Assembly: GCA_009869945.1 (NCBI GenBank)
Contig: WIXG01000109.1
Span: 1 to 64,000 of the forward strand
Reading direction: 5' to 3'
Origin: Mesaphorura yosii
Taxonomy: Eukaryota; Arthropoda; Collembola; Poduromorpha; Tullbergiidae
DNA: 64,000 bases
A model generated the notes under the pieces. That model saw only the letters and a program-made list of their open reading frames with translations. It made no database searches and was not told where the DNA came from. Below, one piece after another: positions 1-64,000 of this stretch. Positions within the stretch are counted from its first letter, which is position 1; each line of letters begins with the position of its first letter. The translations under genes were made by a program, and so were the position numbers.

Positions 1-3000
1 AGGAGGTCAAAGTCGGGTCATCGGCCATTTTTCCACTTCCGGTTCTATGATGACCCATGTCAAGTGACGTGTCGTTGGAAAGCTAAGGACATGGGCTTTC
101 ATATGCAGCAAAAACCATCTTTCCATGTCCATCCGGAAGCCAGTTATTGGCTTCCAAAGTTGGAACTATTTCATATGCTAAAATGCACAGCGCACCAAAT
201 TCTCGTGAATACCCCACTGTGCTGCTGCTGCATCATAGGTACGGTTACTTTATTATTTACGCTTGCGACGTGACTGGAGAAAAAAGCAGGCAGTCGGGCT
301 TAAATTGTAAACGTAAGTAATTTTTCTACACATCAAATGACTTCTTTTCTTTTCCAGCTAGGCCAGGCAGCAGTTGAACTGTATTATCAAGAGTAGTTAA
401 GACATTCCTCTAATAACATCATCTTGCAGGCATCATGGGACTGCGAACACATTGGGAAGGTAATCTAAGCATGCGATGCGATTGCGTGCATTGTGCATTT
501 CAGTTACGACGTTACGAGTGGACGAATTTCACTTTTCCTTCGCCTGGCGTTGCCCAAGACCGAGTGACCGACCAAACTGAATCACAATCAAGTCAAGAAC
601 AAAATGAAGAACGACAGGCGAAACAACCAAAATTTAAACAAACACAACGCAGGTGCTCATGATACATGATTAACTAGTAAACTCCCACCCCACTAACATG
701 GTCACATCATAACTCCTTGTCATACATCAAGAATCAAACAAGAGAGCCGAAGTATTTACGACTGAGCTTATGAACCTGAGCATCTGAACCCTGTCTTAAT
801 ATTTTATTCTGATAAACAAGAGACACCGAACTCTCGCACAGCACTACATTGCATTGGTCATGGAATAATTGTAATTCTGATTGTAATCAAATATCAAATG
901 CTAACCGGGTCGGGTCGGGAAACAAAGTCGGTCGGTTGCCGGCTCAGGGCCCACATACCACAGGCAAATAAATATGAGTCCGAATGAAATGCGCTGTGAC
1001 TGTGAGTTGTGGTAAAACAACCGAGAAAAATATCAAACGTGAAACAAGCATTAGCAAACACCAAGCCAACCCAAGGTTTAATAAGAATATAATGATGCGA
1101 TGGAGGCCTGCATCGCCTGTTCGTTCCACGAAATTACGAGCGAGAGCGAGACCCTTTTTTCTTGTACTAGTTTATCCTGTGCATTGCGCTGCGATAATTG
1201 AAGATCCTACTCAATCCGTGAAGAAGTGCCTGAAAACACTGAAATGCAGCGCACTGCGTTTGGGTTTGGACAGGCAGTGATTTGTGAAAAGGTAAAACAT
1301 AGTTTGTAAGTGCAGGAGATGATTATTAGAATTTAGGGCTCAGGATGAGGAATTAGACACCGTAATAAATCAAAACCTCATTGAGAGTTCAGACGTTAGT
1401 AAATTAGTTTATCGACACCAAGATCAACCGTGACCCTTTCTCTTCAAGCAGGAACAGTACGCGTATGCCTTCTTTCTCTTATGTTCTGGCATTCTTTTCG
1501 TCGAGGGACGGATTTCGTAAAATTAAATGAGTTATTAGGTTGCACGGGGAATTCGAAGTCGAAACTAAACAAAACGCCAGGCCCATACTGGAACCAAGTA
1601 CACAGCAACCCTGAAATGAAAAAATTGCTTCATCAGAGCATCACCGGCCGGGCCGAGAACAATATAAATGTTGCGAAGGTACTATATAATTAACACTTTG
1701 GTGTTAACTTCCACCTCAATCTCGTCCGTGTCAGGTAAATAGCGTCAGTCCACCTTTCACACTGACGTACCGCACCGCGTTGCTCCCATGTCGGCGTGGT
1801 ACTTAGAGAGTTGACGGGCGGGCGACGGGCTAGACGATTTCCGTCAGAGTCCAAGTCAGGACAAGTTTCATTTTCTACGAAAAGCCTGCAGCGTGAAGCG
1901 ACTGAAACTGCACAGAAATTAAGAGATCAAGTGAAGGAACCATGCACGAACCACGGCAGGTCGGAAGAAATTTGACGGCAGGCATAAAATCTTAATTTCA
2001 CAATTTCAGTGGACCGATGACTAATGAATGCATGCATTAGAATGGCTGATGGCTCGACAGACGTAAATTGCAAGCTCAAGTTTCACGTTACACTACACCA
2101 AACCGAGGAGATTCCTTAAACATCATGATCGCGTATCAACGCTTAGGTATGCGTTTGTGGACAAGATAACGGAAGCCGACTTCCTCCTCAATCTGAAGGA
2201 TCCGTGCTCACGACGGCAAAACGAAAATATTTACCAAGATTTTGTATTTAGTTAGAAATAGGATGCCGTCTGACGGTGCCGTGCCTGCGCCTGTGACATT
2301 GGCATACTTCATACTTGATTAAGTAAAACGAGAAGTAGGCCTGGTGAACATGAACACTGTGTCAGCAGATGTTTCTGACTTCAAGTGCACAAGTAACGAA
2401 TTTATCTCCACACGGAATTTATTTACCCTACATTGCACGCTGAACACTGCAATGTGCTCGGCTCAAAGTGCTTATTTCCTGAATGGGAAACATTACAGCC
2501 AAATATGGTTCATAATCGTACCATATTTAAGCCTGCCTGCAAGATATGAGTTGTTGCTGCCTAATGAATTGTGGATCGGACGTCGAAAGCGTACGCGTAC
2601 GCGCACGTCTTTAAACCCAAATGAATATCGAATTTCTTCAATACCTCATCTCCATTCAAAATTTGGGACAACATAATTCCCAAACCTCAAAGCTCACTCG
2701 ATATGATCCATTGTTGGCATTGGCAGTGGCGCACCACAATGCAATATTATGTGGTAAGAAATTAACGATGTCTAGGTCGGTTTTTTCTTTCTCTTGCCCT
2801 GCCGTCCTACCGACAGACTGACTATCTCGCATGAAATCTTTGGGTCGGTTCGTAACTTCCTTTTTTTCTCAAAGTTTCGAAATCATCCAGCCAGCCAGCA
2901 TTTTCATTTTCCTTTTTCTTAAATTACGCTTGGCACATGTTCTCCATCCGAAACCACCTCTCGCCTCGATGCTGCATGTGGTTTTACATCAGATTCACTT

Positions 3001-6000
3001 TTGTGTTCATGCCTGCCTGTTCTTTCTTAGGAAGAAAGGAAAACTCGGTGACCATATCAAATGCGTGCCATGCAATAAGCAGCAGCGGCTCGGCACTCGG
3101 CGTTGGCCCCGGCATGGCACTTGGTTGGCTTATTAAGTTATTAATAATAGTATTACGTGTGGAAAACACTACCTTAAATAGTTCATACCTGCACAAATCC
3201 ACGACCGACGATCCACGCATGCGTGCTACGTTAATGTGAACTTGAAGGTGCGCTTCGTACCTGAAGGCACTTCAATCTGCGTTGCTTTGAGTCCCAATCC
3301 CGCATCCTGATGTGTACGTGCATGCGTGGCAGATGAAAAACTTGGCGTAGCGATGGTTTGGTGATCAACCAAGCAGCATAAGTAACCATTATTTACTTTT
3401 CGGCAAGGTTTCTGTTCTATTCTATTCTTATATTTTCCCTGTTGATGTCTGCCACATGCCACTGCCACAAAATAATACCGAGCCAGCAAAGCGAAGGCAC
3501 AAGGGCCGCTGCCGCTTGCTTGTAGAATTCATTGTAATATGGAATACTACAAGATGCTAACAACTGACAAACAACACGATCGACCGACCAACTTCTGTTC
3601 GAGTTCGGGTGCCTAAATTCTGTTCTAAACTCCATTATTGTCGAGAAATACAAATTTAACACAATGGGATTACGATATTTACCATTTCTTTTCAGAGCCA
3701 CACAATTGTCAGAAATGTTCAGCCAAGACCGACGACCAGGTCATGAATTGCGAAAGAAATATCGAATAACAATCATGTTCATTAGTCAACACATGAGTAA
3801 ATCTTTAGAGCACTACAATTATAGGATTATCTCGATATTTGACATAAACAGTAAGCATCAGACACCAAGTCGACCGTCGACCACGTATTTACGAAATCGC
3901 AACAATTGTCTTCGCTAATACCCTTCGAAGGACGCTGCCAACTCAAATTAGCACGAACAGAGCTATGTATAGATTCGGGTTGACACTTTCGAGCTCACTA
4001 ACATATAAAAATATGCATTTCTTCTTGACCAAAATGGAAAAACTCAATGCGACATCCGACTACCGATTTCTTCCACGCCACTTCCTTTCTCGGTCTGAAT
4101 CTCAAAGCATTGGTTTCGGCTTCGGTCAAAAGTCAAAGTGACACAAACACGCAAAGATTTTGTTGTTCGCATAGAACCACTACCATTATTATTGCATCGT
4201 GTGGCCATTTAGTCATTTCTTTAGCTACACTTTTCTATTGTTGAAAGAAATGTAACACAGTGATATCCATTTGTTCAGAAGTCAAAGTCGAACCCGAAAC
4301 TCATTCACCGCATTCTGAATTCGATGCCAGGTTACAAAAGAATTTGATCATTCACAGTCGAGTTGAATTCGAATTCGACTTTGAACATCATTTTTCGGTA
4401 AAAATCAAATGAGTTGGTTGCAGCTACAATTACTTTGTCAATTTCTGAATGGATGCCGCCGGTGAGAAAGAATTTTCGGAATGCTTAAATGGCAATAGTA
4501 TTACTGAGCTTTCTCACACTTCCAGACTTCCAGCGTGACAATTACAATGCACTATCAACTTGGAATTCGGATAGGGGTAAGATTTGCTGATGTCATACCG
4601 CATTAAATACATCCCGTATCATCGCTACAATAATTATCATGCTATGCAATTATGCCCATGCCATCTCTGACAAGTTGTAGATGTAATGCGAGTTAATGCG
4701 ATTGATTATCTCTTATGAATTCTCATTTGTCATTGAATCCGTGATCTTGAATATACCTCAAGATAGAATGAATCTCCACCTTAACAGTTAAAATTGCTTA
4801 CCTCGGCCACCATAAATTCCAAATTGTGACGATCACATTATCATTTCAAGAAGCTTCGGGACTTCGGGATGAGTTTTGAATAAAGTCGCGATGACTTCTT
4901 CACGCAAACCCACACTTTCCTGCCAAACAGATAATTAATTATTAACTGAACACGATTTTGACTATTTACAGTGATGAAATTAGCAACTACAGCTACTTTA
5001 CTCTAATTCGATTCAAGATTTGCCCTTTTCTATTGATTTTCGGCTCGACTCTGTAAACAACGAAGGATGACACAACACACGCAATGCACACGCAGCAGTG
5101 TGGGGGATGAAATTAGCCAGATAAACTCATGGCAAAACAGATCTCCTTAAAATAATATGAGCGTGGATTCGGGAGTAAACACAGTGAATCAGTGAACAGT
5201 GTACAGAATATTGTGAACGATCCGAGATGTAACACACACTGGAAAATCCGAATAGGGAACGAAGAAAAATCGATCCGAACATCGAGCATTTACCTTACTC
5301 CGAGCCTGAAATGAAATCTGCTTGTGAAAACATACCAGATGCAAAGCCTGTCTGGCGCTGGCACAAGCAAATAAGAAATGAGATCGAGCAAGTAAAGTTA
5401 CATTAAAAAACTGACTCCCGTGTTAATATTTTAGCACATGAGATGAGACGAACATCTAACATTTAGAAGCTCATACTGGCTAAAAGATGTACTCGTGGTC
5501 CCAACATTGCATACTGTTAGTTTGTGCATCTCGTTTAATCGTATGAGTATGAATATGAATATCCAACTCTTTCTGCTTTTTGGCTAACTAAAACAAAACT
5601 CAAATGATCATGTTAGACTGGTTCCGGTCTACTGGTGTTGTTTCGGATAATTCAAGGACTTTGTTAACCGAATTTTATCCGTATTTAGGCAACATGGCAC
5701 AATTTTATTGCTACCTGTTCTAATAATACTTGCATAGCATCAACTGTTAATAATTAGCAATATTTACTTACCGTTTCCTGCTCACACGGGTACCCAGTCG
5801 AAAAAGTAGTTGCAACTCACTACACAAGTTAGCTTTAAACGTAATCTAAATCAACACTAACTCCAGCTAATTAAAAGTGAAAGTGCTCTTCTAACACTTG
5901 GAAGTCAATAACACTCTTTTTTCGTAGCTCGTGCGGTCGCGTTCTTGCCGATAAATCTGGGTGGTCTCTTTCGCACTCGCACTGCGCTATCGTCTTACGT

Positions 6001-7808
6001 TGGGCTTTCACATCTTGTCACCGCCGCCGTGCGTAAATTTAGAGCCGAGCTTTTAATTAAGTACGATTCCACTAACACTGATATGTTTTCAGTTTCAAGT
6101 ACTTCGTGCAGTTTAACACAGTCAATTCGGTTCATCACTGACTGGCAGTACTGGTATGAGATGACTGACTTGATTACTGGCAAAGCGAGAGCAACTGGCT
6201 GGTGGTGGTACACTGTGCAAGCAAGACTCGGTCGTCTCGTTCGTTCGTTCGCCGACTCCACTCGGATGAACGTAACCTGAAGCAAAATCCACTGCTTACA
6301 TTTGTATTAGTGAAGTCTGTGATCCCTGTGCTTTCTACAGGCTTGTACCATCACCATCATACCACTAACTAATGTTACCATTGCACGATGCCAAGCTAAT
6401 ATACTTAATAGCTCAATGCTTAGTTCTCAGTTGCATATTCCCTTCCAACAAGGGGGCCCGAAGGGTCGCCGTGCCGTGCAGTGCAAGAGCTGCATAACTG
6501 CTCGTACTCGCAACAATCAGCCAGGAAAAGTACATGGTTCACTCGTTCTTGGTGTGCCCAATGCACGAAGTTAGGTTCTTTCAAGATAGCAACGGCCGGA
6601 GAAAGTCCATCCAGAACTCCTGAAATGAAACTCCTAGTAGCATATTCGTATGATAGAATGAACTCCGATAACTTCTTCGTAATCGTATCTGTAAATCTTA
6701 AGATAAAGTTTTCAGAATGTGAGTTTCGTGTCGGTAGGGATGACACCCAACGATACCCAGCCAAGCCAACAAACCCGTGACAGTTGTACATTGTACATGT
6801 ACTGCGCTGAAAATCGAATTGTGCTAAAATTAACCTGCTGCTGGAGCTTTTACTCTCGAGTGAAAATCGAACTTGAAAAGGAAAGCGATATTGAGTGTGA
6901 ATTGTGAATGGCATAAATTTGCCTTCTCGATGCGTATTGAGTGAAGGCACATAACACGACACGGCTCCGACGTGGGCTCGCGTCAGTCCCAATCCCAAAA
7001 CAAAACACAAATTATCTTCCCATGAATCGCAATTCGCAAAACCAAATGGCTTGGCGTGACATGGCAGGGCAAATGGCAAGAACCCGAATTCAATTTTACG
7101 GGACAGACGTTCTAGCTTTAGCTACCAGGCACTAGCCGTTCGCTGGGCTAGTCTCAAAATGAAGCATGAATCGAGGCATTTGTTGCGAATCGAACCTCAC
7201 ATGAGCCAGGAACGGAATGAACTTGCCTCACCCTTTCAATGCTCACTTCCTTTTGGGGCCAATGTTTTCCATTACATGCAATGCCTAGCGAGAAATGAGT
7301 TAACGCACAAAAGTTCCATGCACTAACCAAAGTTGCTAGTCAAAAGACTTCCTGAATTCCCGCGTCTCGTACGAAACATCTCACAGGAGCTTTTCATATG
7401 TACTAACCACACAATTGCATACTGTTACTATTTTAAAGTCCACTTAAATTAAGATTAACGCAAACCTACATTTATAATGCGTTAAATTCACACTTGGAAC
7501 TGTGAGTAGCTTCTCGCTGACTTAACGCTCTGTACGCTTTTGCTCTTGCTACTTGAAGCTGGACGGAATTAATTGATAGTGAATTGAGCTGTGTATGAAG
7601 CAAGTCAGTCAAAGTCAAAACAAACAAGACTCGAGAACTGAAGAGGACAGTGCAAGCTAATGTCGCTCAGGGCGTATTCAACAGTCAGATAATTTAACTA
7701 TCTTCGTCAGAGGAGCTGGTACCATAAGGACGAGAACGCAAGGGCGAGAAAATACAGCCCAGACTGCCAGTTACTCATCCTGGTGCACTTCACCAGTTGC
7801 TTAGAACC
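1..7808. other. gene-poor 5' region
   Basis: No exon chain with a recognisable protein could be assembled here. The many open frames are short, overlap one another on both strands and lack family signatures. The longest is 219 codons on the minus strand at 6420-7079; it opens with TTG and looks like chance. The bases just before 7809 are probably promoter and 5' UTR of the KCTD gene. A stretch near 6000-6285 resembles a minus-strand first exon (see findings). The region could be intergenic or an intron of a gene outside the window. Confidence 0.5.
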
Positions 7809-8766
7809 ATGAATAACAACCTGAGTGGAGCCGTTCCAAAACAGGAAAGCTTTGATGGGCCTCAACAGTCACAAAACCAACTTCCGGAGCAATGGATCCG
7901 TTTAAATGTTGGTGGAACAATCTTCTTGACCACGAAAACCACGCTTAGCCGAGATGAGAAGTCGTTTCTGTACAGACTCGTCAATGGAGGCAGAAGCAAT
8001 TCGACCTCCAATGAAGATGAAAATGATAGCAAAGAAAGATTGGATAGTTGTAAGGTAAGATTCAAAACGAGCGTTTATTTAATTCATTCCGAATTTTTCG
8101 ATAAGCTGCCGCCATATTTAATATCCCAGGATTCTACCGGAGCGTATTTGATCGATCGTGATCCAAATTACTTTGGTCCAATTCTAAATTATTTAAGGCA
8201 TGGGAAACTCATCATCAATAAGGATTTGGACGAAGGAGGTTAGCACGCCACTTCGTATTTTGACAAATACCGCACTTTCGCAATGAGTGTTATAGTTAAA
8301 GTTTAGTTAATAACATGAGCTAATCAATTCTTTTCGATTTCAGGTGTTCTTGAAGAAGCTGAATTCTACAACATAACCGAGCTCATTCGTCTCTGCAAAG
8401 ATAGACAACAATCCAAGCCGGATAAGAAGAAGCATGTTTATCGTGTTCTACAATGGTCAGTAATTAATTCATGTTAAAATGTCGTCCAAGTATTGATAAC
8501 AATCGGTTTTATTCTCAAAACACAGCCATGAGGACGAACTTACTCAAATGGTGAGCACGATGAGTGATGGATGGAAGTTTGAGCAACTTGTGAACATTGG
8601 AAGCGGATACAATTATGGAGGCAGCGGTGACAATATCGAGTTTCTGTGCGTAGTCAGTTCAGAGGAAGATGGAAATTCAAAACGTGGAGGAAGTGATGGC
8701 ACGCGTGGTAATATCGTACAAAGTGAGAAGGAGAGAGTTTTGCAGCAACGCGGTTCAAGAATCTAG
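7809..8766 (+). CDS. KCTD5: BTB/POZ protein, KCTD2/5/17 family
   Basis: Four exons, join(7809..8054, 8130..8238, 8344..8455, 8526..8766), give a 235-residue protein, the length of vertebrate KCTD5. The T1-type BTB domain starts at about residue 30 with WIRLNVGGT and runs through [20 protein letters not shown] and [11 protein letters not shown]. The conserved C-terminal part includes [28 protein letters not shown] and the terminal LQQRGSRI. In known members the BTB domain forms a pentamer and docks Cullin-3, so the protein is an E3 ubiquitin ligase adaptor; KCTD5 targets G-protein beta-gamma subunits. All introns are 70-105 bp and close in phase. The ATG at 7809 is the first in frame. An extra acidic Ser/Asn/Glu-rich stretch after YRLVNGG (about residues 59-80) lengthens the BTB loop. 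Confidence 0.96.
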
Positions 8767-10132
8767 ATAATAATGTTAATTGTAACTGTAATTGTACAAA
8801 GACATGATGTTTATTGTTGCAATGAGCTCGTTGTGGTCGTTGTCCTTGCGTACAGTCGCAGTGATCAGTTGGTCAGTGATAAGGATGTCGGAGAAGCCGT
8901 GATTGAACAAATCTACGTACGTACATAAAGCTTATTAGATAATAACTTAAGTCCATTAAGTATAATGCTCATACCAATATTTATTAACCAGTCTTTTATC
9001 AAAGTAACATAACATAACACAAACTGGTGACAAGAACATTTGCTATGCTATTGCTGTTGTTAATGTCAGTGTCTCGTTTTTGTTTTTATGCTAGGAAATG
9101 TTTGTATTCGTGCCGTGTATCCTGTATCCTGTACAAAGTGTGATACCAATTTAAGTATTCTTTGTTTAAATAGGCTTATGGCTTAAAAGACTTTGAGCAT
9201 TGAGCTACTTCGATATTATTAACTTTGCCATGCAAGTATCCCTTAATTAATTGTACCAAAAAAGAAAGTGCAAATGTAAGTTATTCAATTGGAGGACGAC
9301 ACACGGCGTTTGTCGTCGACGTGTCACATCACTTTTGTGTTATGCATTTTTATATTTGTCTACCGTCGCGGTTGTGTATCGTTTTATCGTACGTACGTAG
9401 TATCGTACGAAGTGCGAATTCTGTGTACAAGTTAAGAGTGCTTAGCTAAGAAGTTAACTTGACGTGGATATGAAGCATTTGACAAAAACAATGCAAATAA
9501 TTCGTATTAATTTCTTTTATGATTCTCTGGCTCTTTGCTATTTTATGATATGAAATAAAGCCTAAGATTTGATATGCAGTTATCCACTGATTCGCCGACA
9601 TTGTTTACTTATGCCCTCCTCCTTACAAATGCCTGATTAACTAATCAATATTGGTTGTTGGATGAATTTGAGGTGATGGACCATCTAACAAACTTGAATT
9701 ATATTATTCGCCTCTCCGCTAATACCTATGCTTTGAACTTCTGTATTTGAGAGCGAAAGAGGAATATTTCAAACGTCGAAACTCTGAATTCAACAACCAC
9801 AGTAAAATACTGGAACTTTCACCCAATTATGACGTGAATTTGGAAGCAATAATTCAGCCGCAATTGAAGAAGTCATTGTCGTTAGATTAAGCAGTGCTTT
9901 GTGGTCAGTGTGGTGGGCGTCAGTACTTGCGAGAAATACTTGCTGGACTCCGAAGTTTCGAGATTAAACATTAAAAGGGTGAGTTCATCACCACCGATCA
10001 GTCTGCAACTTACTTACTGACTCGATCATTTATGGCATTTTTGAAATTCTCTATTGTAATTGCTACTTAGATTCATGTCACAGTCACCTACCTACTTCCA
10101 ACGACGTGAGGCGCGAAGTTGTCGGTTTTACA
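8767..10132. other. KCTD 3' UTR and zinc-finger gene 5' region
   Basis: No coding exon is seen. An AATAAA at 9554-9559 is the likely polyadenylation signal of the KCTD gene, giving a 3' UTR of about 800 bases. Two GTACGTAC-type palindromic runs lie at 8915-8924 and 9389-9400. A probable 5' UTR intron of the zinc-finger gene runs from a GTGAGT donor at 9979 to a TTAG acceptor at 10070, about 60 bases before its ATG. Confidence 0.5.
9554..9559 (+). terminator. AATAAA poly(A) signal, KCTD gene
   Basis: Canonical hexamer about 790 bases after the KCTD stop codon. It is the first good AATAAA on the strand before the next gene. Confidence 0.6.
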
Positions 10133-12676
10133 ATGGATGTTAGTGGAATAGAAGGTGACGTTTTTGATGAGCGTGAACTGCAGGAGGCCGTTGGAATCGT
10201 TGTCGATATTGAAGCTGACGCGAATGAAACAGTTGATACTAACGATAATGATGTAGACGACCCTCCCGGGGAAGAACACCGCACTCAGACCAAGTCCCGG
10301 ATTGAGAACGACGAAGAGGAATTGCTGGACCTGGAAGAACCTGTAAATCCTGAACTGACGGAAACGAAAGCAGAGATAATTGACGTTGATGATATTGATG
10401 AAACGGACGATGTGGTATACGGCGATGTGAAAAGTACGGATACCGCAGAAATTAGAGTAGATTCAGACGAAGCAAGCCACACGGTGCAAGTACGAAGTTT
10501 GGAAGAGTTGTGCGATTCTGAGGAAGTTGGGGACTTGAATAATGATGCAGAGCAGATAATTCCGGAAAACCAAGACACCAATGCTAATGATGAAACCAAT
10601 TTTAATGGGAATGAGGAAGCTTCAGAGCGACAATCGTGCCGAACTAGTGAGCGGAAAAGAAAGGTGAAGAAGATATCCGACTTGAATTCTGATTCCGAGG
10701 ACACGCATGTGGATCTTTCATCTGACGATGAATGGGATCCAGAAGAAAACGACGTGGACCCGGATTACGAAGAGCGTCAAAGAAAACGACGCCGCATTAG
10801 TAATGGCAGGATTAAACGAGCTATAAGAATGCGAAAAAGATCGACATCACTCCTTCCTCGTAACACTGAGCCCTTAAGATTAAACCCAAGGCCAACACCA
10901 CCACCGCTTGAACCAATTGAAGGGAAGACACCGCTTCTGATAATTAAACCTCTTGAGATTCCCGAGTCACTTTTTCAAAGGACGAGGACATTTGTGATCA
11001 AGCAAGAAGGTCAAGCAAAGATACAAGTGGTCCCGAAGTTTAGAACACAGAGTTCATACAAATCATCTTCAAAATTTACAGCAGCCAACTTGCAACAATG
11101 TGCAAATTGCAATGCGCAACTTTCCAAGCTTATGCCAAAAATCAGTCATTTCCAGCTAAATGGTGAACGAGTCTCTGCCTCTGACGCTTTCAGAAAAATA
11201 TTTCAGTTGCAGCTTCAAAAACACCGAAGGATTCCAAACTTTAACATGAATGAACGGGTGGGGCTTTGTTCTCCGTGTGGTCAACTAGTTGCCAAAATTT
11301 ACGGTGCAGTGCGCGAATTTACTCAGAAACGATCTCGGAGATCCTACTTTCACCAAGTTGCTATGACCGCGTTGAGGAGCGCTGGATCCAATGGCTCGTT
11401 CCCTGATACGAAGCAGTTTACGCTGAGAAGCAATGTTATGACCAACACCGATCCTCCAGTAACTTGCGATAAAGGAACTAATTACCCGACTGACCCAGCG
11501 CCATATCGTAAGACATTTCGACATTTTGTTCAAGGCTAACATCGTATACCATTTTTGATTTATCAATTCATTTTCTGTTTTATAGAGCCAGTGATTCCTC
11601 TCATGCCTGAAAAAGTGGAAGACTACTCCCGAGTAACGGCCCTTTGTGATATCTGCGGCAAAGGCTTAACAAAAGAATCCGGCCTGAAAACTCATCTCCT
11701 ATTGACTCATTCAATTTCCCAAGAACAAAAATCCCGTGATTTCGTATGCGGTGTTTGTGGCAAAGCGTATTTCTTCCAATACTTGTTGAAGAACCATATG
11801 GCTGTCCATTCAGATGATAAACCGTTCAGTTGTCCAAAAGAAAATTGCACAGCTACGTTCAAGAGTCGTGCTTCGCTTCGAACACATCGGATTGAAGTCC
11901 ACGAGTTACGGGAACAAGGTCAAACATTTCCCTGTCAGTTTTGCGACAAGAAATACTTACGCCCACGGGATTTAAGAGATCACGTCGTGGCGAGGCACAG
12001 TGAAATCCCCCAATTTGAGTGCCCATATTGTCATAAGTTCTTTCAGCGTAAGAAGAATATCAAGTCTCATAAGTGCCCAGACAGACCAGCAGTGGACACC
12101 ACGAAAAATGAAGTTCAAATATTGCCAGATATTACCAAATCCGAAGCCCAGTCTTTGATAGATTCACATGAAGACTTACTGCTTGTAAAAAAACCTGGCT
12201 CGAAGCTAGGTTCTTCTGAATTGGGAATTCCGTCAGAAATCGTGCAATCTCTAGAAATAATTCACGAAGATTACGACCAACCACCAGAAGCGATTCAGCA
12301 TATTGAGATACATGAAGATGTCTTGCGCCCAGTTCATTATATTTCACACCTGTCTCAGCAAAATATGTCGGAAGCCCAACACGAGCACATTATCACTCCC
12401 GGAACAACGGTTCAGTACATCCAGCCAATCAATTTCTCTCCACACGAGCAGGAGCAGTACACACAGACATCGGATGATCAGTTGCAAGTTCACCAGCCAA
12501 CTCAGATTCATTCATATAGAATACACAGCATTGGATCCCATCCGAATCTGGACGGGGAAGCCCTCGGTGTGTATGAGACGGTGAATTTCCTGGATATCCT
12601 GAACGACACGAGGCAGCAACCTTCGAGTACTTCCTGCACTGCAGGAACCTTTCAGACATTAACTTTTTCGAAGTAA
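10133..12676 (+). CDS. ZAD-like / C2H2 zinc-finger protein
   Basis: Two exons, join(10133..11507, 11586..12676), encode 821 residues. The first third is strongly acidic with a basic nuclear-localisation-like patch (ERQRKRRRISNGRIKRAIRM). A Cys-x2-Cys pair at 323/326 and another at 379/382 bracket a helix-rich stretch, the spacing expected of a ZAD-like zinc-binding dimerisation domain. Five zinc fingers occupy about residues 479-620. The first four are C2H2; the last ends as a C2HC variant (CPYCHKFF, then SHKC). The tail is Gln/His/Glu-rich and may be an activation region. It is probably a DNA-binding nuclear transcription factor; arthropods have expanded ZAD-C2H2 families, and no target can be inferred. 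The intron is 78 bp; splicing at C|GTAAGA joins C to AG and keeps frame. The start is the first ATG; an upstream in-frame GTG exists but is not needed. Confidence 0.88.
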
Positions 12677-12710
12677 AATGATGAAAATTACTTCTGACGT
12701 GAAAAGTTTC

Positions 12711-12716
12711 TTTATT
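12711..12716 (-). terminator. poly(A) signal of the convergent membrane-protein gene
   Basis: TTTATT on the plus strand reads AATAAA on the minus strand, about 85 bases beyond the stop codon of the minus-strand gene at 12799. Confidence 0.55.
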
Positions 12717-12785
12717 AGAGGCGCGTTGACACATTGTAAAGTTATATTTTTGTTATGAAGTTACTGATTTTGACGAAATGAAGAG

Positions 12786-12791
12786 AATAAA
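12786..12791 (+). terminator. AATAAA poly(A) signal, zinc-finger gene
   Basis: About 110 bases after the zinc-finger stop codon and 8 bases before the end of the opposing coding sequence, so the two 3' ends must overlap as antisense. Confidence 0.6.
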
Positions 12792-12798
12792 GCAGAAA

Positions 12799-13677
12799 CT
12801 ATTTAGATGACGTTTTGGAGTTTGAATTTAGCGTGGACAAGGGCACTCCTGGATCGATCGCGATTGTGAACTGATTTGTTTGAATCGTGGGTTGAACGCA
12901 TTCAGGCTTCTCCAGCAATTTGATATAATAGTAAACCACCCAAGTGTAGTACAAATGGTAGACCCACCCAATGCAGTACAACGTAATTGCCAGCACACTG
13001 TGGTTAAAATAAAGATACAGCGTAGCGAATGGAATTCCGATGCTTATTTGAATCACTCTGATTCTAATCCAAGCGTTGCAGCGATGAATTTTCGTTGCCG
13101 TCACCTATAAGCAAAAGAAAAGGTGTTCAGAAGAAATCAGGCCATCGCCATCAAGAATCGAAGAAAACTCCTTTGGAAACACAGCATCATCGCTTTCACT
13201 TTCGCTGTTCTCACCATTTCAATCGTCCTGTACAGGAATTCCCGCAGAATCAACTCAACTACGAAGGTCACCGCGTACCAAATGAAAATCAAGCCTTGCA
13301 GTATTCGGTAGTCTGGAAAGTGGAAAGAGGTGGAAAATTATAAAATCAGCAGTTATGGTGTGGCATGCCATGCGCGATTTAATCATTCAAAATTCGAATC
13401 ACCATCGCACGTACGTAATGGTATCGGGTAGCTGAAGCGATCCGCACAAAACAAAATCAAAATGGTGTCATATCCGAGCGCCAGGCCGAGTATGAAAGCC
13501 GCCGTGATGTACAGCTGCAGGTTCAGGGAGAATGTCAGCCATAGCCATTCAGTAAACTTGTGAATTGCGATTGCCTAATTGTTAACGTTGACTTACTGGG
13601 TGTACCATGGACATGATACACACTCCAACCTCGGCTGGACCGGGGAAACAAAAGCACGGGTCGAGACATCTGCACAT
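12799..13677 (-). CDS. four-helix membrane protein, family unknown
   Basis: Four exons on the minus strand, complement(join(12799..13104, 13215..13312, 13415..13556, 13597..13677)), give 208 residues; every junction closes in phase. The protein opens with a Cys-rich stretch (MCRCLDPCFCFPGPAEVGVC). Four hydrophobic segments follow, around LYITAAFILGLALGYDTILI, LIFIWYAVTFVVELIL, IQISIGIPFATLYLYF and ITLYCIGWVYHLYYTWVVYY. The tail is hydrophilic and Thr/Ser-rich. The topology (short Cys-rich N-terminus, four helices) is reminiscent of LAPTM-like or other tetraspan proteins, but I do not recognise a family signature and assign no function. It converges on the zinc-finger gene with overlapping 3' UTRs. 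Introns are 40-110 bp; the 40-bp first intron is unusually short. Confidence 0.72.
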
Positions 13678-14346
13678 TTTCTGTCAGTGTTCGCGTTCCT
13701 ATCTTTTAATGTTTGACTTTGACTTCGACGTTTGCGGCACTGATTTGATTCGAACCAATAAAGCTATCTAGAACTGTGAACGAGTTCTCTCGGAATTCCA
13801 TGAATGTGGATAGGAATTTTGTAGTCAGTGTCGGTGTCAGGGAATGGAGTTGAAGGCCAGCTCTGATACTCCTATTTAGTCTATTTATATAGTCACGCCC
13901 ATGTAATGATCGCTTTTCCCCGAGAGAAAGCGTCCTACTCGTGCATTGTGCATCCATTAGTATAATTAGTTCCGTGACGCGAGTAATTACTTCCACTGGC
14001 GCATCCAAAGTAATGTAATGTTCTCATAGTCAAATACCCATCCCTCGACTGCGGCGCGTCAGTCAATTAAGTCAAGGCCCTCTGGCTTTCTGTCTCACCA
14101 CCAAACATTGACTATTATTGACGTTCAAGTAAATTACTCCCACCGAGTCAATTGTAAATTACAAGCTAGTCAAATTACATGAGACAAATTACAGGTTGAA
14201 GCGTATTTTATACACAAAACAAGGAACTTGAAACTTGCTTCCATTAAAATTGAAATACTGCTGATTTAAACTCAAGTAAAGTAGTAAATAAATAAAATAA
14301 ATGTACAGTGTCCAGCTGTTGACGGTGACTGACTGATACATTGGCA

Positions 14347-16021
14347 TTACCACCCGGTCCCAGTATTTGCCAAACGTCTCATTCTCCTGAAAATGTGAAA
14401 ATTGGATTCATAAATTGAAGGTTACGAATATACTTTGGTAGTGAATAAGAAATCAAGAACTGACCTCGTATTTCTGTCTTGATCTCGGATTTTCTTCTCC
14501 ATTTCTTGATCCGTGAGAGTTTCCATGAAGGGAACCCAACTTTCCGACTCGGAAGGGTGACGGAATGGAATTTCGACTGTTGGTAACGGTGCCTCACTGA
14601 AGGCGTATGTCCTCTGATGCCACGAGATTTGTCCTCGAATTGAGTATGCAATCGCAGTTACAAATTCCCCACCAAGCCCTAAATCGGCGCACAGTTTCAC
14701 GGCAAACTTTTCTGGGCTGTTGTCTTTCTCGCTCATGTCCCACTCAATTTGGTCAACAAGAGACGTGTTTCCGACATGAATGTTGAGCTGCAACAGTGAA
14801 TTGGAATTTGGAATATTAGCAAAGTTATTCTCCTAAACTTGTAATCATCAAGTTGCGCTTACTTTAATAATGACTCGTTGGTCACTTTGATCTTCCAGCA
14901 AGTTATCCGTTGGATAATTGTCCACCTGCTGTCTAATAACTTGTGATATGGCTGGAGTAAATGTGAGTGGATTCAAGTCCAGGTCATCGCATAAGATCTC
15001 AGCAAATTGCTCCGGCGTAATCAACGTTTCTAATCAAGAGATATCAAATGCCTCAGTTAAAATCAGAGATTCACATGCATTAGTCACTGTACGGGTTTTA
15101 AGTACCGTTCTTGTTCCATGTAAACGTATCTCGCAACTTCTGTCCTTCAATTTCCATGTCAAGACGAACTGGGACCAATACTTCTGGTTGTTGAGCATTT
15201 TCATTCACCATTTGCGGGTCAGTGTCATCAAAACTGCGGACATAAACGATTTCGTTTGAACATTGTTCAAAGAGATAACTTCTGTGTTTATATTTACCAG
15301 AGAGGGAATGTCCTAATCTTTTTCATGCCGATACGATTTCGAATGACTGTAGTTGCCTGTGGAACAGCATCTAAGTGCGAGCTGTTCGGGAGCGCAGGAA
15401 CCCACTGCGCTGGCTTTCTCGGTTTCACTTCTCGACTGTAAAGGACAAATGGTTGGAATGAAGATTGGAATAAAGCCCAAAAACGTGACTGATGTACCTG
15501 GGTGCTGGTGTCTCAAACGCATGTGTCGAAATGGCTTTAAAAGCATCATCTTTTCCCTTAATGATGTCGTCCACTTCACTGGCTTTTAGCAATGAGATGT
15601 TGGAAGCCAGAACATGCTGACTGAGCCCTGTACAACAACACAGACTAATAGAATCTTTCTCGCCAGAACCAAAATTATGGGTGTAGGCATGGGAAAGTGG
15701 GCACTTACGCAACTTACCGGAATCAGCTAACTTCTTCCTTTCGTCGTTCGTGAGATTTCTGCGGGTTAGTCCAGGATAACGCTTGTAGAGTGACCCACGG
15801 AAAAATCGGAGGTAATTTCCGACCTAAGATTTTGATACGAGTGTGCCATCAACATTATTGAAACATTTGGGTGGGTTGGAATAAAGGGTAGCTATTTTGC
15901 AGTGCAATTACATTCTGTGGTGTACGTATGAACTTACTTCAGACCCGATGTAGTAGAATTCACCATTTTCTTCCAACTGGAAACTAACTGGCTTATCTCC
16001 GTACGTCCTTGGTGTAGCCAT
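14347..16021 (-). CDS. Snr1: SWI/SNF core subunit SMARCB1/SNF5
   Basis: Eight exons, complement(join(14347..14386, 14465..14787, 14863..15029, 15106..15233, 15298..15435, 15498..15627, 15718..15823, 15938..16021)), encode 371 residues, close to fly Snr1 and human INI1. The N-terminal winged-helix region is recognisable ([19 protein letters not shown], then SLYKRYP). The first SNF5 repeat contains [20 protein letters not shown]. The second contains [20 protein letters not shown] and [17 protein letters not shown]. The protein ends with the conserved [14 protein letters not shown] and [13 protein letters not shown]. It is a core subunit of the BAF/PBAP nucleosome remodelling complex; the C-terminal helix contacts the nucleosome acidic patch. 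All junctions close in phase and the last coding exon is only 40 bp. No defect is seen. Confidence 0.98.
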
Positions 16022-19000
16022 GCTGGTTGTCACACTCGATCCAGACAATATTACTGGCAAAATATGCAATTAATTGCAAGCCGGAGAGTTTATGTCAATG
16101 CAAGTAATAACAGTACAGTCATTCGAGATATTTGAAAGGTTCGCTCCCGTTCCTCAAAGCGTACGTACACGGCTGGAGTGATTGGATGCCGTGTGGCGAG
16201 TCTCCTCTTACGAATAAGCCTTTGTTCATGTTCGTTTGTCTTTAATTGGTATTTGCCCTATGGATAATGTTTCTGAGCCCTTCCTGCAGAAATCAAGTTC
16301 ATGTTTTTAATTCGATAGAATTTGGTTGGACAATAACAACTTGGTGTATTATGAAAACAATAGAAAACTTTTAAGAAAATCAATTGCCAATTGTAAAAAT
16401 CTGTTGAAATGAATTGGCAGACGGCTTCGATTTCAAGAAACAATAAGTTCAAACTCCATCGCTTGTCAACTTCACTTGGTTCCTTTCTTTGACGCATCGT
16501 ACTTGTCCTAGTTGTCAGTGGGTCCACCCCATGCCGTGCTACACTGATCTTTAGCCCGTTCAAATTCCCTTGCATTGTCGTTCTTGTGGCCCACCGCGTG
16601 CCGGCCGGCATGAACGGTACTATGAGTTTTGCTCTCCTTGTGGTTGTCGTATGTTGCCCCAATTTAGCGTCCAGCTTGTCACTGAGATTCCTGAACCCAG
16701 GAGTGTTATCGAGTGGTGTTTCCGTCATCGTGCACTTCTGCGAACCAATGAGGAAGGAAAACGAAGTTCAAGACAATGAAGACAAGAGCGAAGAAGTTGT
16801 GGCCAAGAAATTACGTCAAAACTTAACTTTCCCAACTTTCGAATGGCACTGGAAGACTGGTGAAAGTCTGATAGTTTTAAGCGCAAGCACCGCATCGATT
16901 GGAGTTAGTCGATGAATACTGAAGTTATGAAGTCAGTTTCCCATTTATAGCAGTGCGTTGAAGGCACACTTCAGACAGATAAGACAGAAATTGCAACCAC
17001 AAATGCACTGAGCTGACCGGATGTTGCCACTTCACAAATCACAAGATTATGCTGGAAGCTCAAGATAACTGTAAATAGTAAATGGACCGGCTTGAGTATT
17101 GACAAACAGGCATTGGAAATCAGTCATGAGTCGTTGCGAACTGGAACGAGCGAAATCAAGCTGTGTATGTGTGCTTTGAGGATTTCAGCGAAGCTGGAGA
17201 CACCTTTCTGTTTCTGACTTCTGAGCCCCGGTCGGCAGACGCATTTTGTGCTTGCTCAACACGAAGTTCTTTGTCTTTGAGTGTTCTCTTGCGATAAATG
17301 TGATCATGTACAAAAATGGTAAACGTGATATTTGCATTCTTTTCGCATCCTGCCATTTTTTCACTTCTATATTTTAAAGATTATTTCACGAAGGCATTTG
17401 CATATTAGCAATACAACGAGAATCTCTGCTCTCTGTATGCGTGAATTCAGAAATTGTTTAATTCAATGTAATATGACAGCTTCTTATCCAGATAAGATGC
17501 CGACTTCATTCTTAATATAAAAACATGTTCTGTTGATTGACATTTGACCTCTAGTGGAATTCAAATGTTTGTACTGGGCCGTACTTTGTACTGGAATTAA
17601 AGACAGTCTGACATTGACAGTCAACACCATACACATGCTCAATTCTTGTCATCATCATTCATTCAGACATTCAGCGTTAGAAGATTCCTTCGTCTCGCAT
17701 TGAATGTTTATCTCTAACTTCCGAAGATTCTACCAAATATACCCATTTGCCCAGCTTACAAGACAAACTTGATGCCAGTTGCCACTTCACGTTTCAGAGA
17801 TTTTAGAACAGCAAAGAACCTGTTCGAGATTGCGTGCTGTTTGCTTTGTTGATGCGCAAATTCCAAATCCGCAAATCTTTTCTGCGTAACATAAGCAAAG
17901 GTTCACAATGACATAATTCATGAGCTTACATTTTTCGGAATTCGTTATTTATATAAACAATTTATTGGATTAGACATAATGCATATGATAATTGTGTTTT
18001 TGTTTAGCGAACGTGTTTCTCCTTTATATTGGCGTTGTTAGTGTTTTGCCCTCATAATCCTTCGCTCTCGTATTTTAGAGTTCCAATCATTTCCAGGTCA
18101 GGAGACAGGAGCAAGTTGCCCTTGAGTAGTGCAAGAGCTTGGGTTATGACATGAATCAACCAACAATGGATGGAAGCCACTGCTATCTGCTCACTCACAT
18201 TTTTACTTCCGACTGTCCATTTAATTGGTTCTCGGGAAGTTATGACTTAGCATGAGTCATTCTATCAACTCACCTGGCTCGTTCTCCCCTCTACATAATA
18301 AAACATTGACTCCCTACCTGAACTTGAACCAGAAGCATGACACATTAACTAGCCCGAGCCAGAGTTCCATTGCGAGTTGTAAACAAAGCCTCAAATGCAT
18401 GACGTCATGTCCTCAACAATGCCTTCAGTCCTGAATGAAACAACTCTCCTGCACGAGTTTTTGCCACCAAAATTTGTTGTTCAATTCGCATCGTAAATAG
18501 AACGGCTTATTGCTCCAGGACACGTTGTTGGTCTGCTGCAACCGCAACCCTCCTTTTAAATTCAACAAGGTGAAGGTTTTTCGTTTGTTGTCTGTACTCA
18601 GTACAAATTGAATTTGCTGTACTTACAAGCAATGAGCTGAGGCACAGCGCAAGTCGCTATTGCCTTGCTTTGCTTTTGCTTTACCTGTGCGAACGACGAA
18701 CACGAACTTGCATTAATGCGCCGCATTGTTCATTGTTGTATTGCTATTGCAATTGCTATTGAATGCTTTATACTAAAATTCATCACCCCTTTCTAGCGTA
18801 CGCACAAGCATAAGCTTAAGCAGCAGTGCCAGCACCAAGCACACCTGAGAATTAATGCGTTCCAAAATTTCAGTGCTCGCTTAAAGCCATAGCTCTCAAA
18901 GCCAGGACTTCGTGACTTGATTTTGCTTGTCTTGGCTTCGCTGCCTTGCACGCATCGGTCGCATAGTTTCACTTCATTATTGTGATAAAGCAGAGGCCGA

Positions 19001-20817
19001 AGAGGGCAAGGGTTCACTCCAGAAACGTGCTTGGTTGTTGGTATTTTTTTAAATATTAAAATAAGGTTCAATTCCAATTCAGACCCAAATCCAATCCAGC
19101 TTCGAGTTCTCACCCCTTTGCTATTTCTCCCGTGCTGCATTGAACCCTACGGTCGTCCTCTGGAATGCATTAGCCTAATCCGGTTCATATTCAAGCCAAA
19201 GCAGAGACTTTTTGAACTTACGACGATTTAACGGAACAGAGTTCAATTTTGTTTATTAATAGAATTCAAGTACATATCAAAGGACTTTCCAACGTTTTTG
19301 TTACCCTTTTCTGAGAGTTGTATTACAAAGTTGAACGAATTAAGTTAAATTGTAAAGACATGTAGCAGTGTAAACGCAAGACGGCTATGTGTACATGTGA
19401 GTTGTCCTGAAACCAGCTGCATTCGCATTCGCACTCACTGCAGCCGCAGTATAATTTCAATTGCAGTGTGATTCATCATCGTCAAAATCAGGAGCAATAC
19501 ATTGAATCCACATCTAAACTGTCTGCTCAAGTGTTTCAATTATCTGTGCTCTTTTTAATGTGCCACCACTTTGAACCGAAATTGGACAACTCACAACTTC
19601 CAGCGGAACTGTAAAGAAAACCAGTGCAGTGTCACTATTCGGACAAACAGATGGGGGTTTTGGTGCTCAATCATAGACGCAAATTCCACCGTGATTAAAA
19701 ATGACTTTGTGAATGAATTACTTTACTGTGCAACAATGATTTAATACACAAGAACGTCAGCCAGGGAAACGAATCTCATCTTCTTTCTTGTGTCCGCATT
19801 CTGCGTTGGTTCGTCACATTTTCCAAGTTATGGTACTTTTATCTCATTTCACTTCTCGCGGATGGTAAACATTAATCTCACGACTGCTTGGCCTGCAAAA
19901 ACGGAGGAAGGCCACGCCACGAACGAAGACGTAGTATAATTTGCTGCTGCCTGTGCATAAATTAAACAGAGTGGAACGGATTACAATTACAAATGCGAGA
20001 AGAAGCAGCCGTCTTGGTCTTGAGTTCTGTTAAAGAGCAGCAGGCAAAGGCAAAGGCTTAACAGTTAACAACTGGATTTAGTGAGCCAGTCATAAACGTC
20101 TTAGATGTTGACGTGATTCTGACTACGACTCGACTACCCTTCAAACGTACATGTGCTTGTGTGTTGTGTTATTCATTCTCAGAAACAGAAATCTATATTG
20201 AAGTGAGTCAGCGTCGGTCTCGTCGTCCATCTGACACATGTGTATTGGACCCATTGCATGTGGAACTCATTGTGGAATTCTTAAAAGTGACCGAGTGCCG
20301 AGTGCTTTTCTGTGCCTTATCAATAATCTTCATTGGGCTCGAAATGGATTAAGCTGGGTTTCGAGTCAGAGATATTCCGACAGACATTCGAGATTCGACT
20401 TTCATCCCCTGAACATCAAGCATCTTGATTCTTAAGTTTTGAACATTTGTACGAAGCAAGCAAGCAAGGCAAAGCCTCTAGTGAACAGTTAGCTAGGTTT
20501 AAGAGAGACATTGTCTTATCTTCTGCCGATACGCAAATTAATTAAGAGCAGTTTGTTCAAGATAAAGACGTAAAGAACAGTTAGCCGCAGTGAATGAATG
20601 AACTCAACTTTCAACTCTCAATACAAGTACCCAGTTTTTGTGCCTTCGGCCTACATCAGTTCATCATTGGATTCGAGTGGATGTTGATCTCAAGTAATGG
20701 ACCTTCAGTGACGGTGGCATTGGCATTAGTTTGCTAGAAATGATGACTTGACTGCAGTGATTTATGAGTTGAATCGTGCAACGAATTTTATTTTCTGGAA
20801 GTGACGACGAATTCAAG
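16022..20817. other. gene-poor spacer
   Basis: It contains the 5' regions of Snr1 (minus) and of the Methuselah-like receptor (plus) and one weak candidate secreted ORF at 16610-16915. No other exon chain or RNA gene was found. Many short open frames on both strands have no family signature. Confidence 0.5.
16610..16915 (+). CDS. candidate small secreted protein, unsupported
   Basis: A single open frame of 101 codons begins at ATG with MNGTMSFALLVVVVCCPNLA, which has the shape of a cleavable signal peptide. The rest is mixed and charged (an acidic ENEVQDNEDKSEE stretch, one NLT glycosylation sequon). I recognise no family. A GT dinucleotide near 16859 could be a splice donor, so the model may be incomplete. 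An opposing minus-strand ORF (16258-16728) overlaps it, and chance cannot be excluded. Confidence 0.25.
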   Translation: MNGTMSFALLVVVVCCPNLASSLSLRFLNPGVLSSGVSVIVHFCEPMRKENEVQDNEDKSEEVVAKKLRQNLTFPTFEWHWKTGESLIVLSASTASIGVSR

Positions 20818-23552
20818 ATGGATGCGATTCGGACTTTTAGAAGTAAACGGACTCATTCTGGACAGGCTTTGTGCACCAAGGCAATGATGCATTTTTCTGT
20901 GATACTCGTAGTACTGTTGATTGTATCAGTAAACTGCAGTAATGACCTGCTGAGCAAGAACACGGCCAAGAGCTCAAATCTCCAACACAAGAACGATGTC
21001 GCATTTAGCAATAGCAAAATCTACTCCAGTCCGCCTGCTTCCTCTGCGAAAGTGGTGCATCATTCCCGAAATGAGAATGAACTGAATTCGGTCCCGGCTT
21101 TCAACGGCATTGGCGGGCAAGAAGACGACGAGGATCTTGTGGGGGAACTCGGCGACGAGGAGGACGACTACAGCAGCTACGAGGACGAACCGACCGGAAA
21201 CGAAAACAATGAATGGGGCTCCGATTTCGACAACAGTGACGTGAACGAGATTGTGAGCATTGAGAAACATCACGGAGGTAAACCGAATTCAAGTTCTGGT
21301 CGTGATCGGGACGACTTTGTCAAGAAACCACAAATGGGAAAGTGCTGCAAGATGGGCGAAGGGCTCAATTCACAAGGGCAATGCAAACCGCACCCGCGCC
21401 ATCATCAGCACAGGACGGAGATGGAAATGCAACATCAGCATCATTCACGACATGCCAACCACAGCGTCTGGTTTCCGCAGAAAATATTCCACATCGAGAA
21501 GGGAACATGGACTGTGCCAAACGTGAACGAGTGGAATATCACCGTGGGACATTACGTGCAGTGCCCAGAAAATGAGAGCAGCGAACTGATATCTGACATT
21601 GACAAGTTTGCCATCACCAATCATGGAAATCTGTTTGTGATCCGTCGGGAAAATAAGGAAGTGGAGGAGTTGGATTTCTGTGTGGACCTGCTTTTGGGTG
21701 AGACACCAACACCGCACCTGTTTAAAATCAACACGTTCTTTACCATTTACATGAATTTTCAGGTGACGCGAAGCTTGCTGTTCGGAGTTGCTTCACACAA
21801 ACCGAACTTTGTGATTCCAAACTTCCGTGTTTGAGAAAATGTTGCCCAGAAGATGCTCTGGTACAGGAACCAAGCGGAGAGTGCGTGTTCTCAGCTAATC
21901 ATAGGCAACTTAGCAAATTTCCTACTGCTACATGGCGTACGTACTACACATGGCGACTTTCGTTAAGCACGTTTGACCTTTTGCTAATATTTCGCCTTTT
22001 ATATTCCTTTCAGACGTTGTCCATGGATCCCCGACCTGCAAGTACGGGCAGTACCTGAAGGAGGTGAAGGGTCAATTCTCGATTGACTACAATGCAAACT
22101 TCCGATCATCGAATGCCAACTCATCTTTCGATAACTACTGTCTGGATTACTTCCTGGAACCCAACAAATTCAGTGAACAGACCCACAACCCAACGAATGC
22201 CCTTGAAACGGGTGCGGATCCTGAGAAGGCCGTCCCTCCGATTCCAGTCAGGATGCCAGTGCTCAAAGTCGTCACTTGCTTCGAGCATTTCGAAGACCAG
22301 TTTGCCAATCGTTTGAGGGAAGCCGGGCTGATTGAAAACCCACGCTGGGTCGCAGTTACGTACGGAGTTACACTGCTAATTTCAGCGTTTTGTATACTGA
22401 TGGCGGGTCTGGTAAGTTAATCGGATAAGGAAAGGAGATAACGAATGAATGACATTCACAATTCATGCTCTGGCTGTTACAGATATCGTGGCGTCTTCCA
22501 GAACTCCATTCTCTACATGGAAAATGTCAACTTTGTCATCTGGCGACGTTATTCTGTCTCTTCACGCTTCTTGCAATTACCCATCTCAACTCTGAAGATT
22601 TAACTGCTGCGGTGTGCACAACTTTTGCCGTTCTTATCCACATATTTGCTCTGAGTGCGTTTCTTTGGTTGAATTTATTATGTGTAAATATTTACTTAAC
22701 ATTTCGTTCACTGCGACCTCCGCTGGCAGCTCGTCGAGGTGAAAATCGGCGCCTGTGCTTCCTTTGCATGTAAGTGTGATTATAACGTGCCTGACACCCG
22801 AATTCGAATTCACACATTTGTAATTCGCCATGGCCTTCGATTTCAGGTACGCTTGGGGAATTCCGGCAGCCTTTTGCCTGTTTATGTATTTGGTGGAGAC
22901 GCTCGAGCCTGGACGTCTCGAGCCAATGCCTGTGCCGGGCTATGGAGAGCTGATATGCCTGATATCAAACAGAAGAGCCCAATTTGTGTACTTGTACGGC
23001 CCAGTCGGGGTTCTTCTGTTCTTAAATGGAGTCCTCTTCTGCCTAACCGCGAAGGAATTATTGTTTGGTCTCTGGAGACTCGATAATTCAGATTCAATCA
23101 ATTTTCGCCGCAAGTCAATGGGTATTGTCGTGGGAAAACTTGGAGTCGTGATGGGAATGGGTTGGATTCTCGATGTGCTCTCTTGGGGAGTTGGAGGTCC
23201 AGAGTTCCCTTACGTGTTCTACGTGTCAGATATTTTTAACGCGCTCCAGGTGAGTATCCAACACTTTTTCGCCTCGCTTTGTCCAGCGATGTTAAATACA
23301 ACAATTTTGTGTCTGTTTCAGGGTGTGTTCATTTTTCTTGTGCTGATTTGGCGGAAACGCGTGCTAGAAATGCTGCACCTGCGAAAGCCATCGTTGCTGA
23401 AAGATGAAACGATGACAGGGAGGCCATTCTTGCCAAAGTCAAGTGTTACCACCCTGCATACGAATGGTGGAAGCAGAAATAAGAATGGGCACGGTGTCGC
23501 CGAGCCAGATGCAGACACTTCGCTTGTTCTGGTTGGTCAAGACCACGCCTGA
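20818..23552 (+). CDS. mthl: Methuselah-like G-protein-coupled receptor
   Basis: Six exons, join(20818..21697, 21763..21936, 22014..22411, 22483..22769, 22847..23249, 23322..23552), encode 790 residues. A hydrophobic signal segment (MMHFSVILVVLLIVSVNCS) starts at residue 23, so translation may really begin at 20884. The long ectodomain has an acidic Asp/Glu run (about 100-130), a first CC motif (KCCKMGEGL, about 175), a His-rich stretch, and a second CC motif (LRKCCPEDALVQEPSGEC) typical of Methuselah-family ectodomains. Seven helices follow from about residue 460. TM2 carries LPELHSLHGKCQLCHLATLF and TM3 FLWLNLLCVNIYLTF, both characteristic of this class B-related family. The cytoplasmic tail is about 65 residues. 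It is a plasma-membrane receptor; fly family members influence stress resistance, lifespan and development. The ligand is unknown here. Confidence 0.93.
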
Positions 23553-23969
23553 AGTCTTAGCAAATGTTCTCCACGTTGCGAGAGTACTGATCTGATCCAA
23601 GTCGAGTCACCAAGCGATCTGCATTATTTATATACTTATTGTTGTTAACTCACTTTGTAAACGATAGGATTTATTTTATTTCGGACAAAGTACAATTTAG
23701 CAAGTTTTTGTTTTGGTTTTGATCTTCGGCCGGAATCATTATTTATTTATTTAACCACGTAGTATTTTATGTTTTATTGTATTGTACCGACTTATTTCTA
23801 GTATTTTAAGAATTGACCCATCAGTTGTACTATTTGACTACTGATATTTCAGTTGCGTTTGCCCTTTGACTCGAATCGCAATGCTTATAAGTGTTAAATG
23901 CTGTTGCTGAATGTGATGCCGACACAGTTGCCAGTTTATCGTAGAGTTATTTGAGCATGAAAATGAGTT

Positions 23970-23975
23970 AATAAA
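23970..23975 (+). terminator. AATAAA poly(A) signal, receptor gene
   Basis: Canonical hexamer about 420 bases after the receptor stop codon. Confidence 0.6.
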
Positions 23976-24023
23976 AAATTAATGCATGCGACAGGGACAA
24001 TTGGAGAAGTCGAAAAACATAAC

Positions 24024-24029
24024 TTTATT
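24024..24029 (-). terminator. AATAAA poly(A) signal, Gly-rich gene
   Basis: Plus-strand TTTATT, about 70 bases beyond the Gly-rich gene's stop codon on the minus strand. Confidence 0.6.
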
Positions 24030-24096
24030 AAGTCTTAATATTTTCAGTTTGAGATGAACAAAAATGATCTGAGACTTTGTACTGCTTACAGCCGAA

Positions 24097-25154
24097 TTAT
24101 TTCCTGCCATGGCCATAGCCATACCCTCCGTGCCCATGACCATAACCTTTGCCACCGCCCTGACCGCCTTGACCTGAATTAAATTAAGAGTTGGTGGTAG
24201 GTTACCTAAGTACGGGCTGAAATTCGGTTCATGCGTGTACGCGTACCTCCTTTGCCTCCTGTGCCGCCATGTCCACCTGTACCGCCGTGTCCACCGACAC
24301 CACCGTACGCGTTTTGAGTAATCACAACATTCACAAACTTTCCTTTGGCCTTCTTCGCACCTTCTCCATAGCTAAAACAAAGATGACCATTAATTGCAGT
24401 TGGCTAACTGGTATTACTGGTATGAGGAAAGTTAAACTTACCCGCCCCAGCCATGTCCACCGCCACCGCCTCCTCCATGACCATGACCGCTGAAAAATGA
24501 ACGAGATGCCTTCTACTGCCTTCCCTGCTAGGTAAGTTCATCAAATGTCGATCTTACCCGCCATATCCTCCTCCACCGCCACCATAGCCTCCGCCTCTAA
24601 AATTCAGTAATTACAGATTAGGATAGCGTCCATTGGAAGTATGCGTGAAAAATTAAAGGCCATACCCTGAGCCACCTCCACCATAACTGCCTCCCCTGTA
24701 AACAAGTGAAAACATGCATGTGACATCATTCTAAATGACAAATGTGTCCAGTATTGTCGCCTTACCCTCCGCTTCCTCCATAGCCGCCGCCATGCCCGTA
24801 TCCATACTTTCCGTGTCCACCTTGGCCACCCTGACCTCCATAACCTAATATCAACAATAATGACACGTTCTTTAAAATAAGTGCCACATATTCGCTCAAT
24901 GTAGCAAAATCTCACCTCCGTTTCCTCCATTGCCTCCGTATCCGCCTTGACCTCCATAACCACCCGCTTGGTTCACCCAAATCTTAACATTATTTCCTTT
25001 CTTGGTACCACCTTTGTCACCGCCTTCGGTTGAGATGAAGGTGGTCGCAATAATTGTCAATACAATCTGCAATTTTGAAATTCGTCTTAAAATTTCGCAA
25101 ATGAGCCTGAAATATTTTGATTCTTGTTTTTACCGTGTACTCTTTCAGCAACAT
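24097..25154 (-). CDS. secreted Gly/His/Tyr-rich protein
   Basis: Eight exons, complement(join(24097..24173, 24247..24371, 24442..24489, 24558..24596, 24666..24695, 24766..24844, 24916..25066, 25134..25154)), give 189 residues. The first exon holds 7 codons; with the start of exon 2 it forms a signal peptide (MLLKEYTIVLTIIATTFIST). The mature part is built of GGY, GGH and GQGG repeats with two non-repeat islands, GNNVKIWVNQAG (exon 2) and GKFVNVVITQNAYG (exon 7). Exons 4, 5 and 6 are 30, 39 and 48 bp and all run phase 2 to phase 2, so each could be skipped or duplicated without changing frame. The composition resembles arthropod cuticular, adhesive or Gly-rich antimicrobial proteins; the role is unknown. 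A TATA box lies about 50 bases upstream. The neighbouring minus-strand gene carries a related island. Confidence 0.85.
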
Positions 25155-25205
25155 GTTCGGATCACTTCAGGAAGGAAGGAAATGCGAATTTTTGCACTTG
25201 CTCGC

Positions 25206-25213
25206 CTTATATA
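25206..25213 (-). promoter_or_regulatory. TATA box of the Gly-rich gene
   Basis: TATATAAG on the minus strand, followed by GC-rich bases, lies 52 bases upstream of the ATG at 25154. With the usual 30-base spacing the transcript would start near 25180, giving a 5' UTR of about 25 bases. Confidence 0.6.
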
Positions 25214-25830
25214 GACAACTCGCGTTCATTCTTACGAATCCTGCCGAAACATGTTAAACCACTATATCATCCGCCTGTACTCCTTTGAGCCTTGAACAAT
25301 TAAGAGCCACAGACTTCCGGTGTCACCCTGAAAAGAATCATCTCAACTCGGAAATACAATTCACGAGAACTCACAGTCACGAGAATACCGACAACGAAGA
25401 GCATCCATCGTGGTTCGTATTTTGAAGAATGTCTGACAAAGGTTATTGTGCGTACGCATTAACAAATTGATGTTTCATTCACTTTCTATTCCATTTCAGC
25501 TTTCTTTAATTATATCAGTACAAAAGACATGCAAATACAAATACAAGCAGTGATTCAAATGATACAAATTACCAGCTGAGTTCTTTATTGCGTAGTTTCT
25601 AATGAAAACATTTGCAAGGGGAGATTGAAAGTGATACTCGTATTATATAACTGACTTATTTAGTTGTAGTCGCACTCATATCAAAGCATTCGATCTTAAT
25701 CTTAACTCTGAATGTAAACATTGCATAAAACGTGCGAACTTTGCTCCTGGCAGTTCTTTTTGCTTGCGGCACGTGAAGTCGTGAAGTCACATGTGTTGTG
25801 CTGCTGTCGATGCCGTTGATTGCAGGTCGC
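25214..25830. other. spacer between the two Gly-rich genes
   Basis: No exon is seen. Plus-strand TTTATT at 25584-25589 reads AATAAA on the minus strand and could serve the upstream gene ending at 25831. Confidence 0.45.
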
Positions 25831-26227
25831 TTAGTTTAACTTTGACCAAGAAAGTCTGGATAATGACCGTCTTCGCCTTTTGTCGTCGTAGTCCGGACGA
25901 CCATAATATGATGGCCCGATGTAGCCGCCATGTCCCTGGGACGCCTGGGCCTGATAGCCGTGTCCATTCCCTGTAAAAATAAAATCCCAGTCCCGTGAGA
26001 TTTTGGCACTGGTGGCCGAAAGCCAAAAGACAAGACAATCTTAACTTATTAACAGGACAAGTTAATGACTCACCTCCTTTTTTGTTGTCGCAGTTCGCCA
26101 GCTGCTTCACAATCACATTTACGTATGTTCGTTTTGTTCCTTTCACATATGGCAGAAATGTGACCGCGAGCACTCCAAGCACGACTGCTACGGCGTAAAC
26201 CTTATCAGAAGGCAAATATTTTGCCAT
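25831..26227 (-). CDS. small secreted Gly/Tyr protein with basic tail
   Basis: Two exons, complement(join(25831..25970, 26074..26227)), encode 97 residues. An N-terminal hydrophobic segment (VYAVAVVLGVLAVTFLPYVKG) looks like a signal peptide or anchor. It is followed by RTYVNVIVKQL, which matches the KFVNVVITQN island of the adjacent Gly-rich protein. After the intron comes a GHGYQAQASQGHGGYIG stretch, then a dibasic cluster DDKRRRR and a short cationic tail SLSRLSWSKLN. The gene lies head-to-tail with the larger Gly-rich gene and is probably a diverged relative. RRRR would suit a proprotein convertase, which could release the tail as a peptide; this is inference. No known family is recognised. 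Confidence 0.7.
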
Positions 26228-26639
26228 TAATAGATTAGCATTAAGAAATCATATAGTACTTACAAGAAATGAACACCGCATCCCCAAAATGAAATTTATT
26301 CACACAAATTCCGGAAAATGTCACCGTCTGAAGAATGCAACTTGTGTCCGCGCTCTGCGAAATGAGACGACCATATTTCAAGAATGATCCACAGTGGGCT
26401 CAACGTGAATGAATCCACGAGCCAATCATGCGAAACACTTAAATAGTTTTTGAATCATTTGATTTGTATCGACCGCTTTAATCAAACTTTCCCCTCCTTA
26501 ATTAGGTTTTATTAAAGAAATTACAGAGAAGCAAGTTTCAGAGAAAGAGGAACAAAATGACAACAAAAGACGTTCACGTCTTAAGTGATTAAAACATCCA
26601 TTGCATAACTTTCCAATTTTATTATGCAACATCTCAGAT
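26228..26639. other. short spacer
   Basis: It holds the upstream region of the small secreted gene, with a TATTTAAG-like sequence on the minus strand near 26446-26453. The poly(A) signal of the next gene is also here (AATAAA on the minus strand at 26618-26623). No coding exon is seen. Confidence 0.45.
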
Positions 26640-27346
26640 TTATTTGTCTTGAGACAGTTGCCCAGCTTCACATGCTTTCTTATCTCCTCCGACCTGATGA
26701 GAATTACTCGTAGTCAAAACTGGAACGTTCTTCGGGAAGTAGTGCGGGGCGCATGTATCAGGAGTGTCCACAATGTCTGATTTCATCACAACTTCTGCCC
26801 AGTACACACCGAGAACAGTTGCCATCACCGCGAGCATCGCAACGCTTCCAATTTCCAGGAGTGAGGTAGAAGTGATGCACAAAAGGTACAGATTCAGGAT
26901 GCTGCTGCACAGCAAGAGTACGTCGATGAGTGTCCAACACTTCAGACTTGCTTCAGATCCGCCAAGTTTGCCTCCGTAAATAACGCGAAGACGGCGAAGA
27001 AGTATTTGTAACGAGGTTGATCCTGCCAAGACTAAAGGCAAACGAATATTACAGATTGTGGAGAGTAGAAGGGTATAGTAGAAGGTGAAAAACTTGCGTA
27101 TAAGACAGCTTCCGTACAACCCACTGTTTAAAGACCATGCTTGGCTAGATTCCAGCGACCTGACTTGGAAATCATTCAAGATATAACGAAGAAGGAAGGT
27201 CCAATGGAGCAGTACCAAAACAGACAAAACCTAAACAGGGCACACGCCAATTGAGTGCTGGAAAAAGATGCGCAAAGCAGTGACAACCAATGAATTGAAG
27301 AGCTTACAAGGTAAAATTGGATCAGGCGACAGAAAACTCCTTCCAT
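26640..27346 (-). CDS. four-helix membrane protein, tandem copy A
   Basis: Preferred model: complement(join(26640..27031, 27098..27230, 27308..27346)), 187 residues. Start MEGVFCRLIQFYL is nearly identical to copy B (MAGVFCHLIQFYM). The exon structure matches copy B at every junction, including a 13-codon first exon and the second intron after SCLI. In copy A that second intron (27032-27097) begins with GC rather than GT (C|GCAAGT) and has no in-frame stop, so a retained form would add 22 residues. Four hydrophobic segments are visible (VLSVLVLLHWTFLL, the LLAGSTSLQILL segment, LLLCSSILNLYLLC, VAMLAVMATVLGVYWAEVV) and the tail is hydrophilic. No known family is recognised. A mariner copy lies 120 bp upstream of the start codon. 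Confidence 0.72.
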
Positions 27347-27467
27347 GGCTCTTATTGCTCCTGCTTTGGAGATCGGTCGTCTCACTTCTTCCTCTTCGTA
27401 TACTTTTGGAATTACTTGAAATTACAATTACAAAAGTCGTCGCTTGAAGTCTTAGACACGCAACGTA

Positions 27468-27511
27468 CGAGGGTGAATCAGAAAATATTGTCACACATTT
27501 ATTCAATCATA
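27468..27511 (+). repeat. mariner terminal inverted repeat, left
   Basis: It starts CGAGGGTGAATCAGAAA and matches the reverse complement of the right end over 44 bases with three mismatches. The preceding TA at 27466-27467 is the target duplication. Confidence 0.95.
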
Positions 27512-27641
27512 ACTTTTTAAATATATATTGTACTGGCCTCTATTTTTCCAAATATCCTTCACGGAGCTTCACACATTTCTCCCATCGATGGGGAAGCGCT
27601 GCGATGCCTCGCTCATAAAATTCGGATAGCTGACGTTGGAA

Positions 27642-28591
27642 CTACGCTGAAGTTGACTTTTCGAGAGATTGATCATTATCAAAAGTCCTCTGCCTCAGGA
27701 ACTGTTTCATTTTTGGAAACAAGTGAAAGTCTGATGGAGCGAGGTCAGGACTGTATGGAGGATGAGTGAGTTGTGTGAACCCTATGCTCGCAGTTTCTTT
27801 CTGGACCAGCCTTGACGTGTGAGAGGGGCGCATTATTGTGTAACAGCAAAACACCGTCCTCCCACATATTTTCTCTCTTTCTTAGGATCGCTTGCTTCAA
27901 TTTTCTTAAAACTTTCACATATGCTTCTCCAGTCATCGTTGTACCCTTTCGAAAGTATTTCACGAGCAGAACACCAATCCTGTCCCAGAAAACCACCGCC
28001 ATCACCTTCTTGTTTGATAATTTTTTAATACTTGACTGGAGCCTGAGATCCTTTTGGCAGCCACTGCATGGACTGTCTCTTTGTCTCGGATTCAAAGTGG
28101 TATATATAGGTTTTGTCTCCAGTAACTATGCAGCTCAGAAAGTCATCAGGGTTTGAATTGTACAGGTGAAGGTTTTCCAGGCATGCCATTTCTCTTACCT
28201 TGCGTTGCTGGCTGTTAAGAATTTTGGGTACCCACATTGCACATCTTATCACGAGACACAAAACAGCCGTACTTATGTTATATGCAGTGCCATATGACAG
28301 TTTAATTTTCTTAGCCACTTCGCGAACTGTAATTCTTCTGTCCTTGAGAAGCAGGTCGCTCACTTTTTGGACATTTTGGTCACTTTGTCCTGTTTTTGGC
28401 CTTCCTTATTTGGGTGCGTCCTGCACGCACACATACTCACTATCAAACCTGTTATACCACCGTCTGGTGGTCCTGTTTGAGGGCGTCCTTTTGCCAAAAA
28501 CCGATTTTAAATCGGAGTAAATTTGGCTGAGAGATATACCTTTCAGTTTCGAGATTTTTATGAACGATCTCCACTCATATTTAGGCGACAT
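27642..28591 (-). pseudogene. broken mariner transposase
   Basis: The minus strand reads, in different frames, an N-terminal helix-turn-helix region, a middle part with VTGDKTYIYHFE (first catalytic Asp), a further part with LHNNAPLSH, and a C-terminal part with YSPDLAPSDFHLF (third Asp of DD34D). Frame changes and stops separate these pieces near 28400, 28030-28095 and 27750-27850. The second catalytic Asp is Asn in this copy (mariners have HDNA here), so the protein would be inactive even if read through. Confidence 0.92.
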
Positions 28592-28722
28592 GATGCTGAC
28601 TTCAACAAGGCTAACTTTGTACTGAGAAGTCGCAATTAAATGAAAAGTTCAGGCATTGTAACGGTATACTTAGTCTACGTATCTGTGAAGTTTCAGGGTC
28701 TTTCATCAAAATATAGCAAAGA

Positions 28723-28766
28723 TATGATTGAATGAATGTATGACAATACTTTCTGATTCACCCTCG
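28723..28766 (-). repeat. mariner terminal inverted repeat, right
   Basis: Ends CACCCTCG next to TA at 28767-28768. The inverted match to the left end differs at three positions over 44 bases. Confidence 0.95.
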
Positions 28767-28768
28767 TA

Positions 28769-29194
28769 TAACGTTCGAATCCATCATCCGGCGTTTTTGT
28801 GCAATTTGAAATTCTAATGAGCCATATCTGAATAGACTGAAATAATCTGCAACTGTAACAGGAGTATCACATAACGACGCAATAAAAACGATTTTAGCAC
28901 TCAGCAGCGCACATTTCCTTTATGTGCAGCCTGGATAATCGCATCGCAATGCAGGAATGCTAATTAATATTTCCAGAAGGGGGTTTTATATTTTTACACT
29001 GCCAACGACATAGACGTTGAGCCTCAAGGCCGTCACAGCACGGCTGTGCCACTCACTCGATGCAAATAGAATCAAATCTTACGCTAGGTTGGCTGGTGGT
29101 TCATCGCCGTTTTATAGTTCCTTTTTACTGGTTTGTTACACAGATTCATTATACAGTCTCCTTATGGTACTATCCGTTGACAGGACACAAGAAA
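28769..29194. other. spacer downstream of copy B
   Basis: The 3' flank of the minus-strand copy B gene. No exon is seen. Confidence 0.4.
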
Positions 29195-29835
29195 TTACTT
29201 TGCTGACTTTAGCCAATCCTGACGATCTGTTTCTAGTTTCACTTTAATCTGAGAAATTTCTGCCTGCTTGACCACAACTTTTACTTTCTCTTCGGCCACT
29301 TTTTCTGCCCACCGCGTGCCGACGATGGCAGAAAGAACCGATAAAATTCCGGCGCTGCCTACTTCACCAAGAGTGGTGTAACTGGCATAGAATAGCCACC
29401 CACTTAGAATGGTGAGGGCAACAAAGACGAGAAAAGTGCATGTCCAGTAAATAGCTTCACAACGTCCCTCTTGGCCCTGGTCTCTGCCATAGCTGAAGAT
29501 GAAGCGAAGGCGAGTCAGAAACGCGATTGTTCCAACTAACACTGTAAAATTAACAATCAGTTGCTTTACTGCATGCGGCATGGGTTAGCCATGGCATTTG
29601 AGAATATTGAGAACTTACGTATCAGGCAACTGGCGTAAAGTTTACTATCCAGTGACGGTGACGCGGGACTGATTGAGGCCGCGTACAAAAGAAAAACCCA
29701 GTGGAGTACAACCGAAATCGCTAACATCTTGGGGGAATTACAATTCAAGTTCGGTAAATTCTGAAATTGCCGAATACGCAAAATTGCTCAACTTACCATG
29801 TAAAACTGAATCAGGTGACAGAAAACTCCTGCCAT
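29195..29835 (-). CDS. four-helix membrane protein, tandem copy B
   Basis: Three exons, complement(join(29195..29541, 29619..29727, 29797..29835)), encode 164 residues. It is a diverged paralogue of copy A: the N-terminal MAGVFCHLIQFYM, the LHWVFLLY segment, YASCLI at the second junction, and the last helices (GSAGILSVLSAIVGTRWAE against GSVAMLAVMATVLGVYWAE in copy A) align. Four hydrophobic segments precede a charged Lys/Glu-rich tail (EKVKVVVKQAEISQIKVKLE) that could form a short coiled coil. Here the second intron has a normal GT donor. Family and function are unknown; the protein is probably an integral membrane protein. Confidence 0.78.
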
Positions 29836-30732
29836 TTTAGCGTGTCGCGTGATGTTCGTGTTCACTCAGTGGCTGCAAAAGTGAAATTGACAATTTTGCC
29901 ATTAATTTCGAGATAATAATTAAAGCAGGAGAAAGGTTTCGAATGCAGAAACCCAACTGCAGTTTCCAAGAATTAGAACCATATTTACTTGGAACAGATC
30001 GAAAGGCATTGCAATTTCCAAGGTCAATAAGTGCTAATGGACGCTAATGAGTGATATTTTAGAGGTGTTTTTTAGGCAAAGACAAAATCCAGACTTCATT
30101 TCCAGCTAAATTGCTTAGTCTCATATTGTCTTTTTCATTCATTTTAATTATTACCTTTCATCTGTGCTAATTTTAACCCAATTCACAGTTTCTTGTTTGA
30201 TCGACCGGTCAGACGACGTAAGAAAGTCGTCATAAATGACGTAATTCGTGACATTAACTTTGTGAATTATGGTTGTACCTCGAGGGTATGGAGAATAAGG
30301 TATATATAGGAGCAGGAAAGAGCTGAGTTCTCTGCTGTTGCAGCTGCTGGAAACGATGAAACGAATTACGCAGTCAAATTTTGACAGCTTGTGTTTAATA
30401 ATTCATATGCCTCGCAGGGTTAACCGAGGTCAAGTTGTTTTCCTTTCCGTGCCGGTCCAGCCCAACCACAGCACAGGCAGGCCAGGCCGCACCACACAGC
30501 ACGCAGCGTCCCATAATCACAGTTCTGGAAAGAATCCAGAGTCTTGATTGCGTTATAAAATCGTCGAGTATCGTAATAAACAAGGTTATTTCCAGTCGTT
30601 CTACTGCCGAGTTTATATCAATTTGGGTTTGGCTGCTCCAATTTCATTCTTTGTATGCGTACGTTTTACTTCATCAATATTGACGTAAGAGCGCTCATAG
30701 TTTTCATCTTGTCATAAATCCACACCTACACC
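29836..30732. other. divergent promoter region
   Basis: It lies between copy B (minus) and the small secreted gene (plus). TATATATA at 30301-30308 is followed by a purine-rich leader and could be the core promoter of the plus-strand gene, implying a 5' UTR of about 400 bases. A 69-codon frame at 30338 has no family signature. Confidence 0.4.
30301..30308 (+). promoter_or_regulatory. candidate TATA box
   Basis: TATATATA within AAGGTATATATAGGAGC on the plus strand. It is the only good TATA match between the divergent genes. Its assignment to the gene at 30733 is inferred from position only. Confidence 0.4.
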
Positions 30733-31284
30733 ATGCAGTCAGCAGCAATTTTAGTGGTGCTAACAATATTTAGCTTCCTCTATGCCGTTTCTTCCTCGCC
30801 ACTGCCAGTAAGTGGATCAGTTTTATAATCTTTACGGTTTCGTGCACCTAGCAGTAATTTCTGTAATGATTTTAGGACCCAATGCAGGAGAACGCCATTG
30901 TGTCCAGTGTGAATGGTGACATCAGCCAGCGAATGACACGCCAGCTTCACTATTTTGATCCGCCGCCATTTTATCAGTATGACGTAAGTCTTTCGATATT
31001 TAATAATCCTTAATACTCCAAATACATGAGAGTGCCGTTCTCCTTACTAGAATGTGAATGGTGGCGGTAAAATTCACAACTGCTCCAGGGAAGGGAGACT
31101 CCTCTCCTGTCGCCCCTTCGGCCGCTACTTCCTGGTCAAGCGGTCCACGCCATCACTGCAGATACCTGAAAATAGCGCAAGGAGATCCTACAAAAGTCAA
31201 AGTGCACGAAAACATCGTACTCGGGATGAGATCAGCAGTCACAACCACGGTCAAAGTCAGAGGGAGATCAGACAAGGAGTATGA
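30733..31284 (+). CDS. small secreted protein, last exon frame uncertain
   Basis: Exons join(30733..30807, 30876..30983, 31051..31284) start with a clear signal peptide (MQSAAILVVLTIFSFLYAVS), then DPMQENAIVSSVNG and a Pro/Tyr stretch (FDPPPFYQYD). Splice sites around exons 1 and 2 are strong and phase 0. In exon 3 the frame fixed by the acceptor reads NVNGGGKIHNCSREGRLLSC, then becomes basic and low-complexity to the stop at 31284 (138 residues). From about 31150 a second frame, open to 31312, reads like real protein (KVKVHENIVLGMRSAV, ending HHDDCTP). A frameshift, indel or unseen splice may therefore lie between 31140 and 31190. No family is recognised. Confidence 0.55.
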
Positions 31285-31312
31285 AGTTCACCACGACGAT
31301 TGCACTCCGTGA

Positions 31313-34300
31313 ACATGCCAAGCAAAAGTATAAGTACAAGTTTATATTAATGTCCGTGCTCAAAACTTATCCATCGTTATCAACTAATCGAACATTCATT
31401 GCTCATGTCTTGTTCATGTTCATACACATGCACCTTTAAAACTGCCAACTGCCTGCGATTTGTTTGCAATTCGTGCAAAAAGTTTGAGAGTTTCTCCTTG
31501 TTAAATGACATTTGTGCAGCAGAGTTCAGTAACTAGACCTTAACTAATCATACTTCAATCAAACCCATCCCTGCCATTGTTGTTGCTGCGCCGTGCCCGC
31601 TCCGCTGCTCAAATTATGTCGGCGCGTCGTTAATCGTGAGTGACATGATATGACGCTCTTATTCTATACGCTTTTAAGCTTATAATGGTAATAAAATATT
31701 TATTGGTCATTCTCAAATCTGAGACAGCGATTTCGTCTTGTGATTCCAATTTGCGAGAGCTCGGGAGGTCAAGAGTCGAGAATCGCAGTTACGACGCAGT
31801 CTCGCATTCCTCAACAGTACAACGCAAAGCTCATTCGCCTCATCTTCGCTTCGAACTTGGCTTATTTGCATTTCGCACTTTGAAACTTTGAACCTCCATT
31901 AACAGAGTAAATCCTCTTAAAGCGTAAACATTGTACAGTGATTGTGCTTAAATAACTTACAAATTATTCTCCTTGCTCCTCCACCCTCATCTGCCTCAAC
32001 CAACAATGCTCACTGCTCAATACAGCGATGTACTATCAGTTGTCAAACTTTTAAACAAGAATTTATAACGCTCATCTCATTCATCCTACGTTTTGTGCTC
32101 CTTGCACGTCGTTTTTGCCTTGCCTTTCCTTGTCTTGGAATCTCTTTTCATTATTGCACTTTTACAAAATTAAATGTAAGTAATACGCACACATTTTACT
32201 TTTGGAATAGAAACTTCGTGCGCCTATGCTCTGACTCTGAGTCTTGCTCTCTCAGCCGTTTCAAACTTTTTAGCCCTGAAGCAAAGGAAGACGAAGCCAT
32301 ACATGAAACATTCAACATGAGTTCTTCAACTCATTGTTGCTGCTGCTGTGCTGAAAACTGAGAAAACCAAAATAAAACACGTATACTGAATTATAGGGTA
32401 CAGCTGAACCCAAAAATGTACGTATCGTGATAGCACAATGTGATGGCAAATGGCAGATAGCACTTCAATGGGATCAGGCGATGATGAATGCGTTGATGCA
32501 CGTACTCAGTCAGTCATAGTGAATCAGATGTCTGTGCCCTGCCTGGCCTTCAGTTCTTTTCATTGTCAAGGGCAAGGGTTCTGTTGTTTACTGCAGGCGA
32601 TACCAGAAAAATCAGAATTGCTTGATAATCTTCAGTTTGTGGTCAAAAGTTCAACGGTGAAAGATTATTAAGCTAACGACGCTTGGGGAGGGAATACTTT
32701 GACCGCATTTGGAGTGCAATATGACCTTTAAAAAGTGAATTGTGCCAGTAATATCAATATTTGAACCAACTGTGACTGCGACGGCGTGCCACAAGTCCAC
32801 ACGTTGATTCAGAGAAATAGCACACGACTGAACACTGCAAGAGCAAAGGAAGCTTCACACAAAGTCAAAGTGATTGTCAGTGTGAGTGTAATGTAATTCG
32901 AGGCGGTCGTCATCGTCACGTACGAGCAGTAAAAGCAATCCACCTGCCTGCCAGCGTTACGTCCGCCCGCTTTCTGTCCTCCCGTCTTGTGCCTGCATGA
33001 CATGCTGATCCTCATTCAGCTAAACAATAATTTAGCATCGCGACGTGAAGTGAGCATGACTCCAAGATTTGGACGTTTATAGGACATCATTTCAATCATT
33101 TACGAACGTAGGAACTGCAACAATGAGAGTTGGCACTACTCTTATGTTGTCCACCCACATATGGACTGTTAAAAATTCAAAGCAAATATTTATGTGGGAT
33201 TCAGTGAGCTTGAGATTGTGAGCTGAGAACCTTATCGCGAATGCGAAAGCGAATTCTCGCCCGTACGCTTGTGAAGGCGAATATGAACTTGTGACTTGCT
33301 ACATTAAGTCATCGTTTGACTCCAGTTTGTGACAAGCTGCAGTGAAATTCGAAGGAATTCATTGCCATTTTTGGGCAGCACGGTGAAATCAACACTCAAA
33401 AGTGATCTAATCGCTGTCGTGAGCTGTTTCTGTTCGTGTAAGATTTCGTACGTGACTCACATTTGAAGTACTGCTCCAGTGCCAATTTGGCATTTGGTAT
33501 TCCCTGAAGATTCATTCCGCGCTTAAGCGCTTAACTACACGCAATTAAATCTCAAAGTCGCGTGTTAATTTGCTAAATGCTGAATGCTAATTAGTACATG
33601 CAAAGTACAGTTTTAAAGCTCTTTGAACTTTTTGACGAGACCTCATTCGTTACGTACGCTACTGGGACGCGGTGAAGTGCGTAGTGAATTGAAGAACAAA
33701 AGAAGGCTCGGCCGCTAGGAAATTGGCGGAACTCAAAGTACAGTTCATCCATTCAGCGACTCATTCAACCGGGCAGCACAGCACCGTTCGGGTTTCCTGC
33801 ATCGCATTTTGACATGCGTGTGCGTTTTATTGTGACATTTATTGCTGGCAGGCGGTTCAATGTTCATCGCGCATCCATTTGCATGTATTAAAATAACATC
33901 GTGATTGTTGGCAGTTGGCATCGTCTCAACGGTATTATTTTTCACACTGTTGTTTTGTTTCAAGACTCAAGCCACAAGAACTCAAATTCCAATTGGCAAT
34001 CGCATTCTGCTGTGCTGTACATGAACACATTTGATTAAGTACATCATCTCGTATCATATCTTCGTGCTTGTTGGGAACAACATTTACAATTTACAAGAAA
34101 AACTTGTCTCGCGTCTCGTCATCGTCACCAATTTCCTTCGCAGCGAAGCGCATCCGAGATCGCAGATTAACATCAGAGCCAGACAAATACTGCAAACTGT
34201 AGGCGAAAACTGCAAGAAAGAAGATAGAAAGAAAGCAAAGAGACGGACGAGAAGTACGAGAAAACGAGTTTAAGTGAATTATAATAATACTGATTAGTGA

Positions 34301-35035
34301 TTTATCCTCGACTTATCTTCTTTATAACTGCAAGCTGTTATTAAATTACAGGCTTGTGTGTGCTCGTATCACCTCAAACAAGCCAAACTAATCCCAAGCT
34401 CGAGTACAGGCAATGTCAGTCTTTTCGTTAATCCTATGTGCGTAGTGTTAAAGTATCACATGTCTGTCTGCATTCTGCAACGCGAGTGCACTGCAGTAAA
34501 ATAATTTGCTAAACACTTGAGACAATAACAAACGAAACAAAAAACTGAACTGAAAAGGAATCTTAAATCAATCTTCATCTCTCATCTCGTCTCGTTGTTC
34601 CACATACCGCGGCCCGGCAGCGACAATTTATTTCATGCTCGAAGCTCAATGAAAGTGTGGACAGGAACAAGGCAGCAAGTGATTCAGTGTATTCAGTGGT
34701 ACAGGCAACAATTGCTCTCGATTATTAAGCCTGTGCAGTGCGATTTTGTTCCAGTGCCCCGATTTGGATCTCTTTTCCCTTTGCGCGCCACGCCATTGTT
34801 GTGATTTCCTTTCGCAATCATTGTTTTTATGGTGCAGTGACCAACAAAGCCAGCACAACAGCCCAACATTTTGGACAGGGCCACATTGTGCTCGATACAC
34901 TTTCTCACTTCGCGTACAATAATGATTACTTAATTGTGGCGTTGTATTGTTGTGTTTGTGTAGTTCAGCAGTGAACATATTCACTAGACTCAAAATATTT
35001 ACGTATACTTTTACTTACTCCATTCGGCTATCGCA
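31313..35035. other. gene-poor spacer
   Basis: AATAAA near 31689 may end the preceding transcript. The rest, to the thioester-protein start, holds only short unrelated open frames on both strands and no RNA gene or repeat that I can identify. Confidence 0.45.
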
Positions 35036-38000
35036 ATGGTGGCGCTCATCACCGTCGCTGCCGTACGCTCACGCGGTGTTGCGCTGCACCTGTGGACCTT
35101 TTGCCTGCTTTTACCACTGATCAACGCCCAAAGCGGGTAAGTAAATCACTCCTCTTATCAGTCAACGCTGAAATTGTTGGAACAGGACGCATAAGTGAAT
35201 GCGCATGGTCCAGATTTGTGTACGCCAGTCAAATACAAGCTTATAAGCGGCCGAATCAGAAGACACGACTTGGGTGTGACGGTAAACATGTATTTTCGCA
35301 ACAGCACTTTTGCATTGCAAATTGCATAAGAGATATGCAAGGCTGAAGGGTTGGAGCGTAGGTGTTCTAATGACCCACCTGCGCCCGTGCAATAGGAGAG
35401 CGACGGCGATTACGATTATGAATTTTGAAAGTGAAATGAAGTCAGCATGGCCATAACATGACACGATGGATGCGTGGTCAATGGGTCTCGAGTCGCAAGT
35501 CCCAGAACACTTCCTAGCTATGCCACATTTATTAATGACCACCATCTTTATTTGGTCATGGACGGCTCATTGCATTATCTCTGATTACGATTACGAGGTT
35601 GATTACACTCACCCGAGCAAACTGCAAGCTATGCGAAGCCATGTAATTTGAATTTAATATCAAAACCACGTATTAAGCCATAACTAGATCACTGAGATCT
35701 CATTTTCATTCGAAGCCTAGCCTGAAATCGAACTCGGCCAGATGCAGGAGGTGTAATCAAATTAAGATAAAAGTGTCGGAGCAGTCGGCAATTATCTGAA
35801 ATCAAGAAATCATGTTTCAAGCACGCTTTGTAATGCAAATACAAGAAGCAAGAAGATGTCGTGATTCAATAAGCGAATACTCACTAATCGTAATCATAGT
35901 CGTGACAAGATTTGATGTTACACTTGGCTTTTACCAGGCGATCTTGCAATTTCTCTCATTCACCAGTCAGCACGATATGATAGATTTATGAACCCATTGA
36001 TACCGACTAATGACAACGGCAAGGAGTTTGCGATATGTGGTTAATTCATGTGTCCTGTTCCTATTGCAGAATTTATACCGTCGTCGCGCCACGAACGATA
36101 CGCCCAAATTCACCGTACAACGTAGGAGTAAGCATAGACTCAAACTCACCAGTCAAAGTCAACGTTTACCTGACCGCGACGCTGAGCACGCGCGGACTGT
36201 CCACAAATGAGGAAAGAATTGTCGAGCCGGGCACCAGTCTGACAATCACGTTGACTGTAAGTTAATTTTGATAGGGCGAGTTGGGCGAATGAGCCAGCAT
36301 GTCAATGAGTCAAGGTTTTATCTAACGAATTCATGCGTAATGCGTAGGTGGGCGACTTAATCGACGGCGGCACGTACAACCTCACCGTACGAGGAACGGG
36401 AGGCTTGAACTTTGTCAATTCAACTGAGCTTGTGTACAACCCGAAATCAGCGTCCGTCATCATTCAAACTGACAAACCAATTTACAAACCTGGCGAAATC
36501 GTCAAGTTTCGAGTGCTGCTGCTGGATCGACTCCTCCGGCCGAACGGTCCTGGACCAATCACAATTTTCTTCAAAGACGGGCAGGGCAATGTCATCAACC
36601 AATGGCAGAACGCCATTGTGCAGAATGGAATCTTCTCATCCGAGCTCCCTCTGAGCGCGGAACCCAACTTGGGAGACTGGTCGATCAATGTAGGATTCAA
36701 GAACCAAAACGAAGTGCACTTATTCACGGTGGCACAGTACATCCTCCCAAAATTCAACGTGGAGTTGGAATTGCCAGCATTTGCGACTTTCAGTGACTCC
36801 AAAATTGTGGCACGCGTTCGTGCAAATTACGTGTACGGACAGCCCGTACGTGGCGAAGCTGTTGTCTCAGCGTACCCTTCAATTCTTTCGACGTACATCC
36901 AGCCAGTGTTCACAGGCATCAGTCGGAAAACAGTCCCGATTGACGGCGTGGCCGACGTTGAGTTTGATTTGACCAAAGAATTAGGGCTCACAGACGACTA
37001 TCAACGACCTGTCACCGTCGAGGTCATGATCACAGAAACGTTGACTGGTCGAATGCAGAATGCAAGCAAAGGAATCACGGTCCACAAATACCCGTACAAA
37101 ATGGAAATTATTCGCGGGCAGGAATCATTCAAGCCCGGACTCCCGTACTCGATCACGATCAAGATTGCGACTCAAGATGATGTCCCGATTTCTGATCCGA
37201 GCACCAAAGCCTTGGAAGTCAAACACGGATTCTCGTACAACCACGAAGAGTACCGCACGAGCACGTACAGTATCCCGTCAAATGGGCTCGTGACACTGAC
37301 GTTCAATTCTCCTCAGAATAATTCCATCGTGGCACTTGGAATTGAGGCAACTTACAAGGATCTTACCGAATGGTTCCCGACGGTGCAGCGAGCAATTTCG
37401 CCAAGCAACACCTACATCCAAGCCACCGCTCTGTCTTCGAATATTAAGGTAAGTTATGTCACAAAAACTCGTAGTTAAGATTTCTAACAGAAAGCTTTAA
37501 TCACGACGCGACACGGCTCCGCAGGTCAACGATGTCATCGACGTACGCGTTCGATCCACAACTCCATTCATGTCAATCAACTACGATCTGCTTGGCCGTG
37601 GTGATTTAATCTTGTCACAAAAGATGAACTTACGAAGCCCCGAATTGGAGACGACACTGCGTATTCAAATGTCACCGAGAACAGCACCAAAAGCCACCCT
37701 TATCGTATTCATTGTACACGAAAGTGAAGTGGTTGCAGACTCACTAGAATTTGAAGTCGGTGGGTTTGTGGAGAACTTCCTTAACATTAATGTGCAGACA
37801 GAAAGTGAGCCAGGGAAAGAAATCAATGTGCTCCTGTCAAGCAAACCGAATTCGGTGATTGGACTGAAGGGAATTGACCAGTCGGTGCTGCTGCTGAGGG
37901 AAGATAAGGATATCAACCTGAATTCGATCGAGACGGAGCTTAATTCATGGAACTACGACAAGGGAGATAATCGAGGCAGGTTTCGGCGGTCGCTGTTCAA

Positions 38001-41000
38001 CCCAATTGGAGCGACCACAGCGGCACAAGTCTTCGAGGTGGGTTCAGAAGCTCTGTCGCTGCCGCTCTGCTGAAGTGCGCATTTATTGTACATTTTTTCC
38101 ACCTGATTCGCAGGATTCTGGTGTGGTAATCATGACCAATGCACTTGTCCATCGTCAGCCGCCGGCCGGTAAACCAATGTTTAGTTTTTGCCTTGTACAT
38201 TGAACGCTACTTACGGTTGTGGTGGGTGAAGGTTTGGTTTGTAGGGTTGGAAGTGGGAAGATTTTCTGGGTTGCAAGACCGAATAGATAAATACGGGCAT
38301 CCAATGACGCCCATGCAATTTTGGGTGATGGTGTTGTAAATACGACGTTTGACTCTGACAAATTTAGTCCGACTCGATTTATTTAAAAATGAGTGTGGAA
38401 GTTGATAAACCTACATTAAATTTTGTGTAGTATTCTACCGTGCCAATTTCTTGGACGATGAGTCAAGTAATCCCGTGGCAGACGCTGAGACCTCCAACCC
38501 ATTTTCTCAAGATGGTGGTGCTCCCAGAACGAGGAAATTTTTCCCGGAGACTTTTATTTGGGAACAAGTAACCGCTGGGTAAACAAAAACACAATTAATG
38601 CTTTTAAGTAACCAGAATTAATCAGACGATGCGCAGTAGAGCTAATTTAGACTACGACAAGGACAAAGTAATTTTTAGATTTGCATGATTTGCCACTTCT
38701 CGATCACTGATCACGTATCATTTTATCTGCGTTCGTTTTAAGGCGTCTTCGCAATCTGCCCTTTCTAACTCTTCTAACTGCTAAACAACAATATTTTCGT
38801 CTTCCACCTCTTTCTTTCACTTGGTCTTTCTGATCTCCTCCGGTCTTTAGGTGTCCCAGACTCTGAACAAGCACTTCCACGGCCAATTCGTCCATTATCA
38901 AAACTCATTTACGGTCAGTCGCCCGACACTTCGTCACTGAGGCCGGATATTGGACCTTCGATTCCGTACACAGGACCGACCAGACCGCCAAATGCTGGCC
39001 CATATGCTTTCTCACGTGTACCTCCTTCCAAATTAAAGTTCCCAGCGATCTTCTTTAGCTCTACGAAACACATTCCTGCTTCCACATGGCTCTTCGATAA
39101 TACCACCATTGGGTACTTTCTTGCATTTTCTTTTCTTTTCTGTATGGTCGGACTTTTTGCATTGGCAACATTATGTACGTTTCCGTGAATTCGTCGTTCT
39201 TGGCGTTCCTATTCTTCTGTTTGATTTAATTTATTTATGATATCATGCCGCTGAGTTGGAATATAGCGAGTGTAATTAGGAAAGGAGAAAAGCATAAGAT
39301 TGTATTGAAGACGAACCCGTTTTTATCTCCCAGTTTTTAAATTATCATTTCTACCAGGTATGACGGCAAGACTCTGCTGAAACGAACGGTACCCGACACA
39401 ATCACATCATGGATAATCTCTGGATTCGCCCTGGACTCCGTATACGGGCTTGGAGTCATGGAACGCCCGCACAAGCTGCGTGTATTCCGACCATTCTTCA
39501 TATCCTTGAATATTCCGTACTCTGTTGTGAAAGGAGAAGCCATTGGTGTTCAAGTGCTGGTCCACAATTACATGGACAGAGATATCACGGCAGATGTGAC
39601 TTTGGACAACTCAAACAACCAATTTAGATTCACAAACGATGAAAATGAAATTGAGACAAGTAAGTAAAAGTTTCTACCATGCCAGAAGTGTTTAGCAGGA
39701 TGACGGTTAAAGGTTCCTCCATTTTGAAGGACTGGAATTGTTCAAAACTGAACGCGTCTCGGTCAGCAAAAATTCTGTTGCTTCAATTATCTTCCTCATC
39801 ACTCCAACTAAACTTGGCCCCGTCGACCTCAACTTGAAGGCTTCGACTAGAAATGCCGGCGACGCAATCAGCAGGCCGCTTTTGGTGAAACCACCTGGAC
39901 AGAATCAGAAACTCAACAAAGCCGCATTAATCGACTTGCGGACCACGCGCTCCGCGTCTGTGAATCTGACAACGAAATTCCCACCGAGACGAGTGGAAGA
40001 TTCGGATTCGGTGAAGATTTCCATTGTTGGCGACATTCTGGGACCGGCTATCACTAATCTGGCAAGTTTGTTGGGTGAGTCGGTGACTGGCAGCAAAATG
40101 GCAAGCAATTTTAGATTGCTAATCCAATATTTATATCCACAGAACTGCCGACTGGTTGCGGTGAACAGAACCTGGTTCATTTTGTCCCTGATATCATTGT
40201 TTTGGAATACTTACAAGTAAGTGGGATAATTTTCATTTCATTCCGCGTCCTGCTGCGTTAATCTGCATGACTGCATGGTAGTTAAAGAGATCGGATCGTG
40301 CATCTGCTACACGCATGGTAATAATGACACTTGTCAATACTCTTCACTTGATTAACCTGCTTCGTACTTGTTTTCGTTACTGTACACTGTATACAGAAGT
40401 TAATGAGTTCACTCTCATTTTACATAGCACGCAGCACACAGCTGCAGTTCAGGTTCTAATTAAAATGCTGTAAACCCAAACACATAATGCGAAATGAACG
40501 GATATGCATTATTTATTATGCCATTAAGCCGGCCCGTGCTACATGCCGCTAAATCTTGTTATGTTAATTAGAACCGACTTACTAACTTCATTTTGTCTTT
40601 ATTTTTGTGTGGTTGTCCTTTGCGACCGCTCAGACGACCAGACAAATCAACGAAGGCGTTCGACAAAAGGCACTCAAGTACCTGGAAACTGGCTATCAGC
40701 GCGAGCTGTCCTTTAAACATGATGATGGATCGTTCTCGGCGTTCGGGAAGGCAGACAGCAGTGGATCTACGTTCTTAACTGCATTTGTGGCCCGTGCATT
40801 CAATGCAGCCAGGAAACACATTTTCATCGAAAAAGGTGTCGTTTGAAATTTCTTAAATGTGAGGTGTAATACAATAGCATGAAACCAGTCGTGTAAACTT
40901 TACATTCATTACAGATGTGATTGAAAAGGCGATGGAATGGCTAATCACGAAACAGAATCGTGATGGGAGTTTCATGGAGGCTGGGAAATTGTTTGACACT

Positions 41001-42624
41001 GGAATCCAGGGCGGTGTGTCAAGTGATATCAGCCTCACCGCGTACGTGTCGCTGGCGTTCGCAGAAGCCAGCAAGGACCCGAGTTTGTCAATCAGCGGTT
41101 CGGCGAGCTTCTCGTCAGCTATGAACCTGGCTCTCGATTACCTTGGAAGGAATTTGGGCTCGTTGGATGACCCGTACACGCTGTCAGTCATTGCCTACGC
41201 CCTGCAAGTTACAAATCATCCATTGAAGGACCAAGCTTTCAATCTGCTCGAAAGACAGGCGAAAAGTCACGGTAAGAGAGTATCGAGCTTTTTCTCAATG
41301 CATATACCATTAGCTGACAAGTCACAAACACATTGAATTTGAATTCTCATTCCAGATGATCTCGGTCAAAAGTATTGGGAAAGACCAAAGACAGGTATTG
41401 ACGAAAAGAATCCATGGACCACGGACTACACCAAGCCAATCAATGTTGAGACGACTGCGTATGCGCTCTTGACATATGTGAGCAAGAATTTAGTCGGTAC
41501 GTGTATTGAGAACTGGCAAAACTTCGGGTGAGAGTTAGAAACTAATCCTAGCAATTTTCTGCACAGGAGACGCGTTGCCCGTACTTCGTTGGCTGCTGGC
41601 GCAAAGAAACGAGAAGGGTGGCTTCATCTCCACCCAAGACACTGTGGTTGGCCTCACGGCGTTGTCGAAATTCGCCGGAACAATGCAGTCCGGCCGAACA
41701 GATATGCAGTTGGAAATCACTCATGACGGTGGGAAGACTGTTAGTACGCAGAATTTCCAGCTGAATTCCAACAATGCGATCGTCATGCAAGAAATCATGG
41801 TTCGCACTGCGCAATTTCAATTGAAACTTCGCTTGAGACATGAGAATTGCCTCTGATCCATGCTTTTTTGTACTACAGCTTCCGTCGACAACAACCTGGG
41901 TTAACATCAACGCTGTGGGTACTGGTGTCGGGCTCGTGCAACTTTCTTGGAGCTACAACCTCAACGTGACTGGTTCATGGCCTCTGTTCAGTGTTGACCC
42001 GCAGATCGAAACGCGGACATCGGACAAGTATCAGTACACAGTCTCTGTGTGTACTCGGACCATTGGTGAGGAGTCAAATATGGCAGTTATGGAACTGAAT
42101 GTCCCCAGCGGGTACATTCTAAACACGGACGGACTACTCAACTTGTTACACAACCCAAAGGTAAGACGATCACATTTCAGAGCTTCCTAAATGAGACGCG
42201 TACCACACGTTATGATATTTTGTCTCGTTATCTCCAGATTAAGAAGTACGAGCTTGACGATTCTGGTTCCAAAGTGAATGTGTACTTTGAGTCACTAAAT
42301 CGTACTGAAGTTTGTCCCACCGTGCAAGCATACCGCGTGTTCCCCGTGGCCAAGCAAATACCGACGTACGTCTCAGTTTACGACTACTACGACAATTCAA
42401 GACGAGCGCGACAATTTTACTCACCGCCTACGGCAAAGTTATGTGATATCTGCGAAGCCGCCCAGTGCACGGACGAGTGTCGCGTTGCCAGGCAGCAAGA
42501 TGACGACAGTCGAAGCAGAAGACCGGGCAGTTTATCGGGTGCCAATAGTTTAGGCCTCCTTCATGTTAATTTTGTGATGATCGTCAGTTTCTTTACGTTA
42601 CTTACGACTAAATTGCTGAACTAA
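35036..42624 (+). CDS. thioester-containing protein (TEP/CD109-like)
   Basis: Fifteen constitutive-path exons: join(35036..35136, 36070..36256, 36348..37448, 37525..38037, 38114..38168, bait exon, 39358..39659, 39730..40074, 40143..40216, 40634..40835, 40915..41271, 41356..41496, 41567..41799, 41879..42160, 42238..42624). With bait exon 38431..38578 it has 1,475 residues; with 38851..39112, 1,513. Features in order: signal peptide ending in LLLPLINA; macroglobulin domains (YTVVAPRTIRPNSPYNV, SVIIQTDKPIYKPGEIVKF); RFRR at about 615; bait region from 653; alpha-2-macroglobulin signature RPFFISLNIPYSVVKGE; intact thioester TGCGEQN at about 921-927; alpha-helical TED; receptor-binding-like domain; Cys-rich CDICEAAQCTDEC; and a hydrophobic GPI-type tail. 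Such proteins opsonise microbes or trap proteases; the tail suggests a CD109-like membrane-anchored form. The first intron is 933 bp. Confidence 0.95.
35137..36069. other. first intron of the thioester-protein gene
   Basis: It joins the signal-peptide exon to the first macroglobulin exon in phase 2. Short frames on both strands (for example 35466-35651 plus, 35162-35545 minus) show no family signature. Confidence 0.7.
38431..38578 (+). other. alternative bait exon a of the thioester protein
   Basis: 148 bp, entered in phase 1 and left in phase 2. It encodes VFYRANFLDDESS, an acidic stretch, then RKFFPETFIWEQVTAG. The last segment matches the conserved FPETWLW-type motif that closes the bait region in TEP and alpha-2-macroglobulin proteins. 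Confidence 0.88.
38851..39112 (+). other. alternative bait exon b of the thioester protein
   Basis: 262 bp with the same phase 1 entry and phase 2 exit as exon a. It encodes a Pro/Ser-rich bait (RPIRPLSKLIYGQSPDTSSL, IPYTGPTRPPNAGPYAF) ending in KHIPASTWLFDNTTIG, which occupies the place of the FPETFIWEQVTAG segment of exon a. Strong TTTAG acceptor and GTACTT donor. Confidence 0.85.
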
Positions 42625-42891
42625 CCTTTCCTAGTGTTAAATAGGGAGATTCTCATTCTTATTCTCAGTCACGCCGATTTGCTAATGTTAATCTCAAATT
42701 TCCTTTGCCCATTTCTTCCTTTTATACGAAGGCACGAGTTTTTAATTTATGAATCAGTTTCTTGTTTCTTTTCTTGGAGATCTGAAGAGGAGTCTGAGCG
42801 AGCAGATGTGAATGACCGACCGTTGTAGTACCATGATGAATTCTAACCAGAATGTTGATGTATATCGATAAAACGTACAAATTAATTAACC

Positions 42892-42897
42892 AATAAA
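42892..42897 (+). terminator. AATAAA poly(A) signal, thioester-protein gene
   Basis: About 270 bases after the thioester-protein stop codon. The opposing gene's signal is about 85 bases further on. Confidence 0.6.
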
Positions 42898-42980
42898 TCA
42901 TCAACCAATTTTACCACAATCACATGAAATGCGGAAAAGTACAACAGCCTCTTGCTGAAGAATGATTAGAATATCATCTC

Positions 42981-42986
42981 TTTATT
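42981..42986 (-). terminator. AATAAA poly(A) signal, BAH-protein gene
   Basis: Plus-strand TTTATT, about 590 bases past the BAH gene's stop codon on the minus strand. The interval 42987-43574 is then its 3' UTR. Confidence 0.55.
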
Positions 42987-43574
42987 TCAAGTATCTCTCT
43001 CTTTGATTGAATATCGCATTTCCTTCCAACATGCAGGTATGCTGCTGCTACTGCTGCCGTCGGATTTCCATCACAATTTACAACAGGAGTCCATAATAAT
43101 CTGTATATAATCAGGGACGCTAAAATTCCTAATGTACTCAGAGCGTACATGATTAAGTAAAGGTTTGGGGTTTTGCAACTACAAAAACATAACAAATGAC
43201 GACGACAAGTTTAGATGATAACAACATGCAATGAAATAATAAATACTACCAAAGTATATAAGCTTCTCAATTTTTAAAAAAGGGTCACAGCTAATCTAGA
43301 TATGCTTTTGCTATTATATGTTTAAAACTCCATTCCTCGCCTCGTCGTTCCGTTTCATGTCGCAGGGTAAAATAGAATTTCTTACGATAAATAGAATAAT
43401 ATCTCTGTGATTTCAAATATACTTTTCTGTTACATAATTTTCTTGAAAGATAAAATTTGTATTGTAATATGCCTTTACGTCTGCTTTGTGTAGATTCTCT
43501 AGTCCAAATTAAAGCTGTTTGATGTGCTGTACTGTACGTGGTTTATGGTCATGGTTTCGGTTGCTTGGAAAAAT

Positions 43575-46500
43575 TCACTTCAGATCCTTCATTTGAAGTT
43601 TAAAGGTGTATGGATCATAAAATCCCGCGACGTAATACGTGTGTTTTGGTGCCTTCTTTCTATTGTCAATGCTACTGACGCCTTTGCCACCAGTCTTCCA
43701 GTTTGGTTGAAGACGTGTGCCGTACTTGTGCTTGAATTCCCCGTACGGGAGAACGCTGCATTTCTTGGCTATTGTCTGGACATCGTTTTCATCAATGTGC
43801 GGAGACTCGAACAAGGCTCCCTGTAGTGAAAATTTGGACGGTCGTGAATTTTTTGAGCTGCGAAAAAACAAAGCAATTGAGCCCTGAGAAACACTTACCG
43901 GATACTTTACCACAATTCGCTTCTTCGTCTTAATCTCCTCTGGATGGTAGTACCAACGAACGTTCACAATCTTCTGACCTTTCTTTTCCCAGAATCTCTC
44001 AATTCGCCCTAGAGCATGAAGGTTACGAATAAATTGGGTGCTTTGATAAACCTCTGACAAATGACCTTTTAAATTGTCCGCATTTCATACCGATAAAAGG
44101 CCGATCATTTCCGTTTGAGATAAACAGAGCCGAGTCTCCAACGTTAATAATTTCGTCACCTCTCTGAATCCCATGGAAGAATTCTTTGTGTCTGTTTTTC
44201 TTTGTTTTGGGAATTTTGTATCCGAGACCAGTCCAAGTCCAATACTTCATCTTTGTGCGGTAAGTGTCATTGAAGTTCTTATCGTACTCATCCACCTCGT
44301 CATCATCGTCAGCCTCCTCCTCCTGCAATTTCGCTACTTTGGCACAGTACGGTTCACCACAATCTCTTTCCTCGTGGTCCCCGGTGCAGCCACCTTGACT
44401 TCCATTTGCAGACGAATTTCGTCGCTTGCGATGTTTCTTTTCGAGAGTCAGAAGTGGATTCGGGTCGTATTCTTTGGAGAAAGCACAAATTACGGGCTAA
44501 TACTCTGAACATCTTAATACATTTATGAACTGCACGAACATGGAAGAAGTTATTTACCTGCTACTGGATGGTTCGGGGCCAGAAGTCGAATCTCGTCAAT
44601 TTTGATGACGCCCGTATCGCCATCGTCAAACTCGACAGGAACCAAATCGCTAATTGTATCATAATCAGTGGAAACCTTCCCAGGGTAAAGACCCGTGTAC
44701 TGTGGTGACCAGTAGGCACACCTACGGAGATAACCAGTTTAATTTAACTTCAGCATTTAGGGCAAGAAGGCTTTGCTCGCATAAGAACACAGATATTACT
44801 TACAGTCTGAGACCATGTGGAAGTTGTGACGACCTCCATGGCTTTGCTTCTCGTATACATTTCTATCAAATCAAAATCGTTAGCTGATAGTCCACTGCTT
44901 GTACTCAAAACGAAATTTCAAATCTAATTAACTTACAGATATAACTTCCTCCGCGGAGAAAATAATATGTGGTGGTGCTCCTCTTTCATTGTCCAATGTT
45001 ACCCCGTACACGTCAGGCGGTTGGAGTGCATTCAGTTTTCCGGTGTAGAAAAGTCCCTCAATTTCGGTAAGAATTCTCATTTCGTCGACCATGTCCTCCA
45101 CTCCCGAGATGACAACATTGTCATCCCAAATTGCTTCCTTCGACTTATCCGCACCAGCTGATTCTGCGTCGGGCTTCACTTTTCTGCTGAAAACGTTCAT
45201 GTCAATCGAAGTCTTTCGTCCTTTAACCTTTTCCGCAGCTTTCACCGCCGCGACATTGGACCGTGCTGATTTTCTTGTTGCGCGCCGAACTTCTTCTTCG
45301 GAGTCATCGTCGGAAGATGATCTCGGGATTGACTCGACTTTCAAGTACGGCTTGAAGTCAGAATCCTTACTGGATTTGCGTTTTGGTGGACTTGTTGATC
45401 GCCGGAATTTCCTTCTATCAAAACTGGATTCTTTCAGCAGTCGCATTCTCTTCACTGGCTCTGCTGAAGGAGATCGACTGTCCCGCTCGCTGCTGCTGCT
45501 CAATTTAGATGGTTTGAGAAGCAATTTCCTCCTTGGAGCCGGAGCACTCGGTGATTTTGGCCATTCAGAATCGTCTTCGCCGCCGGCGAGGGGTTCTTGC
45601 TTGATTGGAGCAGCGTCCATTTTCACAGCTGACACAATGTGAGTTGGATTCGTGATAGTTGTCCAAGCTGAAGACGAGGACTCATTGCTGCTGCAAGGAT
45701 CAATGGAGGATGGAGTCTGAGTCCGTGGAATGTGTGACCCCCACTGGGGTAAAAACGGCAATGTTCGAGCTACAACTTCATTTTTAAGATTAACATTTCC
45801 CACAGCTGGTGATATCTCAGTTGAACGATCATCAATTAAAGCAGTGTTTGTAGACTTCTTACTAGCTGCAGCCGCCGGAGTTGGAATTTTCTGTTTCTTG
45901 ATTGCAGTGAGTTTGTCGTCAGAAACGTTCTGATTCATGTCTTTCTTCAATTTGGGAGTTGTTGACTTGCTGTCTTCAGAATTTTTCTCCGTCTTTTCGC
46001 TCTTAAAGTGCTTCTTCGCAATTTCCGCCAGGGCAGACTTCCTGCTTGCCAAAATTTCCTTCCTTTTTTCACCGCTTGTTGCTGTTTTGAGATCATCTTT
46101 TCCAGAGCGCTTAATCTTGACAAGCTTTCTCCCTTCTTTAGCTGGCTTTATTAACGTGGAGAATTTCTTCTCTAAAAATCCTGGCTTTGTCGGGTGTTTC
46201 TTTATGCCTGCGGTTCCCGACCTTGTCGCGGAAAGCCCTGCGTTCTTTTTCAATTGAGTACTGTGAAGGATACCCTTTTCAGGCCTGTTCGCGAAGGGTT
46301 CGACGAGTTCAGGTTTCGTGTCTTCAAATCCATCGAAATCATAAATTGAGGCAGATGAATTTGAATTTGCATTCATAGAAGAATCGAGCTTCGCAAAAAG
46401 TGAAAACTTCTTGTCATCGAATCCTGAGTTTGGGGGCACGGTTCCAGTTTTGTTGGGCATGAACTTCTTTGTTTCATCCTGCTTCCTTTGCAAGGAACTA

Positions 46501-49500
46501 TTAGAAATTTTGGACTTGGGTTCCTTCTTCACCTGTGGCACCTTGCCAAATTTTATGGGTTTGAGCTTGCCCTGTCCACTCGACTCTGGTTGTAATTTTT
46601 TCTTGCGCATTTGTTTTGATTCAGCTCGGCCCACGGTATCAAGTTTTTCTTTCTTTACCTTTGCTTTTACCTTCCCCTCTTCCTGCTGCTTGCTCGTCTT
46701 CTTTTTCTTTTGAACATCCTGTCCTCGTGGCACCACAAGTGGAATTTTGAGTTCAAAGGGGCCTTGCGCATTAACGTTATTACTAGTTTGACTGGATGAA
46801 GTTGCAATTAAAGCTTTAGTGCTGCTGCTGTACGACGGCGAGCCACGTTCGTCATGCTTGCGTGCATTTGGACTTGTTTCTTGCGCTTTTGTTCCTGTAC
46901 ACAAGTTGTTTTCCTCAGCTGCAGCTGCGGCTGCTACCGCTGCATAGAGAGATTCGGTGCTATGCCTTCGTAGGGCATCCTCACCAAGTCGTTGTTGCTG
47001 CTGTTCGGAGTGGTGACAGTGGTGAGTGTGAGTATGATTGCTTTCACTAACCATGATATCAAATCTTCGCGGATGCGTCGGGCTCACATTTCTGCTGCTG
47101 ATAAATGGACCAGCTTCTTCCGTGGCAGCAGCGACGGTTGCCAATAAATTCAAATGGTTATCTTCTGGTGAAATTACTATTGTTGGCAAACTATTGAATA
47201 CCATTGTGCTCGCACTCTCAATACTGCCCGAGCTATGGCTTGAGAGCCGCCTTTCGATCGGAGTCGGAGTTTGTGGCGAATTGAATACTGGATGAAATTG
47301 TTGATACTGAAGGTTTGGTGAAATTGGTGATGAGGTTGGAGCTGAGAATGATTTGGAATCGTACACGCTTCTTTGACGGTCATTATTGACATTCAATGGG
47401 TTTACATTCATAGGTTGTGCACGCTCAAAGGTACTCGCCAGTTGCATACTACCGCTATTATCACAAGAAATAGGTGACGATGTAATTTTGTGCTTCGGTG
47501 AAGACGTGCTCCCTTCAGGTTGGCTTGGCTTGCCGCTAACAATGTCATGAGAAGAATTTCCAGCGTTTTGATCATGCTTTGTGAGTCGATTCCAACCGAA
47601 TTCAAAGTCTTTTGCAAAATTAATACTTCCTTCTGCTCTGCCACCGCCGATGTTGACGCTGATGCTTCTATCGCTCTCATTACCAACAAAACTGGGAGCA
47701 GGAGCGTGTTTCTTTGATAATTTGGTGTTGGGACCCTTTCTGTTACTCTTCTTGCTCTCTACCGGGTTGTTATTGATCGGGAAATACTTTTCTGATTTCT
47801 CCTTAATACTACTATTTGTGTTATTCCTACTTTTATTAATTTCTTGAGTATCTTTACTCGCTTTCCTGCCGCTACCGCCGACGCCTTGCTCTTTGGCTTC
47901 GCGTTTCTTCGCTTTTGAAATCAGATCAAATTGATGATCAATACCCGTGCTTTTCTTTGGCTTCGCCTCGCTTTTACTTCCTTTCTCTTTATGAGCTTTC
48001 TTGGGCAATTGATCTTTCTGTCTTGGCTTCTTCGGTCTTTGATCGTCTGCAATTTGTGGCTTTTTCTTGCCTTCAGACTTTTTCGTGCTCTTAATTTCCT
48101 TTCCCTTCGTGTTTAAACTCATAAACGCAGAATTTGACTCAGGTACAACGGATTTCATTTCGACATCACAATTCGTTACTGTTTCATCTTTCCTCACAAC
48201 CAAATCTTTCTCCACCTTGAGATTTACGGCCTCTTCCTCGCCTTCGTCTTGAGAATAATTTGCATTTAGGCTTTCGCTGCTGCTGGACAGCAAGGGCAAA
48301 GACTCTTCAGCTCGTTTTTCGATCAGACTCTCCAACCTTCTAAAGTCGTGCTTGTAATTTGGCATGGTTGGACTACTCAGCCGACTTCTTTTCTGCATGT
48401 CATCATCCGTTTCTTCATCTCTGCCCTCCTCAATATCGTCCAGTGATGAGATCGTGGAAGATTTCTTACGGCTATTCACAACTAAAGGTATCGGTGTAAG
48501 CTTCCCATCCACAAAACCATCGTCTGATCTCCAACTGCCGCTGCTGTCTTTGCCGGGCACGAACGTCGAGCTAAACGGAGAGCTGAAGGCCGGGAAATGT
48601 TTTGATGTCGGGTTCGGTGTTACGCATTTGCGGTTCAGCAGACTTTGGAAACTGGAATCGTGGATAGTAATTGGCGAGGGTGTTGCTGAGCTGAGACTCC
48701 TTGGTGAGAGAGTTGCTGTTGATGACGCGGTCGTCATCATATGCTGCTGAATCAGATGCGCGGGTGGTTGATACTGATGAGCTGCAGGAGGTGGAATTAG
48801 CTGCTGCTGCTGCTGATAATGTTGGTACAACTCAGCAGGCCAGAGCGAATGGTGTGAATACAGACTTTGTGCACTCGTTGACGAAGAAGAGTGAGCCGGT
48901 AAAGGTGTTGGAATGTTTATCTTAGGATTGCTACTGCTGTTTTGAGGAATTGGGGTTCTGATTCCGTTTCCAGAAAGAAGTTGCCGCTGGGCCAACTCTA
49001 GGGGATCCTGATCCCGATGATCCCGCCTTTGATGGTGCTGGCGGAGCAATTGCTCGTACTGAAGTAATGAATCCGCTGGGTAGCCAGCATACATGTATGA
49101 AGATATATTGTAACCGTACGAATGACTTAATTGAAGTTGCATCGTCTGATGCATAGATAGTTGCTGATGCTGCAAGTAAGCCGCGGCTGCAGCGTAATCT
49201 GGTTAAAATGGAAAAAGCATGCATTTAGTGGATAAATTGGACGTGCGTCTGATTGGGTAGCGATTTAACGATGGAATCCGAAAATACAAGCGTAATGAAT
49301 TCGGTTTCTTACCTTGAGGCACAATAAGTTGCGATGATGGCCACGAATCACGATAAGGACTATTATTATTGTTGAGACTTCTGAAGCCATCACCACTAGC
49401 ACTAAATCTTTCACTGACACTAATACCACTAGCGTTGCTATTATTGTTTTGCACAACACCAAGTTTTTCTTTTGCAGCAGGTGCACTGCTGCTGCTTTTA

Positions 49501-50600
49501 CTACTAGCACTCCCTGTCATTTTGACTTTCTGAGCTTTGTTCGGCTCATCACCTTTCGCACTGGAGCTTGATTTCATGTTTGATACAACCAAGTTAATGT
49601 CCTTTTTCAGTGGAGTTGAGATTTTAGCACCGGTCACGAGGTCACTTTTACCAACTGCCGTCTCCTTTTCGCGATTTCCTACTTTTTCCTTCTCCGCTTT
49701 CGACCACCTGCTCGTTTTGTGCTCCTTTGTTGGAGATACGGACCCATTTCCAAGAACAGGCGTGGAGCTTGATGTTGGAGACTGTATTGATGGAGAAGTT
49801 GAACTGGACAGTCTCTTGGACTTTGGAAGCGATTTGCCATCAATGGTCGCTGCAACGGACATTGTTGTTGTAGAACCCGCAGAGGTTGACGGTGTCGCTG
49901 AATTCCTTTGCCACGCAACTGCAATGCCGACGGGGATGGCTGGTTTCCTTTTCCCAGAAGTCTTGGCCACGGAGGGAGGCGAACGTGCTTTCAAGGCGCT
50001 GCCCTTGGTGGAAGCGGATGATTCAGGTTTATTTGCTGCTTTGGAAAATGTGGTCGTGGTCGTTGGTTCAGTTAATTTACAACTATCAGAAGCCGGTTGA
50101 CTGGAGCTCGTATGAACATCTTCCTCAATAGCCTGAATGTCCAGCACCTCCTCCGAATCCTTCTTAGGTTTCTCTTCGGCACTTGCAATTACTACGGCGT
50201 TTGAGAGCGAAGACGAATCAGAGTTGCTGTGCAATTGATCGTTTGTGATCTTCTCCAAACTGGAAATGGGATCGGCGCTCTCTGCTGTTCTAACTTCTAG
50301 AACTCTTGCTAGATTACCTGTTGCGTCTTGCTTCGTATTCTCAATGTTGCTGTCTAATTGAGGTTCGGTGGTCTCGACAGCAGGTTCCACAGAAGGCCCG
50401 ATTTCAGGTGTTTCGGCTTGACAACTCACCTCAGGACTCTTTACAGAATCCTTCGGTGTCTCCTCGTGTTTATTGTCGTCCTCCTCGTTCTCACCAGCCG
50501 ACTCACGACCAGGGGATGGTTTTGGTGACGGTGCTGTTGGAAATTTGGAAGAGAACTCACTCCCATGAGTTGAAGCTGAGATTGGTTCAGCTTCATTCAT
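43575..50600 (-). CDS. wge: BAH-domain chromatin protein, winged eye/BAHCC1/TNRC18 type
   Basis: Seven coding exons, complement(join(43575..43820, 43899..44008, 44091..44471, 44558..44721, 44804..44862, 44937..49198, 49313..50600)), encode 2,169 residues; one exon is 4,262 bp. The first 1,800 residues are largely disordered: Ser/Thr/Pro-rich, then Gln/His-rich (YLQHQQLSMHQTMQLQLSHS), then long Lys/Glu/Ser tracts with many nuclear-localisation-like clusters. A Tudor-like module follows at about 1870-1915 (LRLCAYWSPQYTGLYPGKV, then VPVEFDDGDTGVIKIDEIRL). A BAH domain closes the protein from about 2020 (GDSALFISNGNDRPFIGRIE, VNVRWYYHPEE, DENDVQTIAKKC, YYVAGFYDP). Relatives are chromatin readers or repressors that bind methylated histone tails, and fly winged eye shapes wing and eye identity. 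The ATG at 50600 is the first in the open frame; upstream untranslated exons are likely. Confidence 0.92.
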
Positions 50601-53600
50601 TTCCGTGTATTAGGTTAATTGTTTTCCCTGGAGTCTATTTTTCTGTGACTGTGACTGGGTAAGGAAAGAAGCCGCATTCATTAACTGTGCTTGGTGTTGT
50701 TCTTGCATTCTCCGACTTTTCAATTGGGACAGACGCAGTAGGAGAAGATATTCACGGCAAATTGTCAGTTGAAGTCATCACTTTCGTCTGAAAAGGGATA
50801 AACGATGCATGTCAATAACTGTGGCGCGACGGGAGCAAAAATCAAGAGCACGTGCACGTGGATTTGGGAAAGTAAACAAATCGAAGTCGCAAAGTGTCAC
50901 AACCCAATACATTCCACTTGAAGCATGGGAACCGAGCGTAGTACGTTGTGAAACCACAACAGTTAGCAGCCTTCTTAAGTAACTAACCATAATTGCATAA
51001 TGCGATACGACGCGATGCGGCTGCACGACTCTTCTTCGCTTGGCTCCTTTTTATCTTTTTATGACAATTATAATTATATCTTCACCTTATGCCGTTTTTG
51101 CATGGCAAAATCTTTTCAAGCACTACTTACTACTAAGCATATATTTTGCTTGGTGTGCGGTGTAACAAGCATTTTATGACCAACTAAATGGATGACGAAG
51201 TATATTTACTTGCACTTTCAAGTTCAAGTTGGTTTACAACCGTTAATTTGTTGATATCGTCGGTTGGTTGATACCAGCTGTGTTTTAACATATTGAGATT
51301 ATGAGTGGCATGCATACATGACATAACTTTGAAATGTAACGCTTTTCCATAATTTCTTTGCAAAATCAGGCCTCAAGCTTTCTCATGGGTGCTTCGGAAT
51401 TCACTGGAATTAAAAACTGGAAACCATTTCTTGCCTACGATCAAACAGAAATGAAGAAGTCAACTATGAGAAGGTAGAGACGCATGAGTTTAGCAAAGAA
51501 ACTTTGCTCTGGTCGGAGGTATTAATTAAAATTACCAAAACAAAACACAAGTTCTTTGCGAGCACCTTGCACGCTGCTTCTATTCCAGAAACAAGAAACG
51601 TGCCAACTTGTTAATTGAATTGAAATGTCATTTCACCTGTCTATTTCTGTTTTAGTTTTGAATTCATGTATGCAAAACAAACCTGACAATGAATCTGGAC
51701 GACCTGAACCTAGGTAAATAATAATCAATTCGGTCAATGCAATACAGAATTGACATTTTACTCCAAGAAAATCATAGACAAAAGCACGAAGACAACCCTG
51801 GCGTGTAGAAAAAAATGCTAATTACAACATATGTTTAGCAATAAGTAAAAAATAGTTATGTCAGTTCATATGTGGCTCGATTTAGTACATGCTGATATTC
51901 GACTGCGCAATAATGTTTACAATTTGCGTCCACGTGCTAAGCCCAACTTGACTAGACTCATTCTAGTGTCTAGGACGGGATTCTCTAATTTGCAATTTGC
52001 AAGATTCGATTCGCACACATGCACATGTGCGTTTGATATTTGATACACTCTTGAATAATTGCTGTCTTTAAGTAGCCAGCCTCACAACAACGTAGTGTTG
52101 ACTCCGTTAACTAAAACGCGTTGAAAGACAAGAAACAAATGTCTAGATTTGAGACTTACCTACGTATCTCTCTTTTCCTCGGCTAATTGCCCAATTAATT
52201 GACTACTAAACCCAGTAATTCGGGCTGTACTAATACTGAATGGAACAAACTGCCAATGACACCAACTGGCACTGGCACTAATTTCAGTTACGTCATTCGT
52301 TCGCGTTCGTATCGTGTGAATGTTTTCATTTTCTGTCTCTTAATTAAATTAATGTCACAACACATACAACAGCACACATGTACAGGGTGTTTACATGATT
52401 AAACTGTTATCAGAACCACAGAAAGTGGGGATCTTGTCACCTGTCGTACTGTACTAATACTGACTGACTGCTTTCACTTCTCAAGACTGATAATATGCTG
52501 CCAGCTCGAACTCTAGAACGATTCTTGTGGACTTTGCAAACTTTCTCTCTGCTTCTACATACGTATGTACGTAATAATGGAAACGAAATGAGTATCCTGT
52601 ATATATAAGCGCAGAGCCAACCTTTTGGAACTGTTATTGCGTTGTTGTCGTGTCGTCAAAAGATCTAGATCCAAAATAACACCCGAATCTCCCCTACTCA
52701 CCAGTGCAACTCGACTCTACCAACTCTGCTGCTGCAACTTGAACAATGTACCCGTGCTAAATAGAAAGTCTACCACGCATAGATAGAACAGCAGAACGGC
52801 CCAGAACCCGAGACTCGAGTGCAGTGCAAAAGCAAATTCACGAATCCTACTTGTTAGCAAATCGGGCTCCAGGTTTCTAGAATACCTTCTGTATATCAAA
52901 TTCTAACCTATATTTGTACCCTGGTCATAGACTATACCAAGAACTTACGTTTTCTTTCCCTGCCTAGTCTGCGCCGCGTGGACCGGACCCTCTCGCATGC
53001 ATTAATGCGCTGGTGGCGGTGGCTCTTCGGCACGACACGGCGTGGCGCGAGGCTTCTATCGACTTCGACTCCACCGCGCGCTAAGGCGTGCGTGCCTTTC
53101 TTCAGGAGAAATGAAATCACTTTTCTTTTTACAGGAACACATACATTGCGCCCGCCCGCCTTGGAATAGGATGGAAACTGTACACTGCACTGTTTAGTCC
53201 GCGTCCACGTCCACGTCTAGTCTAGGTTTCCCGATGATGCGCAATTTGCCATTCGCAATTTGGAAGCAACAGCACAGAACCACACCGAATAAAAGTTGAC
53301 ACTTCTGCCTATTCGCTATATCGTCGGTGCCGTCGTGGAAGTGTACACGTAATATATTTATAATGTTGCGGAAAATTGTATTATATACACGGACAGGAGA
53401 CAATTTGCAAGGAATTAGGTACTAAGAGCTGAGCTGCTTTCTCGTGTGTCGCTTTTCGTGTTGCAAAAGACACGGGACAGCACAGCACACAAAAATGGTA
53501 CCCGAACTTGTGTGCAAAAATTTGTTTTCTTCGGTCATCAACTGCAAACAAGAATCAAAGTCGACGACTACGTGAAACGCGAGAGCTACTTTACACTTTA

Positions 53601-56141
53601 TTGTAACAAGTACGGGAAAAGTCGTCGCGAACTAAATAATAATGCTCAAGGCATAATGCAATGCACGATACACGTTCGTAGTTGTTTTCGTATACATTGC
53701 GTTTGCGTCCATCGCCAAGCTTTTTTGGCTGGCGAATTCATTATTTGGATCTTGCACGTTCTCGCGTCGTATCGTATCGCATGGTGCATTATTATGTATT
53801 TAAAGAGGTTTGGATTGGATTTGCTTTTTTTGCAGTGTAAATGCGAATGCGAAAATGAGCGAGCAAAACATGCATGGCATGGCACGGTGGGCACAGGCAG
53901 AGTAGCACGGAGGCTGCTGAAGATGAGATTCGCCAGACCAGACCAGAGCGGAGCGGAGACGAGACGGGATAGATCATCTATCCAAGTGGCAGTGGCAGTG
54001 TAATGCGTCTTTGGTCTTTGTATAATTTTTTTGCACAGGCGGCCCAAGCCAGGCAGGCAAAGCGCAGGCAGCGCAAGATTTTTTTTGCTTGTGCTTATTT
54101 GAAGGTCACCCCAAGTCGAAGACACTTTAGCATTGGCCAGCGCAACGCTGGCTTTGGGTATAAGCTTTTAAACTTTTGTATTCTGCTTTCGTATTGTGTT
54201 CGCATAAGCGTCAAGCGTATAGGCAAGCTTTAAAAAGTCAAAGAGCCACAAGAATTGAGCTACGAACGCGTACGCGTACTGCACTGCACTGCTCTTTCGC
54301 GTATCGCGTACGGATACTCGTTTTTGCAATATGATGTGATGCGATGATCGCTTGAACGCGAAAACTAAACGATGATGATGCTCTCCATTGAAGATCACTA
54401 AATGCCGTGATCTGTGGTTGCAGTGCTGGCTGGCAGCGGCAGCGGGGCAGGTAAACTTGTCAATTTGTAGATGGGGCAAGATGAGCACTACGCGGCAGAT
54501 TTGGACGCTTTGTTATCTTTGATCGTTATTTACAAACGAACTTATTTAATTGCTGTTCGTCGACAGCCAACAATTTAACGCGGATGATGCATGACACTCT
54601 GTTCAAAAAGTGCATTCGAAAGCAAGTCAACTTTTTGATTCGTCTGTGGATTTTTGCCTTATTTCCTTACAATATGAACGGGGTCTTTTGCTCAGACAAC
54701 GTTTCAGACTTTCTCCAAAAACTTGTAATATTCCAAATCTCGTCTCTCCATCGCATAGAACTTGACTGTATTTTATTTTCCCATAAAATCGTGCATTTTT
54801 GTCAATGAAACAGAGAGTACTAATGTAGTCGATGCATGTCCACGCCCGCTAGAATTTTGTCGCTGCATACGGCCAATTGTGTCGCCTGTCTGTGGAAATT
54901 TTATGGCTTGTTCACGAGAATTATGGCAGAACTGAATGACAGCGTCACAGCTCTATTTATTGCTCGCTCCGCTATGTCATGCCCATTGCGTCGTGTCGTT
55001 GGCGATTAGCCTGCCACCATTTAAATTGTTCGCTTTGTTTGGAGGTTGTCAAATATTGGTATTCAATTGACTGGCAATGCTTATTTACAAACAGAGAAGG
55101 CAAATTTTTGTCTGGTAATTTCTGCTTATGTATATATGAACGTTCAGCGTACTGGTCTCTATCTCTGATTCCTAAATTCGTGACTTGTCATTAAATTCCA
55201 ATTTCAGGTTTTATTTGCGTGCGACTTGTTGCACTTTTACATTGTACTCTGACTCCGCCGTGAATATCTTACACATTTCAGCATCGAATTTGCGTATCTT
55301 ACCAAATGCTCGTGATATGGACAGCAGCTGCTTCTCTCATGATAGTCAAATGAGTTCTTTAAAGTTTGATTTGTGGTCACTCGCCTGTTGAAGGGTCAAG
55401 TGGGAGATAAGTATAGTCAAGATTGACGTCTAGCGTCGTGAATTAATAAGTTTAATGGCTATTTAAAATATGTATTTACATGAAATCTTGTCCAAGTCAA
55501 TCAAACATGAAATAATACGTACTCGTACGCTGATTTATTAATGGGTATTGTTGTGTATTGTGCTGTCTTACACGTGCGCGTTGCTGTCGTGTTCATTTGT
55601 TCATTAGAATGACAGCCAGTCCAATAGTACATTAGGATTAGTTCCATTTATACAGACGCAGTCAATCATTGAATCAATGAATTGCACAGCAGCACAATAA
55701 TGCCGATGCCGAAGGTCTTGACGAAATGTTGATCATCACGGTCCACACGTCCCCATAATCATAAATTACACTCCGTGCTTGGTGTTCAGTGTTCAGCGTT
55801 AGTTGCTTCATGTAGTTGGAAATAATTACCTCGTCATTAACAGATACGGCCAGGCCACAGTCGTGTTTCGGCATTGTTGGAAGACGGAACTCATTTTAGT
55901 GTTGTGCTTCAACTGCAAGTCTTAGTTTAGCCTTTCTAAAAATATTTGTGTCCGCCATCATCTGTAAAGTCGGTAAAGTGAATGCACTCGCTCGTGCAGG
56001 CGATGACAGGCACAGACGCGGAGCCCTGAGATTCGTGAGAGTGAATGTTTTGCCGTGTAGTGACATTGGAACGTCAATATTTCAACAATAACTAAAGCCT
56101 ATAAAATCTGCATAAATTGTCTACGTGCTATTCATTAAAAG
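50601..56141. other. divergent spacer between BAH-protein and SLC22 genes
   Basis: No coding exon chain is seen in 5.5 kb. A pyrimidine-rich CCTTACCCAG acceptor-like site on the minus strand near 50650 suggests an untranslated upstream exon of the BAH gene. TATATATAAG at 52600-52609 on the plus strand is a good core promoter match, possibly for the SLC22 gene or a non-coding transcript. A 185-codon frame at 53446-54003 starts with a non-ATG codon and overlaps an antisense frame; I regard it as chance. Confidence 0.45.
52600..52609 (+). promoter_or_regulatory. candidate TATA box
   Basis: TATATATAAGCG with GC-rich bases after it, the best TATA match in the 5.5-kb spacer. The transcript it drives is not identified. 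Confidence 0.4.
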
Positions 56142-58969
56142 ATGGTGAAATCAAACGGGTCGACGGCTGCACAGGTAAATTCAGAGGTTATTCCATATTC
56201 GCACTGAACCTACAAACTACACAGCAGAAAGGTTAACAGCTGCAAAATTGTCAGGTGTACGCGCAGCACGCCAAGCACGGTTCCTTGTTCCTGGTTTTCA
56301 AATTACAGCTTCTCATTTATACTTTTTCTGACGCTATAATACAAGCTCCATGTTCCATGAATTTGTATGCTTGTCTTAATGTTCTCATTCATTATTGCAA
56401 CGCAGTCGTTGGACTCCTTCGAGGGTTTTCAGCAAAACAGTCTGACATGTAAGTTGCGTTGCGCCTTGCATGCGATGATAATCTTGCTTATTGCTTGCTG
56501 ACGAGGTTTGAGTTTGACCAACGCTATCTAGAACAGTGCCGCAAGGAATTGCTTTGATGCCACAGCAAACAGCAACGGAATGAAAGTCGTGCACTCCACG
56601 AGTGCACGACACAAATTTGAAACTCAAATAAATGCGATACGGACTTTTACAAATGAGACCCGTAGATAATGATTTAATTTGTTTATAATTGCTCCTGAGG
56701 ATATTACTCATTCTGCATATGTTAATTAGTCCGACAGTCCAATTGTTTGTAATGCAATCGCCAATTTAGCCATTCCCTTTGTATTTCAGATCAAGGCTGC
56801 CGGCGGCGGTGATGGTCACGGTATTGAACTCGAGCAGCAGCCCGCCAACGGGCATACTAAAACTAAAATGGATGACTCAATCACGAGCAAGAAGTATGAA
56901 GACTTTGATGACGTGCTTGAGGTGGTCGGGGCTGAAGGAAGGTACCAACGTTTCCTGCTGTGGGCTGTCATGTGCCCAATTATAACTGTGCAGCCTATTT
57001 TCACGCTGAACGCCCTGTTCATGCTCAATCAACCAAATCATTGGTGCGCAGTTCCTGGAAATGTAAACAATAGTATTCCAATTGATGCGTGGAAGAATAT
57101 GACGATTCCGTGGTACGAATACATGCAAGCCCACGCCAAACACACAAATGTAAATGCACAGCAGACAAAGATTTAATTAATCAAGCATTCTTTAGGGAAA
57201 CTGGACCGGACAACCTACCGAGACACAGTCGCTGCGTAATGTTTGAGTCATTCACGAATCACACTCCTGTTCCATGCCGGAATGGTTGGGAATACGATAA
57301 GTCTGATTATGACGCGACGATTCCTACGGATTTCGACTGGGTCTGTGATCGCGATCATTACGCGACGGATGCACTCACATTGTACGCGGTTGGCAATTGC
57401 ATTGGGACACTCGTGTTTGGATGGGGCGCTGACAAGTGAGAGTGACAATTGATTATGCTTATGCAGTATGCCAACGAAATATTTGCATTCTACTGTTTTC
57501 CGAACAGATACGGTCGCAAACCAATCTTCTTCCTCTGTGTCTTTATCAACACGTTCTTTCGAGGAGTCAGCCTCTTCGTCCCGCAGTCCATCACTGCGTT
57601 CTTAATCCTTCAGCTCATCATAGGGATCGCCTTTCCAATGATGTACATTACGCCCAACATGATTGTCGCGGAGCTCTCAAGCAAAAGTAGGCCACAGTCC
57701 ACTCTTTTACCCGAACTTCTTGTCTTTTGCTGAAGAAATGTTTAATTTAGAATATCGTGGTCACATTTATGCCGTCGGATGGGTAATTTGGGTTGTGGGA
57801 ATGGCAAGCCTTCCGTGGATCGCCTGGCTCACTCGTAATTGGTTTACAATCGGTGTAATCACTTCCGTCCCTGGAATATTTCTGTTCCTGTACTACCGCG
57901 CGCTGCCCGAATCTCCACGCTGGCTCGTTTCCACTGGTCACACCAAAGAAGCGATGGTGATCTTAGAAAAAATCGCCAAGGAGAACGGCAACGAAGACAA
58001 AGTGTCAGGCAATAAACTGGAAGCCATGCTCAAGAACATGGTACTTAACCAAGAGAAAGACACCGATGAAGATGATAGAAAGATGGGAGTATGGACGCTA
58101 TTTAGTAAATTCACATTGGCCAAGAATACTATCATGCTCACGGCATCCTGGTAAATCGACTTTCATTGCTTATTTCTGTGGCAGACAATAATTTGCCATT
58201 CACCTTGTTTCAGGTCTATCAACGCACTGATTTACTACGCAGTCACAATTAACGCCAGCAACATGTCGGGTAACCAATTCCTCAATTTCTTTCTTCTCGC
58301 AATAATCGAAGTACCAGCCGGATGGTTGGGTGGGTATCTCGTTGAAGTGACCGGACGACGGTGGACGCAAGTGGTATTCTTCGGAGTGGGGATGATTGCA
58401 TTCATTGTGGCTTCGGTCGGCGTGTCATTTCCGTCATTGTCGCCTGCTGTCATCACTTCCATAATAATTGCAAAGTAAGAACCGAATCACAAAGCCAGAT
58501 AACAGATATCCGAGGCATGATCATTGAAATGACGGTGAATATTTTTGCAGGTTCTGCGTGACGTTGACCTTCCTCGTAGTCTACCTTCAAGGAGCCGAAA
58601 TCTTCCCCACGAAACTTCGTTCAACTGGAAGTGGCTTCGCCTCGACTGTGTCTTCAGCCGTCGGAATTCTGGGGCCTTACCTGATTTTTCTGGTATGTTT
58701 CCACATGATTGATGGCATTATAACGCTATTCAGTCGTATAATGAGGTGTCTGTCAATTGTAGGCCAAATTCAATGCAGCCGCACCGTACTACGCACTTGC
58801 TATACTTGCCGCACTTGGACTACTCGCATCCGCGTACCTTCCAGAAACATTTCGACAAAGTTTGCCTGAAACTTTGAGCGAAGCAAATAGTTTCGGAAAA
58901 GGGATTAAATTCTGGAGCTACCTTCCGTCACCACCAACGACAAAAAACACCAGTGAAAATGGGACTTGA
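56142..58969 (+). CDS. SLC22-family organic ion transporter
   Basis: Eight exons, join(56142..56174, 56790..57112, 57196..57435, 57508..57686, 57751..58150, 58214..58474, 58551..58692, 58763..58969), encode 594 residues. The N-terminus carries YEDFDDVLEVVGAEGRYQ before TM1, the hallmark of SLC22. The large Cys-containing extracellular loop contains HWCAVPGN, IPWETGP and PCRNGWEYD, with NxS/T sequons. The MFS signature is GWGADKYGRKP after TM2; the family sugar-transporter motif ALPESPRWLVSTGHT precedes the central cytoplasmic loop; EIFPTKLRSTGSGF lies in the second half. Twelve helices are expected. It is a plasma-membrane transporter of small organic cations, anions or zwitterions; the substrate cannot be read from sequence. 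Exon 1 encodes only 11 residues and is followed by a 615-bp intron. A poly(A) signal lies about 175 bases after the stop. Confidence 0.95.
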
Positions 58970-61098
58970 GTGTGTTCTGAATCCAAAACCAACGGTAGTG
59001 CTAAAAAAAGATGCCTTCCATGTGCAATTTCTTAAAAGTCCTTTGAATATTTTATAATTCGACGTATAACGCTTTTTATTCCTTAAATATGCATGGTAGT
59101 TGCGTTTTAAAGAGAAGTAGTAGGGTTTAATCATCAGTTAACTGAATAAAAGTCAAACCGCTAATATTTTAACCGAAACATTGGCCATCGACCATTCTCT
59201 AGCATTCGAATTGTTGCATTCACATTTAGGTTTAATTTGTACTGCAAACACACACGTGGATATGATTTGTTCGAGAAAGTTTGCGGCTCACGCCTTACGC
59301 ACCTGCTGCATTTATCACTATCATTGCTTATTTTAATTGATTCACCAAGCAGAGGGCGTAGAAAGGCTACTTGACAACGCAAATGATGCGAAGCAAAGCG
59401 ACGTTAACGGGGTCAGCCCACGACCCACGCCACGTCGAGTTTTGATTGCATTGATATGGTTGCACAGAGTAAACAGTAAAGCAAAGGACAAATAACTTCA
59501 ACTGCCGCCGATATAACATACGTAATCTACATTTACATGTACTAAACTTGCAATAATTGCAATTTGACGTGCAACCCGAAGACAGCTGTGTCAATTCCTG
59601 CTTCTGGGTCCTGTGTGTGTATTCAGTTCAATCAATCGATTACCAGGCCACTGGCCCACTGGTTATTTTAACACCATAACCATAACTTTCCATGACCTTT
59701 CGCCCTAATCGCACAGAAATTCATTTTGTACACCGCAATTTTTGATCAGCATCTGAAATTGAATTTTATGACTAGGAAACCGCGATTTGCCAACAATCAA
59801 ACTTAAAATGCGCAACAAGAAGCACCAATCCTTAAACTAATGCTGAGACGGCTGAATCTAATATCGAATTCCAATTCTTTGGCTGGAACAGGATTTGCGG
59901 CTTCGAAGTACGATCTGCACTTCAGAGCCCTTCAAAGCTTTAAAATTCTTTTGTTAGATGAACACTTTTTTTAAAAGTTGTATGTGTTGGAAGATTCTAA
60001 TGAAAAGAAAGGAGAAAGGTTCTAGTACAGCTGAAAAAAATTGGTTCCTTCCCAAAATGCAGTAACTAACCGCATGCTGATTCACTGATCATAAAATCGT
60101 AAGATAAATAAACTCCTGACGCCGGGATGCTATATCTCACATTCCCAAGACAAGATGCGGAATTCAATGAATGCAAGCAAGCGGATGCGCATGCGAGTAT
60201 GTGACTTGTAATCTGTATGATTGTATACATTGTTGCGTATGTAATTGTGGTTTGAATGGGAACACCACACACGCTACACACTAAAGAAAAGACGGCTGCA
60301 CTGAATATTGAATTTATTGCCTGAAGTCTCAAACAGTTAAAAAATCATACTCGACGATTATATTGTTAAAACCCTGCATCGTGATGCGTTGCGTTTATGC
60401 GTGCGTTTGGTTTGGCTTTGGTTTTATGCATTATGTTACGAGATTACGACTTTACGATGGGGATGGGCATCGCACAATTTCGTACGTATTGGGTTGTGGA
60501 TTCATGCGAGTGAGTGTGAAAGAGAGAAATACGCGAACGCAAGTTAAGGGATATGTACTGACAAAAATCTCATCTCATCTTTCGAGTGATTGCAGTCGTG
60601 TTCAGTCTTTTCTCTCATGCAGAAGTGCATCTCTGCCACTGCGACTGCTGCGACTCGTTCCAAGGTTCCTTTCCGCATTCTGCGTTGATATTGCACTGCC
60701 AAATTTATCACCTGAGCCAAGCCATTCTTTCAGTGACTGGTGGCTAAGTAGATATTGCACTTGAAATAGAGTGACTAAACGAGAATTTAATCTTCTGTGT
60801 AGGTTAAATATTCACTTAGCAAATGAACCGTGCAGATGTAAATCCAAACCCTCTCTCGTCGCAAATCGTATCGTCACAAGCCAAACCTGACCCGAACCTG
60901 ATTTTGTTCGTGGCTTTGGCTGTGGCCCATTCATTTGTGTTAATAATTCATACTCATTCCTCATTGTGTTCGTATTTATGTAGTACACGGTGTCCCGGTG
61001 GAATTTGCAACCTCGCTTAGTTGAACATTTGAACAATAGTCAGTGAACGGTCGAGTCGAGGTTACGTCAACAGCACTTTAACAACTCAAATTACCAGC
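58970..61098. other. spacer before the Tudor gene
   Basis: Poly(A) signal of the SLC22 gene at 59145-59150, then about 1.9 kb with no supported exon. It may hold promoter or untranslated exons of the Tudor gene; a TTACCAG acceptor-like site sits just before its ATG. Confidence 0.45.
59145..59150 (+). terminator. AATAAA poly(A) signal, SLC22 gene
   Basis: Canonical hexamer about 175 bases after the SLC22 stop codon. Confidence 0.65.
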
Positions 61099-63430
61099 AT
61101 GCATGGTGCAAAAACTATTTATTACTGCAGCAGCAGCAGCGGTAATAGCAATGGCAATGCCAAAAGTCAACATCGTCCAACGCAGGAAGGATCGACTTTG
61201 GTCTCAGACTCAGAGCCAAAAGCAGCAGGTGATGGTGACGGTGATGCGGTGTCGTTAGTTAACGAGGAGAGCTCAACTGCTGATCAAGTGAGACGCGGCA
61301 GCGGTGGTTCTGTAATTTATTACGCCAGTGCTAGTGCCAAATCGGGCAAGCAACAGTTAATCGAAGTTAATAATAATAGCACGACAGCGAAAAGCAGCTG
61401 CGGCAATGGACTGGATTCATTGGACGATGTGACGACGAGTGACTTCAGTAATTTCCAAAAAGCTTCAACAATAATTAACGGCAATAATCAACGAATGGGT
61501 AAGTTAAGCATTAAGCATTGAGCAACCACAAACACGAGTATTATGTTTTTGCTCTCGCAGAGACTGAAACGGCAGTGCCAGCATTAGAAATAGGAAACGC
61601 GGACGGTCATAATAACAATAATACGTTAGGCAACTCAAAAAATACTGCTCAAAGTAATGGCAATGGCAAACACGCCGAAGCCGATCACGGCGACAGCGAC
61701 AAGGACAAGGACAAATCATCAGAACAACCGCTACCATCATTAAACCCAAAGCCGCAATTGGACTTTGCTCATCCCATCCACGACGCTCCTGCCAAATGCA
61801 ACCTTGTCGACTCCATACGCACACTTTTCTTGGATGTCATTGTGACGAACGCTGTCAGCCCCTTAAATTTCTCGGTACGCAAACTTATCAATGCAGTTCT
61901 TATCGATATCAACTTACATACAATGTGAGATCGATTGCGTGTGTGTGCGTGTGCATTATTGCATGTAGAAGTAGAAAATACGTGAAAGGAAACATAAAGC
62001 CCGTAATTATTAGACAAAGAGCAGGAAGAAAGACCGAAAGATGGACGGACAAGTCACAAGTCAAGAAACTCTCGGCCTGGCCTGAATAACATCGTATGCA
62101 GACGTTGATGATATGTGATTTTAAGAATTCACTGCCTGCCTGCGACTGCCCGTCTGCCTGCCGCTTGATGAGATATTTTTAGTCGAGTTCACGTACGTGA
62201 GAGTTCTTCTCTGATCTGGTCTGGTTTTCTTTTTACGGCTGCTAGAGAAATAGCGTTCATGAGACTTGGACTTGACGTATGGTTGGAAATGCAGTATATT
62301 GGAATTTGGAATGAATTCGGTTGCATGCGTGCTTGAAAGGTTGCAGAACTAATTTGAGATTTAAGAACTCCAACACGGAGGAACGAGGAAACTGTGACTC
62401 GCGTGATATGGAATATTTGATGTATAAACCAGGTGCATTAGACACAATTGTAGCGAAAGAAAGTGAGAGCGCGGACACATGCGTGAGCGTATCTGACGCT
62501 CTGGAATTTAAACAACGTAGCATGGATAAGATCTTGTGTCTGTAATTTGTCTCACATGGAAGAATTCACACTTGACACGACATGAAATTACTTTCACAGT
62601 CAAAGCCATAATTTATGCCGTTAATTTGTTTCACAGATCCAGAGCTACAAAGACTATGGAAAACTGAAACTGCTCGAAGCTCACATGACAAACTGGTACA
62701 AGAGTCATTCCGGTTCCAGCGAACCGTTACACTTTCAAAATCTCACGCTTAATGGATTCTATGCCGTCAAGTACAGTCCGCCTTCGTCTCTAGCTGGTAA
62801 CAGCAGCAGCAACGGTATCAAATCAAAGTCAAAGTCTCAGGCTCAATCAAGCGGAAAATCGACGAATGCAGACGACAGTGACAATAATTTTCACTGGAGA
62901 AGGTGAGTAACGACCAAAAAGTGCGTAGTAATTGAAAATCTGTGTTTAAAGCAAGACTCTTTCCGTTTTACAGGTGCCAAATCATCAAACCATTTAGTCC
63001 ATCTCTTCCAGTCCTGACAAACCTCGTTGATCACGGTTGTTACTTCATGACTGAACCGAAGAATATACAACCATTGAGGAAAACGTACACTGAACTTCCG
63101 TGTCAGTCACTGGAGGCCAAATTGCACTGTAAGTTCAACCTCGGTCCTTGCTTGATTTTGACTAGCTTTCTCTTCTCGCCCGTATTCCCATATTTCAATG
63201 TTCTTTCCATTCTGATTTCAGTTGTGGACACAAAGAAGATTCAGTTCACACCAGAGGACTGTCACAGGTTTCACAAGCAGGTTGAGGGTAAGCCATTTTG
63301 CAGTATCATCATGAAGCCACTGCAGCCATCGCCCGACGACAGTAAAGTCAGCGTCGTGCTGATTGACACGTCTGCGGAGAAGGACCACTACATTCATCAT
63401 GACTACACAGTGCCAAAAAAGAAGTCTTAG
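61099..63430 (+). CDS. single Tudor-domain protein with disordered N-terminus
   Basis: Five exons, join(61099..61498, 61561..61874, 62637..62902, 62974..63128, 63222..63430), encode 447 residues. The first half is Ser/Asn/Gly/Asp-rich and probably disordered, with two similar short blocks, KTIYYCSSSSG and SVIYYASASAKSG. The second half reads as one extended Tudor domain: VSPLNFSVIQSYKDYGKLKLLEAHM, then LNGFYAVKYSP, FHWRRCQIIKPF, TNLVDHGCYFMTEPKNIQPL, YTELPCQSLEAKLHFVD and a nuclease-like-fold half to KPFCSIIMKPL. (The first of these is split by an exon junction after NFSV.) Extended Tudor domains usually bind symmetrically dimethylated arginine on Piwi or Sm proteins in germ granules, but the DYGN cage motif is DHGC here. 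No LOTUS or other domain is found upstream, although the ATG may not be the first exon. Which Tudor subfamily it belongs to is unclear. Confidence 0.8.
61875..62636. other. second intron of the Tudor gene
   Basis: 762 bp, phase 0, between a GTACGC donor and a TTTCACAG acceptor. No separate gene is seen in it. Confidence 0.6.
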
Positions 63431-64000
63431 CCCATAGATTTTCATTGTTGAAATCAATAAGAAAACTAAAGATCTTGAAATCTGAAATTAATGTGTCATA
63501 AAACTTGCGGGGAAGAATCATAAACGTTGAAACGCTTCGCTCTTCTAATGTTACTAATGCTAATGCTTACGCTGTCATTTCGTCAACTGTGCTCATTTTA
63601 GCAATAAATTCTGACTCTGATTCTGAACAACAGAACAACGAAGTACGCCTTCAACTTTGATTCGATTATAAAGGAAATTGACAATAAAGAGTAATTTATT
63701 TTGGCCAGCGCGTGATGAGTTTATTTTACATTTTGTTGGTTCCGTGCAGATTCCGTGCCACAACATCGCGAGAAATCTGAACAGTTTCGCGTCGGTCTCA
63801 CAATCCTTGAGGCTGTGGAGCCCAAACGCAAAGTACAAAACTTTCGAGCTCACATGCACAGTGAATGTAACTTCCGCTTGAATCAAACGGTTTACATGAT
63901 TTCTTGTTAGTTGTTAAGTGTCATGTATTACCAGTGATTGAATCCACTGATACCGACATTAAATTGTGACGTCATCGTGCAAGGCAAGATGTATTTGTCG
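63431..64000. other. Tudor gene 3' UTR and right edge
   Basis: AATAAA at 63603-63608 is the likely Tudor poly(A) signal. Beyond it a short plus-strand frame after a GTGCAG at about 63755 could be an orphan exon, but nothing supports it. Confidence 0.4.
63603..63608 (+). terminator. AATAAA poly(A) signal, Tudor gene
   Basis: Canonical hexamer about 175 bases after the Tudor stop codon. Confidence 0.6.

Follow-up and report, generated by a model that had tools for sequence, protein, structure and literature searches.

Introduction

Several thioester-containing proteins (TEPs) vary their bait or cleavage region by alternative exons. According to the accessible text of PMC7016707, such exons are present in BgTEP2 and BgCD109 of Biomphalaria and in BgA2M; for BgCD109 eight variants were predicted and four were observed as transcripts, while BgTEP2 carries twelve mutually exclusive exons with conserved C-terminal ends. 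The same text cites five isoforms of Drosophila Tep2 made via the alternative bait exon 5, seven isoforms of Chlamys farreri CfTEP built with six mutually exclusive exons, and six forms of a shrimp A2M, and it records that MCR genes are known from molluscs too. Fly Tep2 was scored as having mutually exclusive exons from RNA-seq in the available part of PMC11765297, and PMC2685406 lists a reference whose title names bait splice variants of a soft tick. The available portion of PMC4195910 contains nothing on bait splicing, and that of PMC5969219 contains neither 'bait' nor 'alternative splic'. In Anopheles gambiae TEP1 (4d94, 2pn5), MG6 is split by a protease-sensitive region and cleavage there precedes thioester activation, as described in the available part of PMC3464232.

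Here we describe a TEP gene with two alternative exons, a and b, in a stretch of 64,000 nucleotides from Mesaphorura yosii (contig WIXG01000109.1, positions 1 to 64,000; hereafter the window). As in Drosophila Tep2, alternative exons would swap the bait of a single TEP gene, although Tep2 has five alternatives and this gene two; the likeness described here is one of arrangement. Chlamys farreri CfTEP and Biomphalaria BgTEP2 and BgCD109 also have alternative exons at the proteolytic region; CfTEP has six and BgTEP2 twelve, with transcripts seen, whereas the gene here has two predicted from genomic sequence. Equal phases, the position at the bait and conserved C-terminal ends are all present, and the gene is predicted to be a TEP with mutually exclusive bait exons. 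Since this kind is already published, the gene adds a member to a known arrangement and does not constitute a new one. It extends the set of animal genes whose complement-like product would have its protease trigger varied by splicing instead of by gene duplication. Since it has just two such exons, the part played by each bait should be simpler to test here than in the snail gene with its twelve.

Results and discussion

Gene model and domain content

We rebuilt the gene model and found the TEP gene complete at 35036-42624 of the window (+ strand, as for all its features below). It comprises 14 constitutive exons plus exon a or exon b, with 14 introns per transcript, all GT-AG. The a-only model encodes 1475 aa and the b-only model 1513 aa, both open from the ATG to the natural stop.

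Exon 1 (35036..35136) holds the start codon and, by hydropathy, a signal-peptide-like hydrophobic stretch. It is followed by exon 2 (36070..36256), exon 3 with Pfam MG2, MG3 and MG4 (36348..37448), exon 4 with most of Pfam A2M_BRD (37525..38037), covering MG5 and the start of MG6, and the constitutive exon 5 (38114..38168), which is 55 nt long and ends in phase 1. The exon next after the alternative pair matches Pfam A2M (39358..39659). Further downstream are a constitutive exon (39730..40074), the thioester exon (40143..40216) and two constitutive exons of the thioester domain, both with Pfam support (40634..40835, with TED_complement, and 40915..41271). Three more constitutive exons (41356..41496, 41567..41799 and 41879..42160), the middle one with a weak donor by splice score (ATG/GTTCGC), precede the last exon (42238..42624), which encodes the end of the receptor-binding domain (Pfam A2M_recep), a cysteine-rich end and the stop. 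The thioester motif is intact, reading LPTGCGEQ at 40145-40168, with its GCGEQ core at 40154..40168.

Above the Pfam cut-offs, isoform b matches MG2, MG3, MG4, A2M_BRD, A2M, TED_complement and A2M_recep in this order. The domain order together with GCGEQ identifies the predicted product as a thioester-containing protein of the A2M superfamily. It is not of the complement C3/C4/C5 type, as a Pfam search of the 1513-aa isoform gave no anaphylatoxin or C345C match at E 0.001. Nor is it an MCR, because the thioester cysteine is present and LDLa had no match in that isoform at the same threshold.

The top PDB match of isoform a was human CD109 (E 2.3e-199, residues 36-1428), followed by mosquito TEP1. 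Human CD109 (8s3o, 9fx2) is therefore the best solved relative of isoform a, and its bait end resembles that of exon a, whereas exon b aligns to it over the last 17 residues only. CD109 is GPI-anchored. The C-terminal tail of the window gene product (42550..42621) is hydrophobic and GPI-signal-like as judged by hydropathy only. Since this tail is common to both isoforms, anchoring is not what differs between them. The sequence-only reading called the isoforms 'secreted or anchored', wording that does not tell them apart, since the N- and C-terminal ends are identical in both.

Exons a and b and their splice sites

Exon a (38431..38578, 148 nt) encodes bait a and ends in RKFFPETFIWEQVTAG, and exon b (38851..39112, 262 nt) encodes bait b and ends in KHIPASTWLFDNTTIG. 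Exon a is supported by the gene model, a PDB match, the codon score and the bait-end profile, and exon b by the gene model, the codon score, the bait-end profile and alignment. The sizes and phases claimed earlier were reproduced with exact GT-AG junctions: the constitutive donor lies between 38168 and 38169, the acceptors at 38431, 38851 and 39358 and the donors at 38578 and 39112, and for both exons the entry phase is 1 and the exit phase 2. The bait-end segments (38529..38578 in a and 39063..39112 in b) had been called comparable. The ends quoted were correct, and over 17 residues their likeness exceeds that of shuffles (p 0.0005, 20,000 shuffles).

The frame shift predicted for transcripts with both exons or neither is also real. 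With both, the frame is lost shortly past exon a (VTAG-CPRL-stop), and with neither a stop follows PPA-GMTARLC. Both stops are upstream of the thioester exon, with at least 8 junctions remaining. An early stop with many junctions downstream is the usual setting for nonsense-mediated decay.

The acceptor of exon a is weak (-1.5): of the gene's 396 other AG sites, 38% score at least as high. For exon b, 12% of the other AG sites (n=396) score as high as its acceptor, and 16% of 432 other GT sites as high as its donor. At 38860, 9 nt further on, exon b has another in-frame acceptor, and because it outscores 38851 (5.0 vs 2.3) the first three residues of the exon are uncertain. We considered acceptor weakness as a mark of alternative exons. 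In a leave-one-out comparison the acceptor of a scored below 12 of 13 constitutive acceptors, but that of b (2.3) exceeded 5 of the 13, and the mark was therefore dropped.

Evidence that exon b is coding

Exon a is easily recognised: its end, TRKFFPETFIWEQVTAG, resembles the bait end in four paralogs from the same genome and in CD109 (RKHFPETWIW in the PDB search with isoform a). Since exon b is more diverged, we put it to dedicated tests. Its in-frame codon score was equalled by 0.15% of 667 noncoding windows and that of exon a by 0.67% of 747, with control windows that overlap and come from the same sequence used to train the noncoding model. Among coding windows, b falls in the lowest 3% and a in the lowest 12%. 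In the constant part downstream of the bait, GC at third positions is 0.55, higher than in exon a (0.46) or exon b (0.42). One reverse frame of exon b scores slightly above the forward one (0.066 vs 0.057) but has two stops.

The final 17 residues of exon b, flush with its donor, rank top among its 72 17-mers against a bait-end profile that combines human CD109 with the four paralogs and omits the window gene; one of 5839 control 17-mers equals this score. Among open 17-mers in the three forward frames of 38169-39357, the six best bait-like ends are led by a (238) and b (71), followed by one scoring 36 at 38921, inside exon b in another frame. In a PDB search, the isoform b fragment matched TEP1 (E 2.5e-23) and CD109 (1.3e-22), and the end of exon b is within both alignments. 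STWLFDNTTIG, which spans the b junction, aligns with ESWLWKNVSIG of Anopheles gambiae TEP1, sequon included, and TKHIPASTW of exon b aligns with RKHFPETW of CD109 with one gap. The match of isoform a to TEP1 starts at the end of exon a (residue 685).

Properties of the two baits

Bait a has 50 residues, among them 8 D/E and 4 K/R, none of which precedes a proline. In the 88 residues of bait b there are 16 P and 18 S+T, and 4 of its 9 K/R precede a proline. The earlier descriptions 'acidic' for a and 'Pro/Ser-rich' for b are thus accurate. Isoform b carries eight sequons and isoform a seven; the NTT sequon found in isoform b only (39099..39107, alignment and pattern search) aligns with NVS of mosquito TEP1. 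Where L008, L009, L011 and CD109 read FPETW, L010 FPEAW and exon a FPETF, exon b reads IPASTW.

A furin-type motif, RFRR, was found by pattern search in the constant exon 4 (37978..37989), upstream of the alternative exons, in a position that could allow cleavage of the chain before the alternative bait. By eye, RFRR is absent at the equivalent place in paralogs L008-L012, in which the short stretch is lacking or different. A second match to the furin-type pattern, RSRR, lies near the C-terminus.

Each alternative exon ends in the segment where MG6 resumes past the bait. We put the probability at about 85% that the gene encodes a TEP/CD109-like protein with two alternative protease-sensitive regions, each carried together with the MG6 strand that follows. 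In such a gene, the spliceosome would place one exon, a or b, in each transcript, and transcripts with both or neither would stop ahead of the thioester exon and be lost to nonsense-mediated decay. A protease would cleave either bait a, short and acidic with R/K sites that lack a following proline, or bait b, long and proline-rich with several R-P bonds and one extra N-glycosylation sequon. Cleavage of the bait would ready the thioester domain for reaction, so exon choice would set the triggering proteases. That baits a and b would differ in their choice of protease is a natural inference from these compositions. The gene anatomy gives good support to the central claim of one gene with two bait regions, predicted to be used singly in the manner of fly Tep2, and the available part of PMC7016707 confirms the precedent.

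The two activation segments might also differ in kind, a being of the FPETW type (FPETF) like CD109 and the paralogs, and b lacking it and having a sequon at the TEP1 position. Exon choice may then alter the behaviour of the cut protein, for example through an N-glycan beside the cut. We give this proposal little credence, and the contrast is weakened because the b fragment matches TEP1 and CD109 nearly equally and the end of a is also within the TEP1 match.

Alternative explanations

We asked whether exon b could be a chance open stretch within an intron. Its splice sites are moderate, and the region holds 54 phase-compatible open AG..GT stretches of at least 30 nt. We counted such stretches in the 1,189-nt region and in a 14,404 nt control, requiring an acceptor of at least -1.6 and a donor of at least 2.9; the test is post hoc because these cut-offs were set from exons a and b. 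At 148 nt or longer the control had 4, giving 0.33 expected in the region, where 3 were seen (a and the two acceptor forms of b), and at 262 nt or longer the control had none and the region one. When the cut-offs were lifted and nested stretches counted separately, the control had 58 of at least 148 nt (4.79 expected, 16 seen in the region) and 3 of at least 262 nt (0.25 expected, 7 seen). No control stretch was thus as long as exon b with equal splice scores, and a bait end in exact register is rare. A chance origin of exon b is unlikely, and we regard it as a very improbable account. It could instead be that exon a is the sole working bait and exon b a relic, either seldom used or a former alternative exon in decay. 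IPASTW in the place of the FPETW-type motif, the weak donor and a codon score low for coding sequence would all suit a relic, but exon b keeps 86 stop-free codons (chance 0.0095 for a given frame), and its STWLFDNTTIG can still be aligned to TEP1. We find this improbable.

It had also been claimed that exactly one exon can be used. This holds for the main splice sites and fails for cryptic ones, which would let parts of both exons combine and more than two forms arise. Four donors within exon a preserve the frame into b; the best, 38466 (2.9, about that of the b donor), would join 12 residues of a in frame to b, and the other three score 0 or less. Within exon b, acceptors 38942 (-3.1), 38984 (0.7) and 39059 (-5.3) keep the frame after a, and 38984 outscores the acceptor of exon a itself. 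The tandem acceptor 38851/38860 would by itself yield two b forms. The scores of 38942 and 39059 are poor, however, and the whole of a joined to part of b would duplicate the MG6 segment, so we think additional forms of this sort unlikely. Because cryptic sites keep the frame, the frame does not act as the chooser of the exon and penalises the two simple errors only; it would make wrong products short-lived rather than select an exon.

As for a choosing mechanism, the intron between exons a and b is 272 nt, in our judgement too long for simple steric exclusion. Intron-intron RNA pairing among the three introns did not go beyond 200 dinucleotide shuffles (z -0.91, -0.07 and +1.65). A recent duplication of an a unit into b was considered and rejected, as the local DNA alignment score was matched by 95% of 300 shuffles. 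With pairing and a/b DNA similarity both at shuffle level, a docking mechanism and a recent duplication are unsupported. The 37900-39700 interval contains 18 direct two-copy repeat families and 21 inverted pairs of 10-20 nt, counts that come without a shuffle comparison. A third alternative exon was not seen among the best 25 of the 54 candidates of at least 30 nt, a search in which a diverged one could be missed.

TEP paralogs elsewhere in the genome

Searching with the exon that follows the bait gave seven loci, the window gene and six others. In four paralogs (L008-L011, on contigs C45, C488, C743 and C1116), a single long open frame (1230 to 1546 aa) holds most of the coding sequence, bait included, with no intron at the bait for a swap. 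One species thus offers two routes to bait diversity for comparison. In a tree of six rows (isoform a and L008-L012, with L013 excluded; midpoint root for drawing only), the four cluster (96/94) and the window gene stands apart from them, while the MCR-like C212 lies at the opposite end; the long branches of L012 and L011 make their own placements unsure. The pattern would follow from a single loss of the bait introns in the ancestor of the four paralogs, or from their gain in the window gene.

L011 (C1116) reads GRGEEN in place of the thioester motif GCGEQN, and no thioester bond is therefore expected. The MCR-like L012 (C212) has a cysteine-rich insert at the bait, presumably LDLa-like, and ESAENN where the thioester motif would be.

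Neighbouring genes in the window

Upstream of the TEP gene, at about 30733-31284 (+), we noted by eye an apparent small secreted protein with a signal-like start and short exons. On the opposite strand, open frames at 43578-49202 (-) include a BAH domain (43578-44084) and a TNRC18-like SH3 match (44931-49202), and these frames are perhaps one gene.
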